DNA from: Daucus carota subsp. sativus
Taxonomy: Eukaryota; Streptophyta; Magnoliopsida; Apiales; Apiaceae
Length of the DNA: 64,000 nt
Direction: 5' to 3'
Assembly (NCBI RefSeq): GCF_001625215.2
Contig: NC_030383.2
Location: 52,386,380-52,450,379 of the forward strand
This document shows, piece after piece, positions 1 to 64,000 of the stretch. The translations under genes were made by a program, and so were the position numbers. The notes beneath the pieces are model-generated. The model did no database searches, had not been told where the DNA came from, and saw nothing but the letters and a program-made list of their open reading frames with translations. The stretch's first letter is position 1, and each line of letters starts with the position of its first letter.

Positions 1-39
1 GCCTGTTATTCATCTCCTCGTAATGAATGATCTTTTCAG

Positions 40-124
40 GTTCTTAGAAGTTTATTCTGCAGATGAGAAACACAAACTGGAAACAGTAGTAATAGTCTAT
101 TTCTCAACAGTAGTGATGACTTGA
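40..124 (+). other. possible 3'-terminal coding exon of an upstream gene
   Basis: After a TTTTCAG acceptor-like site a frame runs to a TGA at 122-124 and reads FLEVYSADEKHKLE, which looks protein-like. It would be the last exon of a gene that starts left of the window. The stretch is short and I do not recognise the family, so chance is a real alternative. Confidence 0.2.
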
Positions 125-1129
125 ACTAATCTTTTGATACGTGTTGAGAGTTTTCATTCTGGTAAACTATAATAAATGCTCATATATTCTCATAATATTA
201 ACGTTCGCTCTCTTTTTTGAGCTGCACTGATTACATTTTAACCACATCATATCATTGTAATCATTTCTCATTCTTTTTGTTGGCGTCCGTTGAGGTATCT
301 GACACGCCGCGACCTCATCAGTGTCATTCATTATATCTTTGAATTGAAATGGTACCTGGTTGAACCACTAAGTAATCAGGTGTTATCTTTTGAGCCTTTG
401 TAATTGATTTCTGTGATGTCAATTTCCTGATTTTGTGTCATATATATGAATCATTCTTGCTGGTAGCTAAAATTTGTGACAAGTCTATTAATGTTGAGGG
501 AGTATATGGCCCCAAGAGGGTCAGAATATTGTTGAAACCCAACATACTCTGGAGCACGCCTAAATAGCAAAACAGTAGCCAGAACTTTGGGTCTTCTGGG
601 GTCCCTAGTTTTTCAATAGTGATGGCTCCAAATCCAATTACTGTATTTGGGTTTTTGGATTCAGGTCAAAAAGATAGACTGTCAAACCAGTCTTTAAATC
701 ACTACCCCACAAGAAACTGAAAAGAGCAGGTTTTTGTTCCCCAGGATTCTTTTCTTTGTTCAAAATCTCCTTGTCCACTATTCCACCCCCTACCCCAGCC
801 AAAAACAAAGCTCCCCTCCCTCAAGATTCTCTCATTCTCTTTTTTTTTTTTTGTTTTATGGTGTCCCTGCCAGTTTTTGCGCACCTCGATTAATTTGGAG
901 AACTGCTAGCACACTGTTATCCACCGAGCATGGCAGTCCACTTACTTCCGTCCCTCAGGATTCTTTTACTCTGCACTATAGGACTAGAAACAAAAAAAAG
1001 GGGAAATGAGAACTCATAAATCTATAAAGAAAAACAAGATTAGAATAACTTTACTTTTTTTCTCTCTGCCATCATTCTTTTAAGTATTAGCCCACCTCCT
1101 TTGTTTTTCTTTCTTAGATAAAGACAATT
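125..1129. other. intergenic region upstream of the MIZ1-like gene
   Basis: No coding signal or transposon end was recognised. A TATA-like TCTATAAAG lies at about 1020, and a pyrimidine-rich stretch precedes the start codon at 1130. A T-run lies near 840. Confidence 0.5.
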
Positions 1130-1909
1130 ATGGCAAAGAGTTCCCAAGACTCAAGTTCCAAGAGGCACTTCCATTGGACTAACAAGGTTAGCAGTGAAGA
1201 TGAAGAAGCCCCTCCTTCAACCTTCAAATCCTGTTCTAGTACTAGTGAGGATGAGCCGAAGCTCAAGGACAATTCGCATGTTCCAGCTGCAGAATCCAGA
1301 ATTCGGCTCTCAGTTACCAGGAAGAAACTGCAAGCTGTTGCGGTTTCCAGGTGGCGTTCAGTTCTTACCACATTTGCTAAGAACCGGACGGAGTTGCAGC
1401 AGAGCCTTGGACCGCGGGTGGTGGGCACCCTTTTTGGATATCGCAGAGGACATGTGCATTTTGTGTTCCAGAGGGAACCGAATTCCACACCAGCTTTCTT
1501 GATTGAACTTGCCACCCCAATAACAGGGCTGGTGCAGGAGATGGCTTCTGGCTTGGTTCGCCTCGCGTTGGAGTGCAACAAGGAAGCTAATGATGAGAAG
1601 AAAACACGTCGATTGTTGGAAGAACCAATGTGGAGGACTTTTTGTAATGGGAAGAAGAGCGGGTTCGCGTCAAGGAAGGAATGCGGTCCAAAAGAGTGGA
1701 AAGTTCTGAAAGCCCTGGAGCCTATTTCGATGGGGGCAGGTGTTTTACCAGCTGACAAGGAAGAAGGAGAAGGCGACGGAGATGAGATCATGTATATGAG
1801 GGCCAAGTTTGAAAGAGTTGTGGGGTCTAGAGACTCCGAGGCATTTTACATGATGAATCCAGATAGTAATGGAGCTCCTGAGCTTAGTTTGTACTTGCTC
1901 AGAGTCTAA
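1130..1909 (+). CDS. MIZU-KUSSEI 1-like protein (DUF617 family)
   Basis: Single-exon gene of 259 residues. The N-terminal ~90 residues are Ser/Glu-rich and variable. The DUF617 domain follows to the end: VVGTLFGYRRGHVHFVFQ at ~96-113, then LIELATPITGLVQEMASGLV, a LLEEPMWRTFCNGKKSGFA segment, MYMRAKFERVVGSRDSEAFY and the terminal PELSLYLLRV. These blocks in this order, and a single exon, are typical of MIZ1-like plant proteins. The founding member, Arabidopsis MIZ1, is needed for root hydrotropism and is associated with ER membranes; most paralogues have no assigned role. The chosen ATG is the first in frame after a TTTCTTAGATAAAG leader. Family assignment is secure; which paralogue this is cannot be decided here. 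Confidence 0.93.
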   Translation: MAKSSQDSSSKRHFHWTNKVSSEDEEAPPSTFKSCSSTSEDEPKLKDNSHVPAAESRIRLSVTRKKLQAVAVSRWRSVLTTFAKNRTELQQSLGPRVVGTLFGYRRGHVHFVFQREPNSTPAFLIELATPITGLVQEMASGLVRLALECNKEANDEKKTRRLLEEPMWRTFCNGKKSGFASRKECGPKEWKVLKALEPISMGAGVLPADKEEGEGDGDEIMYMRAKFERVVGSRDSEAFYMMNPDSNGAPELSLYLLRV

Positions 1910-4411
1910 GCATCTGTTTGCATCTTATATGTTTTTTCTTTTTCTTGATCTGAGGACTGAAGAAGGCTTTAACTATGTTTCTCTTCAGTTTTTATCTTTC
2001 TCATCTTTTCTGCTATATAATCTTGTAATTGTAAGTTCTCTGATATCTTAAAGCTGTATGGGGTTAAACCGGAAATATTTGAATACATATCCTTTGTTGC
2101 ATCACAATAACTTGTGGTTTCTCTCATCAAGAAGATGATTTGGTTGTTTTTTAATTCCTTTTTCGCATCATCGAATTCTTCCAAGGAAGTGGCATCTACT
2201 GGGTTCCCTCTCTCTATATACGTTGCCATAAGGTATTGGGAGGAATGCTTACGAAGATCATATTATATTCTAACGGTTCTATGCCATACTTGATCATGTG
2301 AACAAAACACAGCACAAGCGTTTGATAATTACGGAATAATCTCACATAGTATTTTGGTCTTAGTGCAGTGCAGGGTATGCTTTATTTCTAAAATTCCTAG
2401 AGTATCATTGCTCTTAGGCAACTAGTAGTATAGAATGTATGAGTCAGTAATTGGGGACCTGAAATTTAGAAATTATGAAACATTGGAATGTGACCCAGAA
2501 AACAGATGATAAGATTGATGTCATTATTATTACAGTAGTATTGTTTTTCATATGATAAGATTGATGTCTTGAAAGAGAGCTAACAGTTTTCTTAAACTAG
2601 CAGCTAGGTGTAAGATTAAAATATGTCAATTGATCCAAAGATAAGATGTTCCAATCATCGATCTTTGATCAAAGTAACATGGGAATCCCAAAAAGAAAAA
2701 CATGATATTAATACCATAATCATGGGAATGCTCTAAAAGCAAGTGATCAGCAAATTTGTTATCCTGACATACATGGAATTTTTGCCCCTTTTGTTGACTA
2801 CTATCATACCTATTTTCTACCCGTATCTCGTCATAAAAAATTTGCATCTTCTCATTTTTCCAAGTCCATCACCATCTATTATTTTCTTTTATTTTCACTT
2901 ATTCCATTCCATTCATCTCAACCGAACACAACATAACAGATATTCAGATTATATGTTGATGGTTTTGTCTTCCTCGAGTGACTTGAGTGAGGTTTGTTCA
3001 TTACTAAAAGAAAAGAGAGAGTTATTATGAAAGAATTGGCACCATCTTTATCCTTGTTTCAAGGCTTTCATATCTTTCCTCTTTGTGCAAAGTAAAGAAA
3101 AGAAGGAAATGGGTCCATCAAAGAGGGAGGAGCGGGGTGGCCTTTGGAGAAAGAAAAGATCCATGAGAATATCGAGGTTGTTTCTTTGTTTTCAGAAAGA
3201 ATAAAAGAAATAAACTCCATCATTTTCTTATCATTATTCAAAGATTAAAAGTGGTTGCTCAGAATAAATAATACGGCCAGTTGCTTCTACTATGATGGGA
3301 GTCATCACTCATCGCACTATAAGCATAAATAGTTGCTAGCTGCTAGCTAGGTTCCACCTTATGATGATGATCGTAGGAAGGCCTTTGCCGGATCTCATAA
3401 CAGGAGTCTTGTTGATTGGGTACGACTGTTTTCTACATTGCACAATGACGTTAAATTGCTTAATGGATGTTCTAGTTCGAAGTTATAATTAGCTATGAGG
3501 GTCTCCAGGTCTAACCAGATTTTTTCTGAAAAAAAAGGACCATGACGTTCGAATTTAAAACTTGATAACTATTATACTTTAATTTTTTTAATTGTTTTTT
3601 TTTTTTTATCACTATTTCATCATGAACCGGCAAGCGGCAATGCATGATAAATACAATAGTTGATCACTATTTTCATCATCATTACTCATCTATGAATTCA
3701 ATTATACAAGATTTGTATAAAGCTGGAAAGGAACGAGCGTGGTTCGGTTTGACTCGATTTTAGGCACTAACCACAATTGGAGTCGCATGATCCCGGTTTT
3801 TGATATTGAAAACAGTAACTGAATTATAAGTAGTCAGGTAAAACAGAGCATCATAATGTTCTTATATATTAACTAACAAAGCTTTCTGCATAGCATGTAA
3901 TTTTGTATCCGGATATGCAACTTGAGCAAATAGTTTGGCCTGGTCCTAGATCCAGGCACTTGCAGTTATTCCTCATATGCATCACATGCCTGAAAATTTG
4001 GAGTTATGAAGATTTCAGAATATCAGAACTTTTTTCAGTATAATAGAACGATTATATGCAAGTACGTTCAAACGTCTACACACGAGGTTCAGATCATACC
4101 AGGATTCTACCGGAAGCTCCTAAAAACAGTTTGGATTACTATAAACAATTACAAATCATACAAACCAGTACTCGGATGATGATTAACCACCAAAAGCGAG
4201 GCTTATCTTCTACATCTTAAGCACATGCCCATGAGAACTACATTAGACTTGATTCTCCTAAAAATAGGGCATATGTAGGCCATATTTCGGGGGCGGGTTC
4301 TTAAGTGAGGAGGAAAGGACCGAAATACTTGAGAGAAACACATTTTTGGCGATATAGGGTGGTTGTGCATATTCATATCATGTAAAAAAAATTCTACATA
4401 ATATCTTTGCT
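1910..4411. other. gene-free region downstream of the MIZ1-like gene
   Basis: AT-rich sequence. The first part should hold the MIZ1-like 3' UTR. The open frames here are short, read as random peptide and have no splice context. I recognised no transposon ends. Confidence 0.5.
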
Positions 4412-4585
4412 TTACCGCAATGCATGATCCTTCTTTATTCTCTCCATTTCTGCCTCTAATGCGTTTACAGTCTGCTTTAGATCTTCATTGTCGCAATAAC
4501 TCCTTACTCTAGCTAGCGCATTTGTGCTCGAAGCAAGGAGGGATTTTTTCAAGTTGGCACCCTCAAGCGATCTAACTGATGTCTT
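4412..4585 (-). CDS. orphan coding exon with a coiled-coil-like C-terminus
   Basis: On the minus strand a CTACTTGCAAGTAG-type acceptor at 4586-4587 opens a frame of 57 codons ending in TAA at 4412-4414. It reads KTSVRSLEGANLKKSLLASS, continues through ARVRSYCDNEDLKQTVNALE and ends AEMERIKKDHALR. The composition (Leu/Lys/Glu with heptad-like spacing in the last 25 residues) is that of a coiled-coil tail and not of random AT-rich DNA. I could not find the preceding exons in 4600-5150 and do not recognise the family. It may be the last exon of a gene with a distant upstream part, or a relic of a duplicated gene. Confidence 0.35.
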   Translation of the reverse strand, partial: KTSVRSLEGANLKKSLLASSTNALARVRSYCDNEDLKQTVNALEAEMERIKKDHALR

Positions 4586-5180
4586 CTACTTGCAACATTA
4601 TCCTACGGAGGAAAGTTCTTTTTCTTGGATCTGACGTACAGTGCAAATCAGGATGAGTTGATGATACGAATGGAGGAGCCGGAGTGTTTTTATGTGGTTT
4701 CAGTTCCGATGTAAATGATGATCAACAGCATGTTACGAAATAGGTATAAGTGGAGGGTGCTGAGACCCTATTTAGTGGAAGTATAGAGATGTTAGTATGA
4801 ACAAAGTAGTTTACCGGCCAAATTTGAACATACTTGTTCCTCACACTGTCAGACAAAAGATCTGCAAAAGATGAAATGCTTATATTCCTAGGTTTTTATT
4901 GACAACTCCAAGCAGGAGCGAAGATGGTACTTAAAATTGAAATAATATACTTGCGCAGCAGCTTACTGCTACTAATACATGGATCAAGTTCTTGAAAACA
5001 AAGTTTTACAAAGCATTGTGTAAACTCACAAGAGAATAACCAAACGTTTGGTCCCAAAAAACCCTGCATTGGCTGAGAGAATGTTGATTCTACAAACAAA
5101 AATAAGTCCATAACTACTCGTTATCGTAATTCTATTTCAGCTCTGAAAACATGAAGAAATCAAGAATTTGAGCAGCATTT
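4586..5180. other. spacer holding the likely CYP26-2 3' UTR
   Basis: No gene recognised. The part just below 5181 is the expected 3' untranslated region of the minus-strand cyclophilin gene. Confidence 0.45.
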
Positions 5181-6516
5181 TCATTCCATCAAGCCACAAT
5201 TAGTGACAATCACTTTGGAGTATGGACGATTGAACCCCCTCTCTGCAACAACAGCTCTTTTATCTCCGATTAACTTTGCTGTCCTGTTTCAGAACAAAAT
5301 ATATAGAAAAGAATCGTGTAAAGTGTCTAAATTTCCAACTTCACACAAAACTCCTTCACAAAACTTCACAAATAATATCAGCTTCAAAAATTAATATGCA
5401 ATATGACTTTATAAAAAATCCAGAAGTCATTACAAGTTGGTTTTTCAAATACCTGAAATAAGGAGAAGTGGTGTTCTCTTGCACTGTCTTGACTTGTCCA
5501 ATCTTTTCCACAACTTCCATGCCTTCCAATACTCTTCCCACCACAAGATTAGACGCATCCAGCTCCGGTGAATCCTTGGTGCAAATGACAAACTCCGTCC
5601 CATTCGGATCCTTCCCCACCTCTTCCTCATCAACCTCTAGTTTACCATTTCGTGCAACCAGCTTAACTTTCGGAGGTGGCTTCAGCGGATCTTTCACTAT
5701 AATGCTGACACTTTTAGCCACATTCTTGGTTCCGGGGCACCTCTCATTCGCCTTCTCTAGCTCAGCAATGAGCCTGTCATTCGACAAACTACTGCCCGTC
5801 TTCTGTGCCAGTTCAGCATCTACACCATATGATCTGATTCCCCCATGTTGCACGTAATTTGGTAGAATTTTGACAAACTCTTTTCTCCTATAACTTATAC
5901 CAGCAGCACCACTAATGACCTTACTAAATCTGCTAGTGGTTATCGGGGCATTGTTATCGTATAGTCCAATGATGATTCTTCCAATAGGCTCTCCACTAAC
6001 TGACACATCAAAAAATGCTCGCTTTTTTATTCTCTGATCACTGCAGCCATCACTAGTGAAGGTATTTTCCGCGCTTTCTGATTCCTGTGTCGTAGCATTT
6101 TCTTGATTCTCTTCTACAGTTGTTGTAGCACTGTCTGTCTCTTGTAATGCAGCATTTGATTCAGTTGTAGTAGAATTTTCTTCGATAGCTGTTGGAACGC
6201 TTGATTCGGTTGTAGTAGGAATTTCTTGTAAATTTGTAAGACTGTTTGAGCTCTCTGCTTCAGGTAAGGCAATATTTGTTTCATTGGCTGAGGCATTTTC
6301 TTCTTCTGCTCTAGCCCTTGGCAATAGAAATTGTTGCTGTGCTTGAGAACCTAGCACCAGTAGAATCGATGATTTCGTGCAGATTGCGAGCTCTCTACGT
6401 GATAGTTTTGGCAAATTCTTGGGGATGCATGGAGGGGATGTGGTAGGCAATGCATGAATTTGCTGGTTTGGAGGTGTTGCAGGGGAATTCAGTAGGCATT
6501 TTGCAGCAGAGTGCAT
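5181..6516 (-). CDS. CYP26-2: chloroplast cyclophilin-like peptidyl-prolyl isomerase, CYP26-2 type
   Basis: Two exons, 6516-5453 and 5283-5181, give 388 residues. The splice junction splits an Arg codon (TTTCAG|GTATTT, acceptor GAAACAG) and restores SPYFRTAKLIGDKRAVVAER. The second exon ends NRPYSKVIVTNCGLME. Residues 1-72 look like a bipartite thylakoid-lumen transit peptide: a Ser/Pro-rich stretch, then a twin arginine (LSRRELAI), a hydrophobic core and PRARA as the probable cleavage site, suggesting Tat export to the lumen. Residues ~72-150 are a low-complexity Thr/Glu/Asn linker of imperfect repeats. The cyclophilin fold starts at about 158 (FFDVSVSGEPIGRIIIGLY). The canonical catalytic block FHRxIPxFMxQGGD is replaced by RRKEFVKILPNYVQHGGI, so isomerase activity is doubtful. 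It is divergent from the neighbour at 7800. Confidence 0.9.
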
Positions 6517-7799
6517 AGCTATTACTTAACTTTTGTCTTCTGAAATCTAGAATCAAGCCCGTATTTTCTTTCCTTGTCCACATAGTTTGTGGATAGAAAT
6601 CCAATCCAAATTTGTATATGAGACTCTATGGTCTCCACATCAGCCCTATCCAAAACATTGGAAATTTCAGGACATTTTTTCTTATTGTACTCCCCTCCCC
6701 ATCTCCTAAGGGTCAATCTGATTTTTTACACGTTATTTGAAATCTAAAAAAAACCATATTTTTATATATTATTTCACAAATTTTCTTTCTTTAATAAAAA
6801 ATTGATATTTATATTTTTATTTTTACCCATATTATTTGCCACACAATTTTTGAAAAATTTGTATTGATATTCTCTCGAAGTTTGCTCAAACAATCTTATA
6901 TGTCTTTTATGTACACAGAATATATATTTTTTACATTTAAATACATTTCTAGCTATTTATTCTATTTTTTTAGAATTTTTCACGGATTCATCCTTATCGT
7001 TTAGAAACTTTTTCAAGTCAATTCCTATTCTTTTAGGAATTTTCCCGAGTTTCTAGAAAATATTTTTGAAATTTTTCCGAGTTTCAGAAAAGATTTTTGA
7101 AAATTTTCAACAATTATTCTGAACGTTATAAATCATTCAAAATTCTTAAAGTAAATTTAAGAATTTTTGTAATTTTCTTGAATTTCCGTTAATCTTTACA
7201 ATTATAAGTCAAAGAATATTTTGTATAAAACTTGACCTCATTGAGGTTGAATTAGAGCTCATTGTGTCACTGCGCTCGAACAGTCAAAAAACTCAATCTC
7301 ATTCCAATTTTCGTCCTCATTGAGGTAAAAAAATTATTTTACTTTTCATTATGTATGTAACCGACAAAAAAAAACTGTTATCAACTAATATTCTAAATGT
7401 GTATACGTTCATATTTGCCAAATAAAAAAGTAAAAAATCAAGACAACTAATACTCTAATAATTTTGTGATTTATAACGAACTTGTTTCTTATATATTGAT
7501 AAATATTATTTATGATTTTTAATTATGATATGATTAATTAAATTTGAGACCAAGGATTGGATAGGCGAAAAATTTGGATTGGGATAAAACTATTTCGAAA
7601 TTCTTATAAAATATAATTTCATAAATTATTATAATTTTTTTGACAAAGATTTAATATCTACATATCTATAAAAAAATATTTTTTTTTTAAACTATCTTTT
7701 TATAAGCATCTTTGCAGAAAAAACTGTAAATAAACCGGGGGACGAGGGGAGTAACTTGGAATTGAAAAGACAGAAAACACACATTCAGTTGGTTCTGCA
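6517..7799. promoter_or_regulatory. shared upstream region of two divergent genes
   Basis: About 1.28 kb separates the start codons of the minus-strand cyclophilin and the plus-strand gene at 7800, so both promoters must lie here. The DNA is very AT-rich with many A and T runs. I found no transposon end and no single convincing core promoter. Confidence 0.5.
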
Positions 7800-10700
7800 A
7801 TGGAAAAAACCCCAACTTGTTCTCCATCATCTTCAAGGCTATGGAGACCAGCTGCTCAGAGAAACCTAAGAAATCAATGGGCTAACTTGTCTTCTTATAA
7901 ACACAAATGGGCCTCTCTTTCTTCTTCTGCTCGTTCCCATGCCACTTCTCTTGTTAATTCCTCCCTTTCCTTAAGGTATTATTTTCAATTTTACTTTTAT
8001 TTAATCAAACCCCAAATCATCTTTCTATTTTCTGTATATATATCTGCGTGTTTTCTAGGTATATGGATGCCAGGGATTTGGGTGTGTTGACTGATTTACC
8101 TGGTATTAAGAACAAAGCTTCTCTTAAATTGTTTAAGCAACAGGTCATTTCTTATTACTACTTTTTTTTTTTTTAATTTTTTTTCCCCTCATATTCAAGA
8201 TTTGAACTATATTGTATATTTTTTTCGATGTTTATTTGATTCTTTTTATTGTAGGAGCTTCATAGGAGTAAGCTTTTAGCTTCTTACAAGAATATGGTAT
8301 TGGTTCTCCACTCGGATTTTTATTGATTTTGTGAAATTTCAGAGATTTTGTTTATCTTTTGATCGTGGAAATCATAAACAGTTATGCTTGCATTTTATGT
8401 AATTGTTATGCAACAACTACTGCATATGCAAATTGTATAGTTAGAGCTGCTTCTTCGATAAACAATAGGCTATAGATCATAATTTCAGTGCCACATTTTC
8501 AATAACTATGGGATTTTAGATTAAAGGGAACTTGCAGCACGCGCCTATCTTGCTTCTGTTGCATTTTATCCTCTCTATTTGTATCATCATTTTCTTAGTA
8601 AATTAGTAAAAGCCAATACATGCATACTCATTTGTGTAAATATATACAGGTAGCTATAGTGAATCAAATGGTGAGTGCTGGTGCTTCGATGAGATGTTTC
8701 CTTAAAGGGGTTGACAATAGCTCAATTCTACAATATTCAAATTCTGCTTTGAACAGTACCGATGTTGGTGATGGAGGGGGAATCCCGGCCTTTACATTTC
8801 GGTCAATTTCTTCTTTCGGCATGTTCTTAAACTTCTAAGTATATTAGAGCTTTTGTTACTATTTTCCATGTTACTATATTAGTTATTATACCAAAGACCT
8901 AATATACAAATTACTTACAGTTATAGTCTCCTGGAGAAAAAATAGGCACAAATTTATTTGCCATTATATTAGATGCACAGTGTCCAACTTGTCTAAAATG
9001 GTAGTGTGAATATAATTCTAGATCAATATCTTGAAATTAGCTCATTACTCTTAAAATTCTTTATAATTTTGATCAATTTACCATTCTGAGAATTCATTAT
9101 TTTATCAGAGGAATTAGCAAAGGAGCTTATACATATGTTTATTTTGGAACTCAATTTAAAGGTATATTGCACCTTTTGCACGTCGCTGCAAGAATATAAT
9201 GTCTTATATATAAATTGGGTTGGTCAGTGTGGTCACTTATCCTTCTTTTTGTTGATTGTTGTTGTCTTTTGGGGTGTTTGATTTTTGCTATGGAACCGCA
9301 GCGGCTGCTAGTTATAGAGTTTTTTTCCATCAGTAATGAGGATGCCCGAAAAGATAATGAACTGAGTTGGCAGGACGAACTATATTCTGGTGAGTTTGAT
9401 GACTTGAGTAAGTGCAATTTGTACTCAACAGAAGCTTGTGCACCGCTTCTTCCAACTATAAAGGGTAGAAAACCAGGTAAGCTAAAGTTGCAAGCAGAAC
9501 ACCAGCCAGATGAAGATGTTTTACAGGTAATGTCATCATTTTAATTTTTATATAAATTGTCTATCATTTCCCTAACAAGAGTTGCACTTCAGATATAGAT
9601 TACTTGGTATGGATATTAAATAATGCTTTGGTAACAGGGAACAAAAGTAAAGAATCTATGTGTGTGTGTGTGTTATTAGTTAAATTAAATACATTTAACA
9701 TAGAGATACAAGTGTAATTATCTCTGTTCATCAATAAATCAGCCACCACTTCAACGACTACTTTAACAATCGGGAATTTTTGTGAATTTCTATAATTATG
9801 TGAATGCTAATATTTCTGGTTATAATAATTGTTTCACATATTTACAATTTCATCCGGCATTAATTAAATGTTTATGTGATTAATAATAGCACCTGCCTGA
9901 TCATGTTATTGATATAACTTGGGAATAGAATTATTTTAAATTTTTCTGAATTTTGTGAAAATTTAGATTTAATTTAGTTTATATTAATTGAATATATTTC
10001 TTGCAAAATATGTGAACCCATGCAAATTATCAGATTTAATTATTGAGCATATAAATGTGTAATTTTATTTGTTTAAATTTTTGTCCGAGCGGATAAGTTA
10101 GAATTTAGATTTATTATATTGTCTTTATTAAAATTGTTTTTAGTTTTCAAAATCAAAATCTGTATTTAATTGCACCGATATTTTATTCAATTGAAAACCA
10201 TCGAAATATTTCAGTTTTGACGTTTTAATATTTTAACTGATTTAAAAATATTTAAAAGTCCCGTGAATGATCATTTTAATTATTTGCAATTTAAAAATCA
10301 ATTATGGGCAATTAAATATAAAATTTTCAAATGGTTTAAAAATAAAACTTTTCACGTATTTTACTCATTGGGGATTTTTCGGAGATTATGATAATTTTGT
10401 TTTAAATTTTGGGATATATTTTGAGCCCTCAAAATTATTTTATTGGCTCTAATTGGAAATTAAGGGCGTGAATTCTTATTGATTAATATTATTAGTATTA
10501 AAATAAATTAGAAATCAAAGCATGTGTTTAGTAGTCGTATAGCAGTCAGATCACGTACGAGATAAGTGTTAAAACATACACGCAGCTGTTAAAAACAACA
10601 GGAGGAGAAAGAAAATCAAGCTGGAAAAGCAAGTAGGGCAGTAGATTATTTTGTTGTGACTTAAGATTTCTATTCAGAGGCAAGTGTTTCTATTCCAAGC

Positions 10701-13700
10701 TTATACTTATTGCAAATGATTTTTCTATTATTCTGAGTAGTATAAATTTCTTGTCATACAAATAGCCTGTCCACAACAAATCATTCTCGCAAGTCACTAT
10801 CTATTCTCAACTTATTAACCATAGACAATCGTCCGTACCAAGATGCTTTAACTTATACTTAACTTTTGACAAGACACTAACCCTTCTTACACCAATAACT
10901 AAAATTAAATATTCCCACCAATATTCCATCGTGACTTGTAAATTGCCTAAACACTAAAATTCCTATCTCATCTTACCAATAATTGATTCGTTATTGGGAA
11001 TCAGTTATACACTTTGATTAGTTGTATTTCCCCTTGCCGAATTTCATTTTTCAATTTTGTCTACCACCCAATATCTCCTCCGTAATTAAATAATTTAAAT
11101 ATTGTCAATTGTGTTTTCAAATATTGTTGTTTGAATAGTTCTTTTATTAAAAAATTTTGAAGCATTTATTGAGAAAAAGATTTACAAATGACAAACCACT
11201 TTCTGGTGGTTGATTTATTGTGATAGTATGGAAAAGGGTAGGTTTTGCAGCTATATGAAACGAAAATTCCTATACTAAGGTGTCCTCGCTTACCTGGCTT
11301 ATTAGCATTTGAATTGGATTTGCTTTCTATTGAAACCGAATAATTTTGTAATTGGAACGTATGCATAAGAGGCCGAGACGCCGGTCCAGCGAAATAGGCC
11401 AATGTGTGCCCGGAATTCCTCAAATTTGGTGACATGCTTCTTACATGATCCGGTGCTATCTCGCGACTGATGATCGGCTATAGCACAACGTTAATAATTC
11501 CAATTATATACAAAGATATTTATAAAAAAAAGGTTTACAAGAAGAATTATGAAATTTTTTATGAAACTATTTATAAGTAAATGCCTTTTCTTTGCAGCAT
11601 TAAGTTATATTGATAAGTTGAATTTTTGCTAATTCTTTCGGCAATGATAGTTTTATTTCAAGAACAAGGTTAGCCATGCATTATTATTATATTATTGCTG
11701 AGCATGCTTTGCTCATTCTTGCTTTCTTATGTTCATTCTTTCAGTGAAAATTGGAGATGGTTCGTCTTCGTCACACCGCGCGTACGTGTGTTCCGGTGCA
11801 TCATCCTATAATATTTAGGTTTCATCACCTGACCAGGTGGGGTTTTGGTATAGATAGCTTCGAGTGAAATAGTAAATAGTTTGTAATAAAATATGCTTAG
11901 AGTGTAAAATTTACCTAGACATTGGCTTAATTTCTCGTCGAAGTTATCCTGATGATATCAGGTGTGATGTAATAATTTTGTTTAGTTCTTGTTTCACACT
12001 ATAACCTGTTTGGATCTCGGTTTGAGGGGTCGTTTGCATGCTTTTATTTATTTACAGGTTATTTACTTTCGTGGCACCAAATTCCTGACCCCTGGATTTT
12101 GGGCTATCACAAGTTGGTATCAGAGCTACAGGTTATCAGTAACTGAAACAAGAATAGTTAGGATCGTTTAAGATAAGATCACTTGTTCAGACTCATGTAG
12201 AGTTTGACTCGAGGCTATTCGATATAGTCTTGATTAATGAGATAGGGTAGCTTTAGTTTATTACGTCAAGTATTTTGACGATATATATATATATATATAT
12301 AATAATTCTTGCAGCATCCTAAGTTTGATACGGAGTCAGAGGGACAAGGGTCACGTAAACCACAGAGAGATGTAGTTGCGCGTCCAACAACCGGGAGTAG
12401 CTACAAGTCTGACCCTTTGGAGGATAGCGAGCCAGTGAGGGCTCCAGCCCTAGTAGTTCCAGAAGTGCCACCCGTGGGTCCCCCAGCACGTGCTAGAGTT
12501 TCTTCCGCCACGTCGGCGACATCACCTACTCCGAGTGGGAGCAGACCAGTGGGTGCCCTTCCGTCAGCTTGTAGAGCTGTGGCAGACATGCGAGTTTATG
12601 CGAGGGCAAAACCAGGAGCTCCGAGTCTTGGTTCAGTCTTTTTCTGAAAGAGTTGTTTTGGGAGTTCAGGTTCCAGCTGTGGGCGGGTGCCCAACTAGGG
12701 ATACGGCTATAGAGGTGAGGACCATTCTTGCTTTAGCCGAGAGGTGGTTGAGGGTCCTTCCTTCTTCGAGTAGTGGGGTCCGCGATCCAGAGGGAGTGGA
12801 GCGTGTAATGCGCTATGTTTCAGGCAGGCTCCACGAGGTTGGTAATTCGAGGGATGAGTGATGTGATTAGAAGAGCTTGCTGTACATATGGAGTGTAGCG
12901 TGTATAAGATGCATACTATAGATAGTCAATTTACAAGTCATGATGAATGTTAGTAGGAATGTCGTTCAACATCTATACTATGCATAAAGTATGCATATGG
13001 AGTGGAGTGTACGATGTTCCTACGAACATTCATCGTGACTTGTAAATTGACTATCTATAGTATGCATCTAATACACGCTACACTCCATATGTACAACAAG
13101 CTCCTCCAACCACATCACTCATCCCTCGGATTACCAACCTCGTGGAGCCTGCCTAAAACATAGCGCATCATGCGCTCCACTCCCTCTGGGTCGCGAACCC
13201 CTCTACTCGAAGAAGAAATGATTCTCAACCATCTCTTGGCTAAAGCAAGAATGGTCCCCACCTCTCTAGCCGTATCCCTAGCATTGCGCCCGCCCACAGC
13301 AGGAGCCTGAACTCCCGAACCAACTATCTCAGAAAAACACTGAACCAAGACTCGGCGCTCCTGGTTCTGCCCTTGCATAAACTCGCATGTCTGCCTCAGC
13401 TCTACAAACTGGCGGAAGGGCACCCACTAGTCTGCTCGCACAGGAGTAGGTGATGTTGCCGACGTGGCGGAAAAAACTCTAGAACGTGCTGGGGCTGGTG
13501 GCACCTCTGGAACTACTGGGGTTGGAGCCCTCACTGGCTCGCTATCCTCCGAAGTGTCGAACTCGTAGCTGCTCCTGGTTGCTGAAGCCGCAATTACATC
13601 TCTCTGGGGTTTACGTGACCCCAATCCCTTTGACTCCGTATCAGACTCAGAATGCTGCAAGAATTATTATATATTTATCGTCAAAATACTTGACGTAATA

Positions 13701-15734
13701 AACTAAAGCTACCCTATCTCATTAATCAAGACTATATCCGGTAGCCTCGAGTCAAACTCCACATGAGTTTGAACAAGTGATATTATCCTAACTATTCTTG
13801 TTTCAGTGGTTGATAACCTGTAGCTCTGATACCAACTTGTGACAGCTCAAAATCTAGGGGTCAGGAATTTGGTGCCACGAAAGTAAAATAACCTGTAAAT
13901 AAATAAAAGCATGCAAACGACCCCTCAAACCGAGATCCAAACAGGTTATAGTGTGAAACAAGAACTAAACAAAATTATTACATCACACCTGAAGTCATTA
14001 TGATAACTTCGACGAGGAGTTATGCCAATGAGGTAAATTTTACACTTTAATCATATTTTATTACAAACTATTTACTATTTCACTTGAAGCTATCTATACC
14101 AAACACCCACCTGGTCTGGTAGATGAAACCTAAATATTATAGGATGATGCACGGGAACATACTTACGCGCGGTGTGACGAAGACGAGCCATCTTCAGTTT
14201 TCACTGAAAGAATGAACCTAGGAGAGCAAGAATGAGCAAAGCATGCTCAACAATAATATAACAACAGGGTCACGCTAAAGAGAGAACCAATGCTTAAAAT
14301 AGAACCACTAAGGTTCTGCTGGAAGACCCTATTTTTACATAGATTTTCATAATTTAAATTTAAATACATGTTTTTTTGCATCGTTGTGTGTATTCAAAAC
14401 TAATTTCAAAATATAATACATAAATAAGACATTTTTTTTCATGTGCAGTTCCACTGCAGAACCCTGACCACCCGCTTTCTCTGTACTAAAACAGAAACAG
14501 TTGATGTCATCCAAACTTTGTGTCAACCTCTCATTAAATGGTTGATATCAACAATCTTATGTGTCAATTCCTCACTAAATCTCAACTTTTAAAATAATTT
14601 CTTTATCTTCCTCCACTAATTCTTTCTTATCATCAATTCTCATACTTCACTAATTCTCTCTCTTCTATTTCTCGTTATTATCTCTCAATATTATCTGCAA
14701 ATGTTAATTTATTTCATATTATTTAATGACCATTAATTTTAAATTTTTTAGTATTTATTACAATACTTCCTATTTTTCATATCACTTGACTTTGGGATCA
14801 TATATTTAAATATTGGGTTAATGCTTTATTTCATCACTCTACTCGACTAAAACTTTCAGTTGGCCTACCGAGTCAAAAAAGTTTTCAGTCAACTAATTGT
14901 ACTATTAAAAACTTTCAAATAGGCCACTCCGTCAGTCTCCGTTAAGTTTCTAATGGGTTAATGTTCTATTTCATCACTGTACTCAATCAAAACTTTCACT
15001 TGGCCTACCGAGTACATGACAACTATACAAGCAATCTGGAAATAGATGTTTTTTCTTATAAGCTCGCCAACATCTGCAGTGTAGTTCATCTCATCAGTAC
15101 ATATCAGGTGATAACTTGCGTAGTACACAACCTTCTTGAACCAAATTACCCACTGAATCCAGGGTAAGCACATGTCGAATAAGTTTTGCTCTATCACAAA
15201 CCGTGCAACCCATGAAACCTAACCATCTTAAGGCAAGATCAACATAAGCATCCTTGATATAAACCATTAAAACATCACTAGCACTTACATAAGTATAAGT
15301 ACTGGGTCCCGGTCTTAGACCAGCACACTACATTGAATTATACAGCTTCATGGCAAAATCTATTTGGCCAGTAGCAGCATGCATTTCCAAGAGACAAGAA
15401 TAGGTAGATGGAGTGGGCAGATTAACGAAACAAACATGGTTGCAGATGGCCTGAGCCCAAACCCTTGCATTTCCATAGGGCTATTTAACGAACCGAGCTG
15501 TTCGCGAACAAGCTCGAGCTCGGCTCGTTAAGAGCTCGTTCGGCTCGGCTCGTTAAGTTAACGAGCTCGAGCTCGAACACAAAAAATTGTTCGTTAAGTA
15601 AACGAGCTCGAGCCGAGCTTTTAGTATGTTCGGCTCGAGCTCGCTCGGCTCGAGCTCGACTCGTTAAAGCTCGAAAAAATGTAATATTTTTGGTTTTTTT
15701 TATAATTTATATATGTTATTGAATTCAGAATTCA

Positions 15735-15782
<48 letters not shown>

Positions 15783-18700
15783 AGTGTTGTAACCAAAATT
15801 TCGGAAAATAATAATTTTATATGGTTTGCTATTTTAACAGTCAAGTAGAAGGTTAACTAGTACCGCTAACTAGTGTTTAATCCTAATTTAGTGTTTCAAT
15901 ATTTTAAAAAATATTTCTTACCGATCCAACCGTATGGATGTTAACATATATACATTTTAGTGATATAAACAAAGTTTCAAAAAAAATTAAAATTATTTGG
16001 TTAGCTATTTTAAGAGTCAACTAGCGGTTTGTCTTTATTTTTTTTATGGCTCGGCTCGACTCGACTCGGCTCGGCTCGGCTTGTATTTGTTCGCGAACAA
16101 GCTCGTGTTCGGCTCGTTAGTTAACGAGCCGAGCTTGAACACAATTTTTGTTCGATAAAAAAGCTCGGCTCGGCTCGACTCGTTAGAAAAAAAATTAAAG
16201 CTCGGCTCGGTTCGGTCAAAACTCGGCTCGGCTCGGTTCGTGAACAGCCCTACATTTCCATGTACACTTTCATTGACTGAATCCCATCAAAATCCCAGCT
16301 CCCATGCAACGTATCAAACAAAGTAGCATTTTCAAAGTTTTTACGTGTTTTATTATTAAAATGAAAACTTTTTTGACTCGGTAGGTCAACTGAAAGTTTG
16401 ATCAAGTAGAGTGATGAAACAGAGCATTAATCCTTAAATTCCGTTAAAGTTAACATTTTCCGTTAAAGTCAAAGACGTGTTTAACGGCGGTGAAATATTT
16501 TTTTTGCTTAATCTCGTGATTGAAAGTTTTTATGTACTTTATTATTTAAATGAAAACTTTTTTGACACGGTAGGCCAACTGAAAGTTTTAGTCCAGTACA
16601 GTGACCAATTAGAGCATTAACCCTTTAAATATTCTGACCCCATAGTAAAATTAATTATTTTCCTCGTAAACTATGATGTTAATTAAAATTAACATACATT
16701 ACTTATATATTTTTAAAATTATATTATTTTTCTGAATTTATTAAAATGTAATTATGATATAACTGGGCATTTGTCCGAGGACTAATCTAGTAATAGTTTA
16801 AACCTAGTGCATGAGTGTTTTTTAATAGTGCCCTTGAAAACAAACACATTCGTAAAACAAATTGGATTTTAACTGTGAAGTTATCCTTTTTTTTTTAATT
16901 ACTGTTTGACCACCTCAGAATTATAGTGTTATGTTATTTTCGCTTGGCTGTAACAGTTGCCCAATTCTGATTTGAGAACTTAATTTACAACGGAAACAAA
17001 TTGTTGCCGAAAGATGCCCAAATTAACCTGACTTTCTTTCTAACTTAAATCCAAATCAAACTCTTCATACTCAATTCTTTCAAGCTTACCATTGATATGA
17101 ATTGGAGGTTCTGTGGAAACATGTGAAGTAATTTGGTGAACTTCAAAACCCATGTTATTTGATCTTTGTATTTTGTATAAATTCATGGATTGAATCTTAC
17201 CTGAAAGATGGGAGACCTTGGACGATGATTCTGATGATATAGTACTGCAGTAGTTAAATCCTTGCTCATTAGTGTGTAGAGCACTCCAAAGGTATCCAAA
17301 AAGAGAGATAATGGATCTGATGTCAAGGCTATCTAATTAAATCACATGCTTCCCTATTCAAAAAGCCTAGTTTCAATTAACGAAAATTAGAAACTACTTT
17401 TTAATTTCATACATTTGGGCCCAAGATTCCTGGATTAGCACAAATAGAATAGCATATGATATGATCTTTTATTAATTATTTAATATTTCTGTGCACAAAT
17501 TCTTATATCCATAACATCCCTTATTAATTATTATTGTCTCTTAGTATAGTTTAGGGTGCACCGTGCACAAAATACTCATTTTGAAGAACACTTGTACAAC
17601 CATTAGTATAAGTGTGCACAAGATGACTATGGCCTCATTTTGAAGAACACTAGTACAACCATCATTATATAGTATATGACCAAGTACCAGCACGTGAGTA
17701 ATTCGATTAGTTGAAATAATAGAGCTATGTTCAATAACTTATTTGGAGTAAGAACCTACAAAGTAGCAATATTGTCAAAAACAAGTTCCTATTATGCCTA
17801 TGAAACAGAGATCCTTCTTAATAAAGCAAGGATAGTATGTAATGATCTTTTGAAATTAACTAACTTCCAATTAGTTATAATTTGAAGTGCTCCACACACC
17901 AAGGAACAGCCGCTGGGATCCAGAGGATTGCATGAATCAGATATTTGTTTCCCGCCATAATACCTTAAAATTTAATCAACAAATATTTAGTTAATCAAAA
18001 AATACCATAAGTATGAGGATAAAATCTTATACAAATATATACCCTGTCACCTGATCGATTTAAATGTATTACAATATATCTGTCTCAAGAATAATGACTT
18101 TTGGTTATCAGGCCATGTGGAGAATTGACAATTTCTATTTTACTCTTACTACCCTAATTCAATATCGGAATCCAATCCATCCCCCTTTCTCTATTTTATT
18201 GAATGACAAATATCAGTATATGTATGTTGTATTGAACAGTTGAGTGTTTGTCTTGCAGGTGTACTTGACAACTTGGCTTGCAGATGTCAATATAGATAAA
18301 TGCAGGTAACATTTTATCTGTTTTTATTACAAGAAAGATGAATTTCGAATAGATGAAGGAAAAAAAATTCTTCTTTGAAGATTAATATGTATTAATTATC
18401 TCATATAATAGAGTTTCTTTTTACCAAATTCCTTTTCTTCTTTCTCTATAACTTTGTGTTCAATTTCAAAGCATCGAAGTGATAAAACCAAGAACTCTAA
18501 ATATTCTTTTGTTGATATTACATGGTTGTGGGAATCGAATGGGATGGTGTGAAAGGATAGTGTAGGGGTTAGGGATGGACTAGAGACAGTGACTGGGAAG
18601 AGTTTGGAGGAAATGGGGTAGTGTACAAGTAAGACAATGGAGTGGCCAAACTAAAAAGTAAGGACAAAAGGAATGTAAATTATGCAGAATGGTCTTTCTA

Positions 18701-19615
18701 GTATCAGAGATGAGTGTTACGGTAATACGACTGCTAACTTTGTTGAGATGAGTATTACAGTAATATGACTGATAACTTTGGTCTTCTTTGTACAAACAAA
18801 GTAGTAACCAAAAGCATCAGAAGTAATGAGAAAGACATTACTGGAATCTGTGAAACACCAACACTATGTTGTCTAACGTATTGGATTAATATTTTAAGTT
18901 TGGCCATTTGTTGTGTTTCTTTATTTGTGACGATTAGTCAAATCTATGCTAGATGATAGGTGGCTAATAGAATATAGTGGAACTACAGTCGGATTGATAG
19001 TGACATAGCATGGGGACTGGCACCCAATCTAACACGAGGCTTTGTGGAAAGAGGCCAAGAGGTTAATGAGCTTGAGCTCTTAGTCCATATACACCAAACA
19101 CATACTTGTGAATTCTTGTACCTTAGCTTTTAAAATGCTATAGTACCTTGTTGAGGTTGGGATTACGCTTTAAGTCAAGCATTACTTAAAGTACTGTCTT
19201 TTAATATTTTTTTTGTCTAGAGTCCTTTATAAGCTACATTTCTAAATCCTTCGAACATCAATGATTTGGCTCCTGACTATGATTCCCAGTTTCCGAAATT
19301 TCAGATTTGACATAAAACATGGTGGTTATTCTTTGGTACAACTAAACTGCTCAGTTCCCACGAATTACTTGTGTGAAAATCATTAAGTTCCCCCATGTTT
19401 GCATTTCTCTTCTGTATGAATCGAATGAATACAGTATGTATAAATGAAAAATAGAAGATTTTTACCTACTTATTATAGAAGCCGTTTTTCTTTTTATCAC
19501 TATTTTGGATATTACATTCTAATTAACTATGGGTCATCTGTCTTATTTTTTTTTAATCAGGGTGGATGAAATATTGACTTCTGTTGCGGAGGAAATGAAT
19601 GTCACCCTTGTGTGA
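7800..19615 (+). CDS. conserved protein of the At5g43822 type (possibly C1orf109/AIRIM-like)
   Basis: Eight exons (7800-7975, 8059-8143, 8255-8296, 8650-8818, 9109-9161, 9302-9526, 18259-18305, 19561-19615) keep frame through every junction and encode 283 residues. The order is a Ser-rich start, YMDARDLGVLTDLPGIKNKA, KLFKQQELHRSKLLASYKNM, VAIVNQMVSAGASMRCFLKG, an ELAKELIHMFILELNLKRLL helix, an acidic middle, then VYLTTWLADVNIDKCR and VDEILTSVAEEMNVTLV. From memory this matches uncharacterised Arabidopsis At5g43822. The layout recalls human C1orf109 (AIRIM), a ribosome-maturation partner of the AFG2 ATPases, but that link is inference. Intron 4 needs a GC donor. Intron 6 is 8,732 nt and full of transposons; the last two exons are tiny, so expression depends on splicing across it. 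Confidence 0.85.
8819..9108 (+). other. GC-AG intron (intron 4 of the gene at 7800)
   Basis: The upstream exon reads to SISSF plus one G, and the next exon begins AG GAA TTA after TTTATCAG, giving ...SSF-E-ELAKEL. The only donor that joins these in frame is TTCG|GCATGT, a GC donor at 8819-8820. The nearby GT at 8840 lies beyond an in-frame stop. Confidence 0.7.
11166..11460 (-). pseudogene. possible captured gene fragment, unidentified
   Basis: A minus-strand frame over 11166-11435 reads, in part, SPNLRNSGHTLAYFAGPASR, followed by PLMHTFQLQNYSVSIESKSN. Base composition is less AT-rich than the flanks. It resembles the N-terminal part of an organelle-targeted protein, but I cannot name it, and chance cannot be excluded. 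Confidence 0.25.
11682..12111 (+). repeat. LTR of the left palindrome arm
   Basis: About 430 bp ending ATCACA, followed three bases later by the primer-binding site. The left border was set by matching the inverted copy at 13838-14266, so it is good to a few bases only. Confidence 0.65.
12115..12126 (+). other. primer-binding site (initiator tRNA-Met type)
   Basis: TGGTATCAGAGC follows the LTR end by three bases, the common plant retrotransposon primer-binding site. The inverted copy lies at 13823-13834. Confidence 0.8.
13838..14266 (-). repeat. LTR of the right palindrome arm
   Basis: Inverted copy of the left LTR, about 429 bp. On the minus strand it starts TGTTGTTATA and ends TGTCACA beside the inverted primer-binding site. 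Confidence 0.65.
15190..16335 (-). pseudogene. captured PPR gene fragment (EMB2217/At1g79490-like)
   Basis: Minus-strand reading gives SMKVYMEM just above the hAT insertion and QGFGLRPSATMFVSLI just below it. Further on come STYSCLLEMHAATGQ, IDFAMKLYNSM and SDVLMVYIKDAYVDLALRWL. From memory these occur in this order in the Arabidopsis PPR protein At1g79490 (EMB2217). Intervening repeats are missing and the frame is interrupted by stops and shifts, so this is a decayed copy carried by the Pack-MULE and not a gene. The functional donor should exist elsewhere in the genome. Confidence 0.75.
15476..16252. mobile_element. non-autonomous hAT element inside the captured PPR fragment
   Basis: Ends TAGGGCTATTTAACGAACC and, inverted, TAGGGCTGTTCACGAACC, with an 8-bp target duplication CATTTCCA at 15468-15475 and 16253-16260. 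Both subterminal parts are arrays of GGCTCG/CGAGCC motifs. The centre holds an (AT)n run at about 15738-15780. The insertion split codons of the MULE-borne PPR fragment, so it is younger than the capture. Confidence 0.85.
16634..18258. other. rest of the giant intron
   Basis: AT-rich and without a recognised gene or transposon end. Two near-repeats of CTCATTTTGAAGAACACT..GTACAACCAT lie near 17566-17605 and 17632-17665. Confidence 0.4.
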
Positions 19616-20056
19616 AACTGGTGTTTGTAGCAGGTGAGAAGTAGAGCAACCAGAAGCAACATACATCGAATTATAATCCTTTTTTTGGGAGGCCTCCATT
19701 CTGGATTTTGAGAGGCTCGGTTGGGGGTTGATATATTTAACAGGATGAAAACTTAGGCTCAACAAGACCCGTTATATTTTTGTACACGTAAGAATGTTGA
19801 ATCAAGATGTGTGGGTACAAAGACTTCAAGAACTATTTCAAGATGGGACTTATTTGACAAAGTCGCTCAATAGATGCTCGAGAGTTGAAGAATCGAACAC
19901 ATATGACAAGAGGATTTCAGTATATATCATAGTTATTGATGTATATATGGAAGAACAACTTATTTACTTGGATTAAATATTTAGGAAAAGCCAAGTTTGC
20001 TTGGATACTGAATCATGACACCTCCAATAAAATTAAGACCACTTACTAATAGTTAA

Positions 20057-20230
20057 CCAACCACTTCAAAAATTAAAGATGATCCTGATATTGGAATAGA
20101 CAGTGAGTGTGAAGTTGGAATGCAAAAGGATATGAATTCTTTTAGAAGTATAGTTGGCGATGAGATGCCTAAATGTTTTGAAATGGATCACTTTCATTCC
20201 GACAATAACAGTTCTAGTGAGTCTGATTAA
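20057..20230 (+). pseudogene. orphan acidic C-terminal reading frame, unidentified
   Basis: A 57-codon frame reads KIKDDPDIGIDSECEVGMQK and ends MDHFHSDNNSSSESD before TAA. The acidic Ser-rich end looks like a real protein tail, but no start, splice acceptor or upstream exon was found. It may be a gene relic brought by a transposon or the tail of an unrecognised gene. Confidence 0.25.
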
Positions 20231-20554
20231 ATAGGACAAATAAATCCTAGTTTGATTGGGTTGTAATTGAGAGATTACAACCCAGTTCTAGTTGGTTGTA
20301 ATCTCTGCTCCTGGAAGTTGCAACCATAGTGCTCGAAAAAATCAATTTATTCTGAAAACTGTTAAATAGCTTAAGAGCTTATTCTCTGGTAACATAAATG
20401 ACACATTTCAATTGTTGCACTAACAACCCATGCAATGTCATTTAACTTCTATCAAATTAAATATTTTTATTATTTATAGCCAAAATTACGAGTTCAATAC
20501 AACTCCACTATATTGAATAAATTTCATAGGAGCGGGGACCATGAATTGAATTAG

Positions 20555-20602
20555 TTTATTAATGAACAAGAAAATAAATTTATTAATGAACAAGAAAATA
20601 AA
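20555..20602. repeat. 24-bp tandem duplication
   Basis: TTTATTAATGAACAAGAAAA followed by TAAA occurs twice in direct tandem, perfectly conserved, so recently duplicated. Confidence 0.7.
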
Positions 20603-21230
20603 TTTTTTTTGGTGAAAAAGTTAGACCATAAAATAACGATTAATTATCATTACTATCAAACAGTATCTTATTTTTATTTTTATTTAGCTTTTTTTAAAAA
20701 TGAAAAACAATTTGAAAGAACTGAGTCTAAACTACTAGAATTGTGAATCTTCGACCAAAAAAATTTGATGTTTGATAAAATAATGTATGCATATAAATAT
20801 ATAATTTTAATATTAAATTAATTAAGAATGACACATATAAAAATAGACAAAATATAAACAAACGTTATATTATCATACAACATATTATAATAAAATTTGA
20901 TTAAAAACATATGGAAAAATAAAATATATCAATTAATAGGAATAAAAGTTATTTATAAAGAAACCATGAATTAGAAGATTAAAATATAGGAATTAATATG
21001 TATTCAAACAAGTACAAATAAAATAATTGTGGTTACATATGAAAACTAATAAAAAGAACGTTAGCAGCAAAATGAAGATGCAAAAGTGACAAAATAAAAT
21101 ATACCAAGGGGGAAGTTTGGCTTGTTGCCCAAGTCGAGATCGAAACTCTCTCTATATCTCTCTCGCTCTCTTCCTCTCTCCTTCAAAATCTCTCTCTCTC
21201 TGAACAAACCAACACAGAAAGGAAATCAAG

Positions 21231-23518
21231 ATGGCAAGATACGATAGAGCAATCACTGTGTTTTCACCGGACGGTCATCTGTTTCAGGTTGAATACGCAC
21301 TTGAAGCCGTCCGTAAAGGTAACGCCGCCGTGGGCGTTAGAGGTACCGATACTATCGTTCTCGGTGTGGAGAAAAAATCCACTGTCAAACTTCAGGACTC
21401 TAGGTATACATATAAGCACCTTTGTTCATATTCTGCGATTTGTCTCTTCTTCAATTGGGGGTATTTGAGTTAGGGTATTTGAGTTAGGGTTTAGCAGATT
21501 AAAACTCTGTAATGTGTGTATGTATGTGTATTACTTGTGGAGATTTTTAATAGTCTTTTGTTACTAGACTGTAATTAGATGTTAGATGTAGATGGAGCAT
21601 ACGCTATCGGCTTAGTTGATTGATTATTAACATTCATTTACCAACTCTTTTAATCAAGGTCTTGGTACAATTGGATCATAGATATACACTTCGTTGGTCA
21701 GAGGTCGATATGTAATTTTTCTGGTATGTTAGATGCTGAAAAGTTTTAACTTCTAGCGAAATGGTGGCTAACTTATATATTGGTTTTCCTTTTATGCATA
21801 TGTTACGTTGATATGCAATATCTGATATTTGTAATTGTAGAAGCACTTCAACACTTAAAAAAAAGGTTTTTGTTTGAAACATGTAATAATTGTTGGTTGG
21901 ATCCTTGAAAGTGTCGCAATGATACGCTTTCTATGAAATCTTGCATTAGAAGGGTAGAGATCAAGCTGAACCAGTGTTAAAGAGTCCCTCCTCTTTAATA
22001 TGCTTGTCAAATATTTAGGAAGTGGTTTCACTGGTCGGTCTTGTAGTGGTTGATAAATATATGCCAGTATATTATGAAGGTTAAATGCAACTGAACCTGT
22101 CAACTCTTGTGCAAGCTACAGGATGTCAGAAAATTATTGTGAACATTAGTTTTCTCCCTTGTTCCAACGAAACTATACCAAAGTATGAAACAATGTGCTA
22201 TGGATCTAATGTATGTTGAATTAAACTTGTATAACACTGAGGGTCATTTGAATAGAGAAGAATATAAGTGCTCATTATCTGATATTAATTGGATCCACAC
22301 ATCTGACATTGTACAAAATTTTCTTTTCTTGCATACTTATGCATCCTCATTGTTGCAGATCTGTCAGGAAGATTGTAAATCTGGATGATCACATTGCTTT
22401 GGCCTGTGCTGGGCTTAAAGCTGATGCTCGAGTACTTATTAACCGGGCACGTATTGAATGCCAAAGCCATAAGCTTACTGTTGAAGATCCAGTTACTGTG
22501 GAGTATATCACACGTTACATAGCTGGTCTTCAGCAAAAGTATACACAGAGTGGTGGTGTTAGGCCATTTGGGCTTTCAACTTTGATTGTTGGATTCGACC
22601 CACACACTGGTGTGCCAGCACTGTACCAGACTGATCCTTCAGGGACCTTTTCAGCTTGGAAAGCTAACGCTACTGGGAGAAACTCCAACTCTATGAGAGA
22701 ATTCTTGGAAAAGAATTATACAGAGACATCTGGTCAAGAAACCCTGAAACTTGCTATCCGCGCATTACTTGAAGTAAGTATATACTGCCTACATTCCATT
22801 ATTAAGTACATATGACTTATCACCTTAATGCATTCTGTTAGTAGTCTTATCACTTGCACTAGAACCTCTGATTGATTTCTTTCTGTGACTAACTAAAGTT
22901 TATATTTTCAGATAGAGCTATTAATGCTGCAATAGCTATTGAAATAATAAGAAGCTAATACTGAGTAAAAAAGTAGCGGGACGATGCTTGAATATCAAAT
23001 AAACCAAGTGGCACTTGTCAGTATATTTGTTATATTAAGCTGGAGAAGTTATAAAATATGTTGTATTAAGGAATAAGGATGGAAGTAGACTGAAATGCTG
23101 TCGGATTACAGCTACCATAGTTTGCTTATTGATGATATTCATTTCAAGTTAGCTATATCTGTATGATATGCCGGTATTAGTGTATAGTGTAATTGCTTTT
23201 TTTCATTTTGGCACTGTTCTCATATACATATGTGTATCAACTTCAGATGTATAGTTAGTCTGTTACCAATTTGCACTATTTGAGTACAGTTACTGGTTTT
23301 CATGTCAAGCTCCATGACATAATCATATCAATTATGCCCCTTCTGTTTTGAACTAGGTTGTGGAGAGTGGCGGAAAAAACATAGAAGTTGCCGTCATGAC
23401 AAGGGATAAGGGTCTCCGTCAGCTTGATGAAGCTGAAATTGACACTATTGTGGCAGAGATTGAAGCTGAGAAGGAGGCTGCAGAGGCTGCAAAGAAGGGG
23501 CCTTCCAAGGAGACTTGA
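21231..23518 (+). CDS. PAD1: 20S proteasome subunit alpha type-7 (alpha4, PAD1)
   Basis: Three exons, 21231-21403, 22359-22773 and 23357-23518, encode 249 residues, the normal size. The N-terminus carries the alpha-subunit signature [20 protein letters not shown], whose helix H0 helps gate the barrel. The body includes [20 protein letters not shown], the [20 protein letters not shown] block and [20 protein letters not shown] near the C-terminus, typical of PAD1. Alpha subunits are not catalytic; this one sits in the outer rings of the 20S core in nucleus and cytosol and contributes to ubiquitin-dependent proteolysis. All splice sites are GT-AG. The first junction splits an Arg codon. No defect was seen. 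Confidence 0.97.
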
Positions 23519-24823
23519 GTCTTCTTTTCTTTCCCCCTTTCATCAACATTTCATATCAAACATGTATTCAGAACTTATGCCATTATCTGTTGGGACTCGT
23601 GTTTTAGATGTACTATGTCATGTTTAAGCTGTTGGACTAGTATGAAGCTTGCAATTGATTACCTTTGTTGCAGAGAATATGATGTTAAAGATTTGTGTCG
23701 TAGGATGATTTATCTATTGGTTCCTAATGTTAAAGGCAATATCATTTGTTTTATCATAATAGTAAGCTTGTAGAAACATCACTGTTTCTTTCAAGGATCA
23801 GCCTCTTGTGGGAGCTGAACTCCACAATTTCGATTCTCTTTGGTTATATAATTTGTTTTCCTAAAGTTGCTGGTCCAGTTACAATAGTAAGATTTGGAAC
23901 TCTAATCAGGTCAGTCTGGTTGAACTAGTTTATTTATGTAAAGACCTGGTTAATTTATGTAAAGAACTCCTATATCATCCATATCCTAATGTTAGGGGTG
24001 AGCAAAAATCCGAATAAATCCGAACTCGAATCCGAAACCGCATAAAACCGCTAAAAATTGAACCGCATAAAACCGAATCGCAACCGAAACCGAAATGTAG
24101 AAAATCGAAACCGAAACCGATTAGTCGGTTTCGGTTATAGGTGAGAACCGATCCGAGAAAAACCAAACCGATCCGACTATTAAAATAATAAATAAATAAA
24201 GAATTTCTATATAAAATTTTAGAAATTAATAACACATATATTATAAATATGTTAAATGTATCATAACTGAATACGAAAGAACAAGGAAAATAAGTATACT
24301 AATTAACAGCAATCTGTGAAGTAATAGTCTGTGAACAATGAAAATAAGGCTAACGTGGGTATAGTTTTATTGAATCGTTCTTACCCTATTTATATATCAA
24401 GTATTTATATGAGCGTCTCCATTTTACATGTTCTTGGAATCAAAAAAATAACCTGAAAAGTGGAGGATCAACGTTTTGCATGTTTAATGGGTTTTAATCT
24501 CGTCTTGTTGATGTACAGCAGGCAAATTTCGTGAAGTTTGGTTTAACTTTAACCCAACTGCACTAGCCAACTTCTTTCCAATTTGTTCATTTTATTAACT
24601 TGATTCAATTAGTTTATTTTTAAAAAAAACTTGATTCAATTCAACAGGATAAAAACTTAAATTAAAATTTGAATTATAGTTATATTTGTACTAAACGACC
24701 GTTGTTAGTATAGATACCTTCATCACACAGTTGTCATGTGAGTCGAGCACAACATGAGTAGGCTAATAAATCTGGAATATTTTGTGGACATAATAATAGT
24801 ATAAAACAATATGACCCCACGCT
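23519..24823. other. PAD1 3' flank with an hAT-like end
   Basis: The first part is the likely 3' UTR. Near 23993 a transposon-like end begins; beyond 24180 only AT-rich sequence was seen. Confidence 0.45.
23993..24175. mobile_element. hAT-like terminal fragment with AACCGAA motif array
   Basis: Starts TAGGGGTGAGCAAAAATCC and continues as repeated AACCGAAACCGA and CCGATCCGA motifs, the layout of the other non-autonomous hAT ends in this window. I found no opposite end, so it is a truncated copy or an end whose partner has decayed. Confidence 0.4.
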
Positions 24824-25782
24824 TAGGCCTGTAAATGGATCGGATATCCGATCCGACCCGATCCGATCCGTGGTTAAATAAATGGATATGGATCCTTATT
24901 AAAAAAATCCGATCTGCTAATAATCCGATCCGATAATAATCCGGTCCGATAAAGAATGGATATGGATATGGTCAAATCCGATCTGTTAACGATCCGATCC
25001 GATTCATACTTAACTATATTATATATTTTATATTATATTGTATTATAATATAATATAATATTATTAATATATTACATACAAAATAAAAATTTCTAAAGAT
25101 ACAAGACAAAACCCTAAATCATATTTTCTTATAATCTTCTAAAGATACAAGACAAAACCCTAAATCATATTTTCTTATAATCGATGAGCCGCTCCTAATT
25201 CTTTACATGGCTTTCACTCTTGTTATCCGGTTAATCTAATAATCACTCTTTTTTTATGTAGAGTGAGTATAAACACATGAGCTAACTCTTCCACTTAAAA
25301 TCTCCAAAATTACCTGGTTCCGTATTTAAGACATATTTATCGATTTTAATCCTTATTAATAGAGGAGCAAATTATAATTTGCTTCCTCCAAAGTATTAAG
25401 CAACTTATTTATTATTTCTCTATTTACTTGATAAATTCTGTGTTGAAGTTTTTATCGGAACAACCAACAAAGTTTTTATTAAATACTGCTTTATTAGTTT
25501 TTTTTACCTATTACGCTAAAGTTTATGAATTAATATAGCTAGAAAATATCTCCTTTTCTTGTATGGAAGTTAAAACATTGTTCACGGTGAAAAAATATAT
25601 TTCATATTTTTTAGTGGATCGGGGCTCCGATCCGATTATCCATGATCCGAGTGGACCGGATATGGATTGACTTGTAAAATATCCGACTCCTGATCCGATC
25701 CGATCCGAATCCGATAAATTTAAATGGATTAGGATATGGATTTAGCTAGATCCGATCCAAATCCGATCCGTTTACAGGCCTA
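24824..25782. mobile_element. non-autonomous hAT element with GATCCGATCCG arrays
   Basis: Inverted ends TAGGCCTGTAAAYGGATCGGA are flanked by a perfect 8-bp target duplication CCCACGCT (24816-24823, 25783-25790). Both subterminal parts are packed with GATCCGATCC motifs. The AT-rich middle has no transposase. A perfect tandem duplication with a 46-bp period lies at 25092-25183. Confidence 0.88.
25092..25183. repeat. 46-bp tandem duplication inside the hAT element
   Basis: TCTAAAGATACAAGACAAAA and the following 26 bases are repeated at 25138 without visible change. Confidence 0.75.
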
Positions 25783-25858
25783 CCCACGCTATTAAGTCAA
25801 ATATGTAGAGAGCCCCAAAATGTAAATTACAGATGTTATTCAATGCAGTAGGATAATA

Positions 25859-26117
25859 CTCCCTCCGTTTCTTTTTTCTTTTCCTATTTATAATGTCGGT
25901 ATTGTTCATAACATGAGACAAATTATTAATTTACATCTAATCTATAAAACTAAATATAGTCATGAGTGATCTTGTTAGATTCGTATTCACAAGTACTTTA
26001 ATACGGTGAAGTTTTTATATTTAATGCTACTACGAAATGAAAGATATTAACGATCAAAAGTGTGTGTTGGCAAACGTGAAAAGTACAAACAGGAAAAGTA
26101 TTTAGAGACGGAGGGAG
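25859..26117. mobile_element. Stowaway-like MITE, 259 bp, copy 1
   Basis: Ends CTCCCTCCGTTTC and GAGACGGAGGGAG inverted, flanked by TA on both sides, as expected of Tc1/mariner-derived Stowaway elements. The interior matches the element at 36920-37178, which has the same length. Confidence 0.88.
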
Positions 26118-26214
26118 TACTACATCATTAGAGAGATGACAAAAATGCAAAGGAGGGAGAATCAAAGCATCACCTATTATTAGTACAAACACTAAAAGAA
26201 TTAGACTGCGTGGG

Positions 26215-26219
26215 AAAAA
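26215..26219 (-). terminator. RNA polymerase III T-run of the tRNA-Ile gene
   Basis: On the minus strand five T residues follow the tRNA 3' end after one base, a normal Pol III stop. Confidence 0.7.
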
Positions 26220-26220
26220 G

Positions 26221-26294
26221 TGGCCCATGCAGGTCTCGAACCTGCGACCTTCGCGTTATTAGCACGACGCTCTAACCAGCTGAGCTAATAGGCC
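26221..26294 (-). tRNA. tRNA-Ile (anticodon AAT)
   Basis: The minus strand folds as a standard cloverleaf of 74 nt including the discriminator A. The 7-bp acceptor stem pairs GGCCTAT with ATGGGCC, with one G-T wobble. The A box TAGCTCAGCTGG, an anticodon loop around CTAATAA, and the B box GGTTCGAGACC are all present. No intron and no encoded CCA, as usual for plant nuclear tRNA genes. A CAA triplet about ten bases upstream (CAACTACTC) fits the plant Pol III start context. It is divergent from the gene at 26384, with less than 100 bp between them. Confidence 0.96.
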
Positions 26295-26383
26295 GAGTAG
26301 TTGAAGTGTATATTAGAAGTTATATAAACCTATTAATAGATATTAATACTCATTAACAGAGAGATGCAGAGAAGTTGAGGAAG

Positions 26384-29300
26384 ATGGAAGGAAAAGAAGA
26401 AGATTACGAGGTAGCTCTGAATCATAATCATATACGCACACTCTTTGCGCTATTCGTTTTAATTAAGTCATCACCTGTAATCAATCATCTTATGTTGATT
26501 TGTTTTTCTGATTTTGATTATTTTAATCATTTGTTGTATGAGTCTGTGCTTTGATTTATTTTTTTATTCTGGACCTAAAACATGTATGAAATCCATCCTA
26601 GTTTCGATTCAACTGTGAGCAGGGCAAAATCTTCTCAATCTCAAGTTCGACCCTTCCATGACTTTATCTCTAGTGAAGTGTATACCAATCTCAATGTGTT
26701 TACTTCTCTCGTGTTCAACGCCATATTTATGGCACTTTGATTGTCACAGTGCAAATTGACTGCTTTCAGCTGATGCATCAGACATTGCCTTATATTCTGC
26801 TTCATAACAACTTCTAAATACCGTGCTTTGCTTCTTGGATTTCCAAATTATTGGAGATTTACCAAGCTCCCCGATCAGTATCTGAGTAGGCTTGCAGTGT
26901 AAGATGATCATTAGTCCTAGGCGTTATCCCTTGTCCTAAAGTGGAATTCACATATCTCAGCACAGAAATTGACTTAAGTGTTACTACTATGAATGCCAGA
27001 TCAGGTCTTGTGTTGGTTAAGAAATTCAGCTTACCAACTAAACGCCTATACAAACTTGGATCATCAAATAGCTATCCTTCATCAACCTGCAGTTTAAGGT
27101 TCATTGGTACTGGTGTTACTGCAGACTTATGATTGTTAATGCCACCTTCACTTAAACTTGGCAAACCATTGTATAGAGGCTTGTCTAAGCCTATACAATG
27201 ATTTGACAAGTTTGCAAACCAAATTAGAAGGATTAGATAGGCCATCAGGAACAAGCATATAAACCTCCTCAAGTAAATTACCATGCAAGAATACATTGTT
27301 GACATCTTATTGATGCGAGGGCCAATTTCTATGAGCAGCAACAACAGAATGTATTTAATTGTATTCATTTTGACAACTGCTGAGAAAGTTCCCAAAATTT
27401 CAAAGCCCCAGTTTTGATTGAAACCCTTAGCAACTAGGCGGGCTTTGAATCTTTCCACACTACCATCAACTTAGAGTTTGATTTTGTAAACCCATAGCCT
27501 ATAGGCTTCTTACCAGGTGGTAAAGTGACAAGATCTCAGGTGTGCTTGACATGTAAGGTCTCTAGCTCTTTATTCATAGAAAGAACCTGTCTAGGGTCTG
27601 TACAGCCTTGTGCATAAGTAGAAGACTCCACTAAAGGATATGTTTTAGCAATGAAACTGTGTGAAGTTGTTGAAACCCTGAAGAATGTTACTAAATTGCA
27701 CCAGTGATCAGATGTGAGGGTGGTGAGTGAACTGTTATTGCAAATAAAACCATTGAGGTGAGAAGTTGGTCTGATGATCCTAGTGCTTGTTCTGATAGGA
27801 TGTGAAGGTGGTGTAGAAGTATTCGAATTAAAACACTTTGATGTAGTAGTGTGTGGTGGAGAATTATGTGAATCTGAAGGAGGATTTGTGACTAGTGTGG
27901 TGTGAGCAAAAATGTTGGGAATCGCCTCATGAGGTAATGTTGGATAGTCAGTAGAAATAGGAAGAAATGATAGTGGCGGTGATGCAGTTTTGGATGACAA
28001 ATGACAAGGGAAATGTCGCTCATGAAATATAATCTCTTGTAATGGACATAGAAAGTGTGATAGGATTGAGTACCTTGTAACCTTTCTGTCCAGTGGAATA
28101 GCCAATAAAGACATGGCCCTGAGCTCTAGGATCAAATTTGGTTATGTGAATATTTTGATGTGGAAACAGAACAGAGGCATCCAAACACTCTTAAATGAGT
28201 GAGATCTGGTGGCTCCTTGTGTAGTTTTTCATAAGGACTGATGTTGCCAAGAACTTTTAAGGGCATTTGACTAATCAAATGTGTGGCACACAGCACACAT
28301 TCCCCCCAAAACTGTTGTGGCAATGCTGATTGAAATTAAAGTGCCCTGGAAGTTTCTAATAGATGTCTGTGCTTTCTCTGCACAATACCATTATGTTGTG
28401 GAGTATATGCACATGTTTTTTGATGTGAAATACCTTGAGACTGATAATAAGATTTAATACACTCTCACATAGATTATGATCAGGGATTTTATTAGGACCC
28501 CATGTATCAATGTGAACCAACTGAAAAGGTTCTACAGATTTAGTAGTACTGAGAGGAAAAAAATTTCTAGTTTGTCTTGTCATTGAACGGATTTGGCATA
28601 TGCTATCTAATTTACAACATTCATTACTTCTACTCTTCTGTTTAGGTAGCCATACCCTGACACTTAAACACTCGGACACTTATTTCGTGTCGGATCCTTT
28701 TACTAAGCTCAAGACCACATTTAAGTTGAATATACAACACAAACCAAAAATAAATGAGCAAAAATAAAAAAAGCAAGCAAAGAAGATACCTAAGTTACAA
28801 AATTCTTTATAAAATTGTGTTAATCTGAATTTGATTGTTACTTCTTGTTAAGATATCTACCAAACATGCTTGTATATTAATTCATGATCCATTATCCCCC
28901 CTACCCATGTCCAAAAATAGGATAGTGTGTATCCCCGTGTCTCCAATTTTCAGATTTTTGGAGTCCAACCATCGGATGTGTGTCGTGTCTGACACATCGT
29001 ACCCGAATTAGACTAGCATAGGCTGTTATCCTATGTAATATTGGTCAACTCAATTTTATGTTGCAGAGTACTGAAACACTTTCTCGTGCATTTAGAACAG
29101 ATCATTACTGGCATTCTGATACAATAAGTAATTGATGTTGGTTAACAATTTAAAAATTAAAAGAAAAAAATTTCAATTCCAATGTTGTGGATCTTGTTCC
29201 TACTGATGTTTAGGTATTTACTATGCTGAGCATTTTAATAACCTAATTTATACATCGTTAACAAACTGCACTAATGCAGGTTGAAGGAAAGAAGCAAGCT

Positions 29301-29920
29301 GCTGCAGATGTTCTATATAATTATTCATCGTTTGCCATGACATGTATTGGAAATCAGGTGCGACCTTGTGACTTGAGGATGCATCTAATGAAGGTAATTT
29401 TGTATTATATCTTATCAGTTGTGACTTGTGTCTTACCATTTTGCACATATATATATTTTACTCGCTCTACAAGTAGATGTACCTTGACGGATATGCAAGT
29501 TGTTTGTTAGGATAAAATAGGCTTCCGAAACTCAATCATTCTGTTATGGAGTAACTCACAGCAAGTAAGCATTAGAAGTCAATTCTCCTTTTACACATTT
29601 GTGCTCATTCATTTAGAGAACTAGCTGTGTACTTTTGGATATCAGCTGGTCTCCGACTATCAGTTTAATTTAGCAGTTGGAAGTGATTTGAGGGCTTGAT
29701 CTTTCCTGATACGTGTATAAAAATTAATTAGATATGATTAAGTATCAATTCATCAGTATATGATGTTGTCAGCATAATACATTTATTTCAGGAGATCTCT
29801 GGCATGCAGACTTCTCTGAAGGAGTCCTCGCAAAAGCCTGGTTCACCTAAAGCAGGAACTGCATCAAGCTCAGGCATGCAACTTGATAAAAATGAGACTT
29901 TTCGAGCACTATTAGCTTGA
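26384..29920 (+). CDS. small conserved plant protein of unknown function, 89 residues
   Basis: Three exons, 26384-26410, 29280-29393 and 29792-29920, all joined in phase 0 by GT-AG sites. The product reads MEGKEEDYE, then [50 protein letters not shown] and a Ser/Pro/Lys tail ending [11 protein letters not shown]. No signal peptide or membrane segment is seen. I recall similar small plant proteins but know no function. An upstream ATG at 26364 runs into a stop after four codons. The first exon codes only nine residues and rests on splice logic; exons 2 and 3 are firmer. Intron 1 (2.9 kb) contains a copia relic in antisense. Confidence 0.65.
26590..28690 (-). mobile_element. Ty1/copia retrotransposon relic, antisense in an intron
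   Basis: Minus-strand pieces match copia pol in the expected order from right to left: integrase region (about 28690-28130), a variable linker (28130-27540), reverse transcriptase (27460-26860) and RNase H edge (to about 26590). LTRs and gag were not found. The copy is broken, with many breaks spread over its length, and looks old. Being antisense, it does not feed the host reading frame. Confidence 0.8.
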
Positions 29921-30837
29921 ATTTTGTACACTAAGGAGGATTGGCATATTATAGTGTGCTGTTGATGTAATAGTAAAACCCTCCATAGCCCAAGATACAG
30001 TTTCCTGTGCAGTATAACCAATTGGTAATTTATGCTGGATCAGATTTCTCTGTGTTCTCATTTTTGTATACAGTATCGTATTTTGTTGTGCGCGAGCGCT
30101 GTGAATTGAGTAAATATTTTACTCAATTGTTTTCCGCGGATTGAATATCACGTGCTATTTAATCGCAATCAATAAATTGATGGATATCCAAAATATCCAC
30201 GGATATAATAGGTACGTGGTGACTCGTAATGTAATATCTTAAAATTTTATGTTAAATTGATGTTATCCAAAATATTTATGGATATTATAGGATTTTGATA
30301 CCTCATGATGTAAGAATATATCATAATATAAGAAGATTTTCAATTATGCAGAAATCTTAGATAAAATCATTAATGTATATTATTACAAAAAAAAAAAAAG
30401 AGAGATTATATTAAAAAAACACAATTCCAATGAAGTATAGTAAACCACCCGTTGTTGGTCATACATGTCGAATCACGCAGACTGAAGTGATATATTTTAT
30501 TTATAACAACATAATATATTAATAATGTTATTTTTAAAATATAGCTATAGTCAAAGGTCAATACTACCGACCTACAAGATAAAAAAAAATTACACAATAT
30601 CTTAAAATTCTAATTTAGTCAAACAAATTTTAGCCAAATCATTGAAAATGTTCTAATATCTTAAAATTTTAGAAAAGACGAACTAAAATTTTAGAGAAAG
30701 ATGAACCAATTACGTGTCACAATTATGATCAATGACAAACAGTCCCTTACAGCCTTACTCCCTAGTCATCACCGAGGGACGGGAAATGTTATTGAAAAGG
30801 TACAAAGCAGAATTATTCTCTTTTTTAATTTATTGTT
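29921..30837. other. intergenic region before the MULE
   Basis: Holds the 3' UTR of the small gene, then AT-rich sequence without recognised genes or element ends. A poly-A run lies near 30387. Confidence 0.45.
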
Positions 30838-33105
30838 GGGAAAATAAATTCAACCGTCCTTGAACTTTACTGGTTTTATGATCTAAGTCCTTGAACTATA
30901 AAAAAATAAATACGATCCTTGAACATTTTAATATTTTGATTCGGGTCCTTCTGTTCAAATAAAGTTAACGGACGTTAACTTTTGCTTAGGTGGCAGCTGA
31001 TAAAATTAAAAGAAAAATGCTGGATGCTATATGAATATTATGTGGCACTTTAATAAAATTTTATTTTCATTAATTGATTTTTTTACTCTAATATCTTTAT
31101 ATAACATAATATAAAATTGAAACAAAAACAAAGATAAGATTGATATAGAGTACTTGAACATTAATTGATAGTGTACTGATATTACATTGGAATAGATAGC
31201 TTAAAAATAAAACAAATACTAAGTAGCAAAAATATTCCAAAATACTCATAATTTTAATACCAGACATCTTAAATTTTTGTAAAAGTAGTCCACATTTTGT
31301 ACTCTAAATCTCCAAAGTTCACATTCACCGTTTTCTTCCTCCAGTAGGTTGGCTTGAGCTATGAACTCTTTTTGTAGTTGCAGGAGCTGAAGTCGATCCT
31401 ACTGGTTGTGAACTAGTTACTCTGATTGTTTCAGTTGCTGTTGAGAAGTAAGTATGACCATCCTTGTTACATTTGTATACCCCTACACCTGGTGGAAGTA
31501 GTGGAGGTGGCTGAGGCAGCACATGAACATTGGCGGCCTTAGGTGGTCTTCCCCGTTTTCTTTTTGGTTGTTCAACTTGGTCTGCAACATCAGGCTTCTT
31601 TTTTTGACTTGTTACCTTCTTCCTCTACATATATTAAGAACAACATGTGTTAGTACATTAACTAAGAACATCAAATATTCAAAGGCATACTAAAACCTAA
31701 CCTTTGCTGCAGATTGGGCCCTTGCAGCCTCACTATGAGCCTTCTTTGCCTCAGCAGCTTCTCTTTGTCTTTCATTGATTTCTTCATCACTTGCTTTACA
31801 AGTTGTTTTATTGTGACCATAGAGCAGACACTTACTGCATCTCATTGCCACCCTTTTTTTTCCTAACTTCACCCCAGCCCCAACTTCACCCTGTTCCTTT
31901 CTCCTATTTTTCTTAGGTCTCCCGGGCATTCTTCTTGCCTTTGGGGAAAGAAAGTCAGGAAGACCGGTATTTGGCCAGAACATAGCACCTTTCATTGGCC
32001 TGAGTAGATTTTCATAAGTTTTCATGTATACAGCTTTACTAAAACAATCATCGACTTTTTCTTTGGGATTTCGATTCATACTAAATAGTGCAACACATCC
32101 ATGAATACATGGAATGCCACTTAACTGCCATCTTTTTAGCTTGATACACTTCTTTCTTCTTTTTAATTATATCGACAAACTCCTCATCATGATCAGTGTC
32201 ATATTCATCCTCAATATCAATATTTTCATTTTCACTCTCCTCACTTTCACATTCATCATATTCACTGTCATCAGCATCACTATGATTATCAGTCTCAATC
32301 CTATCACTCTCTTCGCAAGCATGATCAACATAAATATTTATTCTATCATTAATTAATGCATCTGCACACATCTCATGTATTATTTCATCATTCCATAACA
32401 ACTTACATCCATTACTATCAAATGACGATCCATCCTTAAGCCAATAAATTTTAAAATCTTATAACCAAGATTATTACTGATGAATTTTTCACACATAGCA
32501 ACTGATATATTATCTACGGCTTGATCATAGATGTATTTAGTTTTACCTCCTTTGTAGTATCTTATCCCATTCTTTGTCGTGAACTGCCCACCATGATGAA
32601 TCTCCACTTTAACACTGGATTCCATCTGAAATAATCAAATTAAAGTTATAAAATGAAGATAAATGAAAGAGATGAAGTAAGAAGATTAAACGAATATCAT
32701 ATATACATGTTTAAGCTCTCAAATACCTGCGATTTTGATCTTCTCTGAATAGCCCCAATTTCACTTAAACCCTAACTATAGACCCAGTTACCCGATGCTT
32801 GTTTTTTCTCTGTGAAACATATTTGTATATTATGTTTTTATATGTATATTACATATTTAAATTAAATTAGTCAAATGAACTTATGAGTCAGCATCCACGT
32901 GTTTAATTCTAATAATATTTTATATATTATTTATTTAAATTTCCTGCCACCTAAGCAAAAATTAACGTCTGTTAACTTTATTTGGACAGAAGGACCCGAA
33001 TCAGAAATATTAAAAAGTTCAAGGATCGTATCTAATTTTATTTATAGTTTAAGTACGTAGATCATAAAACAAGTAAAGTTCAAAAACGGTTGAATTTATT
33101 TTCCC
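30838..33105. mobile_element. Mutator-like element (MULE), 2.27 kb, internally deleted
   Basis: Terminal inverted repeats begin GGGAAAATAAATTCAACCGT and stay recognisable for more than 120 bp. They are flanked by a 9-bp target duplication with one difference (TTTATTGTT at 30829-30837, TTTATTGAT at 33106-33114). The single mismatch and decayed coding region indicate some age. Remnants of its own transposase lie on the minus strand. The right end is only about 350 bp from the start codon of the next gene. Confidence 0.85.
31325..32625 (-). pseudogene. MULE transposase remnant (N-terminal domain plus zinc knuckle)
   Basis: From right to left on the minus strand: an N-terminal PB1-like segment (MESSVKVEIHHGGQFTTKNG, 32625-32383), a very acidic stretch (32360-32160), then a basic tail with the zinc-knuckle CSKCLLYGHNKTTCK (about 31845-31801) and a Pro-rich end. 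The DDE catalytic core and SWIM finger that belong between the acidic part and the tail are missing, so the protein cannot transpose. The pieces are in different frames and separated by stops. Confidence 0.75.
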
Positions 33106-33298
33106 TTTATTGATCGGAGAAGATTTCATGAATTTCTTATTCATCGAAATCGAAGTAATGAAAAGAATGAGATACGATATAATGATGAGATTATCCAAGA
33201 AGGCAAATAAGGAAAATGTTACGGGTGTGAAAATTTTTTACAGTACAAATGATTCCCTCGGGCCACAGATAAAAAATACCCCGTAGGATAGAAAATCA

Positions 33299-33325
33299 CA
33301 CAACGGCTAGTTCTTCTAACGGTCG
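33299..33325 (+). promoter_or_regulatory. two MSA-like (MYB3R) elements in the POLLENLESS 3-LIKE promoter
   Basis: CACAACGGCTA (33299-33309) and TCTAACGGTCG (33315-33325) each match YCYAACGGYYA at 10 of 11 positions and share the invariant AACGG core. They lie about 30-60 bp upstream of the TATA-like TATAAAT. Paired MSA sites close to the TATA box are typical of G2/M-expressed plant genes. Confidence 0.6.
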
Positions 33326-33356
33326 AATTCTTTTTAAAAAAAAGATACGCTACAAA

Positions 33357-33363
33357 TATAAAT
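33357..33363 (+). promoter_or_regulatory. TATA-like box of the POLLENLESS 3-LIKE gene
   Basis: TATAAAT in an AT-rich patch 93-99 bp upstream of the start codon, leaving a leader of about 65 bases. Confidence 0.5.
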
Positions 33364-33455
33364 TGAGCACACGAGCGCCTCTGTTGTTCACTCTCTGTCT
33401 CGATCTTCTTCTCCGTTTGTTGATAAACCATTGATTGATTGATTCATCGGAGAAG

Positions 33456-35405
33456 ATGCAAGAAATGTGGAATGCTCCTCCTGGTTTTAGGCCCACCAAA
33501 TCCGCCCCTTGCTCGCCTGCTAAGCCTCTCGGGGTCTCGAGAACTCGTTCCGAGTCATTTCATGTTGCTCATAAGGTTCCTGTTGGTGATTCCCCTTATG
33601 TCAGGGCCAAAAATGTTCAGGTAACCCTCTTTACTATGTCTCACAATTCTTTCTGTGTTTTATCGTTTCTCTCAATTCTGATTTTGGTTTTATCAGAAAA
33701 TTATTATAAGACTAGTTTGATGTTGTCGATTTACTAGTATCCGGGATTAGTTTGTTTGTAAATTCATCATGTGGGGTACAATTAAGTGATCATTACTTTT
33801 TAATTGTTAACTTGGTTCCTTTGCTTGTTTGATTTAGAGAAATTTAATTTTGGTTAAAGGGGTGTTTTGAGTTTGTATTAGTATACTGATTTGTTGATTA
33901 TGAATCTGCATCATCAGCTGGTGGATAAGGATCCCGAGAGAGCCATCCCTTTGTTTTGGGCAGCAATTAATTCAGGAGATAGAGTGGATAGTGCTTTGAA
34001 GGATATGGCTATTGTTATGAAACAGCAGAATCGATCAGAGGAAGCGATTGAGGCCATTAAGTCCTTGAGGATCCGATGTTCTGATCAATCTCAGGAGTCT
34101 CTTGATAATATCCTTCTGGACCTTTACAAGGTACTATTTTGTTTTTAGATTAAGGTGATTGAGTCTGTAATTCTTGATTTTGTGTATCCTAATTATGTTG
34201 CCATTTAACAGAGATGTGGGAGATTGGATGACCAAATTGCGCTGTTGAGGCGCAAATTGTTCTTGATTCAGCAAGGAATGGCTTTTAATGGAAAGCGAAC
34301 AAAGACAGCTCGCTCTCAAGGCAAGAAATTTCAAGTCTCTGTGGAGCAAGAGGCCACTAGATTGCTGGTAAATTTTTATCTGGAAACTCATATGTTAATT
34401 AGCCAGATATCAATTATAAAATGATCTTGTTTCTCAATAATCTATTTATTGTTACAGGGTAATTTGGGATGGGCACTTATGCAACAGAACAACTACACTG
34501 AAGCGGAGGATGCTTACAGAAGGGCACTGGCGATTGCAGCAGACAGTAACAAGATGTGCAATTTGGGGATTTGTTTGATGAAACAGGGCAGGATTACTGA
34601 GGCTAAAGAGACTCTGAGGAGAGTTAAGCCGCCAGCGGTAGCTGATGGGCAAAGAGGTGTTGATTCGCACCTGAAAGCCTACGAGAGAGCTCAACAGATG
34701 CTCCGTGACCTTGAGTCAGAAATGATGAACAAGGGTGGTGACAGGATAGAACAGTCTAAGCTGTTTAATGCATTTTTGGGCTCTTCTGCTATTTGGCAGC
34801 CTCAGCCTTGTAGAGAACTCAATGCTGCTCCAAATCCATCGGTTACCCCTGCTAGACGGCTCCAAGATGATTTTGCTGATGAGAATGTGAATTCAAACAA
34901 CATACCTAATCAGCCAAATCCGCAAGGGCCAGGCAAACCAACTGTTCCTTTCGGGAATTCACTTAACATCGCGGCACAACCATTCTTTTCATCCAAATTT
35001 GTGGCCCCCCAGCCGCCTGCTGATAACCAGTCAATGACAGACCGGCTTAAGAGAACAAGGTCAGCTAATGCTGCTGGTACAGCAGCGGATGCTGATGGTG
35101 CAGCTAATTTGAACTTGACTGTAGGTAACAAGTTCGGTCAATCTTGGAAGCCTCCATTGATGGAGACTAAAAGTCAGCCCAATTCTCCAAAAGGCGACAA
35201 GTGGAAAGAGCTGGCCTTACCTGATAACAAGGATTTTGAGGACGCAATTCTTGCTGCTGTTTTGGGTTCTTTAACTGATGAACCGAAGAGCAAACTTGTG
35301 GTGAAAAATGGAGAGGGTGAAGTGGGAAAAGTGCAGCTGAAGGTTGAAAAGAAGAGGCTCAAGGTGTTTCAACAAATTGCTCCATCTTTAAGCCCAAGGA
35401 CCTGA
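33456..35405 (+). CDS. POLLENLESS 3-LIKE tetratricopeptide protein (MS5/TDM1 family)
   Basis: Four exons (33456-33620, 33918-34130, 34212-34367, 34458-35405), all phase 0, encode 493 residues. The protein starts MQEMWNAPPGFRPTKSAPCS. TPR-like helices span about 56-250 (DPERAIPLFWAAINSGDRVD; NLGWALMQQNNYTEAEDAYR; NLGICLMKQGRITEAKETLR). The block RIEQSKLFNAFLGSSAIWQP and the C-terminal LPDNKDFEDAILAAVLGS and KKRLKVFQQI are characteristic of POLLENLESS 3-LIKE 2 (At3g51280 type). MS5/TDM1 controls exit from meiosis through the anaphase-promoting complex; the close paralogues are less studied. An in-frame TTG seven codons upstream is not a credible start. The promoter carries two MSA-like motifs. 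Confidence 0.92.
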
Positions 35406-36901
35406 AAACAATATTTTTATTATTTAGATATGAGAATAACAACCTATTGGGAAGGGTTATTTGATTTATTTATGTAGGACGGAGATGATCTTTTTCTCCT
35501 CTGACTCCTCGCTCTCGTGGTGATGGGAGTCTGGTGGTGGTTTCCTGGTTTGTGGTTTTAGAAGTTTAACAATTATTAACTCAGTTGTTTTTTTCTTGAA
35601 TTTTTCTCCTCCTTGAGAAGGTAATGCTTATGAAATCTTTCCCAGACATTCTGTTGAAATCTTCATTTCCGTTATTTTTGCATTATGGTTTTTAGATTCT
35701 GATGGCTTTAGCAGTCTACACATGAGACAATGGCATGGAATGTCTGGTCGGTTTTCTAACCCTCTACAAGGTCTTTACTCTCTACTTGCTATTCTCTAGT
35801 TGGTTAAAAAATTAGCTGTTATTGAATTCCAAAATTCAATATATTCTTTTCATATCCTAACTTCTGTGCTGAAGTCGGTTAAGGCTGTTGATGTCATATC
35901 GTCTAGTCTGGATTGACAATTAGTTGTGGAACTAACTAAGAATATTCTCAAGCAAGAATACTTTTGCTTTCCCTACAACATATACTTGCAAGGAGAGGAA
36001 TTCATGATTCCAATCCTTGCAAGTCCTGAATGCTGATTCCAGGTTATGTTGAGTATCCTTCTATCTCAAGGCTTAACTTCTCATTAAAACTGTCTTGTTG
36101 AAATAGTACTGTTAAACTCAAATTTTCCTATATTTATGTAAATTTGATGCATCAAAAAAATCGGCAACCAAGCTTGAATGTGTTGGTTTTTTGGTTTATG
36201 CACATATGGATTTTTCTACTTTCGACTCTGCTATAGCCTATAATACATCTGGTGGATCTTTCCATTTGGCGGAAGTTAGGCAGGTGATTTATCCTGCCCA
36301 ATAAGTTGTCAATTAAACTTGTTCTTTTTTTTTTTTTTTTTTGATTTACAACATTTAACCAAAAATAGGGTAACTAATTTGAAGCCATGTTTAGCGAAAA
36401 TTACCGGGTTCCAATTCTCTGCCCTATTTCAAGGTTAGAAGACGAGAATAGTTTTAAATATAAATTACAAAGAAGTTTTTTCAATTATAATATTGTCATG
36501 ACACTTTTTTTTTTTGACAGAATATTGTCATGACACTTGTTTATACTTAAAATACGTATACAATAATTCTATAGTTGAATGGTTAACAAAATCTTATTTT
36601 TTTTCATATCAAAAAATAATAATCGCTAATAGTTCAACAAGTTTACTCCCTCGGTAATTTTTTGTATGACACTTTTGATTTGGACACTTATCTTTAGATG
36701 GATTGACCGGATAATTATAATTATTAATTTTAATTGATTTTTTTTTTTGAATTAAAATTTTGATTACAAATTTTTATTAAGATATTTTAAAAAATGGCTC
36801 TGTCAAACCCCTGATTCCATTGCTTTTCACCATCTTCCTTGGTTCATATAACCTGGAAACATGTCAAAAGATTTATCTTTAACGGTTTGACCATTTATTA
36901 A
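35406..36901. other. 3' flank of the POLLENLESS 3-LIKE gene
   Basis: Likely 3' UTR to about 35700, then no gene. A long T-run lies at about 36328-36342. At 36490-36535 a 17-bp direct duplication (ATATTGTCATGACACTT) flanks a short T-rich insert, perhaps a footprint of a small insertion. Confidence 0.45.
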
Positions 36902-37393
36902 GGCCGTGTCCGGGAATTACTCCCTCCGTCTCTAAAAACTTTTCCCATTTGAAATGTCGGGACTGTTCATCACACAGAACAAATTACTAATTTACATTTA
37001 ATCTATAAGACTAAATATAGTCATGAAAGATCTTGTTGGATTCATATTTGTGAGTACTTTAATGCGATGAATTTTTTATATTTAATACTAATACGAAACT
37101 AAAGATATTAATGATCAAAAGTGTGTGTTGGCAAGCGTGACAAAGAGAAACAGGAAAAGTATTAAGAGACGAAGGGAGTAGCGGTTAGCGGATTGAATTA
37201 GACGTTTTGACTAGCTAATTGAAGTATATGTTTTGATCAGCGGATTAAATGAGCGGTTTCTCATAAAATTATTTGGTAAATAGCTGATTGATTAGCTTAT
37301 TTTGACCCAAACCAAAATCTCTAACTCAAAAAACTCCTCAAAGTAGCTTTTTGGATCCAAACCTCTATTTCAATCTGCTAACTACCAAACACT
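36902..37393. mobile_element. MITE interrupted by a Stowaway
   Basis: GGCCGTGTCCGGGAATTAGCG, interrupted after AATTA, and an imperfect inverted partner ending CTAACTACCAAACACTA suggest a small terminal-inverted-repeat element. The Stowaway at 36920-37178 is inserted at a TA near its left end. The borders are approximate and the superfamily is unclear (hAT or PIF-like). Confidence 0.4.
36920..37178. mobile_element. Stowaway-like MITE, 259 bp, copy 2
   Basis: Ends CTCCCTCCGTCTC and GAGACGAAGGGAG inverted, with TA on both sides. It is the same length as the copy at 25859-26117 and similar throughout (shared GATCTTGTTRGATTC and GATCAAAAGTGTGTGTTGGC). Confidence 0.88.
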
Positions 37394-39510
37394 AATCTTA
37401 GCTTATTGTAGTGGTCAAACATCTAAAACACTTTAAACATATATGGAACCCAACTACACAAATACATATCAATAAAAAAAATTAAGAGAAAAACATGAAA
37501 TTATCATAATAAAAGTTGATATTACATGCAAAATTCTCCCATGCAAATACAAATTAACCAGAAATATTATATATAGCAGAATCTTCAACATCCGGGATAA
37601 CACAAAAAAATTTCAAATATAAAACTGGCCAATATCTAGAACATAAATCACTCTACATAGGGTCACTAATTTCTCCCCTCATCTGTGTAAAAATCATTTT
37701 GTAAAATTTTGTTAATATCAAAATATGAATATATTATAGGAATAAAAGAAGAACATACATTCAATGAAAAATATTTCAAAAGATACATAACTGAATAACA
37801 AAGGGATGATCCTAATAAATGATACTGCAAACAATAAAACAATACTACTAAACATACACACGATGACAAAGGTCAAAATTAAGACGCGTCCAAAATGACC
37901 ATACAAGAGGTTAGTACTGCACAAATAGTTCCGCCTTAAAAATAATATAATTTCATATTTTATTTTTATCTAATTTAAAATTATGATTTATTATTGATAA
38001 ATAATTTTTTTCATCATTTTAAATATATTAAGAATAAAATTTTATAAAACAATTAAAAAGGTCTCGTACATTGCACGGGTTATAAGCTATATTATAATAT
38101 AATATAGATGAATTTGTGAAATGAAATTGGTGATGATTTTTCAATTTTATTGTAAATTACATAACATTTTCCAATGACTAAACACCTATACAAAAAAGGT
38201 TATGAGATTATAAGCGACATACAAAAAGAGATAAGAACTTGATAAACGTTTATAAACTTTATTACCGATTTTTAAAAAGGAGTCAAAAGCCTCCGGCTAA
38301 TAAAACAAATCGACTAAAAATACAAGAATCCAATAAGCATGATATAAAAATCCAATAGTGTAACAAGGGTAAAGTAGGTTAATGATCCAAAGTCAAAGTC
38401 ATCCCGGCAAAGGAGTTTCGAAGCATATGGAACACGGACTTAAGCAATAGCTTTCATTTTATTATTGCATATCTTTGTAATAATATTTGACTAGTGTTAT
38501 TTAACCATAATTTTGACAAACATAGACATAATAAGGATCTGCAAATCCATGAGAAATGAGTCAATCACGTTCTATTTCACCAAATCGAATTCCCCAATCT
38601 CGTGAACGCCCTTGTGTGGGTTGTGTTGTGAGTGTCTACACACAACCTCGAAAACGAGATTATATCTTATCCTCAACCATGTGTGTGAGTTCTATTTTCC
38701 TATCTCGGACGTAACTAGAACAGTAATAATATACAAGAAGCTCAGAAAACATTAGTAATTATCATGAAAACACTAAATTTTTACCGTTGCATAATATTAT
38801 CTGCAATAGTATTTGCCTATACGACTGTAACTATATACTTTTAGAAAATTAGTGCAACATTAATTTTTTACCGTATCACAACATTATTTGCAATAGTAGT
38901 ATTTGACGTTTTTCCCTAAAATATAATACTCCCTTTTACTCGAAAAAACTAGTACAAGACTAGTTATTATACAAAAAGCTTTTTAATTTAATTTATAGAT
39001 ACAAGGATAATAAATCAATCACTATGAAAACACCAGTAATTATAATTTGTATATAGTATTTAGTATTTACCTATACGACTGTAATAACAATGAACGCAAC
39101 AAGCCACAATCTACTGAACACTTGTTCATAATAATGGAATCTTCTTGATTAAAACGGTAGAATTTGCAATAATATTCTACAAAAGTTTTAAAATCACATT
39201 ATCCCTCAATCAATGGAAAATAACAACACAAACATTTTAAAATCATATTATTCCCGGTAAAAATGAAATGAAAAACACCAACAATACTTACACTTAACTA
39301 GTGGCCTATAGTCCAATTGTTGTGTCATGTTTTCACCAGAAACTCTTGAGGATAATACAAAACATATGTATATCACATATGTGTCCTGTTAAACAAAATG
39401 GATGTGAAATTTAAAAATCAAAGAAATCAAAAAGAATATAAAAATAATATAATATATAATACTTACATAATATACGACAGTTGAAGTTGTTAGCATATGT
39501 TGTATTATCA
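37394..39510. other. gene-free AT-rich region
   Basis: No gene. One Helitron-like 3' end is present at 38061-38090. Similar phrases recur at 38780-38820 and 39030-39080 (TTTACCGTTGCATAATATTA; TATTTGCCTATACGACTGTA), a sign of old local duplication. Confidence 0.45.
38061..38090 (+). mobile_element. degenerate Helitron-like 3' end
   Basis: CGTACATTGCACGGGTTATA followed by AGCTAT resembles the 3' end of the Helitron at 40027-41718 (hairpin, then TTTTAAGCTAG). The stem has decayed and no matching 5' end was found. Confidence 0.4.
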
Positions 39511-40036
39511 CATGTGAGTAGAGCTGAACAAAAAGACTGGGCCTAAAAAGCGCATCTTGATAGTCCCGATAAAAAGCTTATATAAAGCCCAGATTGGTCT
39601 AGGACTGGCCTTCAAGTCCCTACGAGGCCTTAATTTTACAAAAAAAAAGGCCCGGCGCGGCCCGAAAAATAATCTGGCCCAGTTAAAGCCCAAATTATAG
39701 CCTGGATTGGCTGCCAGGTAAAAGCCCAAAAAGTCTGGACAAAAGCCCGGGGAACAAAACTAAAAATATCATAAAAACAAAGCCTGGGGAATAAAACTAA
39801 AATATCATAAAAACAAGAAGTCAGTAAAGGAGTTGCTCAATTTAAATAATTTGACTTGTGTACATTTAGAGCATCTCCAATAGCCTCTTTATAGTGGCTC
39901 TTAAATTGACATTTGAGGAGGAGTGTAGTTTTGCTTGCTCCAATAGACTCCTAGTCACTCTTAAATTCCCTAAAATTATCTTCTCTCTCCTCAATTGTAA
40001 GAGCTATTAGCCACTCCTAACTAATATCTATACTAT

Positions 40037-40915
40037 ACTATTAAAGTCGAAATATTAAAAGTTTGGTCGGTCGGTACTTGGGCCGATATATGGGCCTATC
40101 TATATAACTAATTATTTTTTTTTTAATTTTGGGCCGAAATACAGGCCTGTCTATATAATCAATTATTCTTTTTAACTAAGATATGTTATTTTTTTTACTA
40201 TTAAAGTCGAAACATTGAAAGTTTGATCGGTCGAACTTGGCTTCTGAGCCGAAATACAGGCCTATCTATATAATCAATTATTCTTTTAACTAAAATATGT
40301 TATCTTTTTTACTATTAAAGCCAAAACATTAAAATTTCGGTCGGTTGGTACTTTGGCCGAAATATGAGCGTATCTATATAACTAATTATTTTTTTTTTTT
40401 TTTAATTTTTGGCCGCAATACAGGCCTATCTATACAATCAATTATTCTTTTTCATTAAAATATGTTAATTTTTTTTACTATTAAAGCTGAAACATTGAAA
40501 GTTTGGTCGGTCGGTACTTGGGCTTCTGGGCCGAAATACAGGCCTATCTATATCATCAATTATTCTTTTAAACTAAAATATGTTATCTTTTTTACTATTA
40601 AAACCGAAACATTGAAAGTTTGGTCGGTCAGTACTTGAGTCGAAATACGGGCCTATCTATATAACTAATTATTATTTTTAACTTTGGGCTGAAATACAGG
40701 CCTATCTATGTAATCAATTACACGGTATTCTTTTTAACTAAAATATGTTATCTTTTTTTTCTATTAAAGCTGAAACATTGAAAGTTTAGTCGCTCGGTAC
40801 TTGAGCCGAAATACGGATCTATCTAAATAACTAATTATTTTTTTTAACTTTGGGTGGAAATACAGCCTTATCTATATAAACAAATATCTTTTTAACTAAA
40901 ATATGTTATCTTCTT
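40037..40915. repeat. six irregular tandem repeats inside the Helitron
   Basis: Units begin with (A)CTATTAAAG at 40037, 40197, 40311, 40477, 40594 and 40760, giving spacings of 114-166 bp. Each contains GAAAGTTTGGTCGGTCGGTA, a GGGCCGAAATACAGGCCTAT phrase and a TTAACTAAAATATGTTATCT tail. Lengths differ through partial duplication of the GGGCCGAAATA phrase. Confidence 0.75.
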
Positions 40916-41246
40916 TATATTTTCTAACTAAAAAACTCAATCTTCTAAATGAACATAGAGGAATATAGTAATTATCTTTTTAACTAAAACAAATTATCGT
41001 CTATTAAATCAAATTATAACAAATTATCCATAGACATCCTTAATTTATAACAAATTATAATATATTTTTTATCGTCTATTAAATCAAAACATTAAAAATT
41101 AGATTACCATTATGGATCAGTATTTGAATTACGCTTCTGTTTAACTTATAATATGTTTTATACTATTTAATTAACTATTAATAACTAAATATTAAAACGC
41201 TAATTGGGTTGTTTCTATCTGGGTTTACAGGTCTCCTCAAATTATA

Positions 41247-41478
41247 ATCCCTCCGTTCTTAAATATCTGTCTTTTGATTTTTTGGCACGCATGTTAAAAT
41301 GTTTTGAATTTATAGTAAAAATATTATTTTTAAATTTCTTATTCTGAATAAAAATTTTATATCAATACTTTTATTCATAAAAAGAAATATTTGAAAATAA
41401 CATTTCTAGCTATGTGGTCAAAATATCTTAAAATGTGTGCGAAAAAGTCAAAAGGCAGATATTCAAGAACGGAGGGAG
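41247..41478. mobile_element. Stowaway-like MITE inside the Helitron
   Basis: Ends ATCCCTCCGTTCTTAAATATC and, inverted, CTCCCTCCGTTCTTGAATATC, flanked by TA. Its interior differs from the two 259-bp copies, so it is another family. It is the innermost of four nested insertions. Confidence 0.82.
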
Positions 41479-42448
41479 TAACATGTAAAAAAAATTATTT
41501 TAACATTATCATTAAAAAATTATATATTTGAGATAATTATAAATTAACTATTTGAAGGAATTAACTATTAAGAATTTATTTAGCTGCTAAATAAAAGTTT
41601 TTTTAATAACATTATTCTATCACAATTTTACTTTCAATAAAATTCATTAAATCTAAAATATATGCGATAAATTAACAAATATTAAAACCGCCCGTGCATT
41701 GCACGGGTTTTAAGCTAGTATTATTATAAATTTGGAAGCACACCTTCTCTCTCCATCCACTTGCTTTTGTACTTATATGCACATGACTTACTTTTAATAA
41801 TATAAAACAAAATAAGGAGTGAATATAAGAGGTGTTATTGGAGTTGAACCCACATTAAATCACTAAGAGTCAATATTTTATATTATATTTAGGAGCGAGT
41901 TAAGAGACTATTGGAGATGCTCTTAATATACTACATTGTACAGAGCCTGTGCAATCTACAATTATTAGTCATTACAACAGTGGACAATATAATACACACC
42001 TATAGTTATTAATTACACAAATATAAAATAATGTTGTGATGCATTGATGGCCTGCTGCTCCATGTGAATATGTGCACGCTGCAGGCTTCCAGGTTCCACT
42101 TTTCAGCTTTCCATCCATGTGATTTGCCAAAAGAGATATTATTGTTATTTACATATTTTACCCTTCTAACAGCTATAAAACGGCTATCTGTAAGGGCAAA
42201 ATTGACAACCAATTTCTAACAGCTATGTTTTCTTCCTTCATGAAGTTCATACAGATCAATAACATAAATAATCTTCACTTTGTATCTCATTCTTTCTTCT
42301 CCCAATCTTTCTTCACTTGGCAGGCATGTTACTTTACTACGCCATAAGTGCCCATATGTAACGTTTGTTTTGAAACGTTACCTTTATTTCGTTACAATAG
42401 CTATAATTTTTTAGTCTAGTGTAACGCTGGACAATAATTATTACAAAG

Positions 42449-42777
42449 ATGGCTCCAGAGACAAGTCAATCACAAATAGGTCCTACAGGTTATATATGGA
42501 ACTATGAGCAAGCATTACAAAAACATATGCAGATGAAACTAATTATCTCACAGGGATTGCCATTCAATCATTTCGATAATGATGGAATGACGAACAACAT
42601 ATATCGTAGCCTTCAACTAAAATATCAAAAGGTCAGTAGAATTACTATCCATCGTGTTGCAATTAAAGGTTATGTAAAAGTCAAAAAATCCATGATAAAT
42701 TATTTTGAAAATTATGAGGGTAAAGTTAGCTTAACAAGTTCATACCGAAAATACAGCCACAATCCTCCAGACTACAG
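42449..42777 (+). pseudogene. hAT transposase fragment
   Basis: About 110 codons read GYIWNYEQALQKHMQMKLII, then SQGLPFNHFDNDGM, a YQKVSRITIHR block and YFENYEGKVSLTSSYRK. This is the segment just before the RNase-H catalytic fold in plant hAT transposases (usually ...LPF.FVE..., ..PSR.T..., ..V.LT.D.W). The BED zinc finger, the catalytic acids and the C-terminal dimer domain are absent. Confidence 0.65.
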
Positions 42778-42954
42778 GTGGTAAGAATTAAATATTAATT
42801 GGAAAGTAGGTACCTCATGAGTATAACTCTTAAGAGGCACAGATGCACAGTAAAAGCCCTTCCCAGAGACCGAGATTCCGAGACCCACATCCGCAATCTT
42901 AAGAGGAACGTGATGGCACACCAGAATACCACCATCCAGACTCCAGTCATCCAC
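42772..42954 (-). pseudogene. unidentified captured fragment in the hAT element
   Basis: A 60-codon minus-strand frame includes DWSLDGGILVCHHVPLKIAD and VGLGISVSGKGFY. It lies beyond the SAUR piece in the same direction and looks coding-derived. I cannot name the source. Confidence 0.3.
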
Positions 42955-43065
42955 TTAAATGCATTCAGCTTCTCAACGCCCTAAATAAAACAATCAGCAC
43001 ATAAAAAAGAGAGACGAAACCCTAGAAAAGTCAAAAGAGGGAGTGATAAATGAACAAAAAACAAA

Positions 43066-43324
43066 CCTAATTCAACTCTCTCGAAGCAGACGACGTCGCA
43101 GGGGTCCGAAGCACGCCTTTCTGCTTGTAACCACACACTTGAGCCGATTTGTTGAGCAATTGGATGAAGATTAGGTGATTTATCAGCTCGAATTAACCGC
43201 TCCATTTCGTTTCCAGCGTAGACAGAGAGGTGACCGACCGGTACGCTGGTGGTCGTGGATCGCCGAAGATTCAGTGACAGGAATGATCTGAGCAGACGAG
43301 TCGAGCGTCGGCCGTCGAGCATCG
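43066..43324 (-). pseudogene. captured SAUR (small auxin-up RNA) gene fragment
   Basis: On the minus strand one frame reads VPVGHLSVYAGNEMERLIRA and later CDVVCFERVEL. Another reads LLNKSAQVCGYKQKGVLRTP. Together these are the conserved stations of SAUR proteins of the SAUR71/72 sort (VP.GH..VYVG.EMERF; LLNKSAQEYGYEQKGVLRIP; CHVLVFERV). Alternation between frames shows frameshifts, and the C-terminus is missing, so it is a dead copy carried by the hAT element. SAURs are normally intronless, which fits the continuous match. Confidence 0.65.
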
Positions 43325-43619
43325 GAAGAGAGAGAGAAAAGTGTATTGTGAGAGAGGAGAGTGTAATGAGTCGGTGATGTATGTATTAGAAATAATATGA
43401 ATATAATTATTTTACAAATAAAAGCCCGGGTCAAAGTTCAGTTAGACTGGGTCTGTCTTTCAAACTGCTTATGGTCCTTGATTTTTCATATATTATCAAG
43501 CCTGGCCCGGCCCGGTATTTAAAAAAGCCTGGTCCAGATTGTTTGAAAAAAAGCCTGGGCTTTTAAAGACCAGTCCTGGGCCTAGCAGGCCGGTCTTTTT
43601 GTTCAGCTCTACATGTGAG

Positions 43620-44219
43620 CATTACCTAATTATGATCAGGAAATGGAATTATGAAAGCAGAAATGCCCCTACATAAGACTTGTACCAAGTTGCATTGGAC
43701 TCATTAAGAATTGTACTTTTACTTCCATGATCCTACATAATTACATCAAATCGTACAAAACAATGGTTGTACGAATACGATTACTTCCTCTATTTTTCAA
43801 CATAGGCTCACAGATATAGAAATTGCATTTAAACATATTTATTATCATTTCTTTTTCTTTCCTTGCGCTAGTATCATTATCAATTCTCTCTGTCTATTTG
43901 TTATTTTTGTTTTTAAATACTGATGTTACTCTATTAAAAAATTTAGTAATCAATTTTTTTCATAAGTTTATTAAGATTAGCAAAAAAATGTTTGATATCT
44001 TGTGAAATCTATATATATCCAGCTTACTAAAGCTACTAATTTTGCATAGAAATTTGATATACAACATAACTTTTAAGTATTATTTTCAATCAATGTGCAT
44101 GATATTTAATCATTTACTATTGATGGCAAAATCCAATTACAATATCAATATATCATAGTAGTTTAAAAAATAATAATTGTGAAATCATAGGATACATATA
44201 TAGGCTAGCGCTTAAATAG
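43620..44219. other. gene-free AT-rich spacer
   Basis: No gene or clear element end was recognised between the hAT target duplication and the next repeat. Confidence 0.4.
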
Positions 44220-44943
44220 CCTACAAAAGTACCGAATTATGAAAATTCGGTTCGGTCCCAATTTTTCAAGAAGTCCGGTCTATTCGGTTTTTTGGGTCCA
44301 AACCGAATTAAATTTCGGTTCGGTCCCGTTCCTTTTAAAAAAATTCGGTCCGAACCGAATAGACCGAATTATTTTTATTAATATATAAAATAATATATAT
44401 ATATATATATATATATTACTAATTTATATTTTATCCTTTATAATTATAACCACAGAGCAGATATCACTTTCCAAACCCAGACTGCTAGACACAAAATTCA
44501 GCCGCCTCGTCTCATAAACCTTGTGCTAGCTTTATGTTCCAGATTTCAAGAATCGGAGAACACAATTTACAATCAAGCATCTACAATTTGTTTGAAGATT
44601 CAACATCTCACGGTCAAACAGTGACGAGAAGTATTATACCTCCAGGAAGAAGATGAGACACCTCTTCATACAAAACCCGTGATGCAACAAAACAAATTGT
44701 CTATTTTTTTAACACCTGGATTGGAGAGTTTGATACACCAACATTTTTGAGTTTTGTAAAATTTTGAAAGAAAAGTTCGGTTCTTAAAGAAAGAACCGAA
44801 CCGAACCGAATTATTTCGGTTCGGTCCGATTCGTTCCATATAATAATTTCGGTCCGGCTCGGTCCAGAAAAATTTACAAATTCGGTTTTCGGTTCTTTCG
44901 TTCGGTCCGGTTCTGGACCGAACCGACCGAATACTCAGCCCTA
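44220..44943. mobile_element. hAT-like element with TTCGGTTCGGT arrays, left end lost
   Basis: Both sides carry dense TTCGGTTCGGTCC motifs around an AT-rich core with an (AT)n run at about 44396-44415. The right end reads ACTCAGCCCTA, the inverted form of the TAGGGCTGAGT hAT terminus. No matching left terminus or target duplication was found. The right end directly abuts a copia relic. Confidence 0.55.
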
Positions 44944-45696
44944 GCCATCTCGTGGCGCTCTGTGAAACAATCTTTGGCAGCTACTTCTTAAATCACGCAG
45001 AGATTCTGGCAATCCATGAAGCTAGTCGGGAATGTGTCTGGTTGAGGTCAATATGTCAACATATTCGAGAATCTTGTGGCATGCACTATGATAGGACAAT
45101 CCCAACAGTGATGTTTGAAGACAACACATCGTGCATTCAACAGTTAAAGGAAGGCTATATTAAAGGTGACAAAACTAAGCACATATCACCAAAGTTTTTC
45201 TTCACACATGACCTTCAAGAAAACGGAGAGATTGAAGTTCAACAAATTCGTTCAAGTGACAATCTTGCAGATTTGTTTACAAAGTCATTGCCACCAACAA
45301 AATTTGAGAAAGTGGTACATAAGATTGGGATGCGTCGACTCAAAGATTTCAAATAAATTTACAAAATCGATGTACTCTTTTTCCTTCATTAGGATTTTTT
45401 TCCCAAAGGGTTTTTTCCTAGAAAGGTTTTAACGAGGCACGATTTTTGGAAACTGGACATCCAAGGGGGAGTGTTATGAATGGATGTCTCGAGAAGTCCA
45501 AATGTTTAGTTTTCCAAACTCTTGATCTTTCAAGTTCCTAGACCTTTGACCTTACACATACTTGTAACATCCTTCTACTAAGCCTATAAATAGGCTTCAT
45601 ATTTGTCCAAAGCAATACAACTTATTTGCTATTCTCCTCTTCTCTTATATATTTCTAAATTGTTATGTGAAAAAATTTACCGCCCATTTGTTAACA
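44944..45696 (+). mobile_element. Ty1/copia 3' end relic (RNase H, polypurine tract, 3' LTR)
   Basis: The plus strand has a copia RNase H end (to about 45356), a polypurine tract AAGGGGGAG at about 45463-45471, and an LTR starting TGTTATGAATG at 45472. The LTR end near 45696 is inferred from a TTAACA terminus. Everything upstream of RNase H is missing. It is broken, with few visible breaks in what remains. Confidence 0.7.
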
Positions 45697-48600
45697 AAAC
45701 AGGATAGAAGGTAAAGAGTTCCTCTCCTAATGAAGGACACGCCCGTTGGAAAGCTCAACCTGAGTGAAGAGGGTGCGCTCTCTGAGGATAACGGTCTTCG
45801 AAGAAGTTATTCTATATATATGTATGGTATAGTCGACTTGGGTATGGAAACCCATATTCTTTGGATCATGTGTTCAAATGAAGTTCAAGGAAGACATTGA
45901 TGGTGTCCTTTATGTTATTTAAACACCATCACTTAAAATTAATAAACTGAGATAATATTAATGCTTTAATATTTATTGTATCCAAATTTATTACGTATCG
46001 AAAATTTCTTTAAATTAAGTAAATTTTAGTACGAGGGAATAATCAGATAATTTAAAAACGACTTGTCAAAAATAAATTTTAATTATTGATTAATCAATTA
46101 AATCAATAATCTATGAGGGACGATTACTAAGTGAATTTAAATTTAATATTTATCCAACTTAATTAATAATTCGAACTTCCCATTTAATTTAAATTCATAT
46201 TTAAATTAAATATTTATTCACATTTTCTTTGTGTGACCCTTTAGGTTATTGTTACGTTGACTATAGTTTTAATATCTAATATTAAAATTATAAAAAATGA
46301 GTGACATGTAGTAATATATTATTGCTACCCAAATGATAATAATAATAATTAAATCGGTGATTGATTAAACCTTTCGTGAATAATGTACAATGTAATATAA
46401 TCCCTTTAACCTCATATTATAGATTAAACTAGAAGCATGTAATTTGTCATCCTCATCATAGTTCAATCCGAGTTTCCTTGATTTAATGAGTAGAGTATCA
46501 TTTCAAATCAATATCTGAGTGTAGCTAGGGCTGACAATTTCAGGTATCGGGTCGGGTTGACAGCCACTAATCAAAAATTTTACCCAACCTGTACCAGACC
46601 CGAAATTTTAATAGGTCAGAATACCCAATCCGAACCCGGCCTGGACTACCTGCGAGTAACCCGAACCCGACCCAGCCCATAATATTTATTAATAAATATT
46701 TTTTAGAAGAATAAGTAAATGTTATTTTAATCTAAATAAAATATTTTTTATTAAATTAATTTATTTTTTATTAAAAATTAACTGATAAATATTACAAAAA
46801 TGATATAAATATATATATTTTTATATGAATATATATAATATTTGTATTATATATTAATTTTCTGGTAATTTCGGGTAACTCGAATTCAACCCGAAAATGA
46901 CATGTTTTTTTCTGGTTGATTTTGGGTCAACCCGCACCCGAAAAACTCCAGTCTGAATTTGTATTTTACGGATCGAATTCATATTGGGTTGTCGGGTCGG
47001 GTTCAATATTGCAAACCCTAAGTGTGGCCCAAATTTCATAGTCTAACTCACACAAATGGCCAATAATTTCTCTCCTAAAATAGGAGGGTTAAATCTCTTT
47101 TAGATCATTCGTATTTCTCGTACGATTCACAATGTACCTAAAGTTCACTTTTATTTTACTCGGTCAAAGACAACTTTTAATGTAATCATATTACATTAAT
47201 CATCATATAGAAATATAATAATTTCAAGTCGAAGGACCATTTCATCATTATCACAGTGAGATTAATTATGACTAAACATACATGTATAATATCACATTTG
47301 GACATTTAGTCTATCGAACAAGACACGTGTATATTGTACATGTGTTTGTGGTATTGACTTTATCACTATACTTATGATCAATGAGATGTGATAATCAGTC
47401 AACAAAACACATTAGTCTTAATGTATTATCATCATCCCATAATAATAATACTCGATTAGCGATGTTTAGGAAAATAATATTATTCTTATATTCTCAGTCT
47501 TAAGTCACGTGCTTAGAAATGTAGAATTCACATCATATTCTAAGTACATTTATTAATCTAATAATATCATAATAAATAAAGGTATAACAAATTGTAAGGA
47601 ATAATAATAGAGCAATGCTATTAATAATCATATATATTTAAATAGAAAAATATAATCTAGTTTTGCCTTTACGCACACGCTAGCGATCTCCCGCTTATAG
47701 TAGAGTCAATCACCCATGTATCATATACCCATGAAACTAGTATGTCCATCGTGCTTCTGTTGCAAAGCCTTAATCAATGGTTTTTTAAAATTTTCATTTG
47801 TATGCACTTTACATATATTTATATCTCCTTCATCATTAATAAGGTGATATCGCCTGAACACATGCCCATACAGTCTGGTTGTTTGTTTCAAAAACATCAA
47901 TGTACTCGGTTTTCGTTGTAAAAATCATCATTGTTTCGTTGACTGTGTCATGTGCCCATTTGGTTGCTTTATCCAATATGGTATAATGGCAGAAAAGGAT
48001 ACTTTTATTGGGATACTATCTTACAATGAGTACGAGTTTCATATTTTATGACATTCTGGAAGCATGAATATTTTCATAAATAAAGTTTAAAGTTGACATT
48101 TCTTCTCGCATTCCTAATTTTACGTATCTTTTTATTCAACATCCGACTAATGAATATATAGATTGCCCAATATCATTTTCCTACATATTTTCTTGCAACA
48201 AAAGTTTAGTTGAAGGATATATCTATGAGCCTTCTACTCTACAATCTCTTCAAGATGAGCATCTTGATCACTCTACTGAGTAAGAAAATCTTATGTCCAA
48301 GAAAGTTTGGATCTCTCCTATGTTGTAAAACACTTATTAATTACATTATTCGTTTCGTTACACAATTATTACACGAGTCTAATCATTGAGATGCGATTAT
48401 TGTCCTTCTTAAAAAAAGCAATGAAAGGAAGATAGAGTCGATAATTTGCCTCAGAGCAAAACAGGAATGCGTTGTCAATGAATCTACAAAAATAAAATAC
48501 ATAAGATGGCATTATTGATATAAATAAGACACGTTTAGTTACAAAAACCTTTACTCTGAAGTATGGCATTAGTTATGGAGAAATTTTTCTACTAATTGGC

Positions 48601-49194
48601 CGTCTAACATTTTTGTAGAGTCGGTCAGTATTGATATATCAAATATTACATTTGTGACCAACGAATGTAAAAATACATTTCGTAACAAAGACCTACATGC
48701 AAAATATTTAACTAAAATTTCTTCCGCATTTTCCCCACTCTCTAAATCAAGTGTACAAACTTAATAAATAATTTTATAATCTTAAACAAATACCTTGAGT
48801 TTGACTCAAAAAATTCAACATAATAATTCAAAACTTGAGATTTTATTTTCTAAATTATATATTTATGTCATTTTCATCCGATGATCAAAACGACAAATTA
48901 TTTTACTTATTCATGTAATATTGATATATCGTAAAAAATAATAAATTTATGTATTAAATCAAATCAAAATTCGACAACAAAATTTGTCATATATAATATA
49001 TATTTTTGCTAAGTTATTCTAACTTTCATTGATACATGGCATAAAAAATCTAAATTTTTCAGCAACTTATCACATTTTTAACGGACTCGACCGGGGAGAA
49101 ATTATACAAACACAAATTTTACCACGGAGAGTAGTGGTGTTTTTCTGAAATTATGACCTCTTAAAATAAGAAACAAAATTAGTATTATTGCCGG
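45697..49194. other. gene-free region of old retrotransposon-like DNA
   Basis: Stretches at about 45900-46520 and 47030-47700 have the phrasing I associate with long copia-type LTRs (TGTGACCCTTTAGGTTATTG; CACACGCTAGCGATCTCCCG) and are interrupted by the hAT MITE at 46526-47020. The part 47700-48100 may be decayed pol on the minus strand. Ends could not be fixed. Nothing was seen from 48300 to 49190. Confidence 0.35.
46526..47020. mobile_element. non-autonomous hAT element, 495 bp, with GGGTCGGGTT arrays
   Basis: Ends TAGGGCTGACAATTTC and, inverted, TAGGGTTTGCAATATTG. The 8-bp target duplication has one change (AGTGTAGC at 46518-46525, AGTGTGGC at 47021-47028). Subterminal regions repeat TCGGGTCGGGTT and its complement around an AT-rich core. 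Confidence 0.78.
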
Positions 49195-51856
<2,662 letters not shown>

Positions 51857-53572
51857 TCACATATAAGATCGAGAAGAAAAACTGTTCCTCTATTCTTGTT
51901 GGTTCTATAAGTCTTGTCCTTTTCTGTTCCCTTTGTCTTGAAGGAAGTTAGAAGAGTCATGATATGATGTTTCTCGGCTTTAAGTAAAAGTAATCTACGT
52001 GAAGAATCAGCTGGTTTTTCTCGAACGCGTATTACTTAGATCATAAACCTTTTTCGAGTAACACTACTTAGTACTACTGCTTCTCAGTCTGTCACTTTAA
52101 GTTTGTTCTGATTATTAATTGACTCATGATCCGGTTGGGATAACTGTCTGTCTTGCCTTTTATACTACTTTATTTCAAATCAAACAGTCGAAGATGTTCT
52201 AATATACCTTTCTAAATGTGTAGTTACTTAATTGGTTACTCTTGCATTACTGCAACTGTCTCCATTAATGCGTCTTTTGATCATGTCTATAGTGTTTGTT
52301 CTTTCGCTGTTCTGTACTAAACTCTAGAAACACGTGAATGATTTAGCTTGGCTGACACGAACCTTGCAATTACGATTCTTGGGTAGAAGGTAATTGTGGA
52401 AAAGGTTTTTGCAGTAGTGGAGGCCTTAAAAAGGCAAGAAGATGACAATTCAGAAGTTAGGCTGTGTGCGTGGTGTAGCGAAACAGCGATAGGCATCTTG
52501 TTCAGTTGAGAATAAGCAAGATGGGAGCTGAGAAATGGGATGGCATTAAAAGTTTATTCTTGACACATTTGGAATGCAAGTTGGTACAAGGCATTACTTA
52601 CAACGTCACCTTCCATGCTCATTGCTAAACATAATATTCACCATAACTTTTTAGATTCTTGAAAATGGAGATGGTTGGAATACAGGTAATGTGAGTTACC
52701 AACTACAAAAGCAACACACAGAACTAGATACGTAAATTCTTACTTGATTTTCAACCATTCGTCATTCGTAACAAGACTAGCGTCTCCAAATTACCGACAT
52801 TTACGTAAAAAAATAAATATATAATACTTCCATAAGTATGCTACAGTATGGCCATGAGCACACATTATAAAGATTCTATATAATAAAGATTCTATATAAT
52901 AAACTTCTCGTATTCTTCTCATTTATTTCCATTTTTTTTGGTATTGTCCAGTACGTATTTTAAAGTTCATGTAAAATCTAGTTTCACAACTTATATTTAA
53001 AATTTTTCCGTTTCTATAGAAGTGTAAACATTAAGCTTTTATTCGGAAGAAAAAACTTTAAAATAATTATCAAACTATATTTTATGAGCATTAAAATGAG
53101 TGACGAGTGAAAATAATTGAAGGGCACCGAAGGAGTAATCAAATTGCACAGAAAATTTAGGTTCTAGAAGCTAATTGCTCTGCTCTAATTCCATATAAAA
53201 CTCAAATGTAGGTTCATTGTCAAACGTTAACCTTTTTAAGATACCCATTACTTTCCATTCCCATCTTTCTTTATATCTATCATTATCTACATTGTTCATA
53301 TATATGTTATCAACATTCTCTTCCACTGGTGGTGGTCTAATAGTTGCAGAATATGGTCTGTTAACCAATCACCATCGCATAAGTCTTAAAAGTATTACAT
53401 TCTATTTAGACCATCTTAATATTCTATGCCCACTTCTCCACTTATCATCATATATCAATCCACAATTTCTCATGCTCTCTACCTCTATATATAACTCTTC
53501 ATTCTACCACAATACATATATCATTCCAGTCTTTCAAAAACATACTCAACAATCAACTACAGAATTGCTGAA
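51857..53572. other. spacer between the ROP and E2 genes
   Basis: The first part is the ROP 3' UTR. At about 52906-53136 the ends ATTCTTCTCATTTATTTCC and ACCGAAGGAGTA may be a decayed Stowaway-type MITE. The rest shows no gene apart from the E2 promoter. Confidence 0.4.
53485..53493 (+). promoter_or_regulatory. TATA box of the E2 gene
   Basis: CTATATATA after a pyrimidine-rich stretch, about 80-90 bp upstream of the start codon, implying a leader of roughly 55 bases. Confidence 0.55.
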
Positions 53573-54384
<812 letters not shown>

Positions 54385-55553
54385 ACAAGGCTGGTCATAT
54401 TCCAGAAACATACAAAGTGCTGATGATAAGGCATAATTACGCAATCGCTCAGCTTCTTAATAATCATAATTTTCTTTTTACTACACCTGCGGCAGAAACT
54501 GCCATGCTATAATTCTACATAAGATACATAATCAGATGTAATTCCTTTTCTATTTATGCCACAAACTAATTAAATGCTACAACAGCTGTTCTTACATTGA
54601 ATGTTTGTGTTCCTCAACATAAGTATTACAAGTTCAGAATAGAATGCACATTATCTTGCAATACAACCTATTTTCAAAGCAAAATATTTGACAGACTGAA
54701 TCTTATACTAAGTCCACCTAAAAAGTAAAGGACTGTTGTAAGAGTCTCACATAGTCGCATGTATTAACTAGGAACGTGTTTATAATATCAAACCACTACC
54801 AATCAACTGTTCTTTAATATATCTTGTACAGGGCTCGGCAGACTAGTCACTCTTTTGTCAAGGTCAAAAAACTCAAGGACTCACATTATTGGGCAGTAGC
54901 TCGTGTATCCATGGACCACCTACAGGACTATCATTGCTAATATAGCACTTGACTAACTATATAATCATTCGTAGCTACTTCAAGCAGATACCAACCTTTT
55001 CCACCAATATCAAATGCTAGATTGACACATTTGCGTCTTTTAAACAGTTTTTTTTGTAGTCTAGATTTTTTATTCTATTGCATTAGGTGTTAATCTTGAC
55101 AAACATGACAGTAGTGGATAAACTCAACTAAATCTTCCTAAACTACTTAATTGCCCACGAGCAGCATACTACCAAAACAGATATTCTGAAAGCCTAAGAA
55201 GAGAGTAACCATCCTCCAAATGTACGATTTGCAAAAATCTTCGGTTGTTTATCATTAATGTTTTACTTTATGAGCTCAATAAGGTGAAAATCAACCTAAT
55301 GCATTCCTTTACAATGTATCAATTACAAAGCCCTAATGGCCTTCTAAACATACAGAACTTTCCCCAAATGTACAAGCACCTACCTAGAGTGTTACATTGC
55401 ATATAATTTAAGATTCTTTCAAACAGGATCATGGAATATCTATAATTCCTTCGCTAAAACCAACAACGAAACAAACCCATACCTTTAAAACGAGTAAATT
55501 TTTATGTGGCTGCGATCTTAAGAATGTTCAATGTATCCAGTCATCAAGTAGTT
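54385..55553. other. convergent 3' ends of the E2 and VPS35 genes
   Basis: No gene. Both 3' UTRs must lie here, the E2 one from the left and the VPS35 one from the right. Confidence 0.5.
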
Positions 55554-58500
55554 TCATGTCTTAATGGGCTCATATTTCTCTCCTACTGCTCCACCTTTGT
55601 CCTTTTGGAACTGAATGTACCGCATTGTGCTGGCAAAGAAAGCATCTGCAGCTGGATCTGATGTGGTATTATCACTTTGCATTTCAGTTGTGATCAATTC
55701 AATCAGTCCCTGAATTGAAGCAACTGTGACCTGTGGGTTCCCCTTCTCAAAAAAATAGAGATACCTGGGATTTGTATTTAAAAAATGTTAAGTATATTTT
55801 CAGTTTATGGTGGAGAGTAGCCAGAGATGTGAATAGAATAGAAAAATTACTTGTTCAGTATCTCAATAAAGAGCATGACCGATCCACTGCTACCTCGTGT
55901 TGCAGTAGCCATTTGTTGAACAGCATTCGCTATTCTCAACGCACGCTTTAAGCAAAACATGACCCTGAGCAAAGATATTAATTTCAAAAGAGGAATTTTA
56001 GATTAGAAAAACACAAGTGACACTTGAATCCTTCGACCGCCCGAAAAGTCTTGAGAAATTTAGATTCAGCAAAACAAACAAAAGATTCTAGAAAAGAGGA
56101 TCTTGAAAATCATAAACATATCAAATCCCTGATCAAAAGATGCACAAGATATTGCAACGGTCGTGAAGATTTATATGCTTAACAACTTCATAATAAATGC
56201 TAAGCGTAAGATAAAGCACCTCTCCCCATCTTTGATGCTATCTTGATCATCCACCCAAAAGAGATGTGAGCATGCATAAACAGCTCTACACTGCTCAGGC
56301 TTCTTCAAAAGCTTTGCAGAGTACTGCCGAAGAAAAAGGTAAATATTTACATGAAGCCTGGTTATCTTGGACAAAACACAATTTAGAATACTTACCCCAG
56401 TAGCCTTATGTGTTAGGGTATCCCTATTTTCAACACCAAAGACATGTAACCTTTGCAGAGAACCTATTATTAGGTGTATTGCTGTCACTTGGGCCTTCGA
56501 ATCCTATTATAATACAAAAAGGAGATACAGTTATCATAACTCGACAATTCATTTAGCTATTAATGAACAATACATCTCAATTGCATACCGATATTTCTTC
56601 CTCATAGAGTATATACGCTTGGGTGAAAAATTCATATGCTACAGGCTCTAGGTCACAGTCATTGGCTGCCTAAGAATCAACAAAGCATAGGAAGTGGGTA
56701 AAGCAAAAATACAACATTAACATTTGGTGATGATCAAAATGGGATAGACAGCTTGTACCTCAGCACATTGTAGGTATAACCGCAGTGCCAGTTCAGGTAC
56801 AGGAATTACAGATAGAGCCTCAATCATCTGCAATACATTACCACACAAATTAAGAGCCATTAAGAAAAGACTGTAAGCAAACTACTAGCCTTTGAAGTAA
56901 GAGCTGTACGCTACGAAATGATGTTCAGTTTAAAGCAGAAAGTACTACGAATAAGAGCAGGGAGAAAAAAAAATTATAATTACTTATTATAAACAATGAC
57001 CGAGTAAAGCTAAGGTCGGCCAGAGAACCAGTTAAAATTCATATACGACAGGGTGTATCCCATACTCCGAGTCAGTAGTCACAAAAAAAAAAAGGTACAT
57101 ATCTCAGTTCAACATGATGCCTCTTCTAGCACAGACCATGGATAATCATCTCTCAATTAGTAGAGTTTACCTGGTTCAGAATCTGAAAAATTTTCTTTGG
57201 TGTCACCGAGGCATCTTCCTCTTCTTCACCAGCATTTTCTTCCTGGCTCTGCAGCCGTCTAACCAGCTGCGTGTAAAATAATTGAGTTGTCAGCATGCAG
57301 CAAATAAGAAACATTGTAACATTGTTTCTACCAGAGACACTATACAGTTGATCTTATTTGCTTTGTTCCATTTGTTATCCATAATTTAGTTTACGTTAAA
57401 CAATTAGGTAAAAAGAAAAGGAGGCCAGAAGTGTAGAGGTAAACAGACTTACCTTAAGAGAACAAAAAATAAGGGGAGGTACAGTAAAAGGAAGACGCTT
57501 CGCTCCTCCTACCATGATATGCTTTTTCACAGTACAAATGATCTGAAACTCAAAACAAAAACACAGATCAAACATCAAAATCATTACGCTGAAACCAGAA
57601 TTTGCAATGAGAAGTTAGAAGTTAACCAGCCCCACCCTCAGTGTGTTTTGCCATCTAACATGCATATTTAGTACTTCAGAACATAAAGGTTATATATAAT
57701 AACAAAAGCATAGGAAACACAATAAAACTGCAGTAAAATAAAGAAACTTCTTTCATCTCCAAAAAGGGATTTAAAAGGTAACTAGTGATGACTGAGATAT
57801 GCAACTGATACAAACACCATAAAGTGGATTAAGTTCAGCCCATTTTTCTAAAACTTATGCAGCAATAGAAATTAATTACTCAAGCCATAAAATACATACT
57901 GAAATTCCTATAGTAGACACCTGATTAGAAAAAGTATGAAGCTAAATGAATATGAATTTAATTGTAGTCACTAGCAAAAACTATCAGCACTTTCATCAAA
58001 TTTTATTAACACAAAAAATGAAAGGAAAACGTGTGCTTAAATTGTGCTCTATGTTGCTGAATATCAGGTATGAAGAACATGATAAATAATTAGACTCAAG
58101 AAAAATGGAAAGTTACCCTACTGTCTATCTATGCACTATGATCAAACACTGATCCTTAGGTTTTTTCTTGCTAATTTCAAACACAGGTCCTGTTTGACAT
58201 CAGCAAAGAAAATACTTTACTTTTTGGAGTAATAATTTTCAGCAAGAAGTTAATATGCTCAAACAAACACCCTTGATTATCTAAAACGATCCTTGCATGT
58301 ATTTTTAAAATGTAAGATAATACACTTGCTGCAGAAGCTTCCTATAGACAAGGTGGTCATAAAACCTACTCAGTAGATAGCAAAGAGTGGCAAATGGGAA
58401 AACCCTGTATAATCTAGCAATCAATTGTAAAAACACGTGTAGAGAAGTGTTTAGTTAAATTCATTTTCAGAGCTCTGAGATTAGACTGTCCAGCAAAATA

Positions 58501-61500
58501 TTACATGAACAAGCATCTGAACCACTTGATGCAATAGTTTGTAATTCCCAAGTATTGTATACTGAGAGAGCTCAATAGTATCAAGGAAGAAGTCCTTGAC
58601 CTGCAAAAAAGTAAAAGCAAACGGGGAACATGTTGTTTGTCTTGGGGCAAAAATGACGAGGTGTTTGCTAATCTGCATGAGCAACTAGCAGTGATCAATA
58701 CAGCATGCCTCAGGCAAAACCGACAAGGGAGATGTACTCCACCATCTCAAGCCAAGAACGTCTCATGGCAACAGGAATGCTGAGGAAGTTAATAATTTTG
58801 TATGGCATCTAGAACAATAGTCGGTTTGTGTGGACAGTATGGACAGTCAACTAAAGTTACGTACTTGTATGCTTTACCTAACCAATATCAGCTACACTAT
58901 GGTCGCCCAGGAACCATATCAACGTGCAAAAGGGCCTATGCAGAATAGAGATGTCGGAGGACTTAAAAAAAGAGCTTATGAGACAATTTGTTTGGGAATG
59001 TGATCTACCAAGCAAGGAAGAAACTGAATATGTTGTGATACAAATCCTTCATAAAAGATAACGTAGCTTGGTTTCATAACCTAGATGCGCGTATAAATTT
59101 ATTCTGGAAAAAAAAGTTCATTCTCAAGAGTCAAGTACATGAGTCTCAGACGCAGTGCAGAAAAAGCAATCTTGAATTTGTTTTTTGACATTTTAGAATT
59201 TAAAATCAGGTTGAAATACTCAACTTTTACCCCCATATCTTTTGCTTACATTAAGTATGTGCTGATATCATTTACAAATTTAGTTATAAGCTAGTAGTCA
59301 CTGCAAGGATTATGCACATATAATATACAGCAAGGCAATGCTATAAAATTCCTATCAAGAACAAAATCTTGGTATTACCTTTAACATCTCTTTCGGATCG
59401 TCATTATATAGCATCTGGATTAGGCGTGCAACAGCATTCTGCTCCTCATTAAAATCTTCATCATCAACCTGAGTATGGAAGGATAAGTCTTTAAGACATA
59501 CTTTCAATTTTCAACAAACACAAATGATCAAGATAGATTAACATATGGTTAAATGGAATATCTCAACTCCACAAGAAAATTAAAAAGTCTCTTCTATTTG
59601 GCTGAACAATTTATAAAACTAACAAAAGATTTTGGTTATCACCTCATCAAGATTTCCATCCAAATCTTTAATGAGTCCTTTTATTAGTTCAAAAAGTGCT
59701 TCAACCTACAGAGAAACAAAAAACCTGTCATACATATGCAAACTTGAGAGGATATGCTGCGAGAAACTGACCTTGTCTGCCGAGGAGATGCAAGTCTTGT
59801 TTTTCATGATAGTTTGAATGATCACATTAGCCATCACTTTGTTAGTTCCTTGGTCTAGAAACTCCAACACACGGGGGTAGTTGGTAAGTTTCAATGCAGT
59901 GTCTATATCATTATATTTCTCCAAAGGAGCACTTAGAAGAGCAACAATCTGTTTTGTGGCTTTACTATCTTCAAGCTTTCCAACGACAGAAAGTTTACCT
60001 ACACATGCACCCTGTAGGAAAATCTAATCAGTTCAGTGACCCAAATAAAGGTAAATCTATAAATAACTCTGTTTAAAGAAGTGGATTATTAAAAAAGAAG
60101 AGGGAACAGAGGCATGAAATGATGGTTATATCCTTGCTGTACTGAACAATCTGAACTTCCTAGTTCTAAGTCGACCACTGTGAATACAGACTGGGCAATC
60201 CGACTATGAGATCAATGGACTTGAGCAAGACAAGAGCCGGATCAATTATATTGTTAATGGTATAATAATTTACTAATTAAATGTTCAGGAAATGCAGTTT
60301 TTGCTAATTGGGTTTGACTCGGCCTTGAAGATCATACCAGAGATGCACTTCCTGTGTAAAGGTCTCAACCATGGGTGAGTCGCTGATTACGAGTCACATG
60401 TTTAATTTCAGACACAGACATCATAAATTAGAGATTCAAATTACAACATCGTAATCACTAATGTTAAGTTGCTGTTCAGTTTTATATCTGTTCTTACTTT
60501 AGAGCTAGAATTCCAGACAAGGGAGATAACAGGTCAATACTGAACTAAGAGTTACCAAGACTAGCTTAACAAGGGATCGATATGATAAGCTCAGATATGA
60601 TACTATTAAGGATCTTAACAAAAAGCTTACATGTTTTTATGTATGGATTACTCATATGTTTTATATGAAACACTGGCTCATGCCACAGAGCACAGACAGG
60701 AGCACGTATGTTGTATTCTAATAAAGATCTGAATATTTTTTTAATTGGATTTATTAAATCATATGGAACTGCTATATCCATTCAACACAATATATATCAG
60801 GTAAGATATATTGGAAAAATCTTATCCGATAAATGATTGACGACAATACTTAAGGTTGTCTACGTTCCTCCAAACAATGAATGAACTACAAGGAATATGG
60901 GGGAATGCATATCTCTTGCAGCTATTTGTGTACATGAGATATAGAGAGACTTTGCAAGAAGGCAGCTGGCCACAAACTAGAATATAATCCCAAACAGAAG
61001 GATTCAAAAGGCTAGGCAGAACTATTATAATCTTCCATATGTGTATATTCTGAAGGTAAAACCTACCAATATTTGGTCCACATAGTCAAGACGGTCATGG
61101 TGGACGTGAAGAGTAAACGTCAGGAGAGAAGAATATAATGTTACAACTCCATCAATAGGCATGTCAACTTGAGCTTCTATCACCTGCATCAACACAAAAG
61201 CTCAAGATAGAGCATAAACCACAAGTGAAAAGGTAACTTGAAGCAATTGTAGTCGAGATAAGAAGTTCTTGCTAATGTCAAAATAGGCAAGTTAAAATAC
61301 CGACATACAAAAGGGGCAACATTTTTTTGAATCAAATATTAAGAAATTAAATATACACACGGCCGATGGGGGTGGGGGTGGATGGGGTGAGACAAAATGG
61401 ATTGTAGTGAGAGAGAGGGGGGGAGCCAATTCCTTATGTTTCTCTTTGGAGGTAGATCCATGTCCCAAACATTCAAAAAAATACTATACGAAGTAAAGGA

Positions 61501-62923
61501 TGTAACTTTGTTTTAAAATATCACAATGTTTCTATCCACGGACTCTTAATGATATGCTAAACTTACCTTTCCTATAGCGCTGTTCAGTTTTGCAAAGGCT
61601 TCCACTTGGAAGAACTCAGGTAAAACCTGCAGAACAAATAATTAAGCACAGAAATATATGTAGTTCCTGGTTAAAAGCCAAAGTTACTCACTTCTGCACT
61701 TGATGCAGCATAATTTGAGAGCCTCTCCATTAATCGAGAAAGAATAGTTTTGATATCAACGGATGGCTGCAACATACAAGCCAAACACATAAACTAGACA
61801 GTTCAATTATATTATTAAACAATCATATAAGATCACGGCTAATTATAAATATTTTAATCTGAAAGCAACTTCTACCGCAGATATACTTAAAACCGTAACT
61901 ATTTAGTATATTGCTATCTAAATGGAGCTGGAAACCACTAAAAGATTCTTAACAAGTAAAGGAATAATCATCACATAAGCCTTTGCTGAGTAAGATATTT
62001 GAATAAATCATTATCCTGCATTTATGACATGCATGCAAGTACAGCCATTAATATTCAAACACTATAAAAGATTTTGGAGCTGCAATGTGCTTAAAGTTGA
62101 ATATCTTATAATGCACCCATCTTGTATTTCAGTATATATCTTGACAATTCAGAGCATTCCAATTATATAATAAGTTGTGCAAAAGAAGTCATCAAACAAC
62201 CTGAAGCTGGGGGCAGGCACCCAGTATTGTTTCTAGTGTTTGCAAGTGATAATCATCAGGAAACACCTGAATGATGCAATCCATCAAATAGTATTGTGCA
62301 AGCTCATCTTTACAATTCACGACCTATAAACATGTTTGTCATACAAGTCATCAAAGTATATTACAAGCGCAACCTCATAAATTGGACTAACTACAAACAA
62401 AAAATATAGATAAACAACACTCACCTGCTCCAAGATTCTTGGAAGCACAATATCTTTATACAAATCAAGGTCAACACCTTCGATCTGACCGAGAACATGC
62501 AAATTTTTTCCTACCTGATCAAATGGATAGTGAAATAGCCTCTGATAAGTGGTAAATTCAAATCAATTCTAAGCAAATTTCAAGTGAAATGAACAGCTTA
62601 AGGGCCAAAATAACTGATGATATTTACAAGATCACGAAGCTCGCTTCTTTCCTTCTCTCTTTTCTCCTTCTCCCGAGCAGGTCCCTGAACACTATAAAGG
62701 TCAGATGCAATCACAAGTACACGTTTATGACCACAAAGAATACTTGGGCACTTTTTTTCTACCTGGGCCAGTCATTATGACCTCGTGTATGTCTTGAGAG
62801 GGAGAGCATATAACATAGTTAATATTTCAACTAACCTGATGTTGCATACGGACCCAAAGTTTGTTCATTTCTGTAAAATTCTGAAGTACAAACTCTACAG
62901 CATCTGAAACAGTATCTGCATCG
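55554..62923 (-). CDS. VPS35: VPS35, retromer core subunit (5' end outside the window)
   Basis: Eighteen in-frame exons, 5' to 3': 62836-62923, 62628-62684, 62425-62514, 62201-62323, 61692-61766, 61567-61626, 61067-61183, 59772-60011, 59643-59705, 59379-59468, 57453-57542, 57172-57267, 56759-56827, 56589-56669, 56396-56503, 56220-56323, 55851-55964, 55554-55764. They give 624 residues from [20 protein letters not shown] to [11 protein letters not shown]. Landmarks are the [20 protein letters not shown] block, [40 protein letters not shown], the [14 protein letters not shown] loop and [20 protein letters not shown]. About 165 N-terminal residues, including the VPS26-binding part, are expected beyond 64000. 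VPS35 is the alpha-solenoid scaffold joining VPS26 and VPS29 and recycles vacuolar sorting receptors from prevacuolar compartments. All splice sites are GT-AG. Confidence 0.95.
58505..58600 (-). other. cryptic in-frame 96-nt exon in a VPS35 intron
   Basis: A pyrimidine-rich TTTTACTTTTTTGCAG acceptor precedes an open frame of 32 codons, [20 protein letters not shown] followed by [12 protein letters not shown], then GTAATA. Length is a multiple of three and both sides are phase 0, matching the flanking exons, so inclusion would keep the VPS35 frame. Known plant VPS35 proteins have no such insert between KEMLK and IICTVKKH, so it is a cassette-exon candidate, a relic, or chance. Confidence 0.3.
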
Positions 62924-64000
62924 CTGCAGGAATTGAGGAAACAAATAGATATCAGGTCACTGCCACAACTCCCCTATCGGTGCGAAAGGTTGAGGATACA
63001 GCATATTAGTTCGCATAACTACAAATACAGAACACCTAAATCTCATGTACTTCTAACTCTGTCTATATATCTAACTCTAGTACAAGAATATAACTTTCAA
63101 TGTTCAAAATGCAGTAGGTGACATTAAATATACTAAATGCTGGAAGTAGATCCAATAACAGCCTAAACTATTTCATTCCCGATTCAATTCATCATAACAT
63201 CCATAGATTGACACATCATGAATGAGGTCAACCAAAATTTTAAGATATATCTTGTTAAGCTTGAAAGGCAACAGAAACTAAGCCTCAAAGCAACTATACA
63301 AGTAGGTGATATACATCTAGTCAGTTTCATTATACAAGAGCACTTCTTTTCTAGGATATCGTAGCCTCAGTAACTTGTTGACACCTGTGAAGTCTCTCTA
63401 CATGTTCAAATACAAATTACAATAAATCTATGTGACTCGGAGTTATATCACCTTGGTACGTGTGTGATACACTCGACACTCCTGCACCGTATGGACAGGA
63501 AACGATCTAATTTAAGTCGAAACATGTTAAAGTTTAGAAGTATTGTTGAGTCCAACACTTGAACACATGTCATGTTAGACACTTGAGTCTAGAACTCACG
63601 CCCTAGTGACATAGTAACAAGTATAAATAAACTTATGATAATCAAGCTGATAAAGAAAGAAAACATGAGATATATTATACTTGTAGTGATAATAATTATT
63701 TAGTACATTATAGTCTACAAATTTCATGAGTTTATTTATGATTGGACATTTAGCAAACATTTCATTAACAAACTAGTATAGCTTACAAGCTTCGAAATCA
63801 ACATCTTAATTTAGTAATAATAACTTCATATATAAATCTCGAGTTCAGGTTGTTCTTAGGTGGATACTTAATTATGTATATATAGCCTATGTTGGATGAT
63901 ATTAATTGAGTAAAATATATTACAGCACGGAGTGTTAAATTCCAGGATCACTCGTTTATAAACAATTTGGATGACAACATGGATTTGTACAACCGGTTCT
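62924..64000. other. VPS35 intron (incomplete)
   Basis: Between the first visible VPS35 exon and the window edge I found no segment resembling the N-terminal VPS35 exons, so this is probably intron. Confidence 0.5.

Follow-up and report, generated by a model that had tools for sequence, protein, structure and literature searches.

The large intron of a predicted carrot gene carries a palindrome in which two copies of one retrotransposon 5′ end face each other across a short spacer. As a whole, the best explanation is a decayed fold-back fragment of a long terminal repeat (LTR) retrotransposon with consequences for hairpin RNA and small interfering RNA (siRNA), to which about an even chance is given. 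The palindrome has an unusual origin signature and is built like a known silencing locus of another transposon class, its own silencing function being putative. Newly observed here are the missing target-site duplication, arm tips that match the host intron, and a spacer with both an inverted and a direct copy of arm sequence. The window below is the whole stretch of 64,000 nucleotides that was analysed, and the features discussed are listed in Table 1.

Structure of the palindrome

A repeat search of the window placed the inverted arms at 11684-12968 and 13008-14264, within two bases of the palindrome in the initial annotation (11682-14266). That annotation had also put a loop of about 45 bp between the arms; a spacer is indeed there, at a shorter length of 39 nt, ungapped. 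In a gapped alignment of 11684-12986 with 14264-12990, which includes part of the spacer, 1160 of 1267 ungapped columns are identical (91.6%), leaving 107 substitutions (8.4%, in keeping with the earlier estimate of roughly one base in ten) plus 13 gaps that take up 44 gap columns. Moreover, when the segment was compared with its reverse complement by blastn, the match had E = 0 and 88.4% identity over 2615 columns, far above chance. The palindrome in this intron is real.

From the outside inward, each arm consists of an LTR of about 430 bp, three bases, a primer-binding site (PBS), a leader, a decayed gag-like open reading frame (ORF) and a non-coding tail of about 105 bp; this order, present in both arms, bears out the proposal of two facing retrotransposon 5′ ends. 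The LTR end and PBS lie at 12105-12126 in the left arm and are mirrored at 13823-13848 in the right: the LTR closes with TATCACA (left) or TGTGACAG (right, reverse), followed in both arms by three bases and then TGGTATCAGAGC, which we take to match initiator tRNA-Met. The outer LTR start reads TGTTG in the right arm and TATTA at the same place in the left, and is set by the edge of homology only, there being no second LTR or relative to serve as an independent check. The sequence shows TG...CA ends and a nearby tRNA-matched PBS, with the start taken from the homology edge.

Table 1. Positions of the host gene, the palindrome and its parts in the window
Feature	Position	Strand	Basis or remark
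Host gene exons 1-6	7800-7975, 8059-8143, 8255-8296, 8650-8818, 9109-9161, 9302-9526	+	In-frame joining with exons 7-8
Intron carrying the palindrome (8732 bp)	9527-18258	+	Donor CAG/gtaatg, acceptor tgcag/GTG, phase kept
Intron stretch matching arm tips	10909-10949	+	blastn and null test
Left 5′ LTR	11682-12111	+	Arm alignment and landmarks; TATA-like motif in 11805-11819
Left primer-binding site, TGGTATCAGAGC	12115-12126	+	Sequence landmark
Left gag-like remnant, split over two frames	12306-12861	+	ORFs 12306-12647, 12457-12861
Left arm non-coding tail	12862-12968	+	Alignment, blastn; host-like stretch 12923-12960
Spacer	12969-13007		Inverted copy of 12909-12923, then direct copy of 12885-12898
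Right arm tail	13008-13114	-	blastn; host-like stretch 13014-13053
Right gag-like remnant, stop-broken	13115-13663	-	ORFs 13115-13426, 13427-13663
Right primer-binding site, TGGTATCAGAGC reversed	13823-13834	-	Sequence landmark
Right 5′ LTR	13838-14266	-	Arm alignment and landmarks; TATA-like motif in 14129-14143
Host gene exons 7 (18259-18305) and 8 (19561-19615, with stop)	18259-19615	+	In-frame model

The gag-like ORF retains 103 codons that can be aligned between the arms. Searches of Pfam and NCBIfam with its pieces (left 12460-12861 and 12550-12858, with 12306-12459 outside the query, and the right remnant) gave no match above the curated cutoffs. In a viral contig collection, the search for relatives of the right-arm gag-like protein yielded 19 pattern stretches, none of them confirmed, and two PBS patterns plus one tip pattern had no exact match. 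A blastn search of the palindrome found no other LTR copy in the 64-kb window, and hence no second LTR in direct orientation, only the mirror LTRs; the palindrome is a fragment, not a whole element. A miniature inverted-repeat (MITE) or foldback DNA transposon was rejected, as there is no exact target-site duplication and the arms have the LTR-PBS order instead.

Host gene and surroundings

The host gene model rests on splice signals and an open frame. Its eight exons join into 852 nt with a single open frame of 283 aa, which stays open across the 8732-bp intron, in agreement with the 8.7-kb intron annotated initially. Splice sites are GT/AG, except for one GC donor after 8818 (a predicted GC-AG intron at 8819-9108). 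The predicted 283-aa protein has no Pfam match and presumably resembles a plant protein of unknown function. Because only two short exons lie downstream of the large intron, transcripts ending early within it would lose 33 residues and gain five intron-encoded ones. Neighbouring genes encode a DUF617 protein, a cyclophilin-type isomerase and a proteasome alpha subunit, which fit a plant; DUF617 is not known outside plants.

The same intron holds a second insertion (14805-16633) with inverted ends GGGTTAATGC..., flanked by a 10-bp direct repeat TTTAAATATT (14805-14814 and 16624-16633), features that we take to be those of Mutator-like elements. Its inside may hold a captured gene piece and has one weak, below-cutoff Pfam match. 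Elsewhere in the window, inverted pairs of 87-90% identity over 69-77 bp lie about 2 kb apart at 30838-33105, possibly marking another inverted-end element, and a diverged repeat array with a spacing of about 115-165 bp occupies 40031-40917. A 263-bp direct repeat, 84% identical, is found at 25857-26119 and 36918-37180. Rfam at gathering scores reported one tRNA only, a tRNA-Ile (AAT) gene on the minus strand at 26220-26294. Broken frames on the minus strand at 26859-28679 read by eye, in our judgement, like pieces of a Copia-type polyprotein; 27536-28141 within them has no Pfam match.

Divergence between the arms

Transitions outnumber transversions between the arms by 72 to 35, and in the gag-like part dN (0.109) does not differ significantly from dS (0.150; P value=0.40). 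The arms therefore seem to have decayed neutrally, and their differences resemble neither sequencing error nor the outcome of protein constraint. Selection on gag before the arms were joined was considered and is unsupported by the same dN and dS values.

Transitions at CHG cytosines (22 of 103) are more frequent than at CHH cytosines (39 of about 387; P value=0.004, one of several uncorrected exploratory tests), a hint of the pattern that past CHG methylation would leave. CG sites exhibit no excess (11 of about 90; P value=0.57), and without it the pattern is unlike simple methylation decay. Furthermore, the longest substitution-free tract spans 136 ungapped columns, with a one-base gap inside, and exceeds the expectation of uniform decay (P value=0.0002, exploratory); dispersion of substitutions in 50-column bins is not significant (P value=0.19). 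The tract may reflect arm-to-arm gene conversion, or constraint older than the joining. Of the 72 transitions, 45 are wobble-compatible on the plus-strand transcript (P value=0.044), a sign of strand-biased mutation or of pairing that is too weak to use.

From a K2P distance of 0.090 an age of 3.5 to 6.5 My was obtained, a range that depends on the substitution rates assumed and on the arms having been identical at birth. The fragment is probably old, and the suggestion that the structure has survived for long stands on the proviso that the arms started out identical.

Ends, tips and spacer

Target-site duplications were sought as exact repeats of 4-10 nt over 26 × 25 boundary pairs, inexact repeats falling outside the scan; only two 4-nt matches were found, both in the AT-rich homologous ends. 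Erosion could account for the missing duplication. The outer 500-bp flanks share no similarity in either orientation (scores 22 and 22, against a shuffled mean of 24.2). Since the arms stop at the same inner point and the outer flanks have nothing in common, the inverted unit holds no detectable host flank.

The inner arm tips match a stretch of the same intron located upstream of the palindrome, with identity at 35 of 41 columns for the right arm and 33 of 39 for the left. The right-arm tip scores 50 against this stretch, compared with a median of 27 and a maximum of 36 for 60 Markov-resampled arms. The stretch could have served as a template, or it could be a fragment of an unrelated repeat. 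Between the tips, the spacer contains an inverted copy of nearby arm sequence (14 of 15 positions; P value=0.0005) and then a direct copy (13 of 14; P value=0.002), each assessed with 2000 shuffles and tested post hoc; at its apex, from 12979, TATGCATA flanks AAG on both sides. The spacer could also have formed when an originally perfect centre was repaired at a later time.

Origin of the palindrome

In the favoured account, one 5′ end (LTR, PBS, leader and the start of gag) would have entered the long host intron together with its mirror image in a single event. The most probable starting point is an unfinished cDNA that folded back on itself, or changed template, close to its incomplete end. 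End joining at a break, instead of the usual integrase reaction, would then have placed the folded cDNA in the intron, and short stretches of neighbouring DNA would have been copied in on the way. This order of events is one that we infer. Fold-back synthesis followed by end joining is favoured over autointegration because of the absent target-site duplication, the host-like tips and the spacer copies of the arm. Autointegration is known to give circles or inversions, not a duplicated arm. Of the two routes put forward in the initial annotation, a palindromic cDNA is thus possible and close to the favoured account; autointegration was rejected as the main route, as by itself it duplicates no arm and no exact target-site duplication was seen.

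Comparable events are described in the available part of a study of yeast, in which inverted insertions at breaks arise via microhomology (median 6 bp) and non-homologous end joining (NHEJ), and inversions also form within transformed single-stranded DNA at 8-nt inverted microhomology (PMC11724301). The likeness lies in inverted copies made by microhomology and end joining, with extrachromosomal single-stranded DNA among the templates; the difference lies in size, as in that portion of the study local inversions are mostly 5-34 bp and distant ones have medians of 50-150 bp (PMC11724301), whereas the carrot arms are about 1.26 kb.

An inverted duplication made in the genome after ordinary insertion, in which a truncated element folded back at a break or a stalled fork and was thereby duplicated, is an unlikely alternative for the origin. 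The host-like tip and the patchy spacer fit fold-back repair of chromosomal DNA, and fold-back inversions at breaks are known from the same portion of the yeast work (PMC11724301). However, the symmetry stops at a TG resembling an LTR start and the flanks are dissimilar, an argument weakened in that the LTR start is not independently fixed. Folding back within the chromosome should have carried flanking sequence along, and for this reason an unfinished cDNA is preferred as the molecule that folded.

Two family members inserted independently and in opposite directions, each having lost its 3′ part, would let the substitution-free tract represent constraint in separate elements; this history is improbable, as both arms end at the same inner point, tail included, there is no target-site duplication, and the gag-like part is without protein constraint. 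The palindrome might also belong to a family of mobile palindromes whose termini are two U3 ends, and both outer ends do resemble LTR starts, but the lack of a target-site duplication and of a second copy in the 64-kb window makes this equally improbable. Finally, palindromes are a known class of assembly and sequencing artefact, and the initial annotation had named an assembly fold-back as a reading that would undo its claim; with 107 substitutions in a 2:1 transition bias and only 13 gaps, which is a pattern of mutation, such an origin is very improbable.

Hairpin capacity and silencing

The palindrome has a predicted folding energy of −2138.5 kcal mol−1 on the plus strand, with 1189 pairs across the centre, and −2084.8 kcal mol−1 on the minus strand, in line with the proposal that the host transcript could form a hairpin; three stretches of the same length from the window, their base composition unmatched to the palindrome, gave −540.3, −623.2 and −561.4 kcal mol−1. 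The locus thus combines two copies of one element end in inverted duplication with the capacity for a long hairpin. Perfect pairing extends over 179 of 1280 24-nt windows, or 330 when G-U pairs are allowed on the plus-strand transcript. As 1080 of the 1262 left-arm 24-mers are absent from the right arm, small RNAs of the two arms would be mostly distinguishable.

With the LTRs on the outside, both promoters, if alive, would be directed inward across the two arms, so that hairpin RNA could have sources other than the host gene and would not require host read-through. By the folding model, transcripts from the host gene or from either LTR would form a hairpin about 1.2 kb long, and RNA hairpins of this sort can set off gene silencing. 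Its most likely fate would be cleavage by Dicer-like enzymes, yielding 21-24-nt siRNAs that target the parent family in its LTR, leader and gag; the intronic locus would also be prone to methylation. That the promoters are live, that the locus is transcribed, and that it yields siRNAs and silences the parent family are steps that we infer by analogy.

The closest analogue is Mu killer of maize, whose architecture, as given in the available part of its description, is strikingly similar in another class of transposon (PMC3440606). There too, one element end has supplied both outer ends, the first gene is present as two partial copies that abut as an inverted duplication, and promoters in the ends would read inward; a hairpin RNA of about 4 kb, made via read-through from a flanking gene, is the hypothesized siRNA source (PMC3440606). 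On the same partial account, Mu killer consists of DNA transposon (MuDR) sequence next to a flanking gene, and its silencing has been observed genetically (PMC3440606), whereas the carrot palindrome is an LTR retrotransposon 5′ end in an intron, has a host-like tip and is known from sequence alone. Furthermore, in the portion of that report available, silencing failed in Mu killer plants that had sense read-through transcripts, and the silenced plants had short antisense transcripts (PMC3440606). Read-through alone may therefore not suffice, which counts against a simple model of host read-through.

An inert relic, spliced out with the intron or kept in heterochromatin, which yields hardly any siRNA and leaves the gene unaffected, is a serious possibility, somewhat short of even; it concerns function only, is compatible with the same origin and overlaps in its odds with the other readings. 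It agrees with the predicted ORF being open across the intron, the neutral-looking divergence and the small share of perfectly paired 24-nt windows; on the other side stand the very strong predicted hairpin and the CHG-biased transitions that hint at past methylation. For Arabidopsis, the available part of a study of intragenic elements indicates that intronic elements can influence how their host gene is transcribed, through the heterochromatic silencing marks that they carry (PMC4417168). The carrot case is alike in that the element sits inside an intron (here of a predicted gene), and unlike in that elements in general are treated in that part, palindromes not being named (PMC4417168). Among the listed open-licence literature matches, as judged from titles and the beginnings of abstracts, none concerned a palindromic LTR 5′ end of such kind.

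In the most far-reaching form of the favoured account, which is tentative and rather doubtful, a retrotransposition intermediate that had aborted was trapped on the spot as a fold-back with a host-intron tip and became in one step a self-promoted siRNA hairpin locus against its own family. If true, a retrotransposon would have generated its own silencer, and Mu killer would have a parallel among retroelements. How plants first recognize a new retrotransposon family might be explained, according to one proposal, by loci that directly produce double-stranded RNA of that family. For DNA transposons Mu killer is a known example; a folded-back LTR fragment built on the same plan would show how failed transposition could make the trigger in a second class.
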